NCBI RefSeq assembly: GCF_019679435.2
Contig: NZ_CP139781.1
Span: forward strand, 434,001 to 498,000
Length of the DNA: 64,000 bases
Source: Actomonas aquatica
Lineage (GTDB): Bacteria; Verrucomicrobiota; Verrucomicrobiia; Opitutales; Opitutaceae
Direction: 5' to 3'
In this document: piece by piece, positions 1 to 64,000 of the stretch
How the letters are laid out: each line of letters starts with the position of its first letter
How positions within the stretch are numbered: position 1 is the first letter of the stretch
Notes under the pieces: model-generated
What the model saw: only the letters and a program-made list of their open reading frames with translations
Databases searched by the model: none
Told to the model about the DNA's origin: nothing
Position numbers and translations under genes: made by a program

Positions 1-14
1 GGGTGGCGGCGGGC

Positions 15-52
15 GAAAAGAAAAGGCCGCATCGCGCGGGGGCGATACGGCC
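15..52 (-). terminator. Rho-independent terminator of the exopolysaccharide unit
   Basis: Read on the minus strand, an 11-base stem (25-35 with 42-52, one mismatch) closes a 6-base loop and is followed by a T-rich tract (TTTTCTTTT). It lies about 40 bases past the stop of the tyrosine autokinase gene, so it should end that transcription unit. No glycosyltransferase genes follow inside the window. Confidence 0.75.
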
Positions 53-90
53 AAAAGGCTTGGATCGGGAGTCGGTGGGAGCGCGAACGC

Positions 91-2256
91 TCAGGACTCG
101 GCGCCGTAATATTTCTTGTAGCTCCGGTAGTAGCGGTAGTTGGAGTAATACTCGATGCGTCGCGGGGAGAGACCGTTGAGCACGATGCCGAGCATCTCGC
201 GTTTGGCGCTTTGGAGCGCGTTGATGTATTGGCGGATGTGTTTGCGGTAGGCGCGGTTGAAGCGGCACACGTAGATCACCTCGTCGGCGTGCTCGGCGAT
301 GAGCAGGGAGTCGGTCACGGCGCCCACGGGCGGCGAGTCGATGACGATGAGTTCGTATTCCTTTTGCAGGCGATCGAGCACCTGGACGAAGCGCTCGGAT
401 TCGAGCAGTTCGGTCGGGATGCGGGAGCGGCCGCCGGAGCGCAGGAGAGAGAGGTTCTCGCCGACCTTCACGATGCCGAGGTCCGGGTCGTCGGCCATGA
501 CGCCGTCGAGAGAACCCTTGTTCTCGAACCACGGGATGAGGCCCTTGTCGTTCTCCATCTGGAAGTGGCGATGGAGCATCGGGCGACGAAGGTCGCAGTC
601 GATGAGCAGAGTCTTGCGGCCGTGGCGGGCGAAGCCGCCGGAAAGGTTGCAGGAGATGAGGGTCTTGCCTTCACCCGGGATGGTGGAGGTGACCAGCAGC
701 GATTTGGGGAAGTCCAACTTGGAGTTGATCTTCACCGCGCTGTAGACGCTGAGGAAGGATTCCGTTCCCGGGACTTGGCGGTTCTCCAGCACGAGCGAAT
801 ACTTCTCTTCATCCTTGAGTGCAGAGAGGTCGGGGATGATGCCGAGCAGGTTGACACCGATGAAGTGTTCAACGTCCCACGCGCTCTTGATGCGGTCGTC
901 GATGAAGCTGAGGCCCACGGCCACGCCGACGAAGACGAGCACGAAGACAAGCACGGAGGACTTCACGATGCCGGAGATGTTGGGGGTAAAAGGCGCTCCG
1001 GCCGGGACGGCCGCGTCCAGCGGATGGACGGGCACGCTCTCCATGCGCTCCTCCGTATCCACTTCCTGAAGACGCGAGACGATTTGCTGATAGTTGGCGC
1101 GTTTGATCTGAGCTTGGTCGCGCAGGCTGTTATGTTCGGCGGAAAGTTCGTTGAGGCGGCGCTGCTCCTGCTCGGCCTTCACGTATTCGGCCTGCATGGA
1201 GCGCTCTTGGGTGCGGGCCTTTTCGACGGTCGTGCGCAAGTCGGCGATCGCGAGGTTGAGGGCGTCTTGGAGCTGGCCTTCGACCACGGCGATCTCGTTG
1301 GCTACGTCGATCATGCGGGGGTGGCGCTCCAAGTAGCGCTCGGCCAGGATGGCCTCGTTACGGCGCAGCTCTGCGAGTTGGAGGCTGAGGGCGTTGACCG
1401 ATCCGTGACTGCTGATGTAGCTGATCTCCAGCAGGGAGCGACCTTGGTCGCGGAAGCTTTCGACTTGCTGCAGGAGTTCCTCGATTCGAATGCGTTCGAG
1501 GCGGGCGTTGGTCACGGCTTGGTCGGCTTGGACCAAGCGGTTGCGCACCAAGTTGGTGGAGTTGTCGAGGTCGACGAGATCGTGTTTGCGCTGGTAGTCG
1601 CGGAGGCGGCGCTCGGCATCTTCAGCCTCGAGGCGCAGGGCTTCGGCGCGTTGTTCAAGGAAGTCACCTACGCCGGCCACGGTGTCACCGCGACGATCGA
1701 AGATGTAATCCATGAACTGGTCGACGTAGCGATTGGCGACGAGGGCGGCGGCTTCTGGATCCCGGTGGACGACGGAAATCCGAATGATGTAACTGTCACG
1801 CACGTCGCCAACGTTGAGTTGGCCCAAGGCGGCTCCCGCCGAGGGGGGCTCCTGACCGGGCTGGAGGTCCTGCAGGTAGGGGCGTTGGAGGATGCGGGCT
1901 TCCTCGGGGGTGAGGGAGTTGATCACACGCTCGCGCATCGAGGCCGAGCCGAGTTCCTGCAAATAGGTGTTGAGGTCGACAAAACCGCGCACGGATTCGT
2001 CGGTCACGTTGGGGCCGCGCCCAACGACCACAGCTGGCTTCTCGAAGCGCATGGTGGCGGTGGACTGATACAGAGGCACCTGTCGCGCCTTCATGTAACC
2101 CAAGCCGATGGAAACGAGCAGTGCCAGTGGAAGCGCGATCCAAAAGCGCTCGCGGAGAATGATCGCGTAGTCCCGCAGGGTGCGACGCTCGCTCATGGGT
2201 TCGTCGGCTTGAGCGTCGCCGCGGGCACGGGAGGGAGTCTTGGAGGCTGTGACCAT
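91..2256 (-). CDS. Wzc-like polysaccharide co-polymerase / BY-kinase
   Basis: Inner-membrane chain-length regulator fused to a bacterial tyrosine kinase, working with the Wza-like exporter encoded just upstream. The 721-residue protein has a first membrane segment near residues 37-55, a large periplasmic coiled-coil region (about 200-400, Wzz/GNVR type) and a second membrane segment near 431-451. The cytoplasmic kinase has Walker A STIPGEGKT (524-532), Walker A' LLIDCDLRRP (550-559) and Walker B LIVIDSPP (636-643). It ends in a tyrosine cluster (eight Tyr between 703 and 717), the usual autophosphorylation tail. Kinase and co-polymerase are one chain, as in proteobacterial Wzc rather than the split CapA/CapB form. 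It is the last gene of its unit and is followed by a terminator. Confidence 0.92.
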   Translation of the reverse strand: MVTASKTPSRARGDAQADEPMSERRTLRDYAIILRERFWIALPLALLVSIGLGYMKARQVPLYQSTATMRFEKPAVVVGRGPNVTDESVRGFVDLNTYLQELGSASMRERVINSLTPEEARILQRPYLQDLQPGQEPPSAGAALGQLNVGDVRDSYIIRISVVHRDPEAAALVANRYVDQFMDYIFDRRGDTVAGVGDFLEQRAEALRLEAEDAERRLRDYQRKHDLVDLDNSTNLVRNRLVQADQAVTNARLERIRIEELLQQVESFRDQGRSLLEISYISSHGSVNALSLQLAELRRNEAILAERYLERHPRMIDVANEIAVVEGQLQDALNLAIADLRTTVEKARTQERSMQAEYVKAEQEQRRLNELSAEHNSLRDQAQIKRANYQQIVSRLQEVDTEERMESVPVHPLDAAVPAGAPFTPNISGIVKSSVLVFVLVFVGVAVGLSFIDDRIKSAWDVEHFIGVNLLGIIPDLSALKDEEKYSLVLENRQVPGTESFLSVYSAVKINSKLDFPKSLLVTSTIPGEGKTLISCNLSGGFARHGRKTLLIDCDLRRPMLHRHFQMENDKGLIPWFENKGSLDGVMADDPDLGIVKVGENLSLLRSGGRSRIPTELLESERFVQVLDRLQKEYELIVIDSPPVGAVTDSLLIAEHADEVIYVCRFNRAYRKHIRQYINALQSAKREMLGIVLNGLSPRRIEYYSNYRYYRSYKKYYGAES

Positions 2257-2280
2257 TACTGTAGATTGAGAGATCCGTGA

Positions 2281-2928
2281 TCAGAGGAACCGGATGGGCA
2301 CGAAGACGATGTCGTCGGGCAATAGCAACATGGAGGAATCGGTGTCGGTGGATGAATCGCGACCGCGCAAAATCGAGGCGACGTCGACCGTGGTGACGGC
2401 TTTGGTGCCGTCGGGCAACTTGCGCGTGACGGTGACTTTCTCACCGCGAGCGACATCGGTGAGGCCGCCGGCTTTGGTGATGGCGTCGAGCACGGTCATG
2501 CCGGATTCGATGGGGAGCGGGATACGCCCGGGTTGGAGCACCTCTCCCTGGACGATCACTTCGCGAGCAGCGTATTCTTCGACCGCGATGGTAACCTGCG
2601 GATTGCGCAGAAAACGCTGGTCACGGTAGGCATTTTGAATCGCTTCCTGCGCACCTTCGATGGTCATGCCAACGACTTCGATCGGGCCTACCAGAGGGAG
2701 ATTCACCCGGCCTTTGGCGTCCACACGGACGATGGTGGAAAGATCCTCTTCCTGGAAAACGGCGACGCGCAGACGGTCGGTCAGCGCGATGTAGTAGGTG
2801 ATCGCCCGGCTGTTGGGTCCGGGGCGGAAGGCTGGTGGGACGGGCTGGGGATACGCCACCTGACCCACCAAGAGGAGGGTGAGGAGAAGCAGTCCGCGCC
2901 TCAGCCAGTGTTTATTGAAAACCGTCAT
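2281..2928 (-). CDS. Wza-like polysaccharide export protein with SLBB domain
   Basis: Predicted exporter for exopolysaccharide across the outer membrane. The 215-residue protein has a signal peptide (hydrophobic stretch about 12-25), a poly_export domain (about 45-118, starting YIALTDRLRVAVFQ) and one SLBB domain (about 121-170). It is much shorter than E. coli Wza (about 380 residues), having one SLBB domain and no clear C-terminal amphipathic helix. No lipobox cysteine is visible, so it may be a soluble periplasmic or barrel-assisted exporter. The neighbouring beta-barrel protein could supply the pore; that is inference. It lies 24 bases upstream of the autokinase and 12 bases downstream of the barrel gene, in one unit. 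Confidence 0.88.
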   Translation of the reverse strand: MTVFNKHWLRRGLLLLTLLLVGQVAYPQPVPPAFRPGPNSRAITYYIALTDRLRVAVFQEEDLSTIVRVDAKGRVNLPLVGPIEVVGMTIEGAQEAIQNAYRDQRFLRNPQVTIAVEEYAAREVIVQGEVLQPGRIPLPIESGMTVLDAITKAGGLTDVARGEKVTVTRKLPDGTKAVTTVDVASILRGRDSSTDTDSSMLLLPDDIVFVPIRFL

Positions 2929-2940
2929 GGGTATTCCTCC

Positions 2941-4080
2941 TTAAAAGCGTGTGCTCGCGTCAAAAGTGACAGAATGGCGGTCGAAATCTGAAAAAGACGA
3001 GGTCGACCAGTTGCGATAGTAGGAGTAGATCAGGCCGAGGCGCAGACGTTCCGAGAAAGTGTAAGCGACGCGGCCGTAGGCGGTGAGGAAGGTATCCTCA
3101 CGATTGGCGCCCTCGAGTCCCAGGAACTCAATGCGACCGGCGCCCACGCCAGCGGCGAACAGCAATTTGGCGGTGCGGGCGTATTGGGCGTCGAGGTTAC
3201 CGCTGAGCGTGTCGGTGGAAACGTTGCGGGAGGTGATCGAGAAGTCTTTTGAGACTGAGCCGGTGAGGGCGATCTTCCGCGTAAAGTTCCAAGTCGCAGA
3301 GATGGCGGCGTTGTAGCCTTCGTAAGTGGCATCGTTGCCGGTGAGGGCCTCACGGATTTGGTAGCCGACACGGGCGTTGCCATTCAGACCGGGAAGGAGG
3401 CGACCGGAGACACCCACACTCACGGAGTGGTCGGCAAACGAGGTGTCAGCCGCAGTCTCCAGCAAGCGAAGACGGTATCCAGCGAACACGTCGCGCTGCG
3501 TTGAGAGCACGTAAAACCAGTCGGCCGACAAGCTGTAGGTGTCCAAATCGACGAAGACGTCGTTATCGGAGTAATCAATGCGCGACCAGCGCACGCCGCC
3601 AGTCACGGAGTGGCGCTCTGAAATCGGGTAGCGGAAGTTGAGGTCACTGCCGTAGCGCCAAGAGTCGGTGCGGACGCCTTCCGTGGGGTCGGCGCGATTG
3701 GAGCGCACCGCGTTGAAACCGAGGGTGCCGGTGGTGCGGCCGGTGTCCTTGGTAAACTCGAGCCGGTAGTTCGGGTTGATGGAACTCTCGCTCGAGTTCG
3801 TCGAAAACTGGCTGTCGGTGATCGAGACGTTGGCGTTCACGCCGATGAGGCCGGCGTGGCGTCGGTATTCCGCTCCAATGGTGTAGGAGTAGATCGTATC
3901 CGACTCGTTGATTGACGACGCGTAGATGTTGCTGTCGACCGCGACCGAAACGGAGCCGGTGATAAAAACCTGATCCTTACCTTCGTTCCAACGCACCAAG
4001 CCGTGGGCCGGCATGCAGGGAAGCATGAGCGCGACGCACAGCGCGACTGTTTGGGAAGATCGTCGGGGGCGAAGGGACAT
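2941..4080 (-). CDS. Outer-membrane beta-barrel protein of the EPS unit
   Basis: 379-residue protein with a signal peptide (residues about 1-27, ending PAHG). The mature part has alternating polar/aromatic strands typical of outer-membrane beta-barrels and ends in a terminal phenylalanine (STRF), the usual barrel signature. Tight placement upstream of the Wza-like and Wzc-like genes suggests it is the outer-membrane partner of the short exporter or an EPS-associated porin. No enzymatic motif is visible. Which barrel family it belongs to cannot be fixed by eye. Confidence 0.75.
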   Translation of the reverse strand: MSLRPRRSSQTVALCVALMLPCMPAHGLVRWNEGKDQVFITGSVSVAVDSNIYASSINESDTIYSYTIGAEYRRHAGLIGVNANVSITDSQFSTNSSESSINPNYRLEFTKDTGRTTGTLGFNAVRSNRADPTEGVRTDSWRYGSDLNFRYPISERHSVTGGVRWSRIDYSDNDVFVDLDTYSLSADWFYVLSTQRDVFAGYRLRLLETAADTSFADHSVSVGVSGRLLPGLNGNARVGYQIREALTGNDATYEGYNAAISATWNFTRKIALTGSVSKDFSITSRNVSTDTLSGNLDAQYARTAKLLFAAGVGAGRIEFLGLEGANREDTFLTAYGRVAYTFSERLRLGLIYSYYRNWSTSSFSDFDRHSVTFDASTRF

Positions 4081-4121
4081 GCAGATCTTGGAAGGGGGGG
4101 GCGGAATCTGGTGTTGAGTTT

Positions 4122-5057
4122 TTAGATGGAGGAGGCGCTAACCGGGGTTTCTTGCACGGGCTCGACCGGGGTCACTTCAACGACGACCACTTCTTCGCCA
4201 GCACCAGCCGTCTGGTCTTCGTCGTCGAATACATTGGCCCAACCTTCGCCATCGTCGTCCATTTCGGCACCGGTGGCTTCGTCGATGATGTCGCCTTCGC
4301 CGGGCGTTTGGCCGTCGCCGACCTCGGGTTTGCCCTTGGCGTCGAAATACACCGTGCGGCGTGCATCGCAGGCGAGGGTGACCTTGTCTTCCACAAATTC
4401 GAGTTCGTCGTCCGGAATGGGGCGAATTTCGATCTGCGGGGCGCGGCCGGGGAGGCGCTTGATGATGGCCTGCTCGCCGCCGTTGATGACGTAACCACCA
4501 CCATCGTTGGGACCGCCACGGACGGTGACTTCACCCTCGATGGACGATACCTTGGTTTCGAAATCTTCGGACTGGATGACCACCTTGCGGCCCCGAATGG
4601 CCATGGCACTGTGCGGGGTGGAGTAGACCATGCTGCTACCGGCAATCATGCGGGGCGTGCAAAGGCCCACCGTGCCGCGGGGAATGAAGGCATTGGTTTG
4701 AGAAATGGAAGGCTCCACTTCCAAATCGCTGCGGTCCGGGGTGAAGGGCTCCTGCACGAAGCGTTTGATCTCCATGCGGGTGTCCGGGTCGAGGTAAACG
4801 CCCGTGCCGTTGGAGAACACCATGGCGTTGTGCGCGTCGGCGTTGGTCTGGATGACTGTGCCCTGAGCGTTGTGGACCGACTTTTCGGTCAAGTCTTCGA
4901 TACGCTCGCCGGTGTCGATTTCCGACTGACCGTCGAGATCGGCCACGTAGAGTTTGCTGGTCGGGTTCTTCTTCGCGGCGTGCGCGGCGGGCGCGAGCGC
5001 CAGCGCACAACCCAAGGCAGCCACGAAGATCCCTGTGGAAAGGCGGAAATTATTCAT
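4122..5057 (-). CDS. FecR-domain exported protein at the head of the EPS unit
   Basis: 311 residues counted from ATG at 5057. The in-frame extension back to 5198 would run into the end of leuS and lacks a signal peptide, whereas the chosen start gives a clean one (LGCALALAPAAHA). The central part has the FecR-like double-psi/beta pattern: a stretch around NGTGVYLDPDTRMEI and a second around AIRGRKVVIQSEDFET followed by VSSIEGEVTVRGG. The C-terminal tail is acidic. FecR domains in this setting often occur in cell-surface proteins rather than in sigma-factor signalling, and no sigma factor is nearby. It starts the minus-strand unit of four genes. Its exact role is unknown. Confidence 0.7.
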   Translation of the reverse strand: MNNFRLSTGIFVAALGCALALAPAAHAAKKNPTSKLYVADLDGQSEIDTGERIEDLTEKSVHNAQGTVIQTNADAHNAMVFSNGTGVYLDPDTRMEIKRFVQEPFTPDRSDLEVEPSISQTNAFIPRGTVGLCTPRMIAGSSMVYSTPHSAMAIRGRKVVIQSEDFETKVSSIEGEVTVRGGPNDGGGYVINGGEQAIIKRLPGRAPQIEIRPIPDDELEFVEDKVTLACDARRTVYFDAKGKPEVGDGQTPGEGDIIDEATGAEMDDDGEGWANVFDDEDQTAGAGEEVVVVEVTPVEPVQETPVSASSI

Positions 5058-5100
5058 GTTTCGACTATGGTTGGCGTTATGGGCGTCTGCAATGCTGCGA

Positions 5101-5141
5101 GGGCGGGTATTAACACCTATCGGGTAGATCGGCACCCGCCC
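5101..5141. repeat. Short inverted repeat downstream of leuS
   Basis: Arms GGGCGGGT (5101-5108) and ACCCGCCC (5134-5141) are perfect complements in the 127-base gap between leuS and the FecR-domain gene. There is no T-run on either strand, so a standard terminator is not supported; it may be a processing hairpin or chance. Confidence 0.3.
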
Positions 5142-5184
5142 TGTCTGACCTGAGGACAATACCCTAGTCGATGAAATTGCGGGC

Positions 5185-7776
5185 TTATGCAACCACAATA
5201 TTCAGGATGCGACCGGGCACGTAGATGACGCGGCGGATTTCTCCGGCGTTCAAGTGTGAAGCTATCGCGTCGTCTTCCCGGGCGGCGGCGAGGGCGGCGT
5301 CTTGGTCGGCGTCTTTGGCGATCACGATTTCGCCGCGCCGCTTGCCGTTAACTTGCACAACAAGTTTCTGGGTCTCTGTGACGAGTAGCGCCTCGTCGTA
5401 GTCCGGCCACGACGCGGCCTGCACCGGGGCGGCGCCGCCGAGCAGTTTCCACAATTCCTCGCCCAAGTGCGGAGCGTAGGGGGCGAGTAGCTGAACGAAG
5501 CTGCGGGCGCTGGCCGCAGAGATGGCCGGGGCCTTCTGCAAGGCGTTCACAAAGATCATCATCTGCGAGATCGCGGTGTTGAAGCGCAGGTTCTCGGTGT
5601 CTTCGCCGACCTTTTTGATGGTCTCGTGAAGCAGCTTGGTGAGCTCAGCCGATTCCTGGCTGGCGTCATCGACGATCTTGGCGGCGGGTTCACCGTCGCG
5701 GCCGACAAATTCGCGCCAGACTTTGAGCAGGAAGCGATGCACGCCTTCGATGCCGCGCGGATTCCAAGGCTTCATGGCCTCAAGCGGTCCGAGGAACATG
5801 AGGTAGAGGCGCAGGGTGTCGGCGCCGTGGGAGGCGATGATGGTGTCGGGGCTGATGACGTTGCCGCGGCTCTTGGACATTTTTTCGCCGTCCTCGCCGA
5901 GGATGATGCCTTGGTGGAAGAGACGCTTGAAGGGTTCGTCCTCCGGCAGGACACCGAGGTCGAAGAGCACCTTGTGCCAGAAGCGGGCGTAGAGGAGGTG
6001 GAGCACGGCGTGCTCGGCGCCACCGACGTAGAGGTCCGGGGAGCGCCAGTAGTGGAGCGCTTCGGGGCTGGCGATCGCCTCGGTGTTTTTGGGGTCGAGG
6101 TAGCGCAGGTAATACCAGCAGGAGCCGGCCCACTGGGGCATGGTGTTGGTCTCGCGGCGACCGCGCACCCAGTCTTCGCCCTCGGGCTGCGCTTCGGTGG
6201 CCGGCACGGCGGCACCGGTGGTGGGTTGATACCAAATGTCGACCCAAGCGGTGGCGTTGGCCAGCGGGCTTTCGCCGTTATCGCTGGGCAGGTAGGATTC
6301 CACGTCGGGGAGCTCGAGCGGGAGGGCGGTCGCCGGGACGGGCAGGGCGTAGTGCGTCGTGCCGTCGGCCTCGTAGGTGATGGCTTCGGCGGGAAGTTGG
6401 ACTTCGCCGGCGGCTTTGATGGCTTCGTAGTCGGCGGCGTTCACCCAGACGATCGGAATGGGTTCACCCCAATAGCGTTGGCGAGAGAAGAGCCAGTCGC
6501 GGAGCTTGAAGTTCACGGTCGCCTTGCCTTTGCCGCGGGCGGCGAGGTCGGCGGTGATCTTCTGCTTGGCCTCGGCCCACTTCAGACCGCTGTAGTCGTC
6601 GGAGTGCACCAGCACACCGTCGCCGGTGTAGGGCAGCTCGACTTTGCCGGAACCGTTGCTGGAGTGGTCGGAGGGCTCGATGACCTGGACGACCGGAATC
6701 TGGTATTTTTCGGCGAACTCGAAGTCGCGTTCGTCGTGCGCCGGCACGGCCATGATGGCGCCGGTGCCGTAACCCATGAGCACGTAGTCGGCGATCCAGA
6801 TCGGCACCCGCTGACCGTTGGCCGGGTTGATGGCGAAGGCACCGGAGAAGACGCCGGACTTGTCCTTGGCGAGGTCAGTGCGCTCGAGGTCGCTCTTGGC
6901 GGCGGCCTGTTTGCGATAAGTTTCGACGGCGTCGCGCTGCTCGGGCGTGGTGAGTTTGTCGACGTAAGGGTGCTCGGGCGCGATCACCATGAAGGTGGCG
7001 CCGAAGAGGGTGTCGGGGCGGGTGGTGAAGACGACGAGGTCGTCGAGGCTCGGGTCTTCGAGGCCGAAACGCACCTCGGCGCCTTCGCTGCGACCGATCC
7101 AGGCTTCCTGCATGCGTTTGGTGGAGTCGGGCCAGTCGAGGCCCTCGAGATCCTTGAGCAGGCGGTCGGCGTAGGCGGTGATTTTGAGCACCCACTGGCG
7201 CAGGGCGCGGCGCTCGACCGGGTGGTTGCCGCGCTCAGACTTGCCGTCGACGACCTCTTCGTTGGCGAGCACGGTTTTGAGGGCCGGGCACCACCAGACG
7301 GGGCGTTCATCGACGTAAGCGAGGCCGCGCTGGAAGAGTTGGAGAAAGATCCACTGGGTCCAACGGAAGTAGGCGGGATCGGTGGTGTTGATTTCGCGAT
7401 CCCAGTCGTAGGAGAAGCCGAGGGCTTTGATCTGCCGGCGGAAGTTATCGACGTTGGCCTGGGTATTGGTGGCCGGGTGGGTGCCGGTCTTCACGGCATG
7501 TTGCTCGGCGGGCAGGCCGAAGGCGTCCCAGCCGATGGGGTGCAGGACGTTGAAGCCCTTGGCGCGCTTGTAGCGGGAAAGGATGTCGGTCGCGGTGTAA
7601 CCCTCCGGATGGCCGATGTGCAGACCCGCGCCGGACGGATACGGGAACATGTCCAGCACGTAGTATTTGGGTTTTGGAGACGACGCCTCCGCCCGGAACG
7701 AGCCGTTTTCTGCCCAGAAGGATTGCCAGCGGGGTTCTATGGAGGAAAAGTCGTAATCTTTGCTATGCGTTGCCAT
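5185..7776 (-). CDS. leuS: Leucyl-tRNA synthetase
   Basis: Class I aminoacyl-tRNA synthetase that charges tRNA-Leu. From ATG at 7776 the protein has 863 residues, the normal length; the upstream ATG at 7803 would add nine unconserved residues. The HIGH motif is seen as HIGH in [16 protein letters not shown], and KMSKS in [10 protein letters not shown]. The CP1 editing domain ([12 protein letters not shown]) and the C-terminal anticodon/VQVNGKRRG region are present. The start lies only 42 bases from the start of the divergent HtrA-type gene, so the two 5' ends share one short control region. Confidence 0.97.
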
Positions 7777-7818
7777 CGGAAGGAATCGGCCACTGTGACA
7801 CATTCAAACCCCCGGTCA

Positions 7819-9150
7819 ATGGCGCGACTTTGGTGCGGGATTTTTGCTTTTGCGCTCGTTTTGCCGAGCCTCTTGCCGGCGCAACAATCGGAAGGATTTC
7901 GCCGCCTGCTGGACGCGGTGGTGAGGATCGATGTGCGCGAGTTTGCCTATGAAGCGGGCGTGAAGCGCTTCCGCAGCGGAGTCGGTTCAGGCGTCATCCT
8001 CTCGGAAGACGGACTGATTTTAACCAACGCGCATGTGGTCGGTCCGCGGGCGGTGGAGATCAACGTAACGCTGGCCAACCTCGAACGCGTGAGCGCCGAG
8101 CTGGTGGGCTGGGATCACTGGACGGACCTCGCGTTGCTGCGGCTGGACGCCGACGAGATTGCCGAGAAGAACTTCACTTTTGCGGTCGCAGAGTTTGGTG
8201 ACTCCGAGACGCTTTTTCCCGGGCAGACGGTCTTTGCGGTGGGCACACCTCATGGCCTCACGCGCACGGTGACACGCGGCATCATTTCGAATCCGCGGCG
8301 GTTTTTCTCGGACTCGCGCGGCGTGCGCGGTCACGAAACCGGTATGTTCAACACGTGGCTGCAGACCGATGCCGCGATCAACCCAGGCAACAGCGGCGGG
8401 CCCTTGGTTGACGAAGACGGTCGGGTGGTGGGGATCAATTCCCGCGGTTATCTCGGCGCCGACAATCTGGGTTTTGCCATTCCGGCAGCGACGGCCCGGC
8501 AGGTGATGGCGGGGTTGACGGCGGACGGAAGTATCACGCGCAGCTACATTGGTATCGTGCCGGGGGCGCTGCAGGATCTCGAAGATTTCTACGACCTTGA
8601 GCTCAACACGGGCATGTTGATCAACAGTGTTGACCCCGGCTCGCCGGCGGCCGAAGCGGGACTGCGGGGCGGCGACATCCTGTTGGCGATCGATGGCGAG
8701 GGCGTCGACGGGCGTTTCCCGGAGCAGTTGCCGCCGATCCAAAACCTCATCGCGTTGCAGCCGCTGGGTCGGGAAATGGAGCTGTTGGTCAAACGCGGTG
8801 ATGCGACCGAAACCTTTACGGTGACGACCGAACAATTGGTCAGCCGAGTAGGCGAGGAAGGTGTGCTCGAAAACTGGGGCCTGAGTGTGCGGGAAGTGTC
8901 GCGCGCTTACGCTCGGGAAAATCAGCTGCCCAGCGCGGACGGGGTGCTCGTCATCGGCGTGCAGCGCGGTTCGCCCGGGGCCGAGGCGGGTTTGGCGACG
9001 GGTGACGTGATCATGAAAGTCAACGATGCGGAGGTCGATTCGCTGGCGGTCGTCCAAGCGGCGGAGGAGGCCTACCGGGAACAACCGGACCGCGTATTGA
9101 TCGAAGCACGACGCAAGTTTCGCGTTTCCCTCTACGTTCTCAAACCATGA
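7819..9150 (+). CDS. HtrA/DegP-type serine protease with two PDZ domains
   Basis: Exported quality-control protease. The start at 7819 gives 443 residues with a clear signal peptide (IFAFALVLPSLLPAQQ). The much longer open frame upstream is antisense to leuS and is not coding. The trypsin-like domain has His72 (LTNAHVV), Asp103 (TDLALL) and Ser192 (GNSGGP), a complete triad. PDZ domains lie at about 243-330 and 352-440. The stop overlaps the start of the next gene by four bases (ATGA), so the two are translationally coupled. The downstream protein is a degenerate paralogue, which suggests a hetero-oligomer; that is inference. Confidence 0.93.
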   Translation: MARLWCGIFAFALVLPSLLPAQQSEGFRRLLDAVVRIDVREFAYEAGVKRFRSGVGSGVILSEDGLILTNAHVVGPRAVEINVTLANLERVSAELVGWDHWTDLALLRLDADEIAEKNFTFAVAEFGDSETLFPGQTVFAVGTPHGLTRTVTRGIISNPRRFFSDSRGVRGHETGMFNTWLQTDAAINPGNSGGPLVDEDGRVVGINSRGYLGADNLGFAIPAATARQVMAGLTADGSITRSYIGIVPGALQDLEDFYDLELNTGMLINSVDPGSPAAEAGLRGGDILLAIDGEGVDGRFPEQLPPIQNLIALQPLGREMELLVKRGDATETFTVTTEQLVSRVGEEGVLENWGLSVREVSRAYARENQLPSADGVLVIGVQRGSPGAEAGLATGDVIMKVNDAEVDSLAVVQAAEEAYREQPDRVLIEARRKFRVSLYVLKP

Positions 9151-10574
9151 TATTATCCCATCCCCGACTTCACCGCGTCCGAGTAATCTTCGGTGTCGTG
9201 GCGGCGGCGTTCGCGCTGTCGTCTGCCGTCGACGCAGCCGAACCTTCGTTGGCCGATATGATGGAGGAGCGCCTCGCCTCGACGGTGGCGGTGCAGTTCA
9301 CCATCGAGCACGAGATGGATCGCACGGTGAACTACGCCTATGGGTTGGTGATCGACCGGGAAGGCACGATCATCCTCGAATCGGGCGCGATCAGCGAACG
9401 GGCCACGCCAGAGCAGTTGGTGGACTTTCGGGTGCACCGTCCGGATGCGCCGACAACGGTGTATTCAAAAGCGGAATACCTGGGGCAGGATGCGTTTACG
9501 TCCTGGCATTTTATTCGGGTAGAGCCCGAGGGCCGCTCGGGGTTGCGGCCGATCACCGATTTTCTGCCACCAGAAGGGCAGGTGATTCCGGAAGTGGCCG
9601 AGCAGGTCTGGGGCATCGGCCTGCGCAAGAAGGACGAAGATTACCGGCCTTACTTTTTGAGCGACCGCATCAGCATGATCACCGAGTTGCCGCAGATGAC
9701 GGCGATCGCGCTCGGTGATGTGGCGGGGCGATGCTTGCCGGTGTTTAACATGGCCGGTGAGTTTGTCGGCGTAGGCGTATCGGGTTTTGGCGAGAGCCGA
9801 GTAATTTACTCGCAGCGCCGGCGCGGGGAGATGTCGGTGATGGTGAATCCGGATGAAACCGGCGCGTTTCGACTGGCCTCTGAGGTGTTGCTGGCGGTGG
9901 ACCGCGTGCCGACCAATCCTTATGGGCGCCCGATGCCGTGGTTTGGCGTCGATGGCGTCGATCCGGTGGACCCGGAAGTGGCTGAGTTTCTCGGCTTGGA
10001 TGGCGGCACCGGTCTGGTGATTTCCGAAGTCTTGGCGGGCAGCCCGGCGGAGGACGCGGGGTTGCTGCCGCGCGACATCATTGTGGCGCTGGATGGCCTG
10101 CCGTTGCCGCGGCTCAAGCCGGACCAAGTGGTGGTGGTTTACCTGCAGCGTGATATTTTGCGGCGCCTGCCGGGGTCGCAGATGACGCTGAGTGTGCTGC
10201 GCAATCGTGAGGAGATCGATTTGCCGCTTACGCTGGGGGACGCGCCGAAGACGCCGAACGAGGCGGAGCGCCAGTATTACGAAGGGCTCGGGCTGACGGT
10301 GCGGGAAATCGTTTATTCCGATGCGGTGGACCGTCGCGCCGACCCGACGGATTTGCATGGCGTGATTGCGCACTTCGTGAAACCGAGCAGTCCGGTGGCG
10401 ACGGCGGGACTGCAGTTTGATGACTGGATTCAGGAAATCGACGGACGGCCCGTGACGACCTTTGCGGATGCGACCGAGATCATCGACGATGTGGCCGAAA
10501 GCGGCCGCCCGGAAGTCGTCATGTTGGTGAGCCGCAACGGCGAAACTGCGGTGCTGCGGGTGAAGCTCAACTGA
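9147..10574 (+). CDS. HtrA-like pseudoprotease with two PDZ domains
   Basis: 475 residues with a signal peptide (VIFGVVAAAFALSSAVDA). It has the same overall plan as the upstream HtrA-type protease: an N-terminal domain (about 35-250) that follows the protease fold, and PDZ domains at about 262-352 (VLAGSPAEDAGLLPRDIIVA) and 378-472 (SSPVATAGLQFDDWIQEIDG). At the place of GNSGGP it reads GDVAGR (190-195), and the segment after it (VFNMAGEFVGVGVSGFG) still lines up with the protease. The His-bearing segment aligns with IILESGAIS and lacks histidine. All three catalytic residues seem lost. It probably scaffolds or regulates its neighbour, to which it is coupled by an ATGA overlap. Confidence 0.85.
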   Translation: MILSHPRLHRVRVIFGVVAAAFALSSAVDAAEPSLADMMEERLASTVAVQFTIEHEMDRTVNYAYGLVIDREGTIILESGAISERATPEQLVDFRVHRPDAPTTVYSKAEYLGQDAFTSWHFIRVEPEGRSGLRPITDFLPPEGQVIPEVAEQVWGIGLRKKDEDYRPYFLSDRISMITELPQMTAIALGDVAGRCLPVFNMAGEFVGVGVSGFGESRVIYSQRRRGEMSVMVNPDETGAFRLASEVLLAVDRVPTNPYGRPMPWFGVDGVDPVDPEVAEFLGLDGGTGLVISEVLAGSPAEDAGLLPRDIIVALDGLPLPRLKPDQVVVVYLQRDILRRLPGSQMTLSVLRNREEIDLPLTLGDAPKTPNEAERQYYEGLGLTVREIVYSDAVDRRADPTDLHGVIAHFVKPSSPVATAGLQFDDWIQEIDGRPVTTFADATEIIDDVAESGRPEVVMLVSRNGETAVLRVKLN

Positions 10575-10626
10575 CGTGGATGTCCGGACTTGCTCCGGGG
10601 CGGTCGGGCGCGTGCAGTGAAGCATC

Positions 10627-11223
10627 ATGTTTACGGGCATCATTGAAGAGACCGGTATCATCCAATCGTTTGCCGCCAGCGACAAAGCGTGGCGTCTGGT
10701 GGTCGCGGCCCGCGTGGCTCTCGAAGACGTCGCGTTGGGCGACAGCATCGCGATAAACGGCTGCTGTCTCACGGTGGTGGATCACGACGAGAGCTCCCTG
10801 AGCTTTGACGTGCTGGCGGAGACCAAACGCCTCACCACCCTGGACGATCTGGGGGAGGGTGGGGTCGTGAACCTCGAGCGCGCGGTGCGTTTTAACGGCA
10901 AGATGGGCGGGCATTTTGTGAGCGGCCATGTCGATGGTCGCGGCACGATCGACGTCATCGAAGCTCGCGGAGCCGATACCTATTTACGGGTGCAGGCCCC
11001 AGCCGGAACCGGACGATATTTGATTCACAAAGGCAGCATCGCGATCGACGGCATCTCGCTGACGGTGGCCGAAGTGGAAGGCGATACCTTCGCCGTCTGG
11101 CTGATTCCGCACACCATGGCGCACACCAATCTGCACACCAAGACGGTGGGAGATCGGGTGAACCTCGAGTTTGATCAACTGGGCAAATACGTGGAGAAAC
11201 TTGTCGCTCCGACTTTGAGCTGA
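10627..11223 (+). CDS. ribE: Riboflavin synthase, alpha subunit
   Basis: Converts two 6,7-dimethyl-8-ribityllumazine molecules to riboflavin. The 198-residue protein begins [10 protein letters not shown], the family's N-terminal signature, and shows the expected internal duplication of the lumazine-binding barrel (about 1-95 and 96-190), each with a [13 protein letters not shown] / [12 protein letters not shown] segment. The second barrel also carries [10 protein letters not shown]. No other rib gene is adjacent and no FMN riboswitch was recognised in the 52-base gap upstream. The uracil-DNA glycosylase gene follows after 16 bases and may be cotranscribed. Confidence 0.95.
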
Positions 11224-11239
11224 CACCGTCCGCCTCGCT

Positions 11240-12166
11240 ATGCGCGCCACCCTCCACGCCCTGACTGAAGAACTTCGCCGCCTGAAGACGGCGGGGGTGT
11301 CGACGGTTTCGGTGTCCGAGGAATCCTTGGCAACGCTACGCAAGATCGTGGCCGATCGCGCCGCGGCGGTCGCGCCAGCCCAGGCCCCGGCTCCTGCGGC
11401 GACGTCCGCTGGCGAGCCGGCGGCGCCTTCCTGGACGCCGTCCAGCACGCCACGCGCCGCCTCGAAACCGGCCAAACCCGCGGCCGCCACCTTGCCGCCG
11501 CCACCGGCGGTGAATCTGCCCGACGGTGACAAACAGACGCGTTGGGATGCGTTGTTGGCCGCAGTGAAGGATGATTCGGTGTGCGCCAAACAGCTGCGTC
11601 CCGGCAAACAGGTCGTGCTCGGCGTCGGCAGCCTGGACGCCAGGATTTTCTTTTGTGGTGAGGCCCCGGGCGCGGAGGAGGAGTTGCAAGGGGAGCCCTT
11701 CGTGGGCCCGGCGGGCCAGTTGCTCACCAAAATGATCGCGGGAATGGGGCTGAAGCGGGAGGACGTTTATATCGGCAACATCATGAACTGGCGCCCGCAG
11801 TTGCCGACGATTGACGGGGTCGAGCAGGTCGGCAATCGGCCGCCGACGCCGGAGGAAATGGCGTATTGTCTGCCGTATCTGCGCGCTCAGTTGGAGATCG
11901 TGAATCCCGACGTGGTGGTGGCCCTCGGCTCGACGGCGGCGAAAGGTCTGTTGGGGCCGGAGAGTTTCACGACGCTCGGTGAGATCCGCGGCAAGTGGCA
12001 GACCTTTGCGGGCAAACCGGTCATGGTGACCTACCACCCGAGCTACATTCTGCGCAATCAGTCCAACCGCTCCAAGCGCATGATCTGGGAGGATTTGTTG
12101 CAAGTGATGGAGAAAACCGAGCTGCCGATAAGCGACAAGCAGCGCGGGTATTTCCAAAGCCGCTAA
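11240..12166 (+). CDS. Uracil-DNA glycosylase, family-4-like, with altered Fe-S ligands
   Basis: DNA repair enzyme that removes uracil. The 308-residue protein has a poorly conserved Ala/Pro-rich N-terminal part (about 1-105) and then the family-4 core: motif 1 GEAPGAEEELQGEPFVGPAG and the C-terminal motif TYHPSYILRN. Family 4 enzymes normally bind a 4Fe-4S cluster with four cysteines. Here the first pair is reduced to one cysteine (DDSVCAKQ), the third position (usually KCRPP) reads NWRPQ, and one cysteine remains in EMAYCLPYL. So at most two of four ligands are kept and the cluster is probably absent. The N-terminal extension resembles that of phage-polymerase-type family members found in many bacteria. 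Confidence 0.88.
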   Translation: MRATLHALTEELRRLKTAGVSTVSVSEESLATLRKIVADRAAAVAPAQAPAPAATSAGEPAAPSWTPSSTPRAASKPAKPAAATLPPPPAVNLPDGDKQTRWDALLAAVKDDSVCAKQLRPGKQVVLGVGSLDARIFFCGEAPGAEEELQGEPFVGPAGQLLTKMIAGMGLKREDVYIGNIMNWRPQLPTIDGVEQVGNRPPTPEEMAYCLPYLRAQLEIVNPDVVVALGSTAAKGLLGPESFTTLGEIRGKWQTFAGKPVMVTYHPSYILRNQSNRSKRMIWEDLLQVMEKTELPISDKQRGYFQSR

Positions 12167-12229
12167 GCCAAATCGCGAACAAAAGGCGGCTCGACGCCGG
12201 GCGGTCCGACTGGTGCGCTGGCCAGTCTC

Positions 12230-13582
12230 ATGAGTTTTAAGCCAGACTTTGCGTGGGGCGCGGCGACGTCCGCTTACCAAATCGAGGGTGCTGCAGCGAT
12301 CGACGGTCGGGGACCGTCCGTGTGGGACCGCTTCTGCCGGCAACCCGGCAAGGTGTTTGAAGGCCACACCGGCGACGTCGCCTGTGACCATTACCATCGT
12401 TGGCCCGAGGACGTCGCGCTGATGCGCGAGATCGGCCTCAAAGCCTACCGCTTTTCGCTGTCGTGGTCCCGCATTCTGCCGGAAGGCACGGGCAAAGTGA
12501 ACGAGCAAGGGCTCGCGTTCTATGACCGCTTGGTGGACGCGCTCCTGGAGGGCGGGATCGATCCGTGGCTGACCTTCTTCCACTGGGACTACCCGCTCTT
12601 TTTGCAGCGTCGGGGTGGCTGGCTGAATGCCGATAGCTCGAAGTGGTTTGCTGAATACTCCGCCGTGGTGGTCGACCGTCTCTCGGACCGCGTGACCAAC
12701 TGGATGACACTCAACGAGCCGCAGTGCTTCATCGGTCTCGGCCACGGCACCGGCATGCATGCGCCCGGCGATCAGATGGATCTGCCGCATGTGCTCGTCG
12801 CGGTGCACAACGCGTTGCTGGCGCATGGTCGCACGGTTCAGGTGCTGCGGGCGCAGGCGAAGAAGACTCCGCATGTCGGCTGGGCGCCGACCGGTGACGT
12901 GGCGGTGCCGCTGACCGATGATCCCGCCGACATCGCGGCGGCGCGCGAAGCCTATTGGTCGATCCAACCCGGCAGCCTGTGGAACCAACGCTGGTGGGCG
13001 GATCCGGTGCTCACCGGCAAGTATCCGGAAATTGGATGCGAAGCTTACGGCGACGCGTTGCCGGTGACGACGGACGAGGAGATGAAGATCATTTCCAGCC
13101 CGATCGATTTCTACGGCATGAACATCTACAACGGCTACTTCGTGCGCGCGGGCGCCGACGGCAAGCCGGAGCATGTCATGCGGCAGCCGGGCGTGCCGAC
13201 CAGTCACTTCCAATGGCGCGTGACGCCGGAAGCGCTCTACTGGGGTCCGCGGTGGGTGCATGAGCGTTACGCCAAGCCGATCGCGATCACGGAAAACGGC
13301 ATGGCCAGCCACGATTGGGTGGCGCTCGACGGCGCGGTGCACGATCCGCAGCGCATCGACTATGTGAACCGTTACCTGCGGCAGCTTAAGCGTGCCGCGG
13401 AGTCGGGCGTCGATGTGGAAGGTTACTTCCACTGGACGCTGATGGATAACTTCGAGTGGGCGGAAGGTTACCGCTACCGCTTCGGCCTCATCCACGTAGA
13501 TTTCGAAACGCAGAAGCGCACGCTCAAGGACTCCGCCCGCTGGTATAGCGAGGTGATCAAGCACAACGCCGAGAACCTGTAA
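12230..13582 (+). CDS. GH1 beta-glucosidase
   Basis: Retaining glycoside hydrolase family 1 enzyme that cleaves terminal beta-linked glucose or galactose from disaccharides such as cellobiose. The 450-residue length is typical. The acid/base glutamate is in TLNEP (Glu163) and the nucleophile in ITENG (Glu355). The N-terminal FAWGAATSAYQIEG and the C-terminal GYFHWTLMDNFEWAEGY motifs are present. No signal peptide is seen, so it should act in the cytoplasm on imported sugars. The MFS transporter 91 bases downstream may supply the substrate. Confidence 0.95.
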   Translation: MSFKPDFAWGAATSAYQIEGAAAIDGRGPSVWDRFCRQPGKVFEGHTGDVACDHYHRWPEDVALMREIGLKAYRFSLSWSRILPEGTGKVNEQGLAFYDRLVDALLEGGIDPWLTFFHWDYPLFLQRRGGWLNADSSKWFAEYSAVVVDRLSDRVTNWMTLNEPQCFIGLGHGTGMHAPGDQMDLPHVLVAVHNALLAHGRTVQVLRAQAKKTPHVGWAPTGDVAVPLTDDPADIAAAREAYWSIQPGSLWNQRWWADPVLTGKYPEIGCEAYGDALPVTTDEEMKIISSPIDFYGMNIYNGYFVRAGADGKPEHVMRQPGVPTSHFQWRVTPEALYWGPRWVHERYAKPIAITENGMASHDWVALDGAVHDPQRIDYVNRYLRQLKRAAESGVDVEGYFHWTLMDNFEWAEGYRYRFGLIHVDFETQKRTLKDSARWYSEVIKHNAENL

Positions 13583-13583
13583 A

Positions 13584-13644
13584 ACCGGCGAAACCCGTCC
13601 CGCGGTGCTTTCTGCGGGACGTGCAAGCGCGGGCTTGCGCCGGT
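13584..13644 (+). other. Structured spacer between the beta-glucosidase and transporter genes
   Basis: An outer stem ACCGGCG (13584-13590) / CGCCGGT (13638-13644) encloses an inner hairpin GTCCCGC (13597-13603) / GCGGGAC (13614-13620) and a small GCAAGC-type stem. There is no T-run, so it may be a partial terminator or an mRNA processing element. Confidence 0.35.
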
Positions 13645-13673
13645 GATGGGCGCGGTCGTTAGTCAGCCTAACG

Positions 13674-14921
13674 ATGCACGCCTATTTTACCGAGACCTTC
13701 CGCGACATTCGCTCGTTGCCGCGAGCGGTCTGGGTGCTCACGGCTGGGCAGTTCATCAATCGCTTCGGCTGTTTTGTTTATCCGTTTCTGGCGCTGCATC
13801 TGACGCAGCGCGGTTTCGCGGGCGGTGAGGTGGCTTTTGTGCTGGCGGCGATGGCGGCGGGTAATCTGGCCGCGCCGTTTTTGAGCGGCTACTTGTCCGA
13901 CGGGGTGGGGCGGCGCAATACGATCGTCGTGTCGTTGGTGGGCGGCGCGCTCACGATCCTGGCGTTGTATTATGTGCATTCGCTGACGCAGACCGCCTTG
14001 ATGGCGTGTCTGCACGGCCTGCTGGCGAACACCTTCGGACCCGCCTCGCACGCGCTGATGAGTGACGTGGTGCCGGACGAAAAGCGGGTCACGGCCTATG
14101 CGGTGTTTCGCTTGGCGCTGAACGCGGGCTACGCGGCGGGGCCGGCGGTGGCGGGACTGCTCTACACGCGGGCGCCGGAACTGGTGTTTTGGGGCGATGC
14201 GGCGACGACCTTGCTGTTTGCGTTGTTGGCCATCGCGTTTCTGCCGCACGGCCTGCGCACGATTGCGGGGCGTATCTCGTCGCCGACCCTTGCGTGGCAA
14301 AGCTGGGTCGATGCGGCCAAGGACATCGCGGGGAATCGACCGGCGTTGCAGCTCGTTGCGGGCAAGTTATTCATGTCGCTGTCGTTCATTCAGATTTTCC
14401 ATGTGCTCGTGCTGCATGCGACCGGGCGGGGATTATCGGAGGTGGAATACGGCATCGTGATGGGCTCGAACGGAGCGATCATCATGTTCATGGAGCTGCC
14501 GTTGGTGCAGTGGATCAAACGCTACGCGCCCAAGCCGGTTTTGGCGGTGGGGTTCGCGTTGGTGGGCTTGGGCTGCGCGTCCTTTGCGTGGGCGGAAACA
14601 ATGACGGGGTTCTTGTGGGCGATGGGCCTGTTTACGCTCGGCGAGATGATCGCCTTGCCGGTCAGCGCCGCGCTGGGAGCGCGTTTGGCGCCGGAGAAAT
14701 TCCGCGGGCGCTATTTCGGGATCTACGGCATGGCTTGGGGCTTCGCCGGGCTGGCGGGCAGCTCCGGGGTGTGGATGTTTCAAAAAGTCGGTCCGGTCTG
14801 GTGGCTGGTGGGCGGTAGCTTCGGGTTGCTGGCGGCGGCCTGCATGATGTGGCGACCGCGGCCACCCGCCGCGCCGGTCGCGGAGGTGGCCGAACCCGAA
14901 GTAAGCGGTGGCACGGGTTGA
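13674..14921 (+). CDS. MFS transporter
   Basis: Inner-membrane major facilitator with about 12 hydrophobic segments in 415 residues. The cytoplasmic loop 2-3 signature is visible as GYLSDGVGRRNTI (about 64-76), matching the G-X-L-[SA]-D-x-x-G-R-[RK] pattern. The substrate cannot be read from sequence. Position just after a GH1 beta-glucosidase suggests a sugar or glycoside, but multidrug-type (YdeA/MdtH-like) transporters share this pattern. The tail after the last helix is Pro/Ala/Glu-rich. Confidence 0.85.
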   Translation: MHAYFTETFRDIRSLPRAVWVLTAGQFINRFGCFVYPFLALHLTQRGFAGGEVAFVLAAMAAGNLAAPFLSGYLSDGVGRRNTIVVSLVGGALTILALYYVHSLTQTALMACLHGLLANTFGPASHALMSDVVPDEKRVTAYAVFRLALNAGYAAGPAVAGLLYTRAPELVFWGDAATTLLFALLAIAFLPHGLRTIAGRISSPTLAWQSWVDAAKDIAGNRPALQLVAGKLFMSLSFIQIFHVLVLHATGRGLSEVEYGIVMGSNGAIIMFMELPLVQWIKRYAPKPVLAVGFALVGLGCASFAWAETMTGFLWAMGLFTLGEMIALPVSAALGARLAPEKFRGRYFGIYGMAWGFAGLAGSSGVWMFQKVGPVWWLVGGSFGLLAAACMMWRPRPPAAPVAEVAEPEVSGGTG

Positions 14922-14952
14922 CCCGGCCCGCTGCGGCGCGGACCGTTGGGGC

Positions 14953-15822
14953 ATGACCAAACACGCATTCTCCGGCACACGCGAATCCACGGCCGCAGGG
15001 CTGCAAGAAGGGGTCACCCTCAACACCGGCGCGTCCATGCCGTGGCTCGGGCTGGGAGTCTTCAAAATGGGGAGCGACGCCGAGACGGCCGACGCCGTGC
15101 GCCAGGCGGTGAAGCTCGGTTATCGCAGCATCGATACGGCGGCGCTCTACGGCAACGAACGCGGGGTGGGCGAAGGCGTGCGCAGCTGTGGCGTGGCGCG
15201 GGACGCGTTGTTCGTTACTACAAAACTGTGGAACAGCGACATGCGGGAGGATCGGCAGCGCGAGGCGTTTGAGCGGAGCATGGAGCTGCTCGGTTTGGAC
15301 TACGTGGACCTCTACCTCCTGCACTGGCCGATCGACGGCAAAAAGGCCGCATCCTGGAAGGTGCTTGAGGAGATCGCCGCAAGTGGTCGCGCCAAAGCGA
15401 TCGGCGTGAGCAACTACATGGTGCCGCACCTGGAGCGCTTGCGCGAAGTGAGTGGCGTCGTGCCAGCGGTGAATCAAATCGAATACCATCCTTACCTGCA
15501 GAGTCCGGAACTGCTGGCGTATTGCCGGGAGAAGGGGATTCAGGTGCAGGCGTGGAGTCCGCTCATGCACGGCGGAGCGTTGCTGACCGATCCAGTGCTG
15601 GCGGAAATCGCGGCGCGCCGAGGCAAGACCATCGCGCAGGTGGTCCTGCGGTGGGATCTGCAGACGGGTGTGGTGACGATCCCCAAAACGGCGAAGGCGG
15701 CGCGCCTGCAGGAGAACGCCGACATCTTCGATTTCGAATTGGACGCGACGGAGATGGCTGCGATCGCCGCGATGAATCGCGATGAGCGCAGCGGGGCGGA
15801 CCCGATGAATTTCTCGTTCTGA
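14953..15822 (+). CDS. Aldo/keto reductase
   Basis: NADPH-dependent oxidoreductase of the AKR superfamily (AKR5-like, similar to 2,5-diketo-gluconate reductases). The start at 14953 avoids overlap with the transporter gene and gives 289 residues, the usual length. The catalytic tetrad is readable: Asp61 and Tyr66 in SIDTAALYGNE, Lys91 in TTKLWNSDMRE, His124 in LLHWP. The cofactor-binding segment (VVTIPKTAKAARLQEN) lies near the C-terminus. It probably reduces a sugar-derived carbonyl in keeping with the sugar genes upstream, though the substrate is not determinable. Confidence 0.92.
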   Translation: MTKHAFSGTRESTAAGLQEGVTLNTGASMPWLGLGVFKMGSDAETADAVRQAVKLGYRSIDTAALYGNERGVGEGVRSCGVARDALFVTTKLWNSDMREDRQREAFERSMELLGLDYVDLYLLHWPIDGKKAASWKVLEEIAASGRAKAIGVSNYMVPHLERLREVSGVVPAVNQIEYHPYLQSPELLAYCREKGIQVQAWSPLMHGGALLTDPVLAEIAARRGKTIAQVVLRWDLQTGVVTIPKTAKAARLQENADIFDFELDATEMAAIAAMNRDERSGADPMNFSF

Positions 15823-15855
15823 GGGGGGGGGGCGGGCGCGCGGGTGCGTGGGCCG

Positions 15856-16320
15856 TCAGGCGGTGATGAACTCCAACACCTCCGGTTTCACCAATTCCTC
15901 AAAGTCGGCGTAGCGCATCTGAATGACTTCGGTGTGCGTGCCGGCGTTGAACGCGATCTCTTCCTCTTCGGCCAAGGGACCGGCTACATATACCGGCAGG
16001 TTGTAGAGGTTGCCGAAGGGCGGCATGGCGCCGAGTTCGCAATCGGGGAAAGTCGCGCGAAACTCGGACTCGGTGGCGAGATGCACATCGAGGGTGCCGA
16101 GCATGTCGCGCAGCTCCGGCAAGTGGATGCGTTGATGGGCGGGGAGGACGACCATGGCCATGTTGCCATTGGCAAACACGATGACGGTCTTGGCGAAGTC
16201 GCGGCCGGAGATGTGTGAACGGGCGGCGATCTCTTGGGCGGTGTAAGCACGCGAGTGCTTGAGGGTGATGTAGCGGACGTCTCGGGAATCGAGGAAGTCC
16301 TGCACTTTTTGAGCGGGCAT
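15856..16320 (-). CDS. YbaK/EbsC-type aminoacyl-tRNA deacylase
   Basis: Small trans-editing domain protein of the YbaK/ProX superfamily, which hydrolyses mischarged aminoacyl-tRNAs. The 154 residues carry the family pattern: AAR near the N-terminus, a conserved lysine in GRDFAKTVIVFANG (about 39-52), a central FPDCELGAMPPFGNLYNLPV segment, and a GTHTEVIQMRYADFEEL tail. The exact substrate class (Cys-tRNA-Pro, Ala-tRNA-Pro or other) is not clear. It stands alone, convergent with the aldo/keto reductase gene. Confidence 0.85.
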   Translation of the reverse strand: MPAQKVQDFLDSRDVRYITLKHSRAYTAQEIAARSHISGRDFAKTVIVFANGNMAMVVLPAHQRIHLPELRDMLGTLDVHLATESEFRATFPDCELGAMPPFGNLYNLPVYVAGPLAEEEEIAFNAGTHTEVIQMRYADFEELVKPEVLEFITA

Positions 16321-16539
16321 GGCGGGCTCCTTTCTCGCCTGCGTGCGGGTTTTGGGGGAGGGGCGGGGAGGAGGCTGGCGGCGCCACCGACGCAGGCTGG
16401 GGCGGCTGCGTCGTCAGCCGATGGCAGAAGGGTAGGCGGATTGGGGGGGCGTGCAACTCCCATCGGCCGCGTGACGTTTTCCACCGGAAATCGACCCGGC
16501 GGACTCGCATTGGCGTCCGGTTGCGCCTACTGCCTGCGC

Positions 16540-17232
16540 ATGACGTCCACTCAGAATGGTTCTGTGCGCCTGTTTCGGTTCGCGGGTATTGATGTATGGC
16601 TGCACTGGTCCTGGCTGCTGGCTGCCTTGTTCCTCTTCCAGCTGCGCAGCCGCGCCTATGATTCGCCGGTGTGGGTGGGCATCGAGATCGTGGCGCTGTT
16701 TGGCATCGTGCTGCTGCACGAGTTTGGCCACGCGCTGGCCTGTCGGCAGACGGGGGGGCAGGCTAACAACATCGTGCTCTGGCCGCTGGGCGGGATCGCG
16801 TTTGTGAGTCCACCCCATCGCGCTGGAGCCCAGCTGTGGAGCATCGCGGCTGGGCCGTTGGTGAACGTGGCTTTAATCCCGATCATCTACTACGCCGGAC
16901 GCCTACTCATCATGACCGATACCTTTACGGGCAGCGGCTACGGTGAGTTTTGGCGGTGGATGGCGTTCATGAAGGAGCTGAATATCAACTTGTTGATCTT
17001 CAACCTGCTGCCGATTTACCCGTTGGATGGCGGGCAGATTCTGCGGTGCTTGCTCTGGTTCGGTGTAGGGGACCGCAAGAGCCTGCTGTGGGCATCGGCG
17101 CTAGGCATCGTGGGAGCGATCGGGCTTGGGGCCTACGCGCTGATGATCGGACAGCTCTGGCTGGCGCTGATCACCGGCTTTCTTGGCATGAACAGCTGGC
17201 GCACATTTCACGCGGTGCGTCAGGCGACTTGA
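16540..17232 (+). CDS. Site-2-protease-like M50 membrane metallopeptidase
   Basis: Multi-pass membrane zinc protease of 230 residues. The start at 16540 (MTSTQNGSV) is preferred because the longer frame upstream is antisense to the YbaK gene and lacks conserved features. The zinc motif HEFGH (60-64) lies in the second hydrophobic segment, and the third ligand is in NLLPIYPLDGGQ (155-166). It has no PDZ or CBS domain, unlike RseP or SpoIVFB with CBS, so it is a minimal member of the family. The target is unknown. Confidence 0.9.
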   Translation: MTSTQNGSVRLFRFAGIDVWLHWSWLLAALFLFQLRSRAYDSPVWVGIEIVALFGIVLLHEFGHALACRQTGGQANNIVLWPLGGIAFVSPPHRAGAQLWSIAAGPLVNVALIPIIYYAGRLLIMTDTFTGSGYGEFWRWMAFMKELNINLLIFNLLPIYPLDGGQILRCLLWFGVGDRKSLLWASALGIVGAIGLGAYALMIGQLWLALITGFLGMNSWRTFHAVRQAT

Positions 17233-17254
17233 GGGGACGCCAGGAGGAGGGGAA

Positions 17255-17605
17255 TCAGAGCGCTTCGAGCGCGGTCTTAGCTTCGAGGAAGGCCGCGTTG
17301 AGCTCCTCGATGCGCGGGGCGAGACCGTTGAGGTGCTCACGAGAATCGGCTTCAAGGTCCTTGGCCATGGCTCCGAGGCGCTGGGCGCCGACATTGGAGG
17401 AGCTTCCCTTTATGCTGTGGGCGGCGCGCGTGAACGTGGTCTGATCACCAGCGGCCAGCGACGTGCGCAGTTCGGTCAACCGCACCGGGGTGTCGGTCAC
17501 AAAAATCTCGATGACCTCTTTGAGAAACGAATCGTCGCCCTCCTCGTCACCGAGCATGCGCAGGTTTTCGATAGCTTCTTGGTCAATGATAGGGAGGTCA
17601 GGCAT
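17255..17605 (-). CDS. Stand-alone HPt phosphotransfer protein
   Basis: 116-residue histidine phosphotransfer domain, a four-helix protein that relays phosphate between response-regulator receivers. The phospho-accepting histidine is His63 in RAAHSIKGSSSNVGA. No kinase or regulator is adjacent, so its partner is elsewhere; a single-domain receiver protein occurs in the window at 51261-51638. It ends 22 bases from the end of the convergent metalloprotease gene. Confidence 0.88.
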   Translation of the reverse strand: MPDLPIIDQEAIENLRMLGDEEGDDSFLKEVIEIFVTDTPVRLTELRTSLAAGDQTTFTRAAHSIKGSSSNVGAQRLGAMAKDLEADSREHLNGLAPRIEELNAAFLEAKTALEAL

Positions 17606-17773
17606 GATCGCGGGGGTAGGTCAGAGTCAGACTATTGCAAAATGACGGGAGACTTCGTGGAGGGGCGAGGATTTTTAACCTAAGAGAATGGTGGGGAATC
17701 TACTTAGGGGTCGAGTGGCAGAACCCGACGAGCAGGCATGCTTTCCCGGGGTATTATCCTAATGCAGGAGGCT

Positions 17774-17816
17774 GTTTAACGACATATCATCGAATTTCGA
17801 TGCGATGATATTAAAC
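17774..17816 (+). promoter_or_regulatory. Nested palindrome in the metK leader
   Basis: An inner perfect 9-base inverted repeat ATATCATCG (17784-17792) / CGATGATAT (17803-17811) is framed by a second pair GTTTAA (17774-17779) / TTAAAC (17811-17816). The structure ends 44 bases before the metK ATG. A TATTAT box at 17752-17757 could be a -10 element, which would put the palindrome just downstream of the transcript start. It could be an operator for a SAM/SAH-responsive repressor or a small RNA element. It does not match a SAM or SAH riboswitch that I can recognise. Confidence 0.5.
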
Positions 17817-17860
17817 TTGCGACGGGTTTGTGTCGTAGGTTGCGTCTTCCGCGTATCCCT

Positions 17861-19063
17861 ATGGCTAATTCATTCGTTTTTTCCTCTGAGTCGGTTGGTG
17901 AAGGCCACCCGGACAAAGTTTCCGATTTCATCTCTGACAGCGTGCTCGACGCTTGCCTCAGCATCGACCGCAACAGCCGTGTGGCTTGCGAGACGTTGGT
18001 GAAGTCCAACGTCGTGGTGTTGGCCGGTGAGATCACCATCCCGAAGCTCAAGGGCGCTCCGCTGGAGTCGGCCATCAATCTCGGGGAAATCGTGCGCGGG
18101 GCGATTCGCGAGATCGGCTACGTGAACGACGACGACGGTTTCCACGCCGACAAGGTTTTCATTCAGAATCTTCTCACCAGCCAGTCGGTCGACATCGGTC
18201 AAGGCGTCGACGCCCGTGAGGCCGAGGGTAAAACTCACGCCGAGCAAGGAGCCGGCGACCAGGGCATCATGTTTGGCTACGCCTGCAATGAGACGCCGGA
18301 GCTCATGCCGACCCCGATCATGCTTGCTCACCGTTTGGGCCGCGAGCTCACCAACCTGCGCAAGTCGGGCAAAGCCAAGTGGCTGCGCCCGGACGCGAAG
18401 TCCCAGGTTTCCGTGCGCTACGTCGACGGCAAACCGGCCGAGGTCGTGAACGTCGTGATTTCCACGCAGCACACCGAAAACGTGAAGCGCGCTGAGATCG
18501 AAAAGGTGCTCATTAACAAGGTCATCAAGAAGGTCATCCCGAAGGGACTGCTGACCAAAAACACTGAGTTTCTCATCAATCCGACCGGCCGCTTCGTCAT
18601 TGGTGGTCCCGAAGGCGACTCCGGTCTCACCGGCCGTAAGATCATTGTGGATACCTACGGTGGCTGGGGCCGCCATGGTGGCGGTGCCTTCTCCGGCAAG
18701 GATCCGTCCAAGGTCGACCGTTCCGCCGCCTACATGGCGCGCTGGGCGGCCAAGAACATTGTCGCCGCGGGTCTCGCGCCGATCGCCGAGGTCCAGTTGG
18801 CGTATGCCATCGGTCATCCGGAACCGGTAAGCGTGTTTGTGGACACCTTCGATACCGGCACGGTGCCTGACAGCGTGATCGCCGATGCCGTGAAGGAAGT
18901 CTTCAGCTTCAAACCCGCCGCCATCGTAAAGCAGCTCAACCTGCTGCGCCCGATTTATCGCGAGACCACCAACTATGGCCACTTCGGCAAGGACGGTCTC
19001 CCGTGGGAAGCCACCACTAAAGCCAAGGCGCTCAACGCCGCGGTGAAGAAACTTACCAAATAA
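17861..19063 (+). CDS. metK: S-adenosylmethionine synthetase
   Basis: Makes S-adenosylmethionine from methionine and ATP. The start at 17861 ([20 protein letters not shown]) gives 400 residues and the exact family N-terminus; the upstream in-frame ATG at 17828 adds eleven unconserved residues. The signature [12 protein letters not shown] (ATP/methionine binding) and [16 protein letters not shown] (P-loop-like) are both present. It is followed 41 bases later by ahcY, so synthesis of the methyl donor and removal of its by-product are paired. The leader carries a nested palindrome. Confidence 0.97.
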
Positions 19064-19104
19064 ACCTCTCCCAAACACACCGCACTCAGAACCCATCTTA
19101 ATCC

Positions 19105-20514
19105 ATGTCTGAATCCACCGACTACAAGGTCCGCGACATCGGCCTCGCCGACTGGGGCCGCAAAGAAATCGCCATCTCCGAGCACGAAATGCCGGGTCTC
19201 ATGGCCATCCGCGAAAAATTCCCCAACAAGCCGTTGGCCGGCGTGCGCATTACCGGTTCGCTGCACATGACCATCCAGACGGCGATCCTCATTGAGACGC
19301 TCGTCGACCTTGGCGCCACGGTCCGTTGGGCCTCCTGCAACATCTTCTCGACCCAAGACCACGCCGCTGCCGCCATCGCCGCTGCCGGCGTGCCGGTGTT
19401 TGCCTGGAAGGGCGAGACCCTCGAAGAATATTGGGACTGCACGTGGAAGGCTCTCGTCGGCCCCGACGGTCTCGGCCCGCAGCTCGTCGTCGACGATGGT
19501 GGTGACGTAACCCTGCTCCTGCACAAGGGCTACGAGCTCGAAAACGGTAGTGACTGGGTGAATACCGAGTCCGGTTCCGACGAAGAGGAAGTCATCAAGA
19601 AGCTCCTCAAGAAGGTTCACGCCGAGACCCCGACCATTTTCCACGATATCGCCAAGGAGTGGAAGGGCGTCTCCGAAGAGACCACCACCGGCGTGCATCG
19701 CCTCTACGAACTGGCCGAAAAGAACCAGCTCCTCGTGCCGGCCATCAACGTGAATGACTCCGTCACCAAGTCGAAGTTCGACAACCTCTACGGTTGCCGC
19801 GAGTCGCTGGCCGACGGCCTGAAGCGCGCCACCGACGTCATGATCGCCGGCAAGGTCGCCTGCGTGTGCGGCTACGGCGACGTCGGCAAGGGCTGCGCCC
19901 ACTCCCTCAAGAGCTTCGGCGCTCGCGTGATTGTGACCGAGATCGACCCGATCAACGCCCTGCAGGCCGCGATGGAAGGTTACGAGGTTAACACCATCGA
20001 GAGCACGCTCGGCACTGCCGACATCTACGTTACCACGACCGGCAACAAGGACATCATCACCCTCGATCACATGAAGGGGATGAAGGACCAAGCCATCGTC
20101 TGTAACATCGGTCACTTCGATAACGAGATCCAGGTCGCCAAGCTCTACAAAGAAGCCGGCGTGACGCGGACCAACATCAAGCCGCAATACGACATGTTCA
20201 CCTTCGCCGACGGCAAGAGCATCTACCTGCTCGCCGAAGGCCGCCTCGTGAACCTCGGTTGCGCCACCGGTCACCCGTCCTTCGTGATGTCGAATTCCTT
20301 CACCAACCAAGTGCTGGCTCAGCTCGACCTCTGGGAGAAGCGCGAGACCTACGTGCCGACGGTGATGCGTCTGCCGAAGCACCTCGATGAAGAGGTTGCT
20401 CGTCTGCACCTCGATCGCATCGGCGCGAAGCTCACCAAGCTCTCCCCGGCACAGGCCGCTTACATTGGTGTGTCGGTCGACGGTCCCTACAAGCCCGACC
20501 ACTACCGCTACTAA
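19105..20514 (+). CDS. ahcY: S-adenosylhomocysteine hydrolase
   Basis: Splits S-adenosylhomocysteine to adenosine and homocysteine, relieving product inhibition of methyltransferases. The 469-residue protein is the long bacterial form, with the roughly 40-residue insertion (about 145-185, rich in Glu/Lys). The NAD-binding glycine loop is [11 protein letters not shown], and the C-terminus ends in KPDHYRY, the typical lysine-tyrosine tail that reaches the cofactor of the neighbouring subunit. It is probably cotranscribed with metK and is closed by a strong terminator. Confidence 0.97.
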
Positions 20515-20557
20515 ACGGCGCTCACGGGCGGTCCTCGCTCGATTGTTCCTATTTTCC

Positions 20558-20588
20558 AAAGCCGGCCCGATCTGGGCCGGCTTTTTGT
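20558..20588 (+). terminator. Rho-independent terminator of metK-ahcY
   Basis: A perfect 11-base stem AAAGCCGGCCC (20558-20568) / GGGCCGGCTTT (20574-20584) with loop GATCT is followed by T residues. It lies 44 bases past the ahcY stop. Confidence 0.9.
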
Positions 20589-20686
20589 TGGAAGGCATGC
20601 CTTCCTAGATAACCTTACTAAATTACCTAAATTACTAAATCACACTTGATGGCGGGAGGTTCTCGGCTCAACTTCGCCGTTCGCTC

Positions 20687-22396
20687 ATGAGCAACGACCA
20701 AGACGCCCCCCAGCCACTGTCTGCCAACGAAGGCATCAAAACTGCCTCCAACTTCCTGCGCGGAACCATCGCGGAGGAGCTGTTGGATGAGTCCACTGGC
20801 GCGATTTCCGAGGATAATCAGCAGCTCACCAAATTCCACGGTCTCTACCTGCAGGACGACCGTGACCTGCGCAAAGAGCGTCGCCAGGCCAAGCTGGAGA
20901 AGGCGTTCTCCTTCATGTTGCGCGTGCGTCTGCCGGGCGGTCGCTGCACCCCGGCTCAGTGGCTGGTGCTCGATCAGCTCGCCGATGAGCGCGCCAACGG
21001 CTCTCTGCGTCTCACCACGCGTCAGACTTTCCAGTTCCATGGCCTGTTGAAGGGCAACGTGAAGCCGCTCGTCCAAGGCATGCATAAGGCTTTGCTCGAT
21101 TCCATCGCGGCCTGCGGTGACGTGAACCGCAACGTCATGGCTCCGCCCAATCCGGAGCGCAGTGCCGCTCACGGTGCCATGTATGAGCACGCCAAGGGCA
21201 TCTCGGAGCACCTGCTGCCGTCCACCCGCGCCTACCACGAGATCTGGCTCGATGAGGAAAAAGTGGCGGGCTCTGCGCCGGAGGAGGAGCCGATTTACGG
21301 CAAGACCTACCTGCCGCGTAAATTTAAGATCGGTTTCGCGATCCCGCCGTCGAACGACGTCGATGTGTTTTCGCAGGACCTCGGTTTCATCGGCATCGTC
21401 GAGAACGGTGAGCTGGTGGGCTACAACGTCACCATGGGCGGCGGTCTGGGCATGAGCCACGGCAACGAAGCCACGCATCCGCGACTGGCCGACGTGGTGG
21501 GCTTCATCACGCCGGACCAGGTCAACGCCATCGGTGAAGCCGTCGTGACCACCCAGCGCGACTACGGCGACCGCACCAACCGCAAGCACGCCCGCCTCAA
21601 ATACACGATCGAGGATCGCGGCATCGACTGGTTCAAAGCCGAGGTCGAGAAGCGCTCGGGCATCACCTTTGGTCCGGTGCGCGACTACACTTTCACTACG
21701 ATTCAAGATCCGCACGGCTGGCACGAGTGCGCCGATGGTTCCTGGTTCTACGGTCTGCACATCCTGAGCGGACGCATCATTGATCGCGACGACTGGAAGA
21801 TGAAGACGGCGCTGCGTGAGATCGCCGAGATTCACCAAGGGGACTTCCGTCTGACGCCGACGCAAAACCTCACCATTTCCGGTGTCTCCGCCGATCAAAA
21901 GGCCGCGATCGAAGCGATTCTGGCGAAGCACGGTCTCGACAAGGAAAACGAGCGTTCGCTGCTGCGTCTCAATGCCATGTCCTGCGTGGCGCTGCCGACT
22001 TGCGGACTCGCCCTCGCCGAGAGCGAGCGGGTGCTGCCGGAGGTGTTGGAAAAGTATGAAGCGGTCTTTGAAAAAGCGGGACTGGCCAGCAACGCGATCA
22101 GCCTGCGCATGACCGGTTGCCCCAATGGCTGCGGTCGACCGTATCTCGCCGAGATCGGTTTTGTGGGCAAGGGCCCGGGCCGTTACGCGCTCTACATCGG
22201 TGCGAAATACAATGGCACCCGCCTCAATCGCATGCTGGCGCCGCGCGTCACCATCGACGAATCGATCGAACTGCTCACGCCCATCATCGAGCGCTATGCC
22301 AAGGAGCGCGCCGAGGGTGAAGAGTTCGGCGATTTCTGCGACCGCGTCATCTTGCCGGCCGACGCCACGGTGCACACCGTCGGTGGCGAAGCCTGA
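20687..22396 (+). CDS. Assimilatory sulfite reductase, siroheme subunit
   Basis: Reduces sulfite to sulfide (nitrite/sulfite reductase superfamily, CysI-like). The 569 residues hold the two-fold ferredoxin-like half-domains (RLTTRQTFQFHGL near 108 and RLTPTQNLTISGV near 388). The four cysteines that bind the 4Fe-4S cluster and siroheme are Cys433 and Cys439 (CVALPTC) and Cys478 and Cys482 (CPNGC). No flavoprotein subunit (CysJ) or other sulfate-assimilation gene is adjacent, so the electron donor is encoded elsewhere or is ferredoxin. The sequence around the active site fits sulfite rather than nitrite reduction. It is flanked by terminators on both sides and forms its own unit. Confidence 0.9.
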   Translation: MSNDQDAPQPLSANEGIKTASNFLRGTIAEELLDESTGAISEDNQQLTKFHGLYLQDDRDLRKERRQAKLEKAFSFMLRVRLPGGRCTPAQWLVLDQLADERANGSLRLTTRQTFQFHGLLKGNVKPLVQGMHKALLDSIAACGDVNRNVMAPPNPERSAAHGAMYEHAKGISEHLLPSTRAYHEIWLDEEKVAGSAPEEEPIYGKTYLPRKFKIGFAIPPSNDVDVFSQDLGFIGIVENGELVGYNVTMGGGLGMSHGNEATHPRLADVVGFITPDQVNAIGEAVVTTQRDYGDRTNRKHARLKYTIEDRGIDWFKAEVEKRSGITFGPVRDYTFTTIQDPHGWHECADGSWFYGLHILSGRIIDRDDWKMKTALREIAEIHQGDFRLTPTQNLTISGVSADQKAAIEAILAKHGLDKENERSLLRLNAMSCVALPTCGLALAESERVLPEVLEKYEAVFEKAGLASNAISLRMTGCPNGCGRPYLAEIGFVGKGPGRYALYIGAKYNGTRLNRMLAPRVTIDESIELLTPIIERYAKERAEGEEFGDFCDRVILPADATVHTVGGEA

Positions 22397-22424
22397 GTGC
22401 TGTCATACCCTGTCCAATAACGAG

Positions 22425-22456
22425 GAGCCGGCTACGCAGCCGGCTCTTTTGTTTTT
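22425..22456 (+). terminator. Rho-independent terminator of the sulfite reductase gene
   Basis: A perfect 9-base stem GAGCCGGCT (22425-22433) / AGCCGGCTC (22438-22446) with a four-base loop is followed by TTTTGTTTTT. It may also insulate the convergent hisF unit. Confidence 0.9.
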
Positions 22457-22509
22457 ACAGAAGCAGAGCGGCTCTGTTGCCCTCCGTTGCCTCCTGTAGA
22501 AGAAACCAC

Positions 22510-23271
22510 TTACCGGCGCACGGGGACGTTGTGCTCAGCGAGGTAGTCTTTGACCTGCGGCACGGTGAGTTCGCCGAAGTGGAAGAGGCTGGCGGCAAGC
22601 ACGGCGCTGGCGCGGCCGGCGTCGAGGGCCTCGGCAAAGTGGGGGAGTTCTCCGGCGCCGCCACTGGCGATCACGGGCACACTCACGGCGTCGCTGATGG
22701 CGCGGGTGAGGGCGACGTCGTAGCCGGTTTTCATGCCGTCGCAGTCCATGCTGGTGAGCAGAATCTCGCCGGCACCCAATTCAACCGCACGTTGGGCCCA
22801 AGCCACGGCGTCGAGCTCGGTGGGATTGCGACCGCCGTGGGTGTAAACACGCCAGGATTTGCCGTCGGGCTCCCGTTTGGCGTCGATGGCGACCACGATG
22901 CACTGCGCGCCGAATCGTTCGGAGGCGGCGCGGATAAGCTCAGGATCTTTGATCGCGGCGGTGTTGAGCGACACCTTGTCGGCGCCTGATTTGAGCATGG
23001 CCTCGATGTCTGCGACGGTGCGCAGGCCACCACCGACGGTGAGCGGCATAAAGCACTGCTCGGCGGTCGCGGCGACAACGTCGTGCATGATGGACCGACC
23101 ATCGCTGGAGGCCGTGATGTCGAGGAAGACCAATTCGTCGGCTCCTTGGGCGTCGTAAGCCTTGGCGCATTCGACGGGATCACCGGCGTCGCGCAGCTCT
23201 TGGAATTTCACGCCTTTGACGACGCGACCATTGGTCACGTCGAGGCAGGGAATGATGCGACGGGCGAGCAT
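22510..23271 (-). CDS. hisF: Imidazole glycerol phosphate synthase, cyclase subunit
   Basis: Closes the imidazole ring in histidine synthesis, using ammonia from HisH. The 253-residue (beta/alpha)8 barrel has both catalytic aspartates in context (Asp11 in [13 protein letters not shown], and the central aspartate in VVAIDAKRE). No hisH or other his gene is beside it. Its ATG lies two bases from an array of 7-base repeats that fills the whole upstream gap, so its ribosome-binding region is made of repeat sequence and has no evident Shine-Dalgarno motif. Confidence 0.96.
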
Positions 23272-23273
23272 GA

Positions 23274-23360
23274 AGCAGTAGCGAGTAGATGGTAGTGAGT
23301 AGCGAGTAGGTAGAGCGGCAGCATAGGCTACTCGCTACTCTCTACTCGATGCTCGCTACT
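23274..23360. repeat. Inverted arrays of 7-base repeats (gene-free element)
   Basis: The gap between hisF and the next gene is a hairpin-forming repeat. The left arm reads as heptamers AGCAGTA, GCGAGTA, GATGGTA, GTGAGTA, GCGAGTA (23274-23308). The right arm reads CTACTCG, CTACTCT, CTACTCG, ATGCTCG, CTACT (23328-23360). The arms are complementary over 18 bases with one mismatch (23292-23309 with 23328-23345). It fills nearly the entire 89-base gap. The same 7-base design in inverted orientation frames the four-helix-bundle gene at 44730-45168, with a different heptamer. Confidence 0.8.
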
Positions 23361-25118
23361 TTAATCCACTTCCGCGATGTCGGGCTCGAAGCTGATCGCG
23401 ACGCGGTAGACGTTGCCCGGACGCATGATCAGCGGGTGATCGCGCTCGAGGGTCTGCAGGTAGTGGATCTTGCCGTAGTTGGTGCGGTAGGTCGGGTCGT
23501 TGGTGACCACTTCGGTCTCCTGCCAGATGCCCTGGAAGTCGTCCTTGGTGACGGTGCAACGGTGGCCTTCCGGACCGAGCGCGAGCGAGCCACCCACATG
23601 GTATTTGGAGTGGGGGGCGGCGATCGCCAGCATGAGGCGGAAACGGTCCAACTGAACCTGTTGCTTCACGGTGTAGGCGAACTCGGCGCTGATTTGCGGA
23701 CCAGCGAAGTTCCACTGCACCTTGACCGAACCCACACCCTTGAGCAGTTCCTGCTCGGTGGTGATGAGTTCCGGCTGATCGTAGCGGAAGAAGAAGCTGC
23801 GGCGCAGACCCAGACCGGTGACGCAGTTGCGGCCGTAGAAGGCCGGCACGGTCACCTTTTCGCCGAAGGTCAGCTCGGGGATCATGATCGGCGCGTAAAC
23901 GTTGTTCGGCCAATCGAAGATGCCCGGGCAATGCGGGAAGGGCAGGCTGTCCGAGGTCGCGGCACCGCCGGCGGCGATGAGCGGAATCTGGAAGTGCAGG
24001 CCGCTGCCGGCATCGCGGTAGAGGAAGACACCCTGCTCCTTGCGGTTGGACTTGTCGAAGATGACGAAGCGACCGGTGGTGCGGGGCGGTTCAACCTTGG
24101 CCGGGCCAGTCGGCAGTTGCACGGCCTTGGCGAGGCGGGACCACTGGCAGAGGTAGCGGGCGGCGTCGAAGTTGGACAACCGGGTGGTGTGGCCAGCGGA
24201 CGCGGTGCGCTCGGCGTCGCGGACGTCGAGGAAACCGTGTTCCTGATCGAGGTAGGTCTGGTAGAAGAACAGGAAGAGGCGGCGCAGGACGTCGAAATAC
24301 TTCGGCTTCTGGTCTTCGTTGATCCAACCATCGCGCAAGCCTTGGAGGATGAGGGAGATGCAGTGCATCTGGCCGTAGGCACCCGAGGCGCGGCCGAAGG
24401 CCCAACCGAGACCGTCGGCGCGGACGAGGTCCGGCATCATCTTGATGTATTTCTCGGCGTAGGTGCGCAGGGTGGGCAGCTTGCGGTCGCGCACGCCGCT
24501 GTTGGCGTGGAGCTGCAGGGCGGAGCGCATGAACACGAGGGCCATGACGCCGTAGAGATTGAAGTTACCGCCGATGCCGCCGGTGGCGTCGTCGACGAAG
24601 CCGTTGGAGCTGGTCTGGTTGACGCGGTCGACGAAGCGCTCGATCAGGCGGGAGGTTTCGTCCTTCTTGGAGAGGCCGAAGGAGAAGCGGGCGACGGCTT
24701 TGGCGACGTTGAAGGCCTGCCAGTGGTTGTCGTAGTCCGAGCGGTGCAGCAGGGACTTGTCGATGCGCTCCTGGGTCTCGGGGACGAGGCGTTCCCAGAC
24801 CGGGTTGCGCTCTTTCGACGGGCCGAAGCAGAGCAGGCCGAGGGAGGCGTAAGCGAGGCCGTTCTCGGCGGCCGGCTCGGTGAACATCTGCGCGGTGATG
24901 GTGCGGGCGGCGAGGTCGACGATGTCGTATCCGTCGAGGGTCGTCTCACCGGTGGCGCGATAATACTCGCCGAGGGCAAAGGCAACGTGGCCGGGTTCAT
25001 CCGCGCGGGACGTCTCGCCGTCGATCGGCTTGATGGTGCCGTCAGGCTGAATGGAGTCGAGGTTGTGGCCCAGGATGGAGCGGGCCATATCGAGACATTG
25101 CTCGGAAAAACTGTGCAT
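23361..25118 (-). CDS. Uncharacterised protein, possible alpha/alpha-barrel glycan enzyme
   Basis: 585 residues from the ATG at 25118. The frame stays open to 25244, but the added part overlaps the terminator of rho and is Arg/Pro-rich, so the shorter form is preferred. The first two thirds are helical with repeated aromatic and acidic motifs (DYDNHWQAFNVAKA, GGNFNLYGVMA, ADGLGWAFGRASGAYGQMH), resembling (alpha/alpha)6 toroid enzymes. The last third looks beta-rich. This layout recalls heparinase II/III-like and DUF2264-like proteins, but no catalytic signature was recognised. There is no signal peptide. The function is unknown. Confidence 0.65.
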   Translation of the reverse strand: MHSFSEQCLDMARSILGHNLDSIQPDGTIKPIDGETSRADEPGHVAFALGEYYRATGETTLDGYDIVDLAARTITAQMFTEPAAENGLAYASLGLLCFGPSKERNPVWERLVPETQERIDKSLLHRSDYDNHWQAFNVAKAVARFSFGLSKKDETSRLIERFVDRVNQTSSNGFVDDATGGIGGNFNLYGVMALVFMRSALQLHANSGVRDRKLPTLRTYAEKYIKMMPDLVRADGLGWAFGRASGAYGQMHCISLILQGLRDGWINEDQKPKYFDVLRRLFLFFYQTYLDQEHGFLDVRDAERTASAGHTTRLSNFDAARYLCQWSRLAKAVQLPTGPAKVEPPRTTGRFVIFDKSNRKEQGVFLYRDAGSGLHFQIPLIAAGGAATSDSLPFPHCPGIFDWPNNVYAPIMIPELTFGEKVTVPAFYGRNCVTGLGLRRSFFFRYDQPELITTEQELLKGVGSVKVQWNFAGPQISAEFAYTVKQQVQLDRFRLMLAIAAPHSKYHVGGSLALGPEGHRCTVTKDDFQGIWQETEVVTNDPTYRTNYGKIHYLQTLERDHPLIMRPGNVYRVAISFEPDIAEVD

Positions 25119-25235
25119 ACGAAACGAGTTGCGGCGTGGAATCCGCCGACGCGCCGGCGACGGGCGGAAAGGGAGTTTGTTCAGGGTTTTTGGTTCGTGC
25201 GCAAGTGGGAAAACCGCGCGCCGCCAAATCGGGTT

Positions 25236-25269
25236 TAAAAACAACGCCGGGACATGGGCCCGGCGTTGT
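25236..25269 (-). terminator. Rho-independent terminator of rho
   Basis: On the minus strand a perfect 11-base stem (25259-25269 with 25241-25251, CCGGCGTTGT core) is followed by TTTTTAAA. It lies 53 bases past the rho stop. Its presence also argues that the downstream gene starts at 25118 rather than inside the hairpin. Confidence 0.85.
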
Positions 25270-25321
25270 GCAAGGGAGCATCGATGCGGCCGCGGGGTGG
25301 CCGCATACTCATTGTGAATCC

Positions 25322-26497
<1,176 letters not shown>

Positions 26498-26653
26498 ATT
26501 GGTCTCGTAGCGGCACTTAGTCCGCGAACAGGCAGGGTATAAAACGTGGCAGGCGCTTGACGCTCGTGACAGGCAGCGGGATATATCGCGTTCCCCGCCC
26601 CGGTGTTTTTATGCCGCGGCTTTTAGTTATCCCAAAACCACAACGATCCAAAC

Positions 26654-28603
<1,950 letters not shown>

Positions 28604-28623
28604 ACGTCACGAATTAATAGTCG

Positions 28624-28720
28624 CCCCCGCACGACTCGGAAGGCACGAAATCTGATCTGAAGTTTTTCGTGTCACACCTGCAGCGAAACCCTGCTTTCCG
28701 AGTCGTCCGGGGGCCTTTTT
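28624..28720 (+). promoter_or_regulatory. Long hairpin at the acs / pseudopilin junction (terminator or attenuator)
   Basis: An 18-base stem with one mismatch (28624-28641 with 28696-28713) is followed by CCTTTTTGTG, so it resembles an intrinsic terminator of acs. Inside the loop a second perfect stem CACGAAA (28644-28650) / TTTCGTG (28665-28671) is present. The GTG start codon of the first pseudopilin (28669-28671) is the 3' end of this inner stem, and the outer 3' arm lies within its coding sequence. The design suggests control of readthrough and of translation start. Confidence 0.6.
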
Positions 28721-29220
28721 GTGTCCGTGGCTTTACCCTCATAGAGCTGTTGGTGGTCATCGTGATCATCGGCGTGCTGGCGGGTATTACACTGAGCGTG
28801 TCGGCCGGCGTGAGGGCGCGAGCGGCCCGCGATCGGGCGGCGGGGGAATTGGCGGTGCTGTCGGTCGGGTTGGAAGACTACCGACGGGTGTTGGGCGAGT
28901 ATCCACAGGGGGAGGACGCCACCGGGCTACTCGCGGCGCTGGCGGGGCAGGCGCGGCCAAATGGCGAGGCGCTGAACCGTCGTCCGTTTGTGGCCTTTGA
29001 GGCGCTGACTTTGGCCGATCCCGACCCGACGCTGGCCGGCAATGTGCTGCTGGACCCGTGGGAACAACCGTATGTTTATCGCTCATTTCGCCAAGGGGCC
29101 CGCAGTGGCTATCGACTCTATTCCATCGGTCCGGACGGGCTGGACGTGCCGCCCTCGGCGACTGGGGCGCTCGATGAGGATGCCGCGCCCAACCGGGACA
29201 ACGTGTATGCGCATCGCTGA
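28669..29220 (+). CDS. GspG-like pseudopilin, first gene of the cassette
   Basis: 183-residue prepilin-type protein. A 21-residue leader ends in RG, followed by the methylation motif FTLIELLVVIVIIGVLAG (about 22-39), then a helix and a GspG-type C-terminal region (LLDPWEQPYVYRSF, YSIGPDG). The GTG start at 28669 is the only reasonable one: no ATG precedes the leader in frame and the codons between are not start codons. That start codon is paired in an inner hairpin. The next gene starts before this one ends (14-base overlap). It probably forms part of a short periplasmic pseudopilus. Confidence 0.85.
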   Translation: MSHLQRNPAFRVVRGPFCVRGFTLIELLVVIVIIGVLAGITLSVSAGVRARAARDRAAGELAVLSVGLEDYRRVLGEYPQGEDATGLLAALAGQARPNGEALNRRPFVAFEALTLADPDPTLAGNVLLDPWEQPYVYRSFRQGARSGYRLYSIGPDGLDVPPSATGALDEDAAPNRDNVYAHR

Positions 29221-29824
29221 CATTGCAGGGCCGGGGCGCGACCGGCGTGGTTTCTCGCTCATCGAGGTGCTGACCGTCGTGGTCATCATTGGCATTTTGG
29301 CCGCAATCACGATTCCAGTGCTGAGCGGCGCGCGGGCCTCGGCCGATCGGGCCAAAACCAAGGCACAGTTCAGTCAGTGGGCTTCGGCCATGGAACTCTA
29401 TCGGCAGGAGTATGGATTTTATCCCAACATCGCCACGGGTGGCAAAGTCGACCCCGAGCGCTTCGCGGCCGAGCTGACCGGCCGCACCTTGAGTGGCGCA
29501 GCCATTGGCGAAGGGTATGGCAACCGCAAGGCGCTGCGTTTTTACACGCTCTCGGCCGACGAGCTCGACGACGACGGATTGTTGCTGCTCGACGGTTTCG
29601 GCAACGACGACATCGCGGTGCGGGTGGACAGCAACCGTGACGGCTTGATCAACGCCAGCGACAGCGGTTCGTGGGTGAGTGTGGTAGGGCTCGAAGCCGG
29701 TGGCGGTAGTGCGCCGACGGATTTGCCGGAGGCAGTGCCGACGGCGGGCGTGCGGGCCGGGGTGGTGTTTTATTCGGCCGGACGCGGACGCGACGAAAAC
29801 GATCTCGTCCTGAGCTGGCGTTAG
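29207..29824 (+). CDS. Second GspG-like pseudopilin
   Basis: 205 residues from ATG at 29207, overlapping the previous gene by 14 bases. The longer in-frame start at 29042 would overlap much further and lacks a leader. Leader MRIADIAGPGRDRRG is followed by FSLIEVLTVVVIIGILAA. The downstream part contains DSNRDGLINASDSG, a dockerin/EF-hand-like calcium loop pattern, consistent with the calcium binding known for GspG-type pseudopilins. The function within the cassette is inferred from position. Confidence 0.82.
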   Translation: MRIADIAGPGRDRRGFSLIEVLTVVVIIGILAAITIPVLSGARASADRAKTKAQFSQWASAMELYRQEYGFYPNIATGGKVDPERFAAELTGRTLSGAAIGEGYGNRKALRFYTLSADELDDDGLLLLDGFGNDDIAVRVDSNRDGLINASDSGSWVSVVGLEAGGGSAPTDLPEAVPTAGVRAGVVFYSAGRGRDENDLVLSWR

Positions 29825-29847
29825 CGTGAGGTTTTGGCGGATCGCTC

Positions 29848-30420
29848 ATGCCCATGCCCACGACGCCGCGCGCCTCCTCCGCCGCCTACACGCTCATCGA
29901 GCTCATGGTGGTGATCGCGCTCATCGCGGTGCTCACCGCAGCCGTGGGATTGGGATTGCGTGGAGCGGGAGAAACACAGGCTTTGGCGGCAACTGGAGAC
30001 ATTGTGCGGGCGCAGTTCGAGGCAGCCCAAGCGAGGGCGAGTATTCAAGGCGCGGCGGTGGCGGTCGTGGTGAACGCCGATGCGGCCGATACGGAAAATT
30101 ACCTTAAGCAAATCGCGGTCGCACAGCAGCAAGCCAGTGGCGCGTGGGTGGGCGTTGACGATGCGTTGCAGCTGCCGGGCCGGGTGCGCATGCTGGTTCC
30201 CGCGGAGGGGAACTCGCTGTGGCAATCGGAGGTGGATGTGCAACTTGAACCGGGTGGTGTCAGCATCCCTTGCTATTTGGCTGAATATGGCGCGGCGGGG
30301 GCGTTGGCCGTGCCGGGGGGCGGCTCCGTATGGTGGGAGAATGAAGACGGCGTCAGGGCGGGCCTGCATATCAGTCGCTACGGCGCCTTTACGGTCATCG
30401 AGGGAGGAACTCCGCCGTGA
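29848..30420 (+). CDS. GspH-like pseudopilin (Verru_Chthon cassette D-like)
   Basis: 190-residue pseudopilin. The leader ends SSAA and the hydrophobic helix begins YTLIELMVVIALIAVL (about 15-30), so the residue before the cleavage site is alanine rather than the usual glycine. The remainder is a GspH-type beta-rich domain ending in ISRYGAFTVIEGG. It overlaps the next gene by four bases. In Verrucomicrobiota, cassette protein D is the GspH-like member of a conserved set (proteins A-D), and the order here fits that set. Confidence 0.75.
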   Translation: MPMPTTPRASSAAYTLIELMVVIALIAVLTAAVGLGLRGAGETQALAATGDIVRAQFEAAQARASIQGAAVAVVVNADAADTENYLKQIAVAQQQASGAWVGVDDALQLPGRVRMLVPAEGNSLWQSEVDVQLEPGGVSIPCYLAEYGAAGALAVPGGGSVWWENEDGVRAGLHISRYGAFTVIEGGTPP

Positions 30421-30920
30421 TCGCGGACCGATTTGTAACTCCGGGATGCTCCCGTCCCGACTCCCGCGGCTTTTCGTTGGTCGAGATCGTTGTGGCGATT
30501 GGTATCTTTGTGGTGGGCGTGCTCGCTATGGTGGCCTTGTTGTCCAGCACCACGAATTCGGCGGCGAACACGTTGGACACAAACGGTGCGGTGCGGGCGG
30601 GTGAATCGGCCGCGGTGTGGGCTCGCCAGCTCACGTGGGCGGAGGCTTTGCAGGCGCTGGGCGCCGACCCCACCGACGCCGCGATCTATGCAAACCGTGA
30701 CGGCGAATTGAGCGAGTGGGATGGAGTTGCGGAAGCCGATGCGTTCTATGCGGTTTCACTCGAGCGCAACGTCGACCTCTCGCCGTCCACCGAAGATGAG
30801 GTTGCGGGATTTCTGGCGATGCGGCTGACGGTGAGCTGGCCGGTCTGGCAATCGCCGACCTCACAGATACCGTTCGAGAATCGGGACACGATCACCTTCA
30901 ACGTGGCAGTGCGGCGATGA
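30417..30920 (+). CDS. GspI/PilV-like pseudopilin (Verru_Chthon cassette B-like)
   Basis: 167 residues starting at GTG 30417, with GGGAGGA a few bases upstream and a four-base overlap with the previous stop. The leader ends SRG, followed by FSLVEIVVAIGIFVVGVLAM, the PilV/GspI type helix. The globular part is short and acidic. It is coupled by another four-base overlap to the next gene. Confidence 0.78.
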   Translation: MIADRFVTPGCSRPDSRGFSLVEIVVAIGIFVVGVLAMVALLSSTTNSAANTLDTNGAVRAGESAAVWARQLTWAEALQALGADPTDAAIYANRDGELSEWDGVAEADAFYAVSLERNVDLSPSTEDEVAGFLAMRLTVSWPVWQSPTSQIPFENRDTITFNVAVRR

Positions 30921-31597
30921 AGCGCCGGGGCTTTTCGTTGGTCGAATTGATCGTGGCAGTCGGCATCACCGCGGTGTTGGCCGCAGTGCTTTTGGTCATT
31001 GTGAGCAATACTTTGGAATGGTGGAGCCGTTCGGCGGGGGCGCTGAAGCTCGACAATGAGGCCAACCGCATTCTCGAGCGTATGGCGACGGATCTTCAGA
31101 GTGCCTACGCGCGCCGCGACGGCATAGAATGGCTGCGCGTCCCCACCGATTCGTCCGATGTGTGGGTGCTTCGTTTATTCGGAAACCTTGCCAATACCTC
31201 AGGGGCCACGGACGATCCCGCAACCCTGCGAGAGGTTTCCTATCGCTATGCCGATCGCGCACTCTACCGCTTCGAAAGCACGGCCAGTCAGGCTTTAAAT
31301 TCAAACTACGGTTGGCGGGACTGGTCGGATGTGTCGGACGCGGAATATCTCCTGGGGAACCAGGTTGAGGACCTATCAGTGAGTTTTAGCGCGGCTGACG
31401 ATCGAGCAGTCGTGAATCCATCTTCGTTGGATTGGCCGTCACGAGCACGATTGGAACTGACATTGATCAACGAAGATGGTGTGCGCAGGCTGGCCGCGAT
31501 CGCAGCTGGGGCGTCCAACGAATCGATTCAGCAGGTGCGAACAGAAACCACCCGGCGGTTTGTCCGGTGGGTTGAAATCATCGGGAGGCCGTTGTGA
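30917..31597 (+). CDS. GspJ/PilW-like pseudopilin (Verru_Chthon cassette C-like)
   Basis: 226 residues. A very short leader (MKRRG) is followed by FSLVELIVAVGITAVLAAVL. The following helix carries EANRILERMATDLQSAY, the PilW/GspJ pattern, and the C-terminal part has a beta domain with VEDLSVSFSA. It overlaps its neighbours by four bases on each side, which points to one translationally coupled message. Confidence 0.8.
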   Translation: MKRRGFSLVELIVAVGITAVLAAVLLVIVSNTLEWWSRSAGALKLDNEANRILERMATDLQSAYARRDGIEWLRVPTDSSDVWVLRLFGNLANTSGATDDPATLREVSYRYADRALYRFESTASQALNSNYGWRDWSDVSDAEYLLGNQVEDLSVSFSAADDRAVVNPSSLDWPSRARLELTLINEDGVRRLAAIAAGASNESIQQVRTETTRRFVRWVEIIGRPL

Positions 31598-34482
31598 GCA
31601 CCTACCGCTGGACGCAAAAACGTGATGGCCTCGCGCTCCTGTTGGTGGTGTCGCTGCTGGGATTGTTGACCCTGCTGGTGGTGAGTTTGGCGCTCGCGAC
31701 GCGGGTGCAAACCCAAGTGAGCAGCTCGCTCGTCGCCCGAGCGCAGGCCCGTCAAAACGCCCTGTTTGCCACGAGCGTAGCAACCGGGCAACTACAGCGT
31801 TACGCGGGACCGGACACGCGAGTGACCGCACGGGCAGATGGGCAGGTGTCCGCCGCTGCGCCTTACGCGAACAACCCGATGTGGAGTGGGGTGTGGACCA
31901 CGGAGCGGGGGCCGCAAGTGGATCCAATTGTCTGGCTGGTGAGCGGATCCGAATGGACCGGAAGGTCGGTTTCACCGTCCAACGACCTGTCGCGCATGAC
32001 CAATCCCAACGAAGCCACCGTTGGAACGGTGTTCGCTGACGTTATCGAAGAGGGTGTGGCGTCGGTGGCCGCTCCGAAGGTGACGCTCGCTCCGTCGTCC
32101 CAGTCCCTCTCCGGAATGGAAGGGCGCTACGCCTGGTGGGCCAGCGATGAAAGTCAGAAGGCGCGAACGCCGCTAGCGAACGCCGACGCCGAATGGGGCG
32201 CCTACCTGCGACGGGACGAGATTGAGATTTTGGCCCAGAATGCTCCCCGGCGCACGGATCTCACCGCTTTTGAAACTTCCCTCACCGCGAGTGATGACGA
32301 GCTCGCCCGGGCTGGAGATTTTCGGCAGCTCGGTATCCTAGATCCGGTGCTGCAGCGACCGTCGCTGGCACATCAAATCACTGCGGTTGCGAGAGGTGTA
32401 TTGAGTTCTACAATACCGGAGGCCGATGGAGGGCTCCGGACGGATCTGGCGATCGCGGCATCCGTGGAAGGCGTGGACCTGTCTCGCTGGAAGGATCTGT
32501 CACGATCCATGCAGTCGCCGGGTAGCTTGGAACTCACTCGTATTTACGATCCTGTTCCGGGTAGTGGAGGCTCGAATACAGGAACTGTGATCGACCATAT
32601 TGCGCCCGTTTTGACGGACTTCGCCGTGGGGGTTTATGTGTTTTCCCCGAGCTCCCGAAACCAAGACCTCACGGTGCGGCTCCAGTTGCACGTGGAGTTG
32701 TGGAATCCGTATTCGAGTGAACTCGAAGTTTCTCCGCTGCGGGTGAGAATTCACGGGCTGCCAACGGTCACGATTTCCTGTTCCAATGGCGATCAGGTTG
32801 ATGTCGATCTGGATGCGCTGCTCGGTGGGTCGCCTGAAGTAGATTTGGTGCCTCTGGATGACGACCTGTTCCGTTTCCTACCGGGACGGGTGCTGAACTG
32901 GGTCGGTTTTGGAAACCGGGTCAACGGACGATGGCAAGCGACGCCAAACTCCAAAACGGGCAGCGATGGCCAAGTCGATTTTGCCGGGGCCGTGAGTCTG
33001 CCAAATGCGATGAACTCGAGCGCGCGGCTGGACCTTTCGTCAAGCGGGTCCGCTCAATTGCGGGTGGAGCTCATCGAGCCGGGCTCCGGGGATGTGCTTT
33101 CGGAGTCGGAGAGCCCGACCTTTGAGCCGTTGGTTAAGGCTTCCTATTCCCACACCTCGGTCAGCGGTCGCGTCGCGTATCGCTTTCGCCTCGCAGATCG
33201 TTCGGACTATGTTTTGGGCGACCCGGAGGGATGGTTTTTTGAATGGGATCCCCGCAGCCCTGTGATGGACGAAACTCGGTTCGTGGTGGATCAGCCGCAG
33301 CCCGGCGGATTCACGAACTTTCGGTATGTGTCGATCGGTGATCCGTCGTTCTCGATTTTTGATCGTTCAGCGAGCACGCAGCCGGACGCGACTTCGCTGG
33401 AAATCAAGAACGATGTCGTATTGTTCGAGTTGCCGCGGATGCCCTTGGTGGCAATGGGAGATCTGCAACATCTTGGGTTTGTCGGCGTATCGCCTTTTGC
33501 TTTGGGCAACCGTTGGCAGGACCAATCTCCGATCAGCCCATCTGTCTACGATCGCTATTTTGCGTCTGGTGAAGATGCGGTGAGCGCCGACTTTGGCGCG
33601 ACTCGCAACGGGAAGCTGCGCCGCTTCCTGCCGCCCGCTGAAAATCGCCCGAGTTGGGCCGAGTTGGTCGCGCTCAACGGCGCGCGATCTTCTCGTTACC
33701 TGTTGCAGGAGGGGCCGCTGAATCTGAATACGACGGACGCCGATGTGTGGGCGGCATTCCTGGGCGCGAATGACCTGCCAGATTGGCGCGAGGTAAATGT
33801 CACCAATCAGTGGGGTGCTCAGAGTTCAGTCGCCGGAACCGACACGGCGCTGGTAGGGCTGCGAAATGCGCAGTTCCGCTTTGGTCAATCAGCTCCGGAA
33901 ACCTTCCGGGTCGAGACGGCGCTCGGGGGATTTGAAGTGGAAGAGAAGTCGTTTTACCGGCGGGGAGTGACGGAACTCACGGCGGACGAGTTACAGCGCT
34001 TGGCTCGCGGAATCGGACAACGCGTCGGCGAGCGTTTGGCAGCTACCGGACCCTTTCAGTCGATCGGCGAGTTCGTGGAGTCTGGCCTGCTTCAGGATGC
34101 CATCGATGCGGTCGCGGCTGAGCCGCAAGCAACCCTGAATACAGCCGCGCGGCTCGGCTTGCCCCTGGCGACAGCGTCGGCAATCGACCCACATGCACCG
34201 AGCTATTTGCAGCAGGCTGATGTTCTTAACACGATTCTTCCGGCGGCGACGGTGCGTGGTGATACCTTCATTCTTCGACTACAGGGGGAGTTCGCTTCGG
34301 TCGGTGAAGACGAAGCCGTCGCAACGCGATACGCCGAAGTTGAGGTGCAACGCACCGTCGCGTTCACCGACCCGTCCGACCTACCGGAAAGTGATCGCTC
34401 CCGTTTAAACGCACTGAATTTTCGCTTTGGGCGGCGGTTCATCATCACTCGATTCCAATGGTTACCTTCACCCGCAGACTAA
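31594..34482 (+). CDS. Verru_Chthon cassette protein A-like protein
   Basis: 962 residues starting at GTG 31594, overlapping the previous gene by four bases. After MSTYRWTQKRDG comes a single hydrophobic helix (LALLLVVSLLGLLTLLVVSL), resembling the GspK/PilX arrangement without the usual glutamate at position five. Then follows ARQNALFATSVATGQLQRYA and a large Asp/Ser-rich secreted body. The C-terminus RRFIITRFQWLPS fits the family's RRF..FRW ending. It is likely the tip or cargo-facing part of the pseudopilus. No secretion ATPase or inner-membrane platform gene is nearby, so the machine must be completed from elsewhere. Confidence 0.8.
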   Translation: MSTYRWTQKRDGLALLLVVSLLGLLTLLVVSLALATRVQTQVSSSLVARAQARQNALFATSVATGQLQRYAGPDTRVTARADGQVSAAAPYANNPMWSGVWTTERGPQVDPIVWLVSGSEWTGRSVSPSNDLSRMTNPNEATVGTVFADVIEEGVASVAAPKVTLAPSSQSLSGMEGRYAWWASDESQKARTPLANADAEWGAYLRRDEIEILAQNAPRRTDLTAFETSLTASDDELARAGDFRQLGILDPVLQRPSLAHQITAVARGVLSSTIPEADGGLRTDLAIAASVEGVDLSRWKDLSRSMQSPGSLELTRIYDPVPGSGGSNTGTVIDHIAPVLTDFAVGVYVFSPSSRNQDLTVRLQLHVELWNPYSSELEVSPLRVRIHGLPTVTISCSNGDQVDVDLDALLGGSPEVDLVPLDDDLFRFLPGRVLNWVGFGNRVNGRWQATPNSKTGSDGQVDFAGAVSLPNAMNSSARLDLSSSGSAQLRVELIEPGSGDVLSESESPTFEPLVKASYSHTSVSGRVAYRFRLADRSDYVLGDPEGWFFEWDPRSPVMDETRFVVDQPQPGGFTNFRYVSIGDPSFSIFDRSASTQPDATSLEIKNDVVLFELPRMPLVAMGDLQHLGFVGVSPFALGNRWQDQSPISPSVYDRYFASGEDAVSADFGATRNGKLRRFLPPAENRPSWAELVALNGARSSRYLLQEGPLNLNTTDADVWAAFLGANDLPDWREVNVTNQWGAQSSVAGTDTALVGLRNAQFRFGQSAPETFRVETALGGFEVEEKSFYRRGVTELTADELQRLARGIGQRVGERLAATGPFQSIGEFVESGLLQDAIDAVAAEPQATLNTAARLGLPLATASAIDPHAPSYLQQADVLNTILPAATVRGDTFILRLQGEFASVGEDEAVATRYAEVEVQRTVAFTDPSDLPESDRSRLNALNFRFGRRFIITRFQWLPSPAD

Positions 34483-35147
34483 TCATCGTCGCAGCAGCGG
34501 CGTGTTCCTTCACAGCCACGGCCATCGCTCAGCAGCCCAAGCCGGCGCGGCAATTCGAATTCTCGGTCTTCTGCATCGCGCCGGTGAGGCAGACTCTAGT
34601 TTACCAGGCCAGCCCGGGCGAGGTGCGCACGCTGGAGTTCAAACCCTACCAACGTTCGGAGCCCTATCGTTATGCCGGTCCGGCGGCCATGGCTTTTGCT
34701 GAGAGAGTCGCCGAAGCGAGTGCGCAAACCCCAGCGCAATACAAGCTGCAGTCGCGGATCGAGGTGACACCCGAGTTGCAGCGTCCGTTGTTTCTCTTCC
34801 TGCCGTCTTCTGATCCGAACGAACCTTTTGACGTGGTCGTGATGGAGGACGATCCGAGTCGATTTCCGGCTGGCTCCTTGGTCGTGGTCAATCAATCCGG
34901 GCACAAACTGCTTGGTCTTTTGAATGGCCAAAATGTGAGCCTGGAGCCGGGACAAAGTTCGACGTTGCACGGCACCGTCGTGGGTGACGTGAAACTCGCC
35001 TTGAGCCATAACGACCGACTCTTCCCGTCGTTCGATCAGAAGGTCGCCTTCGAAAAGGATGAACGCACTGTTTTGCTGCTACTGCCACCGCAGCGAAAGT
35101 CGTCGCCGATCGTGCGATGGATCGTGCTCACTGATCGGCCGGGCTGA
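34458..35147 (+). CDS. Small exported protein at the end of the pseudopilin cassette
   Basis: 229 residues with a signal peptide (RLIIVAAAACSFTATAIA) and a mixed beta-type mature part containing VVVNQSGHKLLGLLNGQNVSL. No known domain was recognised. It begins 25 bases inside the end of the 962-residue gene, so it is almost certainly in the same message. Two-gene ends of this kind (protein A followed by a small exported protein) suggest it serves the same system. The function is unknown. Confidence 0.72.
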   Translation: MVTFTRRLIIVAAAACSFTATAIAQQPKPARQFEFSVFCIAPVRQTLVYQASPGEVRTLEFKPYQRSEPYRYAGPAAMAFAERVAEASAQTPAQYKLQSRIEVTPELQRPLFLFLPSSDPNEPFDVVVMEDDPSRFPAGSLVVVNQSGHKLLGLLNGQNVSLEPGQSSTLHGTVVGDVKLALSHNDRLFPSFDQKVAFEKDERTVLLLLPPQRKSSPIVRWIVLTDRPG

Positions 35148-35185
35148 GGCGCCACTGAAGGCTAGGAACGCGAGGAAGGGGGGGC

Positions 35186-35716
35186 TCACTGGGCGCGGGA
35201 TTTGAGGAAGAGGACGACGCCGGCGAATCCGAGCAGCACAAATACGCCGGGGGCGAGGGCGCGCCAGGCGGGCAGGTCGCGATAGACCTCGATGTCGACA
35301 TAGTCGCCTTTGATCAGGCTGACCGTGACGTGGAGCTCGCTGGCACCGAGCGGCACTTGCAGGGTCTTGCCGGTCTGGGCGCGTTTTACGCCGCCTTTCT
35401 CCGCGCTCTCGGAGGCCACGAACCGATGCGCGGCCACCGTTGTGCCGGTGTCGTCCAACACGGTGACGCTGGCATCCAGGTCCGCCCATTGATAACCCAT
35501 CTCCTCATCGACCGCCCAGACTTCCACGGTGTGGGGGCTGGCGGATGAAATGGCGGCGACCCAAGGACTGGAGGTGGACTGGGTGAAACGTGCTTTGGCC
35601 ACTCGGTGGAGCGTCTTCATTTCCGAATTGGCGATGAAGCCGACCACGGCGGCGGCGATGATGATGAGCGAGAGGCGCCGCATCCGAGCGACGCGCGCGG
35701 TAGGTTGAGTGCTCAT
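35186..35716 (-). CDS. Uncharacterised two-helix membrane protein, last gene of the unknown operon
   Basis: 176 residues with an N-terminal membrane helix (LSLIIIAAAVVGFIA, about 15-29) and a C-terminal one (GVFVLLGFAGVVLFLKS, about 156-172). Between them lies a periplasmic beta-rich region with an Ig-like feel (HTVEVWAVDEEMGY, SVTVLDDTGTTVAAH, LHVTVSLIKGDYVDIEVY). It lies 33 bases downstream of the 624-residue gene and is convergent with the pseudopilin cassette. It may anchor or present the secreted proteins of the operon; that is inference. Confidence 0.65.
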   Translation of the reverse strand: MSTQPTARVARMRRLSLIIIAAAVVGFIANSEMKTLHRVAKARFTQSTSSPWVAAISSASPHTVEVWAVDEEMGYQWADLDASVTVLDDTGTTVAAHRFVASESAEKGGVKRAQTGKTLQVPLGASELHVTVSLIKGDYVDIEVYRDLPAWRALAPGVFVLLGFAGVVLFLKSRAQ

Positions 35717-35749
35717 GAGGGGGAGCGGGTTGGTAGGATGGAGCGTGGC

Positions 35750-37624
35750 TCAGGTTTCGGGTTCGGTGAGACCGGCAAAGAGGTCCCAGATCGATGCGCC
35801 GCCGCGCCAAGGGGCACGGCGGTAGAGCACGTGGCCATCGGGCAAGTGCCGGATCAGCGCAGTATGATTGGTCGCGAAGGCGGCGAGGTTGGTCAGGTGC
35901 ACGGACGGCGTGGTGGCGATGAGCCGTGCGGGAATGCGGGTGACCGACAAACGTCGCCCCGGCGCGAAAAGATCGCGTGACACGGCCAGCCCATCGGCAG
36001 TGAGGCGGTAGCGTGGCGTCCCGTTGAGCAGCTGCCGCCGCAGCAGGCCGCGTTGTTGCAGGGACGTGAGTTCGATGCTCAGCAGCATCGAATTGCCCGC
36101 AAGGGTCTGCACCTCCCATTGGGCGGGTTCAGGCAGGACGTCGATGAAGCGCAGCATGCGCGGACTCGCAAAGACGGTCATGATTTCCTCGGTCGGGTAA
36201 GCGGCGAGATCGGCGGTATCCTGGCCGGCGAGGAGGCGCGTGGATTCCTGCAGTTCGAATAGGGTCCGGAGCACAGCGAGACGGACGGGAGAGAACTTAA
36301 ACTCGAGCCGGCGATGTTCTGCGCGTGGTTGGTTCAGTTTGAGAAACGCCGCGCAGGCGTTGGGGAAGCTCTGTTTGAGGGTGATGACGGGTAGATGAAA
36401 ACCGTCCTCAGTCTCGGCCACGACCGCCGCCCAATCCCCCTTGGCGTGCACGAAGACCGTGGCGCTGAAGCCGGCCTGTTCTTTGGTCAGCATCAGACGC
36501 AAATCGGGATCGAAGAGGAGGCCGAGCAGCGTTGATTTTTCGAACGCAGGGGCAGGGCCGGCCGGTGGACTCGCCAGTTGCTCCGGCAGGTTGAGAGTGA
36601 TCGCCGGAGTTGGTTCAGGCACGATCGTGATGAGACGGTGCTGGACAGCGAGCTGTGCCACCTCGGTCGGCTCCAGGCGCACAAAACGGCCGTCGGCTGG
36701 CGGAGGTGGTGTCGGCGGTGACGGCGGAGCGGCTGGAGGAGTGGCTGGCGGAGGTGAGGGCGGCGACGACGGCGGCGGGACCGATGCCTTCGCGGCGGGA
36801 GCCGATGCACGATAAGCGGCGACCGTCAGCAAGCGTGGTGGCACGGTCGGCTGGAGGAAGGCGTCGCGCACGCGGGTTTTGAGCCACGTGTCCTGCACCG
36901 CTTTGGCGAAGGTTTCGGTCGCGGACAATTGCGCCGGGCGAATGAAACCGGCGTCGTCGGCGGCACGGGCAATCGCGAGGAGAATCGGGGTGATTTCGCG
37001 ATCGAGCGAGGTGTGGAAAAAGTCGGCTCCGATGTTGCCGTTTTGCGGCAGGTTGAGCCGGAGATTACGTAGGCTGATCACCAGCCCGAACTGCGCTTGA
37101 TCGGGCGGGAGCCACGCGATGCGGAGATGATCGATCTTGGCGAAGGCGTCGGCGTGGCGCTTTTCAACGCTTAGGGCGACGCAGGCGGATTCCAGACCGA
37201 GACCCGGGAAGAGCCGTTCGTAGGTCTCGCTCTGGGTGGCATAGTCGGACTCGTCCTTGTAGTCGGTGAAGCGGTGTTCTTGGAGCGGCTGGTGCGCGCG
37301 CAAGTGCCCGCGAGACAGTGGCGCGTTTACGGGATTCATCACGACCTCGACGATGTAGTCGGGCTCCATCCAAGTGCTGCGGGGCAGGAAGAACGTGGTG
37401 CTGGTTTGGCTCTCGTTCCGCTGCACTTTCATTTTGGCGAGGTTGTCGCGACCGACGACCGACAGGTCGTTGTAGAGGCGCTGCTCGATGAGGTTGCGGG
37501 CAAACGTTTCGGCGTCTTCGAGCGTTTGCGGCAGGGCGGCGAACAGCGAGATTTGGCCGAGCAGTGCCAGGCCCAGCGAGCGCGAGACGAGGGCAATATG
37601 GGCGGGGAATGAGGCGGCTTTCAT
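35750..37624 (-). CDS. Uncharacterised exported protein with proline-rich linker
   Basis: 624 residues with a signal peptide (LGLALLGQISLFAALP). An N-terminal domain (about 31-270) precedes a Pro/Ser/Ala-rich linker (about 275-312) with runs of proline. The C-terminal half (about 313-624) ends in HVLYRRAPWRGGASIWDLF. No catalytic motif was recognised. Its start overlaps the end of the 1109-residue gene by four bases, so the two are coupled. The role is unknown; the domain-linker-domain layout suggests an extracytoplasmic binding protein. Confidence 0.65.
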   Translation of the reverse strand: MKAASFPAHIALVSRSLGLALLGQISLFAALPQTLEDAETFARNLIEQRLYNDLSVVGRDNLAKMKVQRNESQTSTTFFLPRSTWMEPDYIVEVVMNPVNAPLSRGHLRAHQPLQEHRFTDYKDESDYATQSETYERLFPGLGLESACVALSVEKRHADAFAKIDHLRIAWLPPDQAQFGLVISLRNLRLNLPQNGNIGADFFHTSLDREITPILLAIARAADDAGFIRPAQLSATETFAKAVQDTWLKTRVRDAFLQPTVPPRLLTVAAYRASAPAAKASVPPPSSPPSPPPATPPAAPPSPPTPPPPADGRFVRLEPTEVAQLAVQHRLITIVPEPTPAITLNLPEQLASPPAGPAPAFEKSTLLGLLFDPDLRLMLTKEQAGFSATVFVHAKGDWAAVVAETEDGFHLPVITLKQSFPNACAAFLKLNQPRAEHRRLEFKFSPVRLAVLRTLFELQESTRLLAGQDTADLAAYPTEEIMTVFASPRMLRFIDVLPEPAQWEVQTLAGNSMLLSIELTSLQQRGLLRRQLLNGTPRYRLTADGLAVSRDLFAPGRRLSVTRIPARLIATTPSVHLTNLAAFATNHTALIRHLPDGHVLYRRAPWRGGASIWDLFAGLTEPET

Positions 37625-40600
37625 CGGCGGTCGCGGAGGGTTTGGCGAACGTAGGCGCGGGCCGTCATGAGCTTTTGGCGCAGCGATTCGTCGGTGGTGG
37701 TGGCGATGCGTTCCTCGAAGGCGGCGAGGCGGGCCTCGAGGCGGGCGCGTTCATCGGGGGTGAGGGGCGGCAAGCGCTCCTTTCGTTGGGCGTGGATCTG
37801 CGACATGTCCTCGATTCCCGCGAAGGTCACGCTGGTGCCGATGTCGACCAGGGTGGAGGCGTTGTATTGGGTGGGATCGATACCGAGTTCCTCCCAGTAT
37901 TCGGGGCCGAGCGATTTCAGCAGATGGCCACTGACGGTCATGGTCAGGTCGGCCGCGCCGATGAGCGGGTTGCCCAGGACCAGTTTTTTGGCGCCCCAAT
38001 TGCCGGTTTCCTTGCCGATGGCGGTGGCGAAATCTTCGCCGCCGTTTGTGCGTGCGAGCACTTTTTCGGAGAGGTCGTAGAGCGACCAGATTTCGCCCAC
38101 GTAGGAGAGCGAGTTGCCTACGGTGCGGGCGGCGCGACTCGCTCCGAGAACTTTGCCGGCGCGTTGCTGGAGGGTTTTGGCCTGTTCGATCATGCCCTCA
38201 AATTTCGTAGCCTGACCGGACAGCTTTTTGATGGCGTCGCGGAGAACCGGGGAGTCGACGACGTCGAGGTTTTCCTGGGCGGCGCGCAGGATCACTCGCA
38301 GGTCGGTGATCTCTTCACTGAGGGCGTGGACGGGCAACTGGTTGTTGCGGACGGCGGCGATGAGATCGTTGCCGGCGCGGCGCAGTTCCCGGATCGCCTT
38401 TTGGGTAATGGCGTCGGTGGTGGCGTCGTCGAGATTGAGGAGGCTGGCGGTGTTGAGCGCCGGAGTGATGACGGGTTCAAATTCGCGGTATGCCTGCGTA
38501 TGGCCGGACTTGTCGTTGGGATCGGCGAGCAGCAGCGCCTGCACGGCACCGGGGTTGTTTTGTTTTTCTTCGATTGCGCGGAAGATCTTCTGGCGAGCGA
38601 CCGCGACGCTGCCATGCACCTGCGCGTTTTCGTCGATGTAGACGGTGTCATCGAGGATGCCGATGAGATCGAGGTGGTGGATGTAGCCCCACTGGAACGC
38701 GAGGTTGCGCAGGCTGCCGTAGGCGGCGAGCTGCTGCGTGTTTTTGGCGGCAGCGGCCTCTTGGCGGATTTGTTCGAGGCGCGCGGGGTCGTAGAAGCGG
38801 GCCAGGTATTCCGCCTGCATGGCTTTGCGTTGGGCGGCGATGGCTTCGCGCTCGAGCGTGCCGAGTGCTTCGGTGCGGCCGGCGCGGTAGAGGGCGATGA
38901 AGCGGCCCAGGCGATCCGGCGTGAGCGGGAAGTAGTCGGGACACGGATTGTGATCACGCAGTTCGGTGATGATCTCTTCGTCGGTCTTGGTTTCTTCGTT
39001 CCAGTTGATGTTCAGGTTGATGACCTCCTGCGGCAGGACTTCTCCATTGTAGACGAAGGGCTCGAGGTAGGCATAGCCGCCGAAATTGAAGTCGCGGGGC
39101 GCCGTGAAGCGCAGGACGTAGCGCGCTGTTTCGCCCGGCGGGAGGGACCGACGCTTGAGCTTGGCAACGTCGGTGTTCTCGCGGTGGTAGTCGCACAAGC
39201 CGACGTCGAAAATGGCATCCGCGCCAGCGGTGGCGGTGTTGCGCACGGTCATTGTGACCTCGACGGTGGTGCCCGGGTCGGGGAATTTTGGATACACCGC
39301 GGTGTTGACGATTTGCAGATCGTCACCGCTGCCTGAGGCGTTGAGCGCGGCTTCCTCGGCGGCGAAGTCGGCCATGACGTCGGCCGGATCTTGGTCGGTG
39401 AGGGCGGCTTCGGCGAGGATGGCGACCTCGGTCTCGCTCAGACCCTCGGCGGAAGGAATGGATTGGTCGACGATGGCGGCGGCGCGCTCGGCGCCCTGCT
39501 CGCCGAGGGTTTGCAGGGCCTCGGTGAGGGTAGCGGGAGGGCGGGGAGAGTCGGCAGGCGACTGCACCAGGCCGGCGTCGAACTGGACTCCGGAGGAGGG
39601 CGTTTGGGGCGGTTGAGCCGGTGGAGGTTTGGTCGTGGCAGTCTTGGTATCTGCGCCGGTGGGCGGCGCGGGTTGCCATTTGGCGAGCCGCTGGGCGGCG
39701 GCCTGATTGATCGGTGCGCCATCGATCGCGGGGGCGTATGCGAGGGCCGCTTCGGTGAGGAGTTCGATCAGCGATTGGCCGATGTCCTGTCGCGCCTTTT
39801 TGACGGCGGCATCAAATTGCTCGTTGATTTTACGTCGCTCGGACGGCGGCAGGTTGGGCGGCACGGGGAAGAACCGGGCGCGGATCCGTTCCAGCTCGGC
39901 ATCGGGGAGTTTGAGCGGGCTGCTGATGTAGAAGCGATGGAAGGGCGAACCGGCGGCCCAGCCCCGCACGTCGATGCTGGGGCCGAAGGCGGTGCTGATC
40001 GCCCAACTGGCTTCGGCGTGAACGTGCGCGTCGCCGCGATTGAACTCCAAGGCGGGAGGGCGGGGTGGTGTGTCCGGACCCGGCTGCATGCCCTGGTATT
40101 TGACATCCCAATACAGGAGATTGGACTGGGCCGGGCGTCGCCGGATGTCCCGCCATTCCTGCTCGCGACGCTGGATCTGCGTGAGTTCCGCGTCGCGCTC
40201 GATGTGGCGCAGGTCGGGGCTGACCATGAAGTGCTCCACCGTGATATAGAGTTCCTTGGTGAGTCGTTGGCCGTTGTTGATCTGGTAACGTTGGGCGAGG
40301 CCGATCGCGAGGGGCGTATTGCTGGGTGCGGTGAGTTTGGCCGGGTCATACGGAACGTCCAACACGCGGCACAGCTGCCGGGCCCATTGCTCGCAGGCGT
40401 CGCGCATCCACTTCTGTTTGCGTTGGCTTTGTTCGAGGTAGGACAGTTCGGGCGCGGGCGGCGGTGGGGTTGCTGGCGTGGTGGCGCTACCGCCACCCCC
40501 GGCGGAGGTGAAGCGGATGGAGATCGGCTCACAGTCGATGGATTTGGTTGGCTCACCGCGGCCCAATGGGATGCCGCTGCAGCGCAAGGTCAGGGTGTGC

Positions 40601-40950
40601 TCTCCGGCGGGCAGGTCGGGCATTAACCCCAGCCGCAGCGCAAAGCTACTTTGAAAGGTTCCCATGCGATCGCGGAACTCGAGCGTTTCGGCGAGTAGGG
40701 TCCGCTCGTCGACCTTCAGTTCCAGGCCAACTCGTTCATAGGCGCGACCCTCCCATTGCGCCTCAAATCGAATGACGATGGGGTAACCGGCGGTGATACC
40801 GGGGACCTCCTGCCAGGCGTTGTGCTTAATCTCGAGCCCGCTGAGAATGAGGCGGCGAGGGGCCGAGGAAATTTGCGCGGGGCAAGCAGCAGCAAGGATC
40901 GCTAGGAGGACGCCGAATACGCCTCGCCAACGACGGAAGGGGAAGTTCAT
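37621..40950 (-). CDS. Uncharacterised 1109-residue exported multidomain protein
   Basis: The protein has a signal peptide ending near ILAAACPAQ, with a cysteine that could be a weak lipobox. Regions in order: an Ig-like beta domain (about 30-150), a helical charged region (170-270), a mixed region to about 425, and a Pro/Thr-rich linker (430-455). Next is a CARDB-like beta domain (about 544-650: VNTAVYPKFPDPGTTVEVTM, VLRFTAPRD). A long helical region (660-930) follows, then a C-terminal part with GAADLTMTVSGHLLKSLG. No enzyme motif is seen. It is a large adhesin- or scaffold-like component of a four-gene operon. Confidence 0.65.
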   Translation of the reverse strand: MNFPFRRWRGVFGVLLAILAAACPAQISSAPRRLILSGLEIKHNAWQEVPGITAGYPIVIRFEAQWEGRAYERVGLELKVDERTLLAETLEFRDRMGTFQSSFALRLGLMPDLPAGEHTLTLRCSGIPLGRGEPTKSIDCEPISIRFTSAGGGGSATTPATPPPPAPELSYLEQSQRKQKWMRDACEQWARQLCRVLDVPYDPAKLTAPSNTPLAIGLAQRYQINNGQRLTKELYITVEHFMVSPDLRHIERDAELTQIQRREQEWRDIRRRPAQSNLLYWDVKYQGMQPGPDTPPRPPALEFNRGDAHVHAEASWAISTAFGPSIDVRGWAAGSPFHRFYISSPLKLPDAELERIRARFFPVPPNLPPSERRKINEQFDAAVKKARQDIGQSLIELLTEAALAYAPAIDGAPINQAAAQRLAKWQPAPPTGADTKTATTKPPPAQPPQTPSSGVQFDAGLVQSPADSPRPPATLTEALQTLGEQGAERAAAIVDQSIPSAEGLSETEVAILAEAALTDQDPADVMADFAAEEAALNASGSGDDLQIVNTAVYPKFPDPGTTVEVTMTVRNTATAGADAIFDVGLCDYHRENTDVAKLKRRSLPPGETARYVLRFTAPRDFNFGGYAYLEPFVYNGEVLPQEVINLNINWNEETKTDEEIITELRDHNPCPDYFPLTPDRLGRFIALYRAGRTEALGTLEREAIAAQRKAMQAEYLARFYDPARLEQIRQEAAAAKNTQQLAAYGSLRNLAFQWGYIHHLDLIGILDDTVYIDENAQVHGSVAVARQKIFRAIEEKQNNPGAVQALLLADPNDKSGHTQAYREFEPVITPALNTASLLNLDDATTDAITQKAIRELRRAGNDLIAAVRNNQLPVHALSEEITDLRVILRAAQENLDVVDSPVLRDAIKKLSGQATKFEGMIEQAKTLQQRAGKVLGASRAARTVGNSLSYVGEIWSLYDLSEKVLARTNGGEDFATAIGKETGNWGAKKLVLGNPLIGAADLTMTVSGHLLKSLGPEYWEELGIDPTQYNASTLVDIGTSVTFAGIEDMSQIHAQRKERLPPLTPDERARLEARLAAFEERIATTTDESLRQKLMTARAYVRQTLRDRR

Positions 40951-40962
40951 GGCGGTGCCTCC

Positions 40963-43053
40963 TCAGCGAATGTCGCACATCCAGCGGCCCTTGATCCGTT
41001 TGAACCACAGGTAGTTTTCACCGCCGTTGGTGCGTTGGGTCATCACGAGGACCATGTCGGGGTTTTCGACGCGTTGACCGGTGATGGTGCGCGAGGCCTC
41101 AAACAAGCGCGCGAGGTCCTCGCGCGGGTAGCGCCAGTTGAGGTAGGCGCGGAAGGTGCCGCTAGGGTCGTCGATGGCGTCGGCTTCGGTGTAGTCGGCG
41201 TCCGGGATGTTGTTGCGGAAGTTACGGCAGTAGTTGAGCAGGGTCTCGTCGGTCAGGTGGGCAGCCACCCAGGACCAGTCCTGCGCGGCGACGGCGTCGG
41301 CGATGGCGTAGTAGCAATCCTGCGCGGTGGCCGGTTCAGGACGGGGGGCACGGGCTAATGAGGCTGGCGGAGACGAGGGCGGCGGAGAGGCGGTGCGGCC
41401 GACGGCCTGGATGGTGCGCAGCACCTCGGCGAAATGTTGCTCGGCCATCGCGTTCTGCGATTCCGGCGCGGTGAAACTGATGGTGCCGACGTAGTCGTTG
41501 GGCAGGTCGAGCACGAGGAAGCGGAAGTGCTGGGGCTCGCCCCCGCGGTTGAGGGTGAAGTGCAGTTGATGCGTCTTCATGCCGTTGAGGGTGGTGCTGT
41601 GCTGGCTGACCATACTCGCGGCAGAGGAGTTGTTGACCTGGCCCACCAGATCGTCGCGGACGGAGTCGACCGTGTTGCCGGCGTTACGGAACATGGATTG
41701 GAGAACCATCACGATTTTGGGGCCGGTGATGTTTGGATCGGCCCACTGCGTTTGGCCCTCGGAACGCTGCGCGAGTTGGAAGGACTTGGGTTTGTTGAAC
41801 TCGTAGCCGGCGTCGTCCACGACGAGCGCTTCGTAGGCGCCGCTCGGGGGCACCGACGAAATGGCGGTGGGCGGCGGGTCGCCCCAGCCGGTGCCGGTCG
41901 CTGCGGATGCGGGGGGCGGTGAACCCCAGCCATTGTTGGCGGAAGCCGTTGAGGGCGATGAGGGTGTGGTGGGCGGTGAGGTGGGTGATCCCCAACCGTC
42001 GTTGGCCGGTGGCGTGTGGGAAGGCGTGGCGGAAGTGGTCGGCACGGGAGGGGCTGCAGCCCCGCCGGCGACGCTCAGGATGGCTTGCCGCATGGCGGGA
42101 CCGGCACTGTCCCGGCCGAGTTCGGCGAAGTAGCCGTATGCGAGCACGAGAGATTGGCCGTCGGTGACGCCGAGGATCATGAGTTCAGCGGCCTGGTCGC
42201 CCAGTTTGCCGCCGTAGCGCTTGAAGAGCACATTGGTATTGCCGGTGCGGTTGGGGGAGCGTTCGCGCTCGTGCCAGCCGGGGCCGAAACTCGACTCTAC
42301 TTGGGTGAGGGTTTGGTCGAGGAAGGCGGGCGCGTCTCCGACTTGGCCGCTCACGTCCAACCAGGTGAGTTCCAGCGCTGCGCCTTTGTCAGGCAGGTTG
42401 AAAGCGAGGCCGGGTTGTTGGCAGGCTTGGGCAGGAGTCCAACCGGGGGGCGGCACAAATGAATAACTCGTTTGGCCGATGGGTTGGCGGCCGCCGGAGG
42501 ACGCGGCGCGGCTTGACGGTGGTGCGGCGGAGTGCGGGGCCTGGAGACTGAGGAGGGCGCGCTCAAACTCCGGCGCGCTGACGGCGGTGTCGATGGAGTG
42601 GAGGATGAAGCCTTGGTTGGCGTCGGCGTAAAACACGGCCTGCACGCGAATTTGCATGCCGTCTGCAAAACTCTGGTAGCGGCGGTAGGTGCAGGAACGT
42701 CCGGCGACCGTGCGCATGTTTTCGGTCTGCAGATTCAGGCTTCCGAGGGCCTGCTGCATCTGGGCCTCGTAGTCGGCGATGAAGTCGGTCGCGGATCCAC
42801 CGCCGGGGCGACGGACGACTTGTATGGTGCCGTTGCCATCGGGGCGATCCGCCTGGAGCAAGATATCGGGGGCGCCGGCCGGGCGATGGACGTTGAAGGT
42901 GTCGGGGACCTCGAGTTGGTAGCCGGTGTCGGCGATCGAGGCGGTCTTGGCGACGAGCTGCCCGGGCAGGGCGAAAGCGATCAGGCCAAGGGTGAGCAAA
43001 AGCGACGACGTCGTCGCGGCGACGTTGAGTCGGGCAAACGGGGGTATGGACAT
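40963..43053 (-). CDS. Uncharacterised exported protein with three related PsbP/DcrB-like domains
   Basis: 696 residues with a signal peptide (LLLTLGLIAFALPGQLVA). Three similar domains of about 135 residues occur at 41-172, 192-328 and 410-551. Each has a central aromatic strand, a segment like HSIDTAV / LMILGVTDGQ / FRFLVLDLPND and a terminal helix ending in L(R)..I/LQA, as in DcrB/PsbP-like (DUF1795) folds. Between the second and third lies a linker with WGSP, WGSP and WGDP repeats (354-393). The C-terminal 120 residues resemble an NTF2-like domain. It is the first gene of the operon, with 12 bases to the next gene. Confidence 0.65.
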   Translation of the reverse strand: MSIPPFARLNVAATTSSLLLTLGLIAFALPGQLVAKTASIADTGYQLEVPDTFNVHRPAGAPDILLQADRPDGNGTIQVVRRPGGGSATDFIADYEAQMQQALGSLNLQTENMRTVAGRSCTYRRYQSFADGMQIRVQAVFYADANQGFILHSIDTAVSAPEFERALLSLQAPHSAAPPSSRAASSGGRQPIGQTSYSFVPPPGWTPAQACQQPGLAFNLPDKGAALELTWLDVSGQVGDAPAFLDQTLTQVESSFGPGWHERERSPNRTGNTNVLFKRYGGKLGDQAAELMILGVTDGQSLVLAYGYFAELGRDSAGPAMRQAILSVAGGAAAPPVPTTSATPSHTPPANDGWGSPTSPPTTPSSPSTASANNGWGSPPPASAATGTGWGDPPPTAISSVPPSGAYEALVVDDAGYEFNKPKSFQLAQRSEGQTQWADPNITGPKIVMVLQSMFRNAGNTVDSVRDDLVGQVNNSSAASMVSQHSTTLNGMKTHQLHFTLNRGGEPQHFRFLVLDLPNDYVGTISFTAPESQNAMAEQHFAEVLRTIQAVGRTASPPPSSPPASLARAPRPEPATAQDCYYAIADAVAAQDWSWVAAHLTDETLLNYCRNFRNNIPDADYTEADAIDDPSGTFRAYLNWRYPREDLARLFEASRTITGQRVENPDMVLVMTQRTNGGENYLWFKRIKGRWMCDIR

Positions 43054-43304
43054 GGCGGGGCTCCTTTCACTGTTCCGATCTCGCGACGCGGGACCGTGCG
43101 CCGGAACAGGGTTTGGGAGCGCCTCGAAAGGCCGCCGTCAGGCACGTCGCAAACCTATGGCGAACGCGTAGTGAGGCCAAGCCTCGCGTCTGCGCATATC
43201 TTGCCTAAAGACATGCATATGAGGGGAATAGGTCCGAATGGATGGGGCCGCGAGGTGGGTGGCGCCGGCGGGACCGGGTCACCCCGGCGGTTGCCGCCGC
43301 CGAC
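43054..43304. other. Leader region of the unknown operon
   Basis: This 251-base stretch between the histidine kinase gene and the 696-residue gene should hold the minus-strand promoter of the four-gene operon. I see no convincing -35/-10 pair, only an A/T-richer patch around 43196-43230. No RNA gene or coding frame was supported. Confidence 0.4.
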
Positions 43305-44720
43305 TCAGGCCGGTAGACGCAGGACGGCGATGCAGCCTTCGGTGTCCTCGCGGTTCTTGAGGTAGAGTTCGCCTTCGTGGTTTTCGGCGATTTGGCGGCA
43401 GAGCACGAGGCCGATGCCTGAGCCGGTGGCCTTGGTGGTGTAGAACGGCACGAAGAGGTTGGTGGCTTTGGAAATGCCGTGGCCGCTGTCGGTCACACGG
43501 AACTCGATGAAGCGTTCGGTCTGCTCCCAGGTCACACTCACGGCACCGGCTGGCAGCGGCGGAGGCGGCGGCTTGGCGGCGGCGTCGCCCTCGAAGCCGT
43601 CGTCGTCATCATCGGTGTCGGGCTGCTGGTGTTCGAGGGTGGCTTCGACGGCGTTTTTGATGAGGTTGATGAGCACCTGCTCGATTTGCGGACCGTCGCA
43701 GGGCACGGTGATGTCGGGGCCGTCGATCACTTCGACGGGCAGGCGCAGCTCGAGCTTCACGACTTGGCGCACGAGCGGTTTCACCTCGCAGGGCGACTTC
43801 ACCGGTTTGGGCAATTTGGCGAGGCGGGAGTAGGCCTGCATGAAACGGCTGAGGCCCTCGGCGCGTTTGCCGATGATTTCCAGACCGCCGCGCAGATCGT
43901 CCTCCCAGTCGTCGGCGCGTTGTTCGCGTTTGAGCATGCTGCCGAGGCTGCCGGCGATGGATTTGATGGGGGCGAGGGAGTTGTTGAGCTCGTGGCCGAG
44001 GACGCGCACGAGGCGTTGCCAGGCTTTCAATTCTTCCTCGCGCAGAGCTTCGCTGAGGTCGGCGACGACGACCAGTTCGTGGGGCAGGCCGCCCTCACGG
44101 AACTGGGTGCGGCGCATGCCCCAGCGGCCGGTGCCGCCCGGAAATACGGTGTGTTGCAGGACGCCGTTGGGCGGAGCTTCGACGCATTCGCCGAGCCCGA
44201 TATCGTGGGCCGAGCGGCCGAGAATGCGTTCGGCGGGCGAGGCGAGGAGCTCCTGGCCGGAGCGGTTGACGAGACGCAGGATGCCGTCGCCGTCGAAGGC
44301 GAAGATGGCGACGTCGATTTCCTCCATGACGGTGCGCAGGAGTGCGGTGGCCTCCATGGCGCCGAGGCGTTGGGCGCGAAGGATGGAGCCGAGGAAATTG
44401 ATCTCGGTCATGACGTCGCCCATCGGGTTCTCGCGATTGGCCCCGCGGGCGCGGATGGAGAAGTCGCCCTCGCGCAGCGCCGAGAGCAGGTTGGCCATGG
44501 TTTGCAGGGAGCGCACCACGCGGTTCTGCACGGAGAGCGCGAAACCTAGCCACACGCCGAGAATGAGCAGGGTGAGCGTCCACTGCACCTTGGGCTCCTG
44601 ATCGCCGGCGAGCCACAGGTGATACATGGATACCACCACCGCCGGCGCCCCGCCAAGAAACACGCCGAGCAAGACGTGTTGATCGTGGGTGAAGCGGCTA
44701 CGTTTGTGGGGGGAGGGCAT
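43305..44720 (-). CDS. Sensor histidine kinase, NtrY-like
   Basis: Membrane sensor kinase of 471 residues with two N-terminal membrane segments (about 15-37 and 47-65), a HAMP-like region (70-115), a PAS domain (about 125-225) and the kinase core. The phospho-histidine is His243 in VLGHELNNSLAPIKS, the N box reads LINLIKNAVEA, and the G boxes are DSGHGI and GSGIGLVL. An unusual Asp-run plus Pro-run linker (QPDTDDDDD to PPPPPLP) sits between the N and G1 boxes. It pairs with the sigma-54 response regulator at 45180-46541, from which it is separated by the four-helix-bundle gene. Confidence 0.92.
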   Translation of the reverse strand: MPSPHKRSRFTHDQHVLLGVFLGGAPAVVVSMYHLWLAGDQEPKVQWTLTLLILGVWLGFALSVQNRVVRSLQTMANLLSALREGDFSIRARGANRENPMGDVMTEINFLGSILRAQRLGAMEATALLRTVMEEIDVAIFAFDGDGILRLVNRSGQELLASPAERILGRSAHDIGLGECVEAPPNGVLQHTVFPGGTGRWGMRRTQFREGGLPHELVVVADLSEALREEELKAWQRLVRVLGHELNNSLAPIKSIAGSLGSMLKREQRADDWEDDLRGGLEIIGKRAEGLSRFMQAYSRLAKLPKPVKSPCEVKPLVRQVVKLELRLPVEVIDGPDITVPCDGPQIEQVLINLIKNAVEATLEHQQPDTDDDDDGFEGDAAAKPPPPPLPAGAVSVTWEQTERFIEFRVTDSGHGISKATNLFVPFYTTKATGSGIGLVLCRQIAENHEGELYLKNREDTEGCIAVLRLPA

Positions 44721-44729
44721 ACTTTGTGA

Positions 44730-44762
44730 AGCTATCAGTGATCAGCTTTCAGCATTCAGCTG
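44730..44762. repeat. Left 7-base repeat array of the four-helix-bundle cassette
   Basis: Read on the minus strand it consists of CTGAATG, CTGAAAG, CTGATCA and CTGATAG, a tandem of 7-base units with CTGA constant. It is inverted relative to the array at 45141-45168 and matches it at 24 of 32 positions. It covers the last codon region of the small gene and ends 9 bases before the start codon of the histidine kinase. Confidence 0.75.
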
Positions 44763-45127
44763 TTGTCGCTAGACGCGGGGCGCAGGCGGCGGAAGAGTGA
44801 ACCGAGCATGCGTTTGATTTGCCCGACTTCGTCGGCGAGTGACTCATGTGCACCAGCTTCGAGGAAGCCTAGGTCACGGGCGAGGAGTAGGTGGTATTCA
44901 GTTTCGCTGGCGGATCCGTGGGAGATCTCAACGTAGCGCGCCAATTCGGCGTCGGAGTGGCGTCCGCAACCTTCGGCGAGATTAGCCGGAATCGACGCCG
45001 CGGATCGACGCAACTGAGAGGTGAGACCAAAACGTTCGTCGTTGGGGAAGCACTGGGAGGCCCGGTAGACGGCGAGCACCAAGTCGTGACTACGTCGCCA
45101 AACCTCAAGATCCCGATAGTCCTTCAA
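44756..45127 (-). CDS. Four-helix-bundle protein, 23S rRNA intervening-sequence (S23) type
   Basis: 123-residue protein of the S23/TIGR02436 family, which was first known from insertions in 23S rRNA genes and also includes relatives of the accessory protein of diversity-generating retroelements. The family hallmarks are LEVWRRSHDLVLAVY, FGLTSQLRRSAASIPANLAEG and LLLARDLGFL. The start is TTG (45125-45127), with GAGGAA (45133-45138) at 5 bases spacing; no ATG is available. It stands outside rRNA, between a response regulator and its kinase, and is framed by inverted arrays of 7-base repeats. Confidence 0.9.
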   Translation of the reverse strand: MKDYRDLEVWRRSHDLVLAVYRASQCFPNDERFGLTSQLRRSAASIPANLAEGCGRHSDAELARYVEISHGSASETEYHLLLARDLGFLEAGAHESLADEVGQIKRMLGSLFRRLRPASSDNS

Positions 45128-45140
45128 CGTGGTTCCTCAG

Positions 45141-45168
45141 AGCTGATAGCTGAATACTGATCGCTGAG
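45141..45168. repeat. Right 7-base repeat array of the four-helix-bundle cassette
   Basis: On the plus strand it reads CTGATAG, CTGAATA, CTGATCG, CTGA, again 7-base units with CTGA constant, in inverted orientation to the left array. It lies just upstream of the Shine-Dalgarno motif of the small gene and 11 bases downstream of the response regulator stop. Confidence 0.75.
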
Positions 45169-45179
45169 TGCCGTGGGCC

Positions 45180-46541
<1,362 letters not shown>

Positions 46542-46621
46542 GGTGCGATAGTGACCGTGGAGGAGGGAGGCGTGTCAAGCGGTGCGGTGTGCGCTCCGCG
46601 GGTTTCGATGAGGGTGGTGGC

Positions 46622-46948
46622 TCAGGCGCGGGCGACGGCGCGGCGGGTGCGACGATGACGAGCGGTCCAGGAGACCGGGGTTTCGGCGGTGACAGCGCTC
46701 GGCTTGGCGGCGGTGAAGACCTCGTCGGCCGGCAGCAGGATGGCTTTGGCGCGACGCGGCTCATAACCGCGGGATGCGGCGGAGTAGTCTTCGCGGAAGG
46801 TCGAGACGAGCAGGCCGAAAACAAAGGTAGCGAACGGCACGGCGTAAGGCAGCGGCGAGGAGACGGTGCCGCCGGCGACTTCAAAGGTGGCCGTGGCCAC
46901 CAAGGCAGCGACGGAGAGGAGAGTGGTGTAGTTGAGCAAGTTTTTCAT
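46622..46948 (-). CDS. Small uncharacterised membrane protein
   Basis: 108 residues with two likely membrane helices (about 9-26 and 36-51) and a basic C-terminal tail (RHRRTRRAVARA). No family was recognised. The 250-base region upstream is shared with the divergent glpK. Confidence 0.6.
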   Translation of the reverse strand: MKNLLNYTTLLSVAALVATATFEVAGGTVSSPLPYAVPFATFVFGLLVSTFREDYSAASRGYEPRRAKAILLPADEVFTAAKPSAVTAETPVSWTARHRRTRRAVARA

Positions 46949-47198
46949 GATTCAAAAGAAAAGTTGCCCATTCCATTGCACTGCGTGTGCCAAGTTACGT
47001 GGAGAGTTGTTAGATGCAGGATAGCAAAGAGATAGGGTTTTGGGGCTATTTCTTGGTAATCTCATTTGCGGAAAGATGAGGCGGGCGCGGGAACCAATAT
47101 TCCCATTTTCGGAACAGTAGAGGATTGCCACACAGGCTTCACAAAAAAGGGACTGCGCCGCTGCGCGGAATCGGTCCAATATCGGCAACAACCCCACC

Positions 47199-48703
47199 AT
47201 GAGTGATCCCCATTTGCTTCTCGCGCTGGACCAGGGCACGACCAGTTCACGCGCCATTGTATTCAATAAATCAGGACAGAAAGTCGCGGTGGCGCAGCGT
47301 GAGTTTGCGCAGCACTATCCGCGGCCGGGTTGGGTGGAGCACGATGCGGAGGAGATTTGGGCGACGCAGCTGGCGGTGATGACCGAGGTGCTGGAGTCGC
47401 CGGATGTGACGATGAGCGCGGTGGCGGCGATCGGGATCACCAATCAGCGGGAGACGCTGGTGGTATGGGACCGCGCGAGCGGTCGGCCTGTGGCGCCAGC
47501 GATCGTGTGGCAGGACCGGCGCACGGCCGATGACTGTGCGCGGTGGCGCGAGGCGGGTCACGAGGAGCAGGTCACGGCGCTCACGGGGCTGCGGTTGGAT
47601 CCGTATTTTACCGGCTCGAAACTGGCGTGGCTATTGCGAGAGACGCCGGGACTGCGGGAGCGGGCGAAGCGCGGCGAGGTGTTGGCCGGGACAATCGACA
47701 CCTGGCTGTTGTGGAAACTGACCGACGGCGCGGTGCATGCGACCGATGCGAGCAACGCCTCGCGCACGCTGCTTTGTAACATCGATACGGTGGCGTGGGA
47801 CGATGCGTTGTTGGCCTTGATGGAGGTGCCTCGGGCGATGTTGCCGGAGATCCGCGATTCGGCGGGCGATTTCGGGCGGGTGGCTGACGGTCTGCCGGGC
47901 GCGGGTTTGCCGATCGCCGGCGTGGCCGGAGATCAGCAGGCGGCGTTGTTTGGGCAGGCGTGTTTTGAGCGCGGCATGGCCAAGAACACTTACGGCACGG
48001 GCTGTTTCCTGCTGATGCAAACGGGCGCGGAGCGGGTGGCGTCGGCCAACAATCTGTTGACGACGGTAGCGTGGCGCTTGAGGGGCCGTCCGGCGTATGC
48101 GCTGGAGGGGTCAGTCTTTGTCGCGGGTGCCGCGGTGCAATGGGCGCGCGATGAGCTCAAGCTGGTGAGCAGTGCGGAGGAGTTGAGCGAGTTGGCGGGC
48201 AGCGTGCCGGATGCGGGCGGCTCGATTCTGGTGCCGGCGTTCGCGGGGCTGGGCGCGCCGCATTGGGATCCGTATGCGCGCGGCACTTGGATGGGACTGA
48301 CGCGTGGCACGGGTCGGGCGCAATTGTGTCGCGCGGTGCTGGAGAGCATTGCGCTGCAGAGCGCCGATCTGATGCAAGCGATGATGCAGGACAGCGGACT
48401 GGAGCTGAAGGAGCTGCGGGTGGATGGCGGCGCTTCGCGCAGTGACGTGCTCATGCAGATTCAGGCCGATCTGTTGGGCTGCGAGGTGGTGCGTCCGCAG
48501 GAGACGGAAACGACGGCACTGGGCGCGGCATACTTGGCGGGGCTCGGGGTCGGTCTGTGGTCGGACCGGGAAGAGATTGCGGCGCAGTGGGCGCAGGAAC
48601 GGGTCTTCGTGCGCGAGGGCGAGCGATTCCGCCATGATGCGTTGTGGAAGGATTGGCAGCGGGCGGTAAGGCGGGCCAAGGCCTGGGCGCGGGAGGACGA
48701 CGC

Positions 48704-48707
<4 letters not shown>
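47199..48707 (+). CDS. glpK: Glycerol kinase
   Basis: Phosphorylates glycerol to glycerol-3-phosphate. The 502 residues show the FGGY-kinase N-terminus ([15 protein letters not shown]), the active-site region (IGITNQRET) and ATP-site segment [14 protein letters not shown]. No glpF facilitator or glpR repressor gene is adjacent. The last four bases overlap the start of glpD, so the two enzymes are translationally coupled. The upstream region is shared with the small membrane-protein gene. Confidence 0.96.
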
Positions 48708-50320
<1,613 letters not shown>

Positions 50321-50376
50321 ACGATAAAGCCGCGCGGAGACTGGTCGGATGGCGAAACGTGGTTACGGTGCGCCGC

Positions 50377-51243
50377 ATGATTACCCGCCCCTGTCTCCGC
50401 CTCGGTCTTGTCGTTTGCTCGCTCCTGTTCGCCGTCGCGTTGCCGGCCCAGCAGGATTGGGAGGCGGTGAAGATGAAACTGACGCCGTTACGCGGCGGAG
50501 TTTTCATGCTGGAAGGGCGCGGCGGTAACATTGGTGTGATGGTGGCCGACAACGGTGTGCTGATGGTGGACGACCAATTCCTGCCGCTGGCGGGGAAGAT
50601 AGAGGCCGCGTTGGCCGAGGTGTCGGATGCGCCGCTGCAGTATGTGCTCAATACGCACTACCATGGCGACCACACCGGCTCCAACGAGCACTTCGGGGAG
50701 CATGCGACGATTCTGGCGCACGAGAAGGTGCGTGAGCGTTTGGCGGCGGCGGAGGGCAAACCGGCGGCGGCGCTGCCGGTAATTACCTTTGATCACGGGG
50801 CTTCGGTGCACTTTGGCGGTGAACACATCTCGCTGCTGCATCACGGGCCGGGGCACACCGATGGGGACAGCGTGGTGCGCTTCGAGCACGCCAATGTGGT
50901 GCACATGGGCGACCTGTTTTTCAGCGGTCGGTTTCCGTATGTGGACCTGAACAGCGGCGGTTCGATCGACGGTTATTTGGCTGCGGTGGAGGCGGTCGCG
51001 GCGGAGGTCGATGAGGAGACGTTGATCATCCCGGGGCACGGTCCATTGTCGGACAAGGCGGCGTTGATCCGCTACCGGGATATGATTCGCGAAACGGTCA
51101 CGCTTGCCCGCGAGGAGTTTGCCCAGGGCCGCAACATCGGTGACATCCTGCGCAGTGGCGTGATGGAGCCCTGGGCCGAGTGGGGCACGGGCTGGATCAC
51201 GACCGAGCGTTGGCTGCAGACGATCTACGACGACGCTCAGTAA
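50377..51243 (+). CDS. Exported metallo-beta-lactamase-fold hydrolase
   Basis: 288 residues from ATG at 50377, with a signal peptide (LGLVVCSLLFAVALPAQQ); the longer frame upstream is antisense or off-frame to glpD. The zinc motif HYHGDH (THYHGDHTGS, about 90-99) and later ligands in HHGPGHTDGD, VVHMGDLFF and IPGHG are present. It belongs to the large quinoprotein-relay/SoxH-like branch of MBL hydrolases rather than clear beta-lactamases. The substrate is unknown. Confidence 0.85.
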   Translation: MITRPCLRLGLVVCSLLFAVALPAQQDWEAVKMKLTPLRGGVFMLEGRGGNIGVMVADNGVLMVDDQFLPLAGKIEAALAEVSDAPLQYVLNTHYHGDHTGSNEHFGEHATILAHEKVRERLAAAEGKPAAALPVITFDHGASVHFGGEHISLLHHGPGHTDGDSVVRFEHANVVHMGDLFFSGRFPYVDLNSGGSIDGYLAAVEAVAAEVDEETLIIPGHGPLSDKAALIRYRDMIRETVTLAREEFAQGRNIGDILRSGVMEPWAEWGTGWITTERWLQTIYDDAQ

Positions 51244-51260
51244 CGAGCGAGAGTTGCGGC

Positions 51261-51638
51261 CTAGACGCTTTCGCCGAGGATCTGGCGAATGGTCGCGAGC
51301 AGCACGGACGGCGGGCAGGGCTTGGCCAGGGTCGCCTTGGCTCCGGCGGAGCGGGCAAGCTGCAGGTAGTCCACGGCACCCACATGACCGCCGCCGGAGA
51401 TGGCGATGACGGGAAGGTCCGGCGCGATCGAGCGTAGCTCGAGGATGGTTTCCACGCCTTCCTTGTCGGGCATGAGCACGTCGGTCACCAGCAGGTCGAT
51501 GTCGTCATTCTCCCGGATGAGCCGCACGGCTTCGTCGCCGTTGGTGGCGGTGAGGACGTTATAACCGTTTTCGTTGAGGAAGAGCCGCTGGAATTCCAGC
51601 AGCTCATCGTTGTCGTCGGCGATCAGGATGCGCGGCAT
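51261..51638 (-). CDS. Single-domain response regulator
   Basis: 125-residue CheY-like receiver. Acidic pocket LIADDND, phospho-acceptor Asp53 in LVTDVLMPD, and the lysine in AKATLAKP are present. There is no output domain. Neighbouring genes give no partner; a lone HPt protein elsewhere in the window (17255-17605) is a conceivable relay partner, but that is speculation. Confidence 0.92.
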   Translation of the reverse strand: MPRILIADDNDELLEFQRLFLNENGYNVLTATNGDEAVRLIRENDDIDLLVTDVLMPDKEGVETILELRSIAPDLPVIAISGGGHVGAVDYLQLARSAGAKATLAKPCPPSVLLATIRQILGESV

Positions 51639-51674
51639 CGCGGCGGTGTATCCGAATTATGGGGACGTGGAGGG

Positions 51675-53465
51675 TTATTTCGACCAGGTGTCGCGGAGGG
51701 TGATGGTGCGGTTGAACACCGGCTTGCCCTCGGCGCTGTCCTTCGGGTCGACCGCGAAGTAGCCCATGCGCTCGAACTGGAAACACTCGCCGGCTTGGGC
51801 GGCGGCGAGGGCGGGTTCGAGTTTGGCTTCGACGGTGACGAGTGACTCGGGGTTTAGGACCGTCGTGAAGTCCTCCTCGGCGCCGGGTTCGGCGACGGTG
51901 AAGAGGCGATCGTAGAGACGGACAGTGGCGTCGATGGCGTCATCGGCGCTGACCCAGTGCACGGTGCCCTTGACCTTGCGGTCGGCGTTGGGTTCGCCGC
52001 GGCGAGTGGAGAGGTCGGCGGTGCAGTGCACCTCAACGACGTTGCCGTCGGCGTCCTTCACCACATCGGCGTAATCAATGATGCAGCCGTATTTGAGGCG
52101 GATGGAGCCACCGGGCTTGAGGCGGCGGAACTTGGGCGGCGGCACTTCGGCGAAGTCATCGGCCTCGATGTAAACCTCGCGCGTGAGTTGGAGCGTGCGG
52201 CTACCGAGGGCGTCGTTCTGCGGGTGGTTGCCGGCCTCGCAGGCGTAGGACTCGCCGGGGGCGATGTTGGTGAGCACGACCTTGAGCGGGTTGAGCACGG
52301 CGAGGCGACGCTCGGCGTTGGTGTTGAGCTCATCGCGGATCGCGCCTTCGAAGACGGCGGCTTCGGTGACGCTTTCGAACTTGGTGATACCGATGCGGTA
52401 GGCGAAGTTGCGCACGGCGGCGGCGGGCACGCCGCGACGGCGCAGACCGGCGAGCGTGGGCATGCGCGGATCATCCCAACCGGCGACGTGCTTCTCCTGC
52501 ACGAGGCGCATGAGGCGGCGCTTGCTGAAGAGGGTGTAGGCGAGGTTGAGCTTCGCGAACTCGTATTGGTGCGGGACGTGGCGCGGGAGTTCGAGGGCCT
52601 CGAGGATCCAGTCGTAGAGCGGACGGTGGACGACGAACTCCAGGGTGCAGATGGAGTGGGTGATACCCTCGAGGTAATCGCTCAGGCAGTGGGCGAAGTC
52701 GTAGAGTGGATACACGCACCAACCGGCGCCGGCGTGGTGATGCTCGACGTGGCGAATGCGGTAGAGCAGCGGGTCGCGCAGCCAGACGTTGGGCGAGGCC
52801 ATGTCGATCTTGGCGCGGAGGGTGCGGGCGCTGTCGGGGAACTCGCCGGCGCGCATGCGGCGGAAGAGGTCGAGGTTTTCCTCGATCGAGCGGTTGCGGT
52901 AGGGGCTCTCGCGGCCGGGCTCGGTGGGCGGACCACGGTAGGCGTCGGTCTCCTCCGGCGTGAGGTCGCAGACGAAGGCTTTGCCCTTGAGGATGAGCTG
53001 CTCGGCATAGGTGTAGAGTTGCTCAAAGTAGTCGCTGGCGAAGAACGGCTCGATGTCGGTCGGAGCGCTGTCGGCGGCGGCGGGTTCGGCGAGGAAGTCG
53101 GGTTTGCCGTCGATGTCGCGCGGGGTGGGTTTGGCGCCCTTGGGCTTTTCGCCGAGCACCTGATCGGCCCAATCGCCGATGAGCCAACGCACGTCGGTGG
53201 TAATGGAATCGACGTATTCAACTTCCTCCTTGGTGGGATTGGTGTCGTCGAAGCGCAGATTGCAGCGGCCGTTGTTTTCGAGGGCGATGCCGAAGTTGAG
53301 GCAGATGGACTTGGCGTGACCGAGGTGCAGGTAGCCGTTGGGCTCCGGCGGGAAACGGGTCACGATTTGGGGCGTGCGGCCGGCCTCGATGTCGGCGGCG
53401 ACGATGTCGCGAATGAAATCGGTGGGAGTCGTAGGTGCCGGAGTGTCGGCAGAGGTTTCGCTCAT
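51675..53465 (-). CDS. glnS: Glutaminyl-tRNA synthetase
   Basis: Class I synthetase that charges tRNA-Gln directly. The 596 residues are normal length plus a short N-terminal extension. The HIGH-type motif is HLGH in PEPNGYLHLGHAKS and the KMSKS-type motif is LFSKRRL. Its presence means the organism has direct glutaminylation, usually acquired horizontally in bacteria, in place of or in addition to the GatCAB route. It is followed by the response regulator gene after 36 bases. Confidence 0.95.
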   Translation of the reverse strand: MSETSADTPAPTTPTDFIRDIVAADIEAGRTPQIVTRFPPEPNGYLHLGHAKSICLNFGIALENNGRCNLRFDDTNPTKEEVEYVDSITTDVRWLIGDWADQVLGEKPKGAKPTPRDIDGKPDFLAEPAAADSAPTDIEPFFASDYFEQLYTYAEQLILKGKAFVCDLTPEETDAYRGPPTEPGRESPYRNRSIEENLDLFRRMRAGEFPDSARTLRAKIDMASPNVWLRDPLLYRIRHVEHHHAGAGWCVYPLYDFAHCLSDYLEGITHSICTLEFVVHRPLYDWILEALELPRHVPHQYEFAKLNLAYTLFSKRRLMRLVQEKHVAGWDDPRMPTLAGLRRRGVPAAAVRNFAYRIGITKFESVTEAAVFEGAIRDELNTNAERRLAVLNPLKVVLTNIAPGESYACEAGNHPQNDALGSRTLQLTREVYIEADDFAEVPPPKFRRLKPGGSIRLKYGCIIDYADVVKDADGNVVEVHCTADLSTRRGEPNADRKVKGTVHWVSADDAIDATVRLYDRLFTVAEPGAEEDFTTVLNPESLVTVEAKLEPALAAAQAGECFQFERMGYFAVDPKDSAEGKPVFNRTITLRDTWSK

Positions 53466-53516
53466 GGCTGTGGACAGAAAAAGGATCGGAAAGTCGTTTT
53501 CGGCGACGCGCGCGGA

Positions 53517-55256
53517 TCAGTTGGTGGCGGGTTCGAAGGGCGCTTCGGTTTCGCCGCGGGCGGTCGGCATGGCGCCGTCGGCCTGCATCTCCTTGAGGAT
53601 GCTGCCGAGGTAGGGAATGAGTTGTTTCTTGCGGCTGACGATGCCGGGCATGTCGAAGATCTCGTCCTTCTCGACGTGGGGGTGATTGATGCGCGCGATG
53701 AAATCGGGATCGCCTTTCACCAAGAGGAGCGAGTTCTGCGTGTTGATGTCGGTGACGAGCAGGCAGGAGAAAACGAGTTTCTCTTCGCGGCAGAGCGCTT
53801 CGAGGGCATCGGCCAAGGGACGATGGTGGTCCCAGAAGTTGCCGAAGCCGAGTTCCTCCACCTGCGACACCGAGAAGCGCACGCCGTCCTCTTCGTAGAT
53901 CTTGTAGTCGGAGCGGATGACGTCTTCGGGTTTGGACGACAGGATCACGGAACCGGAGGCGAAGATCTCGTCGGCGAGTTGCTGGGAGTTTACCCCGGCG
54001 ACCTGGGAGAGCCATTCGAGGAGCTCGGCGTCCTTTTGGGTCGAAGTCGGGCTGTGGAGGTGAAGGGTGTCGGAGATGATGCCGCTCATCATGATGCCGG
54101 CGATCTCGGGTGAAGGCTCGAGGTTGGCGCGACGGTAGAGATCGGCGATGATCGAACAGGTGGAGCCGATGGGCTCGTTGATGAAGAAGATGGGGCGGGC
54201 GGTGTTGAGGGAACCAAGGCGGTGATGGTCGATGATCTCCTCGATCTCGACCTGGTCGGCGCCGGGGACGGCTTGGGTCATCTCGTTGTGGTCAACGAGG
54301 ATGAGGCGACGCTTCACGGGGCGCAGCATGTCGGTCTTGGTGAGAATGCCGGCGAGGCGTCCGTCGTCGTTGAGGACCATGAAGGCCTGGGCGTTGGAGG
54401 CGGCCATCTTCTTGCGCAGGTCGCTCAGGCGCGTGTCGGGTGAGAGCGACGAGAACTTGGACTGGACGAGGGGCGCGATGCTGGACGCGGTGCGGATCGA
54501 CCAGGACGTGGTGGCGGTGTCGTGCGGGCTCACGATGATGGCCACGCCGGCTTCGCGGGCTTGGGTGACCACCTCATCTTCGACGGGCAGGTTGCCGGTG
54601 ATGATGATGGCGCGAACGCCGTTTTGGATGGAGCGTTGTTGGATGTCCCAGCGGTCGCCGACGATGACGAGAGAGCGGTCGGCGGGGATGTTTTCGTCCT
54701 TGGAGACTTTCCAGAAGGAACGCACGTCCATCGCGCCGATGCGGATGAAGAGTTCCTCGCTGTCTTCCATGCGCACGTCGTTGAGGACGCGGGCATTCAG
54801 GGTGGTGGCGATGTGGTCGAGGCTGGTGATGACCTTGCGCATCTCGCGCGGGGCGCTGATCTTCGGCACGAAGAAGCCGCCGAGGTCGAAGATGGAGAGC
54901 TGACCGCGCACGTAGCGTTCGTCGGTGATGACCGGCAGGACGCGCACATCGTAGCGGTCGACCAGCTCGAGGGCCTGGGCGCAGGTGCCGTTGACGTTCA
55001 CGGACACCACGTCCTCGATCATGACGTCGCGCACGCGGGGGGTGACGTCGGTAATGTAGGTGGGGGCGGGTTGGTTGAAGCGCTTGAGGATGGTGTCGAT
55101 GCGGGCGTTGGTATTGCCGCAACGGGCGGGCACGTAGCCGGTGTGACCTTGAGCTTTTTTGAGGGCAGCGTAGGCGATGGCGGAGCAGACGGCGTCCGCG
55201 TCAGGGTTGCGGTGGCCTACGATGTAAGTTTGGGGCGCGTTGGGAGCTGCGGTCAT
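53517..55256 (-). CDS. Manganese-dependent inorganic pyrophosphatase with CBS and DRTGG domains
   Basis: Family II (DHH) inorganic pyrophosphatase of 579 residues. The catalytic DHH part is split by regulatory domains: GHRNPDADAV at the N-terminus and DHHRLG in the middle, with the DHHA2 domain to the C-terminus. The insert (about 70-300) has CBS motifs (VRDVMIEDVVSVNV, LSDLRKKMAASNAQAFMVL) and a DRTGG-like domain. In studied homologues this type is controlled by adenine nucleotides. It hydrolyses pyrophosphate and helps drive biosynthetic reactions. Confidence 0.9.
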   Translation of the reverse strand: MTAAPNAPQTYIVGHRNPDADAVCSAIAYAALKKAQGHTGYVPARCGNTNARIDTILKRFNQPAPTYITDVTPRVRDVMIEDVVSVNVNGTCAQALELVDRYDVRVLPVITDERYVRGQLSIFDLGGFFVPKISAPREMRKVITSLDHIATTLNARVLNDVRMEDSEELFIRIGAMDVRSFWKVSKDENIPADRSLVIVGDRWDIQQRSIQNGVRAIIITGNLPVEDEVVTQAREAGVAIIVSPHDTATTSWSIRTASSIAPLVQSKFSSLSPDTRLSDLRKKMAASNAQAFMVLNDDGRLAGILTKTDMLRPVKRRLILVDHNEMTQAVPGADQVEIEEIIDHHRLGSLNTARPIFFINEPIGSTCSIIADLYRRANLEPSPEIAGIMMSGIISDTLHLHSPTSTQKDAELLEWLSQVAGVNSQQLADEIFASGSVILSSKPEDVIRSDYKIYEEDGVRFSVSQVEELGFGNFWDHHRPLADALEALCREEKLVFSCLLVTDINTQNSLLLVKGDPDFIARINHPHVEKDEIFDMPGIVSRKKQLIPYLGSILKEMQADGAMPTARGETEAPFEPATN

Positions 55257-55314
55257 GTAGTTGTTTTAGCGGGGGATAGTGGCTCGGGGGTTAGGGGCAG
55301 TAAACGGTTAATTG

Positions 55315-55347
55315 TAAAACGAAGAAGCCCGGTCGCGTGGACCGGGC
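55315..55347 (-). terminator. Terminator of the isolated pseudopilin gene
   Basis: A stem GCCCGGTC (55327-55334) / GACCGGGC (55340-55347) with a five-base loop is followed on the minus strand by TTCTTCGTTTT. It lies 34 bases past the pseudopilin stop and separates it from the pyrophosphatase gene. Confidence 0.7.
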
Positions 55348-55380
55348 GGACTGACAGTTGGAAAGGCGAGGGAGGCGGTG

Positions 55381-56148
55381 TCAGGGCCCTTGGAGGGCGC
55401 TGGTGCCGTTGGGGCTGGCCACGCCGTTGCCGGAATCCATGCCAAGGATACGCACGGTGCTGCGGTTGGGCACGGCTTGGCGCAGGTTGGAGGTGGGGCG
55501 GCCGGTGTTGCTGACCAGGCGATCTTCGATGGAGGCGAAGAATTCGACGTTGCCGCCGAGAAAGACGATGAAGCCGCCGGCGTCGCCGTAGGGCCCGCGG
55601 TTGGGGTCGTCATCGGCGGTGCCTTCGCCGGACCAGGTGCCATCGGTGCGCAGGCCGCGGGTGAAGGCGATTGGGGTGGTGGGCGGATCGCCGGCGCGTA
55701 GGCCGGCAACGACATTCCAGGAAAGGGTGGGGAGGGCGGTGAGATCGGGGTGCAGGGTCGGCGGCGTCGTCACATCCGGATCGAGCACGGTGAGAGGCAG
55801 AGCATTCGGATCGATGGCGTCATCGAGTTTCGAAACGAAAAGCGTCGGGTCGTTCAGACCGCCGAAGCGGGCGATTTGGCCGAACCATTGCCAGTAGGCT
55901 TGGTTGGTGCCGCCGATGGTGCGGCTGGTCTGGGTGGGGTTGGGCAGAGCGTCGCGGTTGGCGGTGGAGTAGAGCATGGCAGCCTTGCCGATTTCGCTCA
56001 AATTACTGCTGTCGACCGCGCGTTGAGCCGAGTCCCGGGCGCCGCCCATCGAAGGGATGATGATCGCAGCGAGAATGCCGATGATGGTGATGACGGTGAG
56101 CAACTCGATGAGCGAGAAGCCCGCGGTGGGACGGGGAGAAACTTTCAT
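55381..56148 (-). CDS. Isolated prepilin-type protein
   Basis: 255-residue protein with a short leader (MKVSPRPTAG) and a pilin helix FSLIELLTVITIIGILAA (11-28). The remainder is a Thr/Asp/Pro-rich secreted domain of the type seen in the many verrucomicrobial and planctomycete prepilin-like proteins. It ends with NGVASPNG. It has its own terminator and is not beside the pseudopilin cassette. The role is unknown, possibly a minor or structural pseudopilin. Confidence 0.82.
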   Translation of the reverse strand: MKVSPRPTAGFSLIELLTVITIIGILAAIIIPSMGGARDSAQRAVDSSNLSEIGKAAMLYSTANRDALPNPTQTSRTIGGTNQAYWQWFGQIARFGGLNDPTLFVSKLDDAIDPNALPLTVLDPDVTTPPTLHPDLTALPTLSWNVVAGLRAGDPPTTPIAFTRGLRTDGTWSGEGTADDDPNRGPYGDAGGFIVFLGGNVEFFASIEDRLVSNTGRPTSNLRQAVPNRSTVRILGMDSGNGVASPNGTSALQGP

Positions 56149-56262
56149 CTTAGGCGGAAGACCGGTGCGTCACAGCAGCTTACGCGCCCATGCGTAACAC
56201 AAGAAGAAAGTCCCCGCCGAGCTGGACAATTGTGTGACGGATTTCCTAGCGTCCGCCCCTCT

Positions 56263-57129
56263 ATGAAAGTTTTCCTCGACGGCCAATTGGTGGATCAAGC
56301 TGACGCGAAAATCTCCGTGTTCGATCACGGTCTCCTCTACGGTGACGGCATTTTTGAAGGCATCCGCATCTATGACGGCAATGTCTTCCGCCTCGAGGAA
56401 CACCTGGAGCGTTTTGAATATTCGGCGAAAGCCATCCTGCTCAAGATGCCGTGGTCGCGTCAGGAGATCAGTGACGCGGTCTGCGACACGTGCCGGGCCA
56501 ACGGTCTGAAGGATGGCTACATCCGTCTCGTCGCCACGCGCGGTGTTGGTGATTTAGGCCTCTCCCCGTGGCTGTGCCCGAAGCCCTCGCTCTTTGTCAT
56601 CGCCGACAAAATCAAGCTCTACCCGCAGGAGCACTACGAGAAGGGTTTGGCCATCGTCACGGTGCCGACGCGCCGGATGAACCCAGCGGCGTTGAGCCCG
56701 GCGATCAAGTCGCTGAACTACCTCAACAACATCATGGCCAAGATGGAGGCGCAGCAGTTTGGCGCGCTAGAGGCGATCATGTTGAACGACCAGGGCCTCG
56801 TGGCCGAGTGCACCGGCGACAACGTTTTCGTGGTGCACAAGGGCAAGATTTTCACCCCGTCCGCTCAGCAGGGCGCCCTCAAGGGCATCACCCGCGATGC
56901 CATCTTCGACCTCGCCGCCAAGCTCGGCCTGCCAATGGAAGAGCATGAGCTGACCCGTTACGACATCTGGAACGCCGATGAGTGTTTCCTCACCGGCACG
57001 GGCGCCGAGGTGATCCCGGTGGTGAAGCTGGACGGCCGCGAGATCGGCAACGGCACTCCTGGACCGATCTTCAAGCAGGTGCTGGAGGCGTTCCACCAGC
57101 TGGTCCGCGAAGACGGCACCAAGCTCTGA
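56263..57129 (+). CDS. Class IV PLP aminotransferase, branched-chain/D-amino-acid type
   Basis: 288 residues from ATG at 56263; the frame upstream is antisense to the pseudopilin gene. The N-terminal signature DHGLLYGDGIFEGIRIYDG and the PLP-lysine region SPAIKSLNYLNNIMAK (Lys149) fit fold-type IV enzymes such as IlvE or D-amino-acid transaminase. Length (288) and the ALEAIMLNDQGLVAECTGDNVF segment favour branched-chain aminotransferase. The exact amino acid cannot be fixed by eye. Confidence 0.88.
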   Translation: MKVFLDGQLVDQADAKISVFDHGLLYGDGIFEGIRIYDGNVFRLEEHLERFEYSAKAILLKMPWSRQEISDAVCDTCRANGLKDGYIRLVATRGVGDLGLSPWLCPKPSLFVIADKIKLYPQEHYEKGLAIVTVPTRRMNPAALSPAIKSLNYLNNIMAKMEAQQFGALEAIMLNDQGLVAECTGDNVFVVHKGKIFTPSAQQGALKGITRDAIFDLAAKLGLPMEEHELTRYDIWNADECFLTGTGAEVIPVVKLDGREIGNGTPGPIFKQVLEAFHQLVREDGTKL

Positions 57130-57283
57130 TCCGCCCCCAGCTCCACGTTCGGCGCGGCGGCGCTTTCGCCCGCGCCAAGCGTGCCAGTCCGTCACACCCG
57201 CTGTGCCACGCGGGCTCGGCTTGTCTCAGCCCAGACTGAGCGCGATTAAACTCACCCCGGGGTCTTGCCTCTAATTCACGGGG

Positions 57284-57298
57284 TGGCATGATGTGTGC
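57284..57298 (+). promoter_or_regulatory. Candidate sigma-54 -24/-12 promoter upstream of mcsA
   Basis: TGGCATGATGTGTGC keeps the GG and GC elements at the required spacing, with two mismatches to TGGCACG-N4-TTGC. It lies 78 bases before the mcsA start. It is suggestive only, because the window is GC-rich and such matches arise by chance. Confidence 0.3.
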
Positions 57299-57375
57299 AC
57301 TCGGAGGGGGATGGCCTTGCGGTCGTTTACCCGGCCCGAAACAGCCCGTTACACTTTTCCAACGTTTTCTCATCC

Positions 57376-57885
57376 ATGGCTAGCCCGCTAAAATGTGACC
57401 TCTGCGATAACCCGGCGACGGTCCATCTCACCCAAATTGTGAACCACAAGGTGCACAAAGTAGACCTGTGCGAATCCTGTGCGCAGGCCAAGGGTGTCAC
57501 CGATCCCAGTGGTTTTTCGCTGGCCGATCTGCTGCTGAAGGCGTCCCTCAACCCAGAGCCCACCGCACCGGCGGGTCTGCGTTGCGAGCACTGCGGCTAT
57601 GCGCCGGATGACTTCAAAAAGTCGGGCCGCTTTGGCTGCCCGCAGTGCTACGAGACCTTTACCGATCTGCTCGAGCCCATGCTCGACAACATGCACAAAG
57701 GCACCGCCCATACCGGCAAGATTCCGGAGCGGGCCCTGCAACGTAAGCAGCTCCACGACCGTTTGCACGAGTTGGAGTCCGAGCTCCAGAGCGCGATCAA
57801 AGCCGAACGTTACGAAGACGCCGCGAAGTTCCGCGACGAGATCGTCCAAGTCCGCCAAGAGGCGGGTCTTTCCACCGCCAGCTGA
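57376..57885 (+). CDS. mcsA: McsA-like zinc-finger adaptor with UVR motif
   Basis: 169 residues from ATG at 57376. Four CxxC pairs (Cys7/10, 32/35, 70/73, 88/91) form two zinc ribbons, and the C-terminus has a UvrB/UvrC motif (about 130-165: LESELQSAIKAERYEDAAKF). In Bacillus, McsA activates the arginine kinase McsB, which marks proteins for ClpCP. The stop overlaps the mcsB start (TGATG), so the pair is coupled. No ctsR repressor gene precedes it. Confidence 0.92.
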   Translation: MASPLKCDLCDNPATVHLTQIVNHKVHKVDLCESCAQAKGVTDPSGFSLADLLLKASLNPEPTAPAGLRCEHCGYAPDDFKKSGRFGCPQCYETFTDLLEPMLDNMHKGTAHTGKIPERALQRKQLHDRLHELESELQSAIKAERYEDAAKFRDEIVQVRQEAGLSTAS

Positions 57886-58979
57886 TGCCCCTCGACATCG
57901 ACAAATTACTCTCCACGCCGGCCGAGCTGACCGACAACTCGACCGCGAAGTGCCCGGTGGTGCTCATGACGCGCATCCGCTTGGCGCGCAACCTGTCCAC
58001 GCATTGCTTCCCGGGCCGGGCTGACGACGGTGAGCGCAAAGAAATTTTCAACCGCTGCCGCGAAGCCATCATGGCGACCAGCAGCATGAAGCGCGGAATG
58101 AGCGTGGCCGTGGACGAACTCGCGCCCTTGCAGCGCCAAGTCCTCGTCGAGCGCCACCTGATCAGCCGTGAGCTCAGCGCCGCCAAGTCTGGCGCAGGTG
58201 CGGCGATCAACAAGGATCAGAGTGTCTCGGTCATGATCAACGAGGAGGACCACCTGCGCATTCAAGTCCTGCGCAACGGTTTCCAACTCAAGCGCACTTG
58301 GACGGCCATCAACGCGCTCGATACGGCGCTCGAAAGCTCGCTCGACTACGCGTTTTCGCCGCGCCTCGGTTATGTCACGGCCTGCCCGACCAATCTCGGC
58401 ACGGGCATGCGCGCCTCCGCCATGATGCACCTGCCGGCGCTCGTGATCGCCGGGCAGATGGAAAAGGTCGTCCGCGCGGTCAACCAGCTGGGCATGGTCG
58501 TCCGCGGTCTCTTCGGCGAAGGGTCCGACGCCAGCGGCAGCATGTTCCAAATTTCGAATCAGACGACCTTGGGCGAATCGGAGCCTGATATCGTTAAACG
58601 CTTGCATAACGTGTTGCAGTCCATCGTCGATCACGAGCTGAACGCCCGGGCGAAGCTGCTGGAAACCGATCCCGCGAAGTTGCCGGACAAAATTGGCCGT
58701 GCTTACGGTATTTTGAAGCACGGGCATGTAATAAGCTCATCCGAGGCGATGAATTTGCTCTCGCTGGTGCGTCTCGGCGTGGATCTGGGCTACTTGCCCG
58801 ATGAGTATCGCACCGTCGTCGACCGCCTCTTCATTGAGGCGCAACCCGGACACATCCTGCACCGGGCCGACAAACCTAAGTTAGAATCTGATGAACGAGA
58901 TCGTCTCCGTGCCGATCTATTGAGGTCAGAGTTTGCCAATTTCCCGACTCCCGGCTATCCCACAGCTGGGAATAACTGA
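57885..58979 (+). CDS. mcsB: Protein arginine kinase McsB
   Basis: Phosphorylates arginine on misfolded proteins to tag them for ClpC-dependent degradation. The 364 residues form a phosphagen-kinase fold, with TRIRLARNL at the N-terminus and TACPTNLGTGMRASAMMHLP around the active site. It is coupled to mcsA by TGATG and followed 17 bases later by clpC, as in Gram-positive bacteria. That operon order outside Bacillota suggests either deep conservation or transfer. Confidence 0.94.
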   Translation: MPLDIDKLLSTPAELTDNSTAKCPVVLMTRIRLARNLSTHCFPGRADDGERKEIFNRCREAIMATSSMKRGMSVAVDELAPLQRQVLVERHLISRELSAAKSGAGAAINKDQSVSVMINEEDHLRIQVLRNGFQLKRTWTAINALDTALESSLDYAFSPRLGYVTACPTNLGTGMRASAMMHLPALVIAGQMEKVVRAVNQLGMVVRGLFGEGSDASGSMFQISNQTTLGESEPDIVKRLHNVLQSIVDHELNARAKLLETDPAKLPDKIGRAYGILKHGHVISSSEAMNLLSLVRLGVDLGYLPDEYRTVVDRLFIEAQPGHILHRADKPKLESDERDRLRADLLRSEFANFPTPGYPTAGNN

Positions 58980-58996
58980 ATTTCCAAAACCCTTTC

Positions 58997-61522
58997 ATGT
59001 CTGAGCCGATGAATAATTTCACTCCCCGCGCCCAACAAGTCCTGGCCCTCGCCAGAAAGGAGGCCGACCGCTTCAACCACAACTACGTGGGCACGGAGCA
59101 CATCCTACTCGGTTTGATCAAGCTCGGGCAGGGCGTGGCCGTAAGCGTGCTGCAGAAAATGGGGCTCGACCTGGAGACCGTGCGCGGCGCGGTCGAGAAA
59201 CAGGTCGGCACTGGCACCGAGTCCAAGACCCAAGGCAGCATCCCCTACACGCCCCGCGTGAAGAAGGTCCTCGCCCTCGCCGGCAAGGAAGCCAAGGCCC
59301 TCAACCACTCTTACGTCGGCACTGAGCACATCCTGCTCGGCCTCCTCCGCGAAGGCGAAGGCGTGGCCGCCCGCGTGCTCAAGTCGCTCGACATCGATAT
59401 CGAGCGCACTCGCAACGAGATCCTCCGTGAACTCGACCCGCAATTCTCCGGCGGCGAGAACGATCCCGGCGCCGAAGAGGCCGCCGCGCCGTCTCCCCGC
59501 GGTGGCGGTGACGACAAGAAGGACGTCAAGACCCCGGCCCTCAAGGCCTTCGGTCGCGACCTCACCGAACTGGCTCGCAAGGGCGAACTCGACCCGGTGG
59601 TGGGCCGCAAGCACGAGATCCGCCGCGTCATCCAGATCCTCTGCCGCCGCACCAAGAACAACCCGGTGCTCATCGGTGAAGCCGGCGTTGGCAAAACCGC
59701 CATTGTCGAAGGTCTCGCCCAGGAAATCTCCAGCGGCATCGTCCCCGAGATCCTCCTCGACAAGAAGGTCATCACCCTCGACCTCGCCCTCATGGTCGCC
59801 GGCACCAAATACCGCGGTCAATTCGAGGAGCGCATCAAGGCCGTGATGGACGAGATCAAGCGCGCCAAGAACATCATCCTCTTCATCGACGAGCTCCACA
59901 CCATCGTGGGTGCCGGCGCCGCCGAAGGGGCGATGGACGCCTCCAACATCTTCAAGCCCGCTCTCTCTCGCGGTGAGCTGCAGTGCATCGGCGCGACCAC
60001 CCTCAACGAGTATCGCAAATACATCGAGAAGGACAGCGCCCTCGATCGCCGCTTCCAGTCCGTGAAGGTCGAGCCGCCGTCCGTCGAGGACACCGTTACG
60101 ATCCTCAAGGGCATCCGCGGCAAGTATGAGGATCACCACAAGGCGATCTTCACCGACCTGTCCCTTGAGACCGCCGCCAAGCTTTCCGACCGCTACATCA
60201 CGGGCCGTTTCCTCCCGGACAAGGCCATCGACGTGATGGACGAAGCCGGTGCTCGCGCCCGTATTTCTTCCCTCAACCGCCCGCCGGAACTCGAAGATCT
60301 CTCCAAAGAGATCGACGAGGTCTGCGCCAAGAAGGAAGAGGCCATCGCTGGCCAACACTTCGAGGAAGCCGCCCAATTCCGCGACAAGGAGAAGCAACTC
60401 CGCGCCAAGCTGGAAGAGGTCACCGAGACCTGGAAAAAGGAACGCGAAGAGAACAAGATCACCATCGATGACGAGATGATGATGCAGGTCGTCGCCGACT
60501 GGACCGGTATCCCGCTCAACCGCATGGAGAAGAAGGAGACCGAGCGCCTCCTCAACCTCGAGAACGAGATCCAGAAGACCGTCGTGGGTCAGGAAGTAGC
60601 CGCCGTGGCCATCGCCCGGGCGCTGCGCCGCTCCCGCGCCGACCTCAAGGACCCGCGTCGCCCGATCGGTTCCTTCATGTTCGTCGGTCCGACCGGTGTC
60701 GGTAAGACCGAGACGGCCAAGCAACTCGCCGCGCAAATGTTCGGTAATCAGGACGCGCTGGTGCAGATCGACATGAGCGAATACATGGAGAAGTTCGCCG
60801 TCTCCCGTCTCGTCGGTTCGCCTCCCGGCTACGTCGGTTACGAGGAAGGTGGTCAGCTTACCGAGGCCGTGCGCCGCAAGCCTTACTCGGTCATCCTCTT
60901 CGACGAAATCGAGAAGGCTCACCCGGACGTGCTCCAGCTCCTCCTCCAGATTCTGGAAGACGGCCGCCTGACGGACTCGCTTGGTCGCCAAGTCGATTTC
61001 CGCAACACCATCATCATCATGACCTCCAACGTGGGTGCGTCGCTGCTGCAGCGCCAAACCTCGATGGGCTTTGCCGCCGCCACCGGCAGCTTCAGCGACA
61101 TGGAAATGATGCGTGAGAAGGTGCTCGAGGAAGCCAAGCGCGTCTTCAAGCCGGAGTTCCTCAACCGCATTTCGGACATCATCTTCTTCCGTCCGTTGGA
61201 GAAGAAGGATCTGGTCCAGATCGTGGAGATCGAGGTGAAGAAATTCGCCACCCGTCTCACCGACCGGAACATCACCCTCGAGTTCACCGAAGAGGCCAAG
61301 CAGCTCCTCATCGACAAGGGCTACGACGAGAAATACGGCGCGCGTCCGTTGCGCCGGGCCGTCGAGCACTACCTCGAAGACCCGCTGGCCGAAGCGATCA
61401 TCCGTGGCACCGTCAAGGACGGCGAGCCGGTGCGGGTGGTGCGCAACGGTGATGCGCTGGAGTTCGAAGCGGTCGAGCCCAGCGAGCCCACCTCCTCGGC
61501 CGATGCCGAAGTGGGATCCTAA
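58997..61522 (+). CDS. clpC: AAA+ unfoldase ClpC
   Basis: Hexameric unfoldase that feeds substrates to ClpP; 841 residues. Two Clp-N repeats (about 1-145), NBD1 with Walker A GEAGVGKT (about 229-236), the middle domain with a UVR motif ([20 protein letters not shown], about 446-465), and NBD2 with GPTGVGKT. The UVR motif is typical of ClpC rather than ClpB or ClpA. It is the last gene of the mcsA-mcsB-clpC message, with a strong terminator after it. clpP is not in the window. Confidence 0.96.
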
Positions 61523-61551
61523 AGGCCGCGACCCGACCTAGTTTTTAAAAC

Positions 61552-61588
61552 AAGAGCCGCCCCGATTTTGGGGCGGCTCTTTTGTTGA
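61552..61588 (+). terminator. Rho-independent terminator of mcsA-mcsB-clpC
   Basis: A perfect 12-base stem (61552-61563 with 61570-61581, AAGAGCCGCCCC type) and 6-base loop GATTTT are followed by TTTGTT. It lies 30 bases past the clpC stop. Confidence 0.92.
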
Positions 61589-61634
61589 GTGATTGGTTGG
61601 GGCGGGAGGAGACTGGCTGAGGGGCAGGGCGGAA

Positions 61635-61652
61635 TGCCGGCTGAAGCCGGCA
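61635..61652. repeat. Short REP-like palindrome
   Basis: TGCCGGC (61635-61641) and GCCGGCA (61646-61652) are perfect complements separated by four bases, 10 bases past the stop of the crystallin-type gene. There is no T-run, so it is more like an interspersed palindromic repeat than a terminator. Only one copy was noticed in the window. Confidence 0.4.
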
Positions 61653-61662
61653 CTACGGTCGT

Positions 61663-62607
61663 TCAGCGGCGGTTGTGCTTGGACTTGTATTCCGGACTCT
61701 TCCGCAGGGCGTCTTCGACGCGGGTGAAGGTCCAGTCGGCGCGCACGACGCGGTCGGTGTAGAACTTGAGTCCGGCGGGATCTGGTTCGCGCTTGAGCAG
61801 CTCGCGATAGATTTCGGTGATGCGGCGCGGCACCACGACGGTGCGGTATTCTACACTGCGGGTAAGTTCACGACGGAGGCGTTCTTCGGTCCAACCGCGG
61901 TCCTCGACGATGCCCACGTAAGTGTTCAGGCCCTGGGCATCGGGTTCGCGTCCCAGCACATCCACGTAGGCGCGCTTCACAACACGTTCGGTTTGGCGCC
62001 GCTGTTCGATCCGGTCGCGTTCACGGTCTCGACCCCAGCCGTCGTTGCGCCAGTCGTTGCCGCCCTGACCGCCGTCGCCGCGACCATAATCGCGGTCGTG
62101 GTCGTCGTGCCCGCGGCCGCGATCGTCGTCGCGCCCAGTCCAGCGGTCGCGGTCGCGGCGGCCGCCGGAGGCCTCGCGGACGATTACTGAAGAGAGGTTG
62201 TTGTCCCAATCTTCGACCCCGTCGGAGAGAGAAATGTCTTCCAGGTCAGGCGAGCTGCGGGTGAGGGTGATGTGTTCGCCCTTGAAGTCCCGGTATTCGT
62301 AGAGCGTGACTTCGACGCGACCCTGCACCCAGACGGAGGAAACGCGGTTGTTGGCGTTGCGGCCGGAAGGGAAGCTCTGGAAGCGGAAGTCGTCCACTTG
62401 ATCGCCGACGGAGAGCACGATGCGTTCGCCGGTATAGTTACGGCCCGAAAACAGCACGATGCGGGCTTCCTCTTCTTCCGGGCGGTCCCGGTTGCGGCCG
62501 CGATCGTCGTCCCGGTCATCGTGGCGGGACTGACCGAGCAACGCGGAGGGCAGGGTGAGCGCCAGCATGGCGGCGCCGGTGAGCACGGTGCGAAGGGTCG
62601 TTTTCAT
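61663..62607 (-). CDS. Exported beta/gamma-crystallin plus DUF4214-like protein
   Basis: 314 residues from ATG at 62607, which gives a clean signal peptide (LTGAAMLALTLPSALLG); the ATG at 62643 adds 12 residues. A crystallin-like domain (about 50-145) has two Greek-key motifs, around VLFSGRNYTGERIVLSVGDQ and VTLYEYRDFKGEHITLT, with calcium-site type W-D-N-N-L-S-S-V. A low-complexity Asp/Arg/Gly/His linker follows (about 148-212). The C-terminal part (about 215-310) has YVDVLGREPDAQGL and REPDPAGLKFY repeats like DUF4214. The combination suggests a surface or envelope protein that may bind calcium. Confidence 0.78.
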   Translation of the reverse strand: MKTTLRTVLTGAAMLALTLPSALLGQSRHDDRDDDRGRNRDRPEEEEARIVLFSGRNYTGERIVLSVGDQVDDFRFQSFPSGRNANNRVSSVWVQGRVEVTLYEYRDFKGEHITLTRSSPDLEDISLSDGVEDWDNNLSSVIVREASGGRRDRDRWTGRDDDRGRGHDDHDRDYGRGDGGQGGNDWRNDGWGRDRERDRIEQRRQTERVVKRAYVDVLGREPDAQGLNTYVGIVEDRGWTEERLRRELTRSVEYRTVVVPRRITEIYRELLKREPDPAGLKFYTDRVVRADWTFTRVEDALRKSPEYKSKHNRR

Positions 62608-62698
62608 GGGGAATGTGACGCCGCAGCGGGGCGGCGTATTCAAAAACTCATGCGCCGGTCGAAAGATTGGCGGCCGGGCGCCGTTTCTTACCGCAGCC

Positions 62699-63277
62699 TC
62701 AGGCCCACTCCGGAGGATTCTGCAGGTCGGGCTTCAGGACGCCGATGCAGGGCAGGTTGCGGTAGCGCTCGGCGAAATCCAGGCCGTAGCCGACGACAAA
62801 TTTGTCGGGGATTTCAAAGCCCACAAACTCGGCATCGAATGGGACTTCGCGGCGGCCCTTTTTGTCGAGCAACACGCAGGTCTTCACGCTGGCCGGGTTC
62901 AGTTTGCTGATGACGTTGGTCACCATCGCCAACGTTTTGCCGGTATCGAGGATGTCGTCGATGAGCAGCACATGACGGTTGGTCACGTCGAGGGTGAGGC
63001 TGTGGAGCAGCTTCGGTTTGCCGATGGATTTGGTCTCGTTGCGGTAGCTGGAAATGCGGATGCAATCGAGGCGCACTGGATTGGGGATGGCGCGCAGCAG
63101 ATCGGCAGTGAAGAGGATGGCGCCATTGATGATCGCGATGACCGTGATCTCCTCATCGCCATAGGTTTGCTGAATCTCTGCCCCCAGTTTTTTGATACGT
63201 CGTTTGATCGACGTTTCGGTGACCAAAATGGTCTCGAGATCTGCGTGGGCGGGATGGATCTTCAGCGAGCTAGCCAT
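62699..63277 (-). CDS. hpt: Hypoxanthine phosphoribosyltransferase
   Basis: Purine salvage enzyme that makes IMP or GMP from hypoxanthine or guanine with PRPP. The start at 63277 ([19 protein letters not shown]) gives 192 residues; an ATG at 63298 would add seven. The PRPP-binding loop is [13 protein letters not shown], and the active-site flexible segment near SSYRNETKS is present. It is divergent from the ABC-transporter ATPase gene. Confidence 0.93.
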
Positions 63278-63395
63278 TGGCGGATGATGGAGCAGCATCG
63301 AAGGCCGCTGGGCAAGGGCAGAGGCGTTACGGCAGGGTTATTTACTTTGACTAGGCATGGGGGCGCTTCTTGCCTGCCCCGCAGCTCTGCGCGGC

Positions 63396-64000
63396 ATGAT
63401 TTCCATCCAAGTTGACCAATTGACGAAGCGGTTCGGCACCACAGTGGCTCTCCACCAGTTGAACCTGCGAATTGAACCCGGTGAGTTGTTTTTTCTGCTC
63501 GGCCCCAGCGGTTGCGGCAAAACGACCCTGCTGCGCAGCCTGGCTGGCTTCTACATCCCGGAGGAGGGCAAGATACACTTCGGCGAGGAAGAGGTCACGC
63601 GCCTCGAGCCGCACAAGCGGAACACGGGCATGATGTTTCAAAGTTACGCGCTGTGGCCGCATATGACGGTGGCGCAGAACGTGGCCTTCGGTCTTGAGGA
63701 ACGCCGCGTGCCCAAGGCCGACATCAAGCGCCGCGTCGGCGAGGCCCTCGAGTCGGTGCGCATGAGCGCCTACGCCGAGCGTTCACCCAATCAGCTTTCC
63801 GGCGGACAGCAGCAACGTGTCGCGCTGGCGCGAGCACTGGTGATTCGCCCGCGCTGCCTGTTGCTCGACGAACCGCTCTCCAATCTCGACGCCAAGCTCC
63901 GCTTGGAGATGCGCACGGAGATCCGCCGCGTGTGTAAGGAGTTTCAACTGACGACGGTCTATGTGACCCACGACCAGAAGGAGGCGCTCTCCATTTCCGA
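63396..64000 (+). CDS. ABC transporter ATP-binding protein, cut by the window end
   Basis: The first 201 codons of an ATPase subunit. Walker A GPSGCGKTT (about 36-44), the Q-loop (MMFQSYALWPHMTVAQNV), the signature LSGGQQQRVALARAL and Walker B LLLDEPLSNLD are all visible. This arrangement fits the CUT1/PotA/FbpC type that carries sugars, polyamines or iron and usually has a C-terminal regulatory domain beyond the cut. The partner genes are outside the window, so the substrate is unknown. Confidence 0.9.
   Translation, partial: MISIQVDQLTKRFGTTVALHQLNLRIEPGELFFLLGPSGCGKTTLLRSLAGFYIPEEGKIHFGEEEVTRLEPHKRNTGMMFQSYALWPHMTVAQNVAFGLEERRVPKADIKRRVGEALESVRMSAYAERSPNQLSGGQQQRVALARALVIRPRCLLLDEPLSNLDAKLRLEMRTEIRRVCKEFQLTTVYVTHDQKEALSIS

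Follow-up and report, generated by a model that had tools for sequence, protein, structure and literature searches.

The small S23-family gene lodged between a response regulator and its sensor kinase in Actomonas aquatica appears to belong to an old element of the IVS kind that lies outside rRNA, in which inverted arrays of 7-nt units would serve as functional ends read by the S23 protein; we give this interpretation a probability of about 0.6. The three genes lie on the minus strand of the window (the whole 64,000-nt stretch that was analyzed). Along that strand, profile matches identify an NtrC-type sigma-54 response regulator (RR) as the upstream neighbor (45180-46541; Response_reg, Sigma54_activat, and HTH_8), followed by the S23 gene (44756-45127) and, downstream, a sensor histidine kinase (HK; 43305-44720; HATPase_c and PAS), in agreement with the first-pass annotation, which had placed an S23-type gene between the two members of a two-component pair. 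The S23 gene, the cargo of the cassette, starts with TTG and encodes a four-helix-bundle protein of 123 aa that matches PF05635 (126.6 bits, cut-off 33.8) and TIGR02436 (124.1 bits, cut-off 24) in profile searches. Its nearest solved structures are 2gsc (E 2.9e-22; five chains) and 2rld, and S23 relatives with a solved structure form a four-helix-bundle pentamer (PMC4990558). Avd of diversity-generating retroelements is also a four-helix-bundle relative of S23, and the Avd model scored 20.7 bits against the protein, below its cut-off of 80. The regulator-side array (45142-45169), which is the 5′ array of the S23 transcript, consists of four TCAGCNN units, with a spacing of 10 nt to the regulator stop and 14 nt to the S23 start. 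The kinase-side array (44733-44760), the 3′ one in the transcript, consists of four inverted units, GCTGANN, that read as NNTCAGY x4 on the plus strand. The S23 stop codon falls within the kinase-side array, and 12 nt, or 9 nt with the initial AGC at 44730 included, separate this array from the kinase ATG; the earlier description of arrays that reach the last S23 codons and end 9 bases from the kinase start is therefore accurate. The inverted 7-base arrays at both gene ends were likewise recovered. Their constant part had been given as CTGA, and TCAG/CTGA is indeed present, but the fuller core is TCAGC with two free letters, and this is one of many locus-specific units.

The closest described counterpart is the IVS in the 23S rRNA of Coxiella burnetii, which carries an S23 ORF of the same family, three to four GACAGAT heptamers at its 5′ side, and a 28-bp terminal stem (PMC4990558). 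The ends are complementary in both elements, and the 28-bp stem corresponds to the length of four heptamers; the A. aquatica element is situated between protein-coding genes, whereas the Coxiella IVS is situated in rRNA. At 43000-47000, no rRNA family was matched, and an Rfam search gave nothing relevant. S23 is the sole gene between the arrays, and no transposase is present within the cassette, as the cassette proposal had stated. In the multi-copy genomes examined, no S23 pairs with at least 78% DNA identity and differing flanks were found, so cassette mobility is historical on present evidence. The element is placed with the IVS kind because its protein belongs to the S23 family and its ends are complementary around the S23 ORF, while it lies between RR and HK genes instead of inside a 23S rRNA gene and shows neither of the transposon features looked for, namely a transposase and near-identical copies at different sites. 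The Coxiella heptamers were reported for one species without generalization and are the sole report of S23 with repeat ends that we found in the open-access literature (PMC4990558); a description of S23 genes as generally carrying inverted heptamer arrays was not found in the open-access literature searched.

Inverted heptamer-array caps are the rule for S23 genes wherever they are placed in the genome. Self-match at lags of 3-15 was scored in the 130-nt flanks for 84 S23 genes, which came from Verrucomicrobiota and no fewer than eight further phyla (the named loci belong to Pseudomonadota, Nitrospirota, SAR324, Acidobacteriota, Planctomycetota, Chloroflexota, Bacteroidota, and Gemmatimonadota), and the 99th percentile of shuffles was taken as the threshold for an array. 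The lag-7 score reached 13.96 and 15.60 in the two flanks, followed by the harmonic lag 14, as against 3.4-3.6 in the lag-7 controls and about 3.1-4.7 over shuffles, gene interiors, remote flanks, and every lag except 7 and 14 taken together, and 86.9% of the genes had an array at one or both ends. When 58 S23 loci of multi-copy genomes were sampled in turn, a few of them common to the first sample, lag 7 scored 12.17/12.17 versus 3.49, and 83% of these loci had an array. Arrays were absent from eight proteins below the S23 cut-off (most of 170-245 aa), and lag 7 stayed at background in GxxExxY genes. Each 5′ flank matches its own inverted 3′ flank with a score of 16.9, compared with 8.4 for the 3′ flank of another locus and 9.0 in direct orientation, and arm similarity is 0.73 within loci versus 0.47 between loci. 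The unit itself varies by locus (TCAGCNN, AGTTGAN, GGAGTCA, ATGGGTN, AGTGGCT, AGTTATC, GAGCTTN, and others), with a polarity of AG in 54 of 62 5′ units and CT in 56 of 65 3′ units, and the median number of units per arm is 4.6 and 4.4. A second S23 gene of the A. aquatica genome (L004; G000:C1:2713222) lies between inverted GGATTTT/CGATTTT arrays, a unit unlike TCAGCNN. The first-pass annotation had named two outcomes that would count against it, relatives that all keep the gene without arrays and other S23 genes that lack such ends; instead, relatives vary in S23 presence and other S23 genes are array-capped.

Comparison of the junction across relatives revealed that the pair is kept at 30 loci in 30 genomes of the family, where 31 to 655 bp separate the regulator from the kinase, and kinase orthologues at 57-78% identity occur in 29 genomes of the family. 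S23 occupies the RR-HK gap in G000 (A. aquatica), G003, G006, G040, G047, G071, G073, G074, and G096. The closest named locus, L151 of an Opitutaceae MAG, has the same order RR-S23-HK and a regulator that is 90.5% identical. Within the genus, a series is observed at the junction: G000 is intact, G090 has a truncated S23 with both arrays, and G020 has one array. S23-less junctions in sister species, which the first-pass annotation had proposed to look for, are provided by G020 and by G064, where no clear array is left; G025 and G023 have short clean regulator-kinase gaps. The empty sites are too diverged from the filled sites to fix the element ends, and no target-site duplication could be delimited. 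The junction S23 proteins from several genera form one clade (support 94/94 in a tree including L151 and L061), which indicates that the insertion was most likely ancestral and that sister species have since lost S23, repeatedly, as judged from these sequences. A first tree had put the A. aquatica S23 apart, and independent insertions at the junction were considered; adding L151 and L061 gave the single clade, and the idea was rejected. The junction clade uses the cores TCAGC, TAAGC, or TAGGC; some loci combine cores, and both arms carry the matching core type in nearly every locus, indicating that the arms change together. Other occupants of the same gap were noted: in G095, G015, and G027 (L051, L062, and L065), a GxxExxY-like ORF lies between inverted GCCGCAAAAAGGCGC-type arrays, and in L042 and L064, the gap holds gene-less ACACGGAT arrays. 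The RR-HK gap looks like a repeated insertion site.

Array units co-vary with S23 proteins. The more alike two S23 proteins are, the more similar their units (Mantel r 0.35, permutation maximum 0.10), and for cross-phylum pairs, none of 999 permutations was as high as the observed correlation. Relatives of the A. aquatica S23 at 50-69% identity from other phyla mostly have TCAGC, TCAGT, TTAGC, or CTAGC units; S23s of the same taxonomic family at 35-43% identity have other units. This co-variation may be attributed to co-inheritance of the protein and the arrays as one element, and direct recognition would explain it equally well.

Arrays are also found away from S23 genes. In the whole 6.1-Mb one-contig genome of A. 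aquatica, TCAG(NNNTCAG)3 gave 34 matches and the control, the pattern reversed, gave 0, which puts the arrays far beyond chance; TCAG arrays occur at about 24 genome sites, only one of which has an S23 gene. The spacer letters are near random (3.68 of 4 bits, with all 16 dinucleotides present), and adjacent spacers are identical in 8 of 62 cases (5.7 expected), around a constant core, a pattern that speaks against an origin by simple slippage. The core alone is common to the arrays, and they are thus not copies of one conserved palindrome, which would characterize REP or BIME sequences. Close gene-less pairs, five of which occur in the A. aquatica genome, run TCAGC then GCTGA, identical in polarity to the cassette, and this order was counted by eye in 13 of 13 pairs from A. 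aquatica, G040, G065, and G074. One gene-less inverted heptamer pair (positions 1501-1569 of L016; G000:C1:2521750) is inserted in frame in an interdomain linker of metH, a gene named from its own sequence; in the sister species G020, the linker of the metH orthologue is shorter, unrelated in sequence, and free of the heptamer pair. Rickettsia palindromic elements and MITEs are small gene-less palindromic inserts that sometimes lie in frame inside genes. The metH insert resembles them in being gene-less, palindromic, and in-frame; S23-type arms are short-core arrays with free spacers, whereas Rickettsia elements and MITEs are copies of one sequence. The median number of TMRGC arrays is 19 in genomes with S23 at the RR-HK junction versus 1 otherwise (p 0.0014, uncorrected for kinship). 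G065 has 21 TMRGC array matches, yet no S23 match, which indicates that arrays do not need a resident S23. Within the window, a further gene-less inverted pair, AGTAGCG/GCTACTC (23277-23309 and 23327-23360), lies between an apparent hisF and a gene for 627 aa, and the same unit caps S23 in L088 and L089 from other genera. In G094 (L247-L276), a genome without an S23 match, about 89 near-uniform TCAGGTY matches occur with pairs in the opposite orientation; these look like a separate, REP-like family and were set aside. The TAACTGA arrays of Beggiatoaceae, Cyanobacteria, and Bacteroidetes have been described as direct repeats that probably act as translational signals (MacGregor 2015, PMC4679880). 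They are dispersed intergenic heptamers that have the TCAG core in common with the present arrays (complement TCAGTTA); unlike S23 arrays, they have no S23 link and almost no reported inverted pairs (PMC4679880).

Several other explanations of the cassette were considered. According to one, which we regard as unlikely, the cassette is an IVS of mRNA: the arrays would pair around the S23 ORF in the polycistronic transcript and be cut by RNase III, separating the regulator and kinase messages. When the 451-nt cassette transcript is folded to its MFE structure, the 5′ array pairs almost completely with the 3′ array, and RNA duplexes between a locus's own arms are stronger than those between mismatched loci in 76 of 84 cases (-59.2 versus -42.3 kcal/mol); in addition, the terminal stem of the Coxiella IVS, with its heptamers 5′ of the S23p ORF, is cut by RNase III (PMC4990558). 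However, arm mismatches show no G-U bias (91 of G-U type and 128 of A-C type), which lends no support to selection on such a stem in the sense RNA. Moreover, the neighbors are co-directional in 42 of 79 cassettes, compared with 63% of control adjacent gene pairs, so many cassettes are not operon-internal; on these counts, insertion into operons only was rejected as a rule. It is also doubtful that the cassette is a regulatory module kept by the host, in which S23 would regulate the translation or transcription of its own operon with the arrays as the operator. S23 is retained at the same site across genera, and dN/dS is 0.01-0.09 in most close same-site orthologue pairs; S23 is thus under strong purifying selection, which would fit a host function too. 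In G121 and G201, the S23 genes have decayed but the arrays next to them are intact. On the other hand, S23 is frequently lost while its neighbors are unchanged, the neighbors are unrelated (RR/HK, an isomerase/kinase sugar pair, and others), and gene-less arrays lie inside metH.

The growth of ordinary short tandem repeats by slippage beside the gene is very improbable: some loci do contain runs of perfect units (e.g., ten or more GGAGAGT copies), but the arms are inverted and locus-specific, and the A. aquatica spacers are near random as described above. Hardly any credence can be given to a recent, strain-specific insertion between regulator and kinase, for which the absence of S23 from the junctions of G020 and G064 could be cited, because the single junction clade spans several genera, G020 retains a solo array, and G090 retains a truncated S23 between two arrays. 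The cassette idea of the first-pass annotation is therefore partly supported, being correct in its broad lines and too narrow: the gene and its arrays do form one unit, but a fresh or strain-specific insertion does not agree with one junction clade across genera, and S23 genes in general have such arrays at their ends.

The preferred reading, an IVS-like element outside rRNA, would work as follows. The element would be a stand-alone relative of the 23S rRNA IVS, consisting of an S23 gene between inverted arrays of about four to five heptamers, and its arrival at the regulator-kinase junction would date to an ancestor within the family, with inheritance and repeated loss thereafter. The arrays would act as its functional ends: as the unit sequence drifts, the two arms go on matching one another and the S23 lineage, and gene-less pairs could insert elsewhere. 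The combination of a five-subunit ring (2gsc) with arms of four to five units suggests that, on a single strand, each unit takes one subunit; the S23 ring, which is pentameric in the relative of known structure, may thus bind single-stranded nucleic acid at its own array, about one subunit to each heptamer. Such reading of the array by S23 would control the element or would once have mobilized it. TRAP is a ring protein that reads spaced NAG repeats. The likeness to TRAP extends to the ring, short core units, free two- to three-base spacers, and AG in the unit; there is no homology between TRAP and S23, and the analogy is one of mechanism only.

A comparable arrangement was observed for GxxExxY (TIGR04256) genes of the same taxonomic family (L206-L235), which have inverted arrays with the core CAC[AG]GAG and a period of about 9; the lag-9 scores of their flanks are 7.1/7.2 versus 3.85 for shuffled sequences, and their arms score 19.6 versus 9.4 for mismatched arms. 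Tentatively, S23 cassettes could be part of a bacteria-wide class of minimal elements, rRNA IVSs included, that pair a small protein with inverted arrays of fixed period and whose gene-less derivatives insert into genes; within such a class, the period would be 7 nt for S23, read by a pentameric ring, and about 9 nt for GxxExxY. S23/IVP genes are spread across bacteria without a known function, and the period-7 inverted end signature, which accompanies the protein across phyla, gives the S23 family its first testable partner, the array. The signature may connect the rRNA IVSs with orphan S23 genes and with the unexplained heptamer arrays of several phyla, and the question of how IVSs move or act becomes directly testable.
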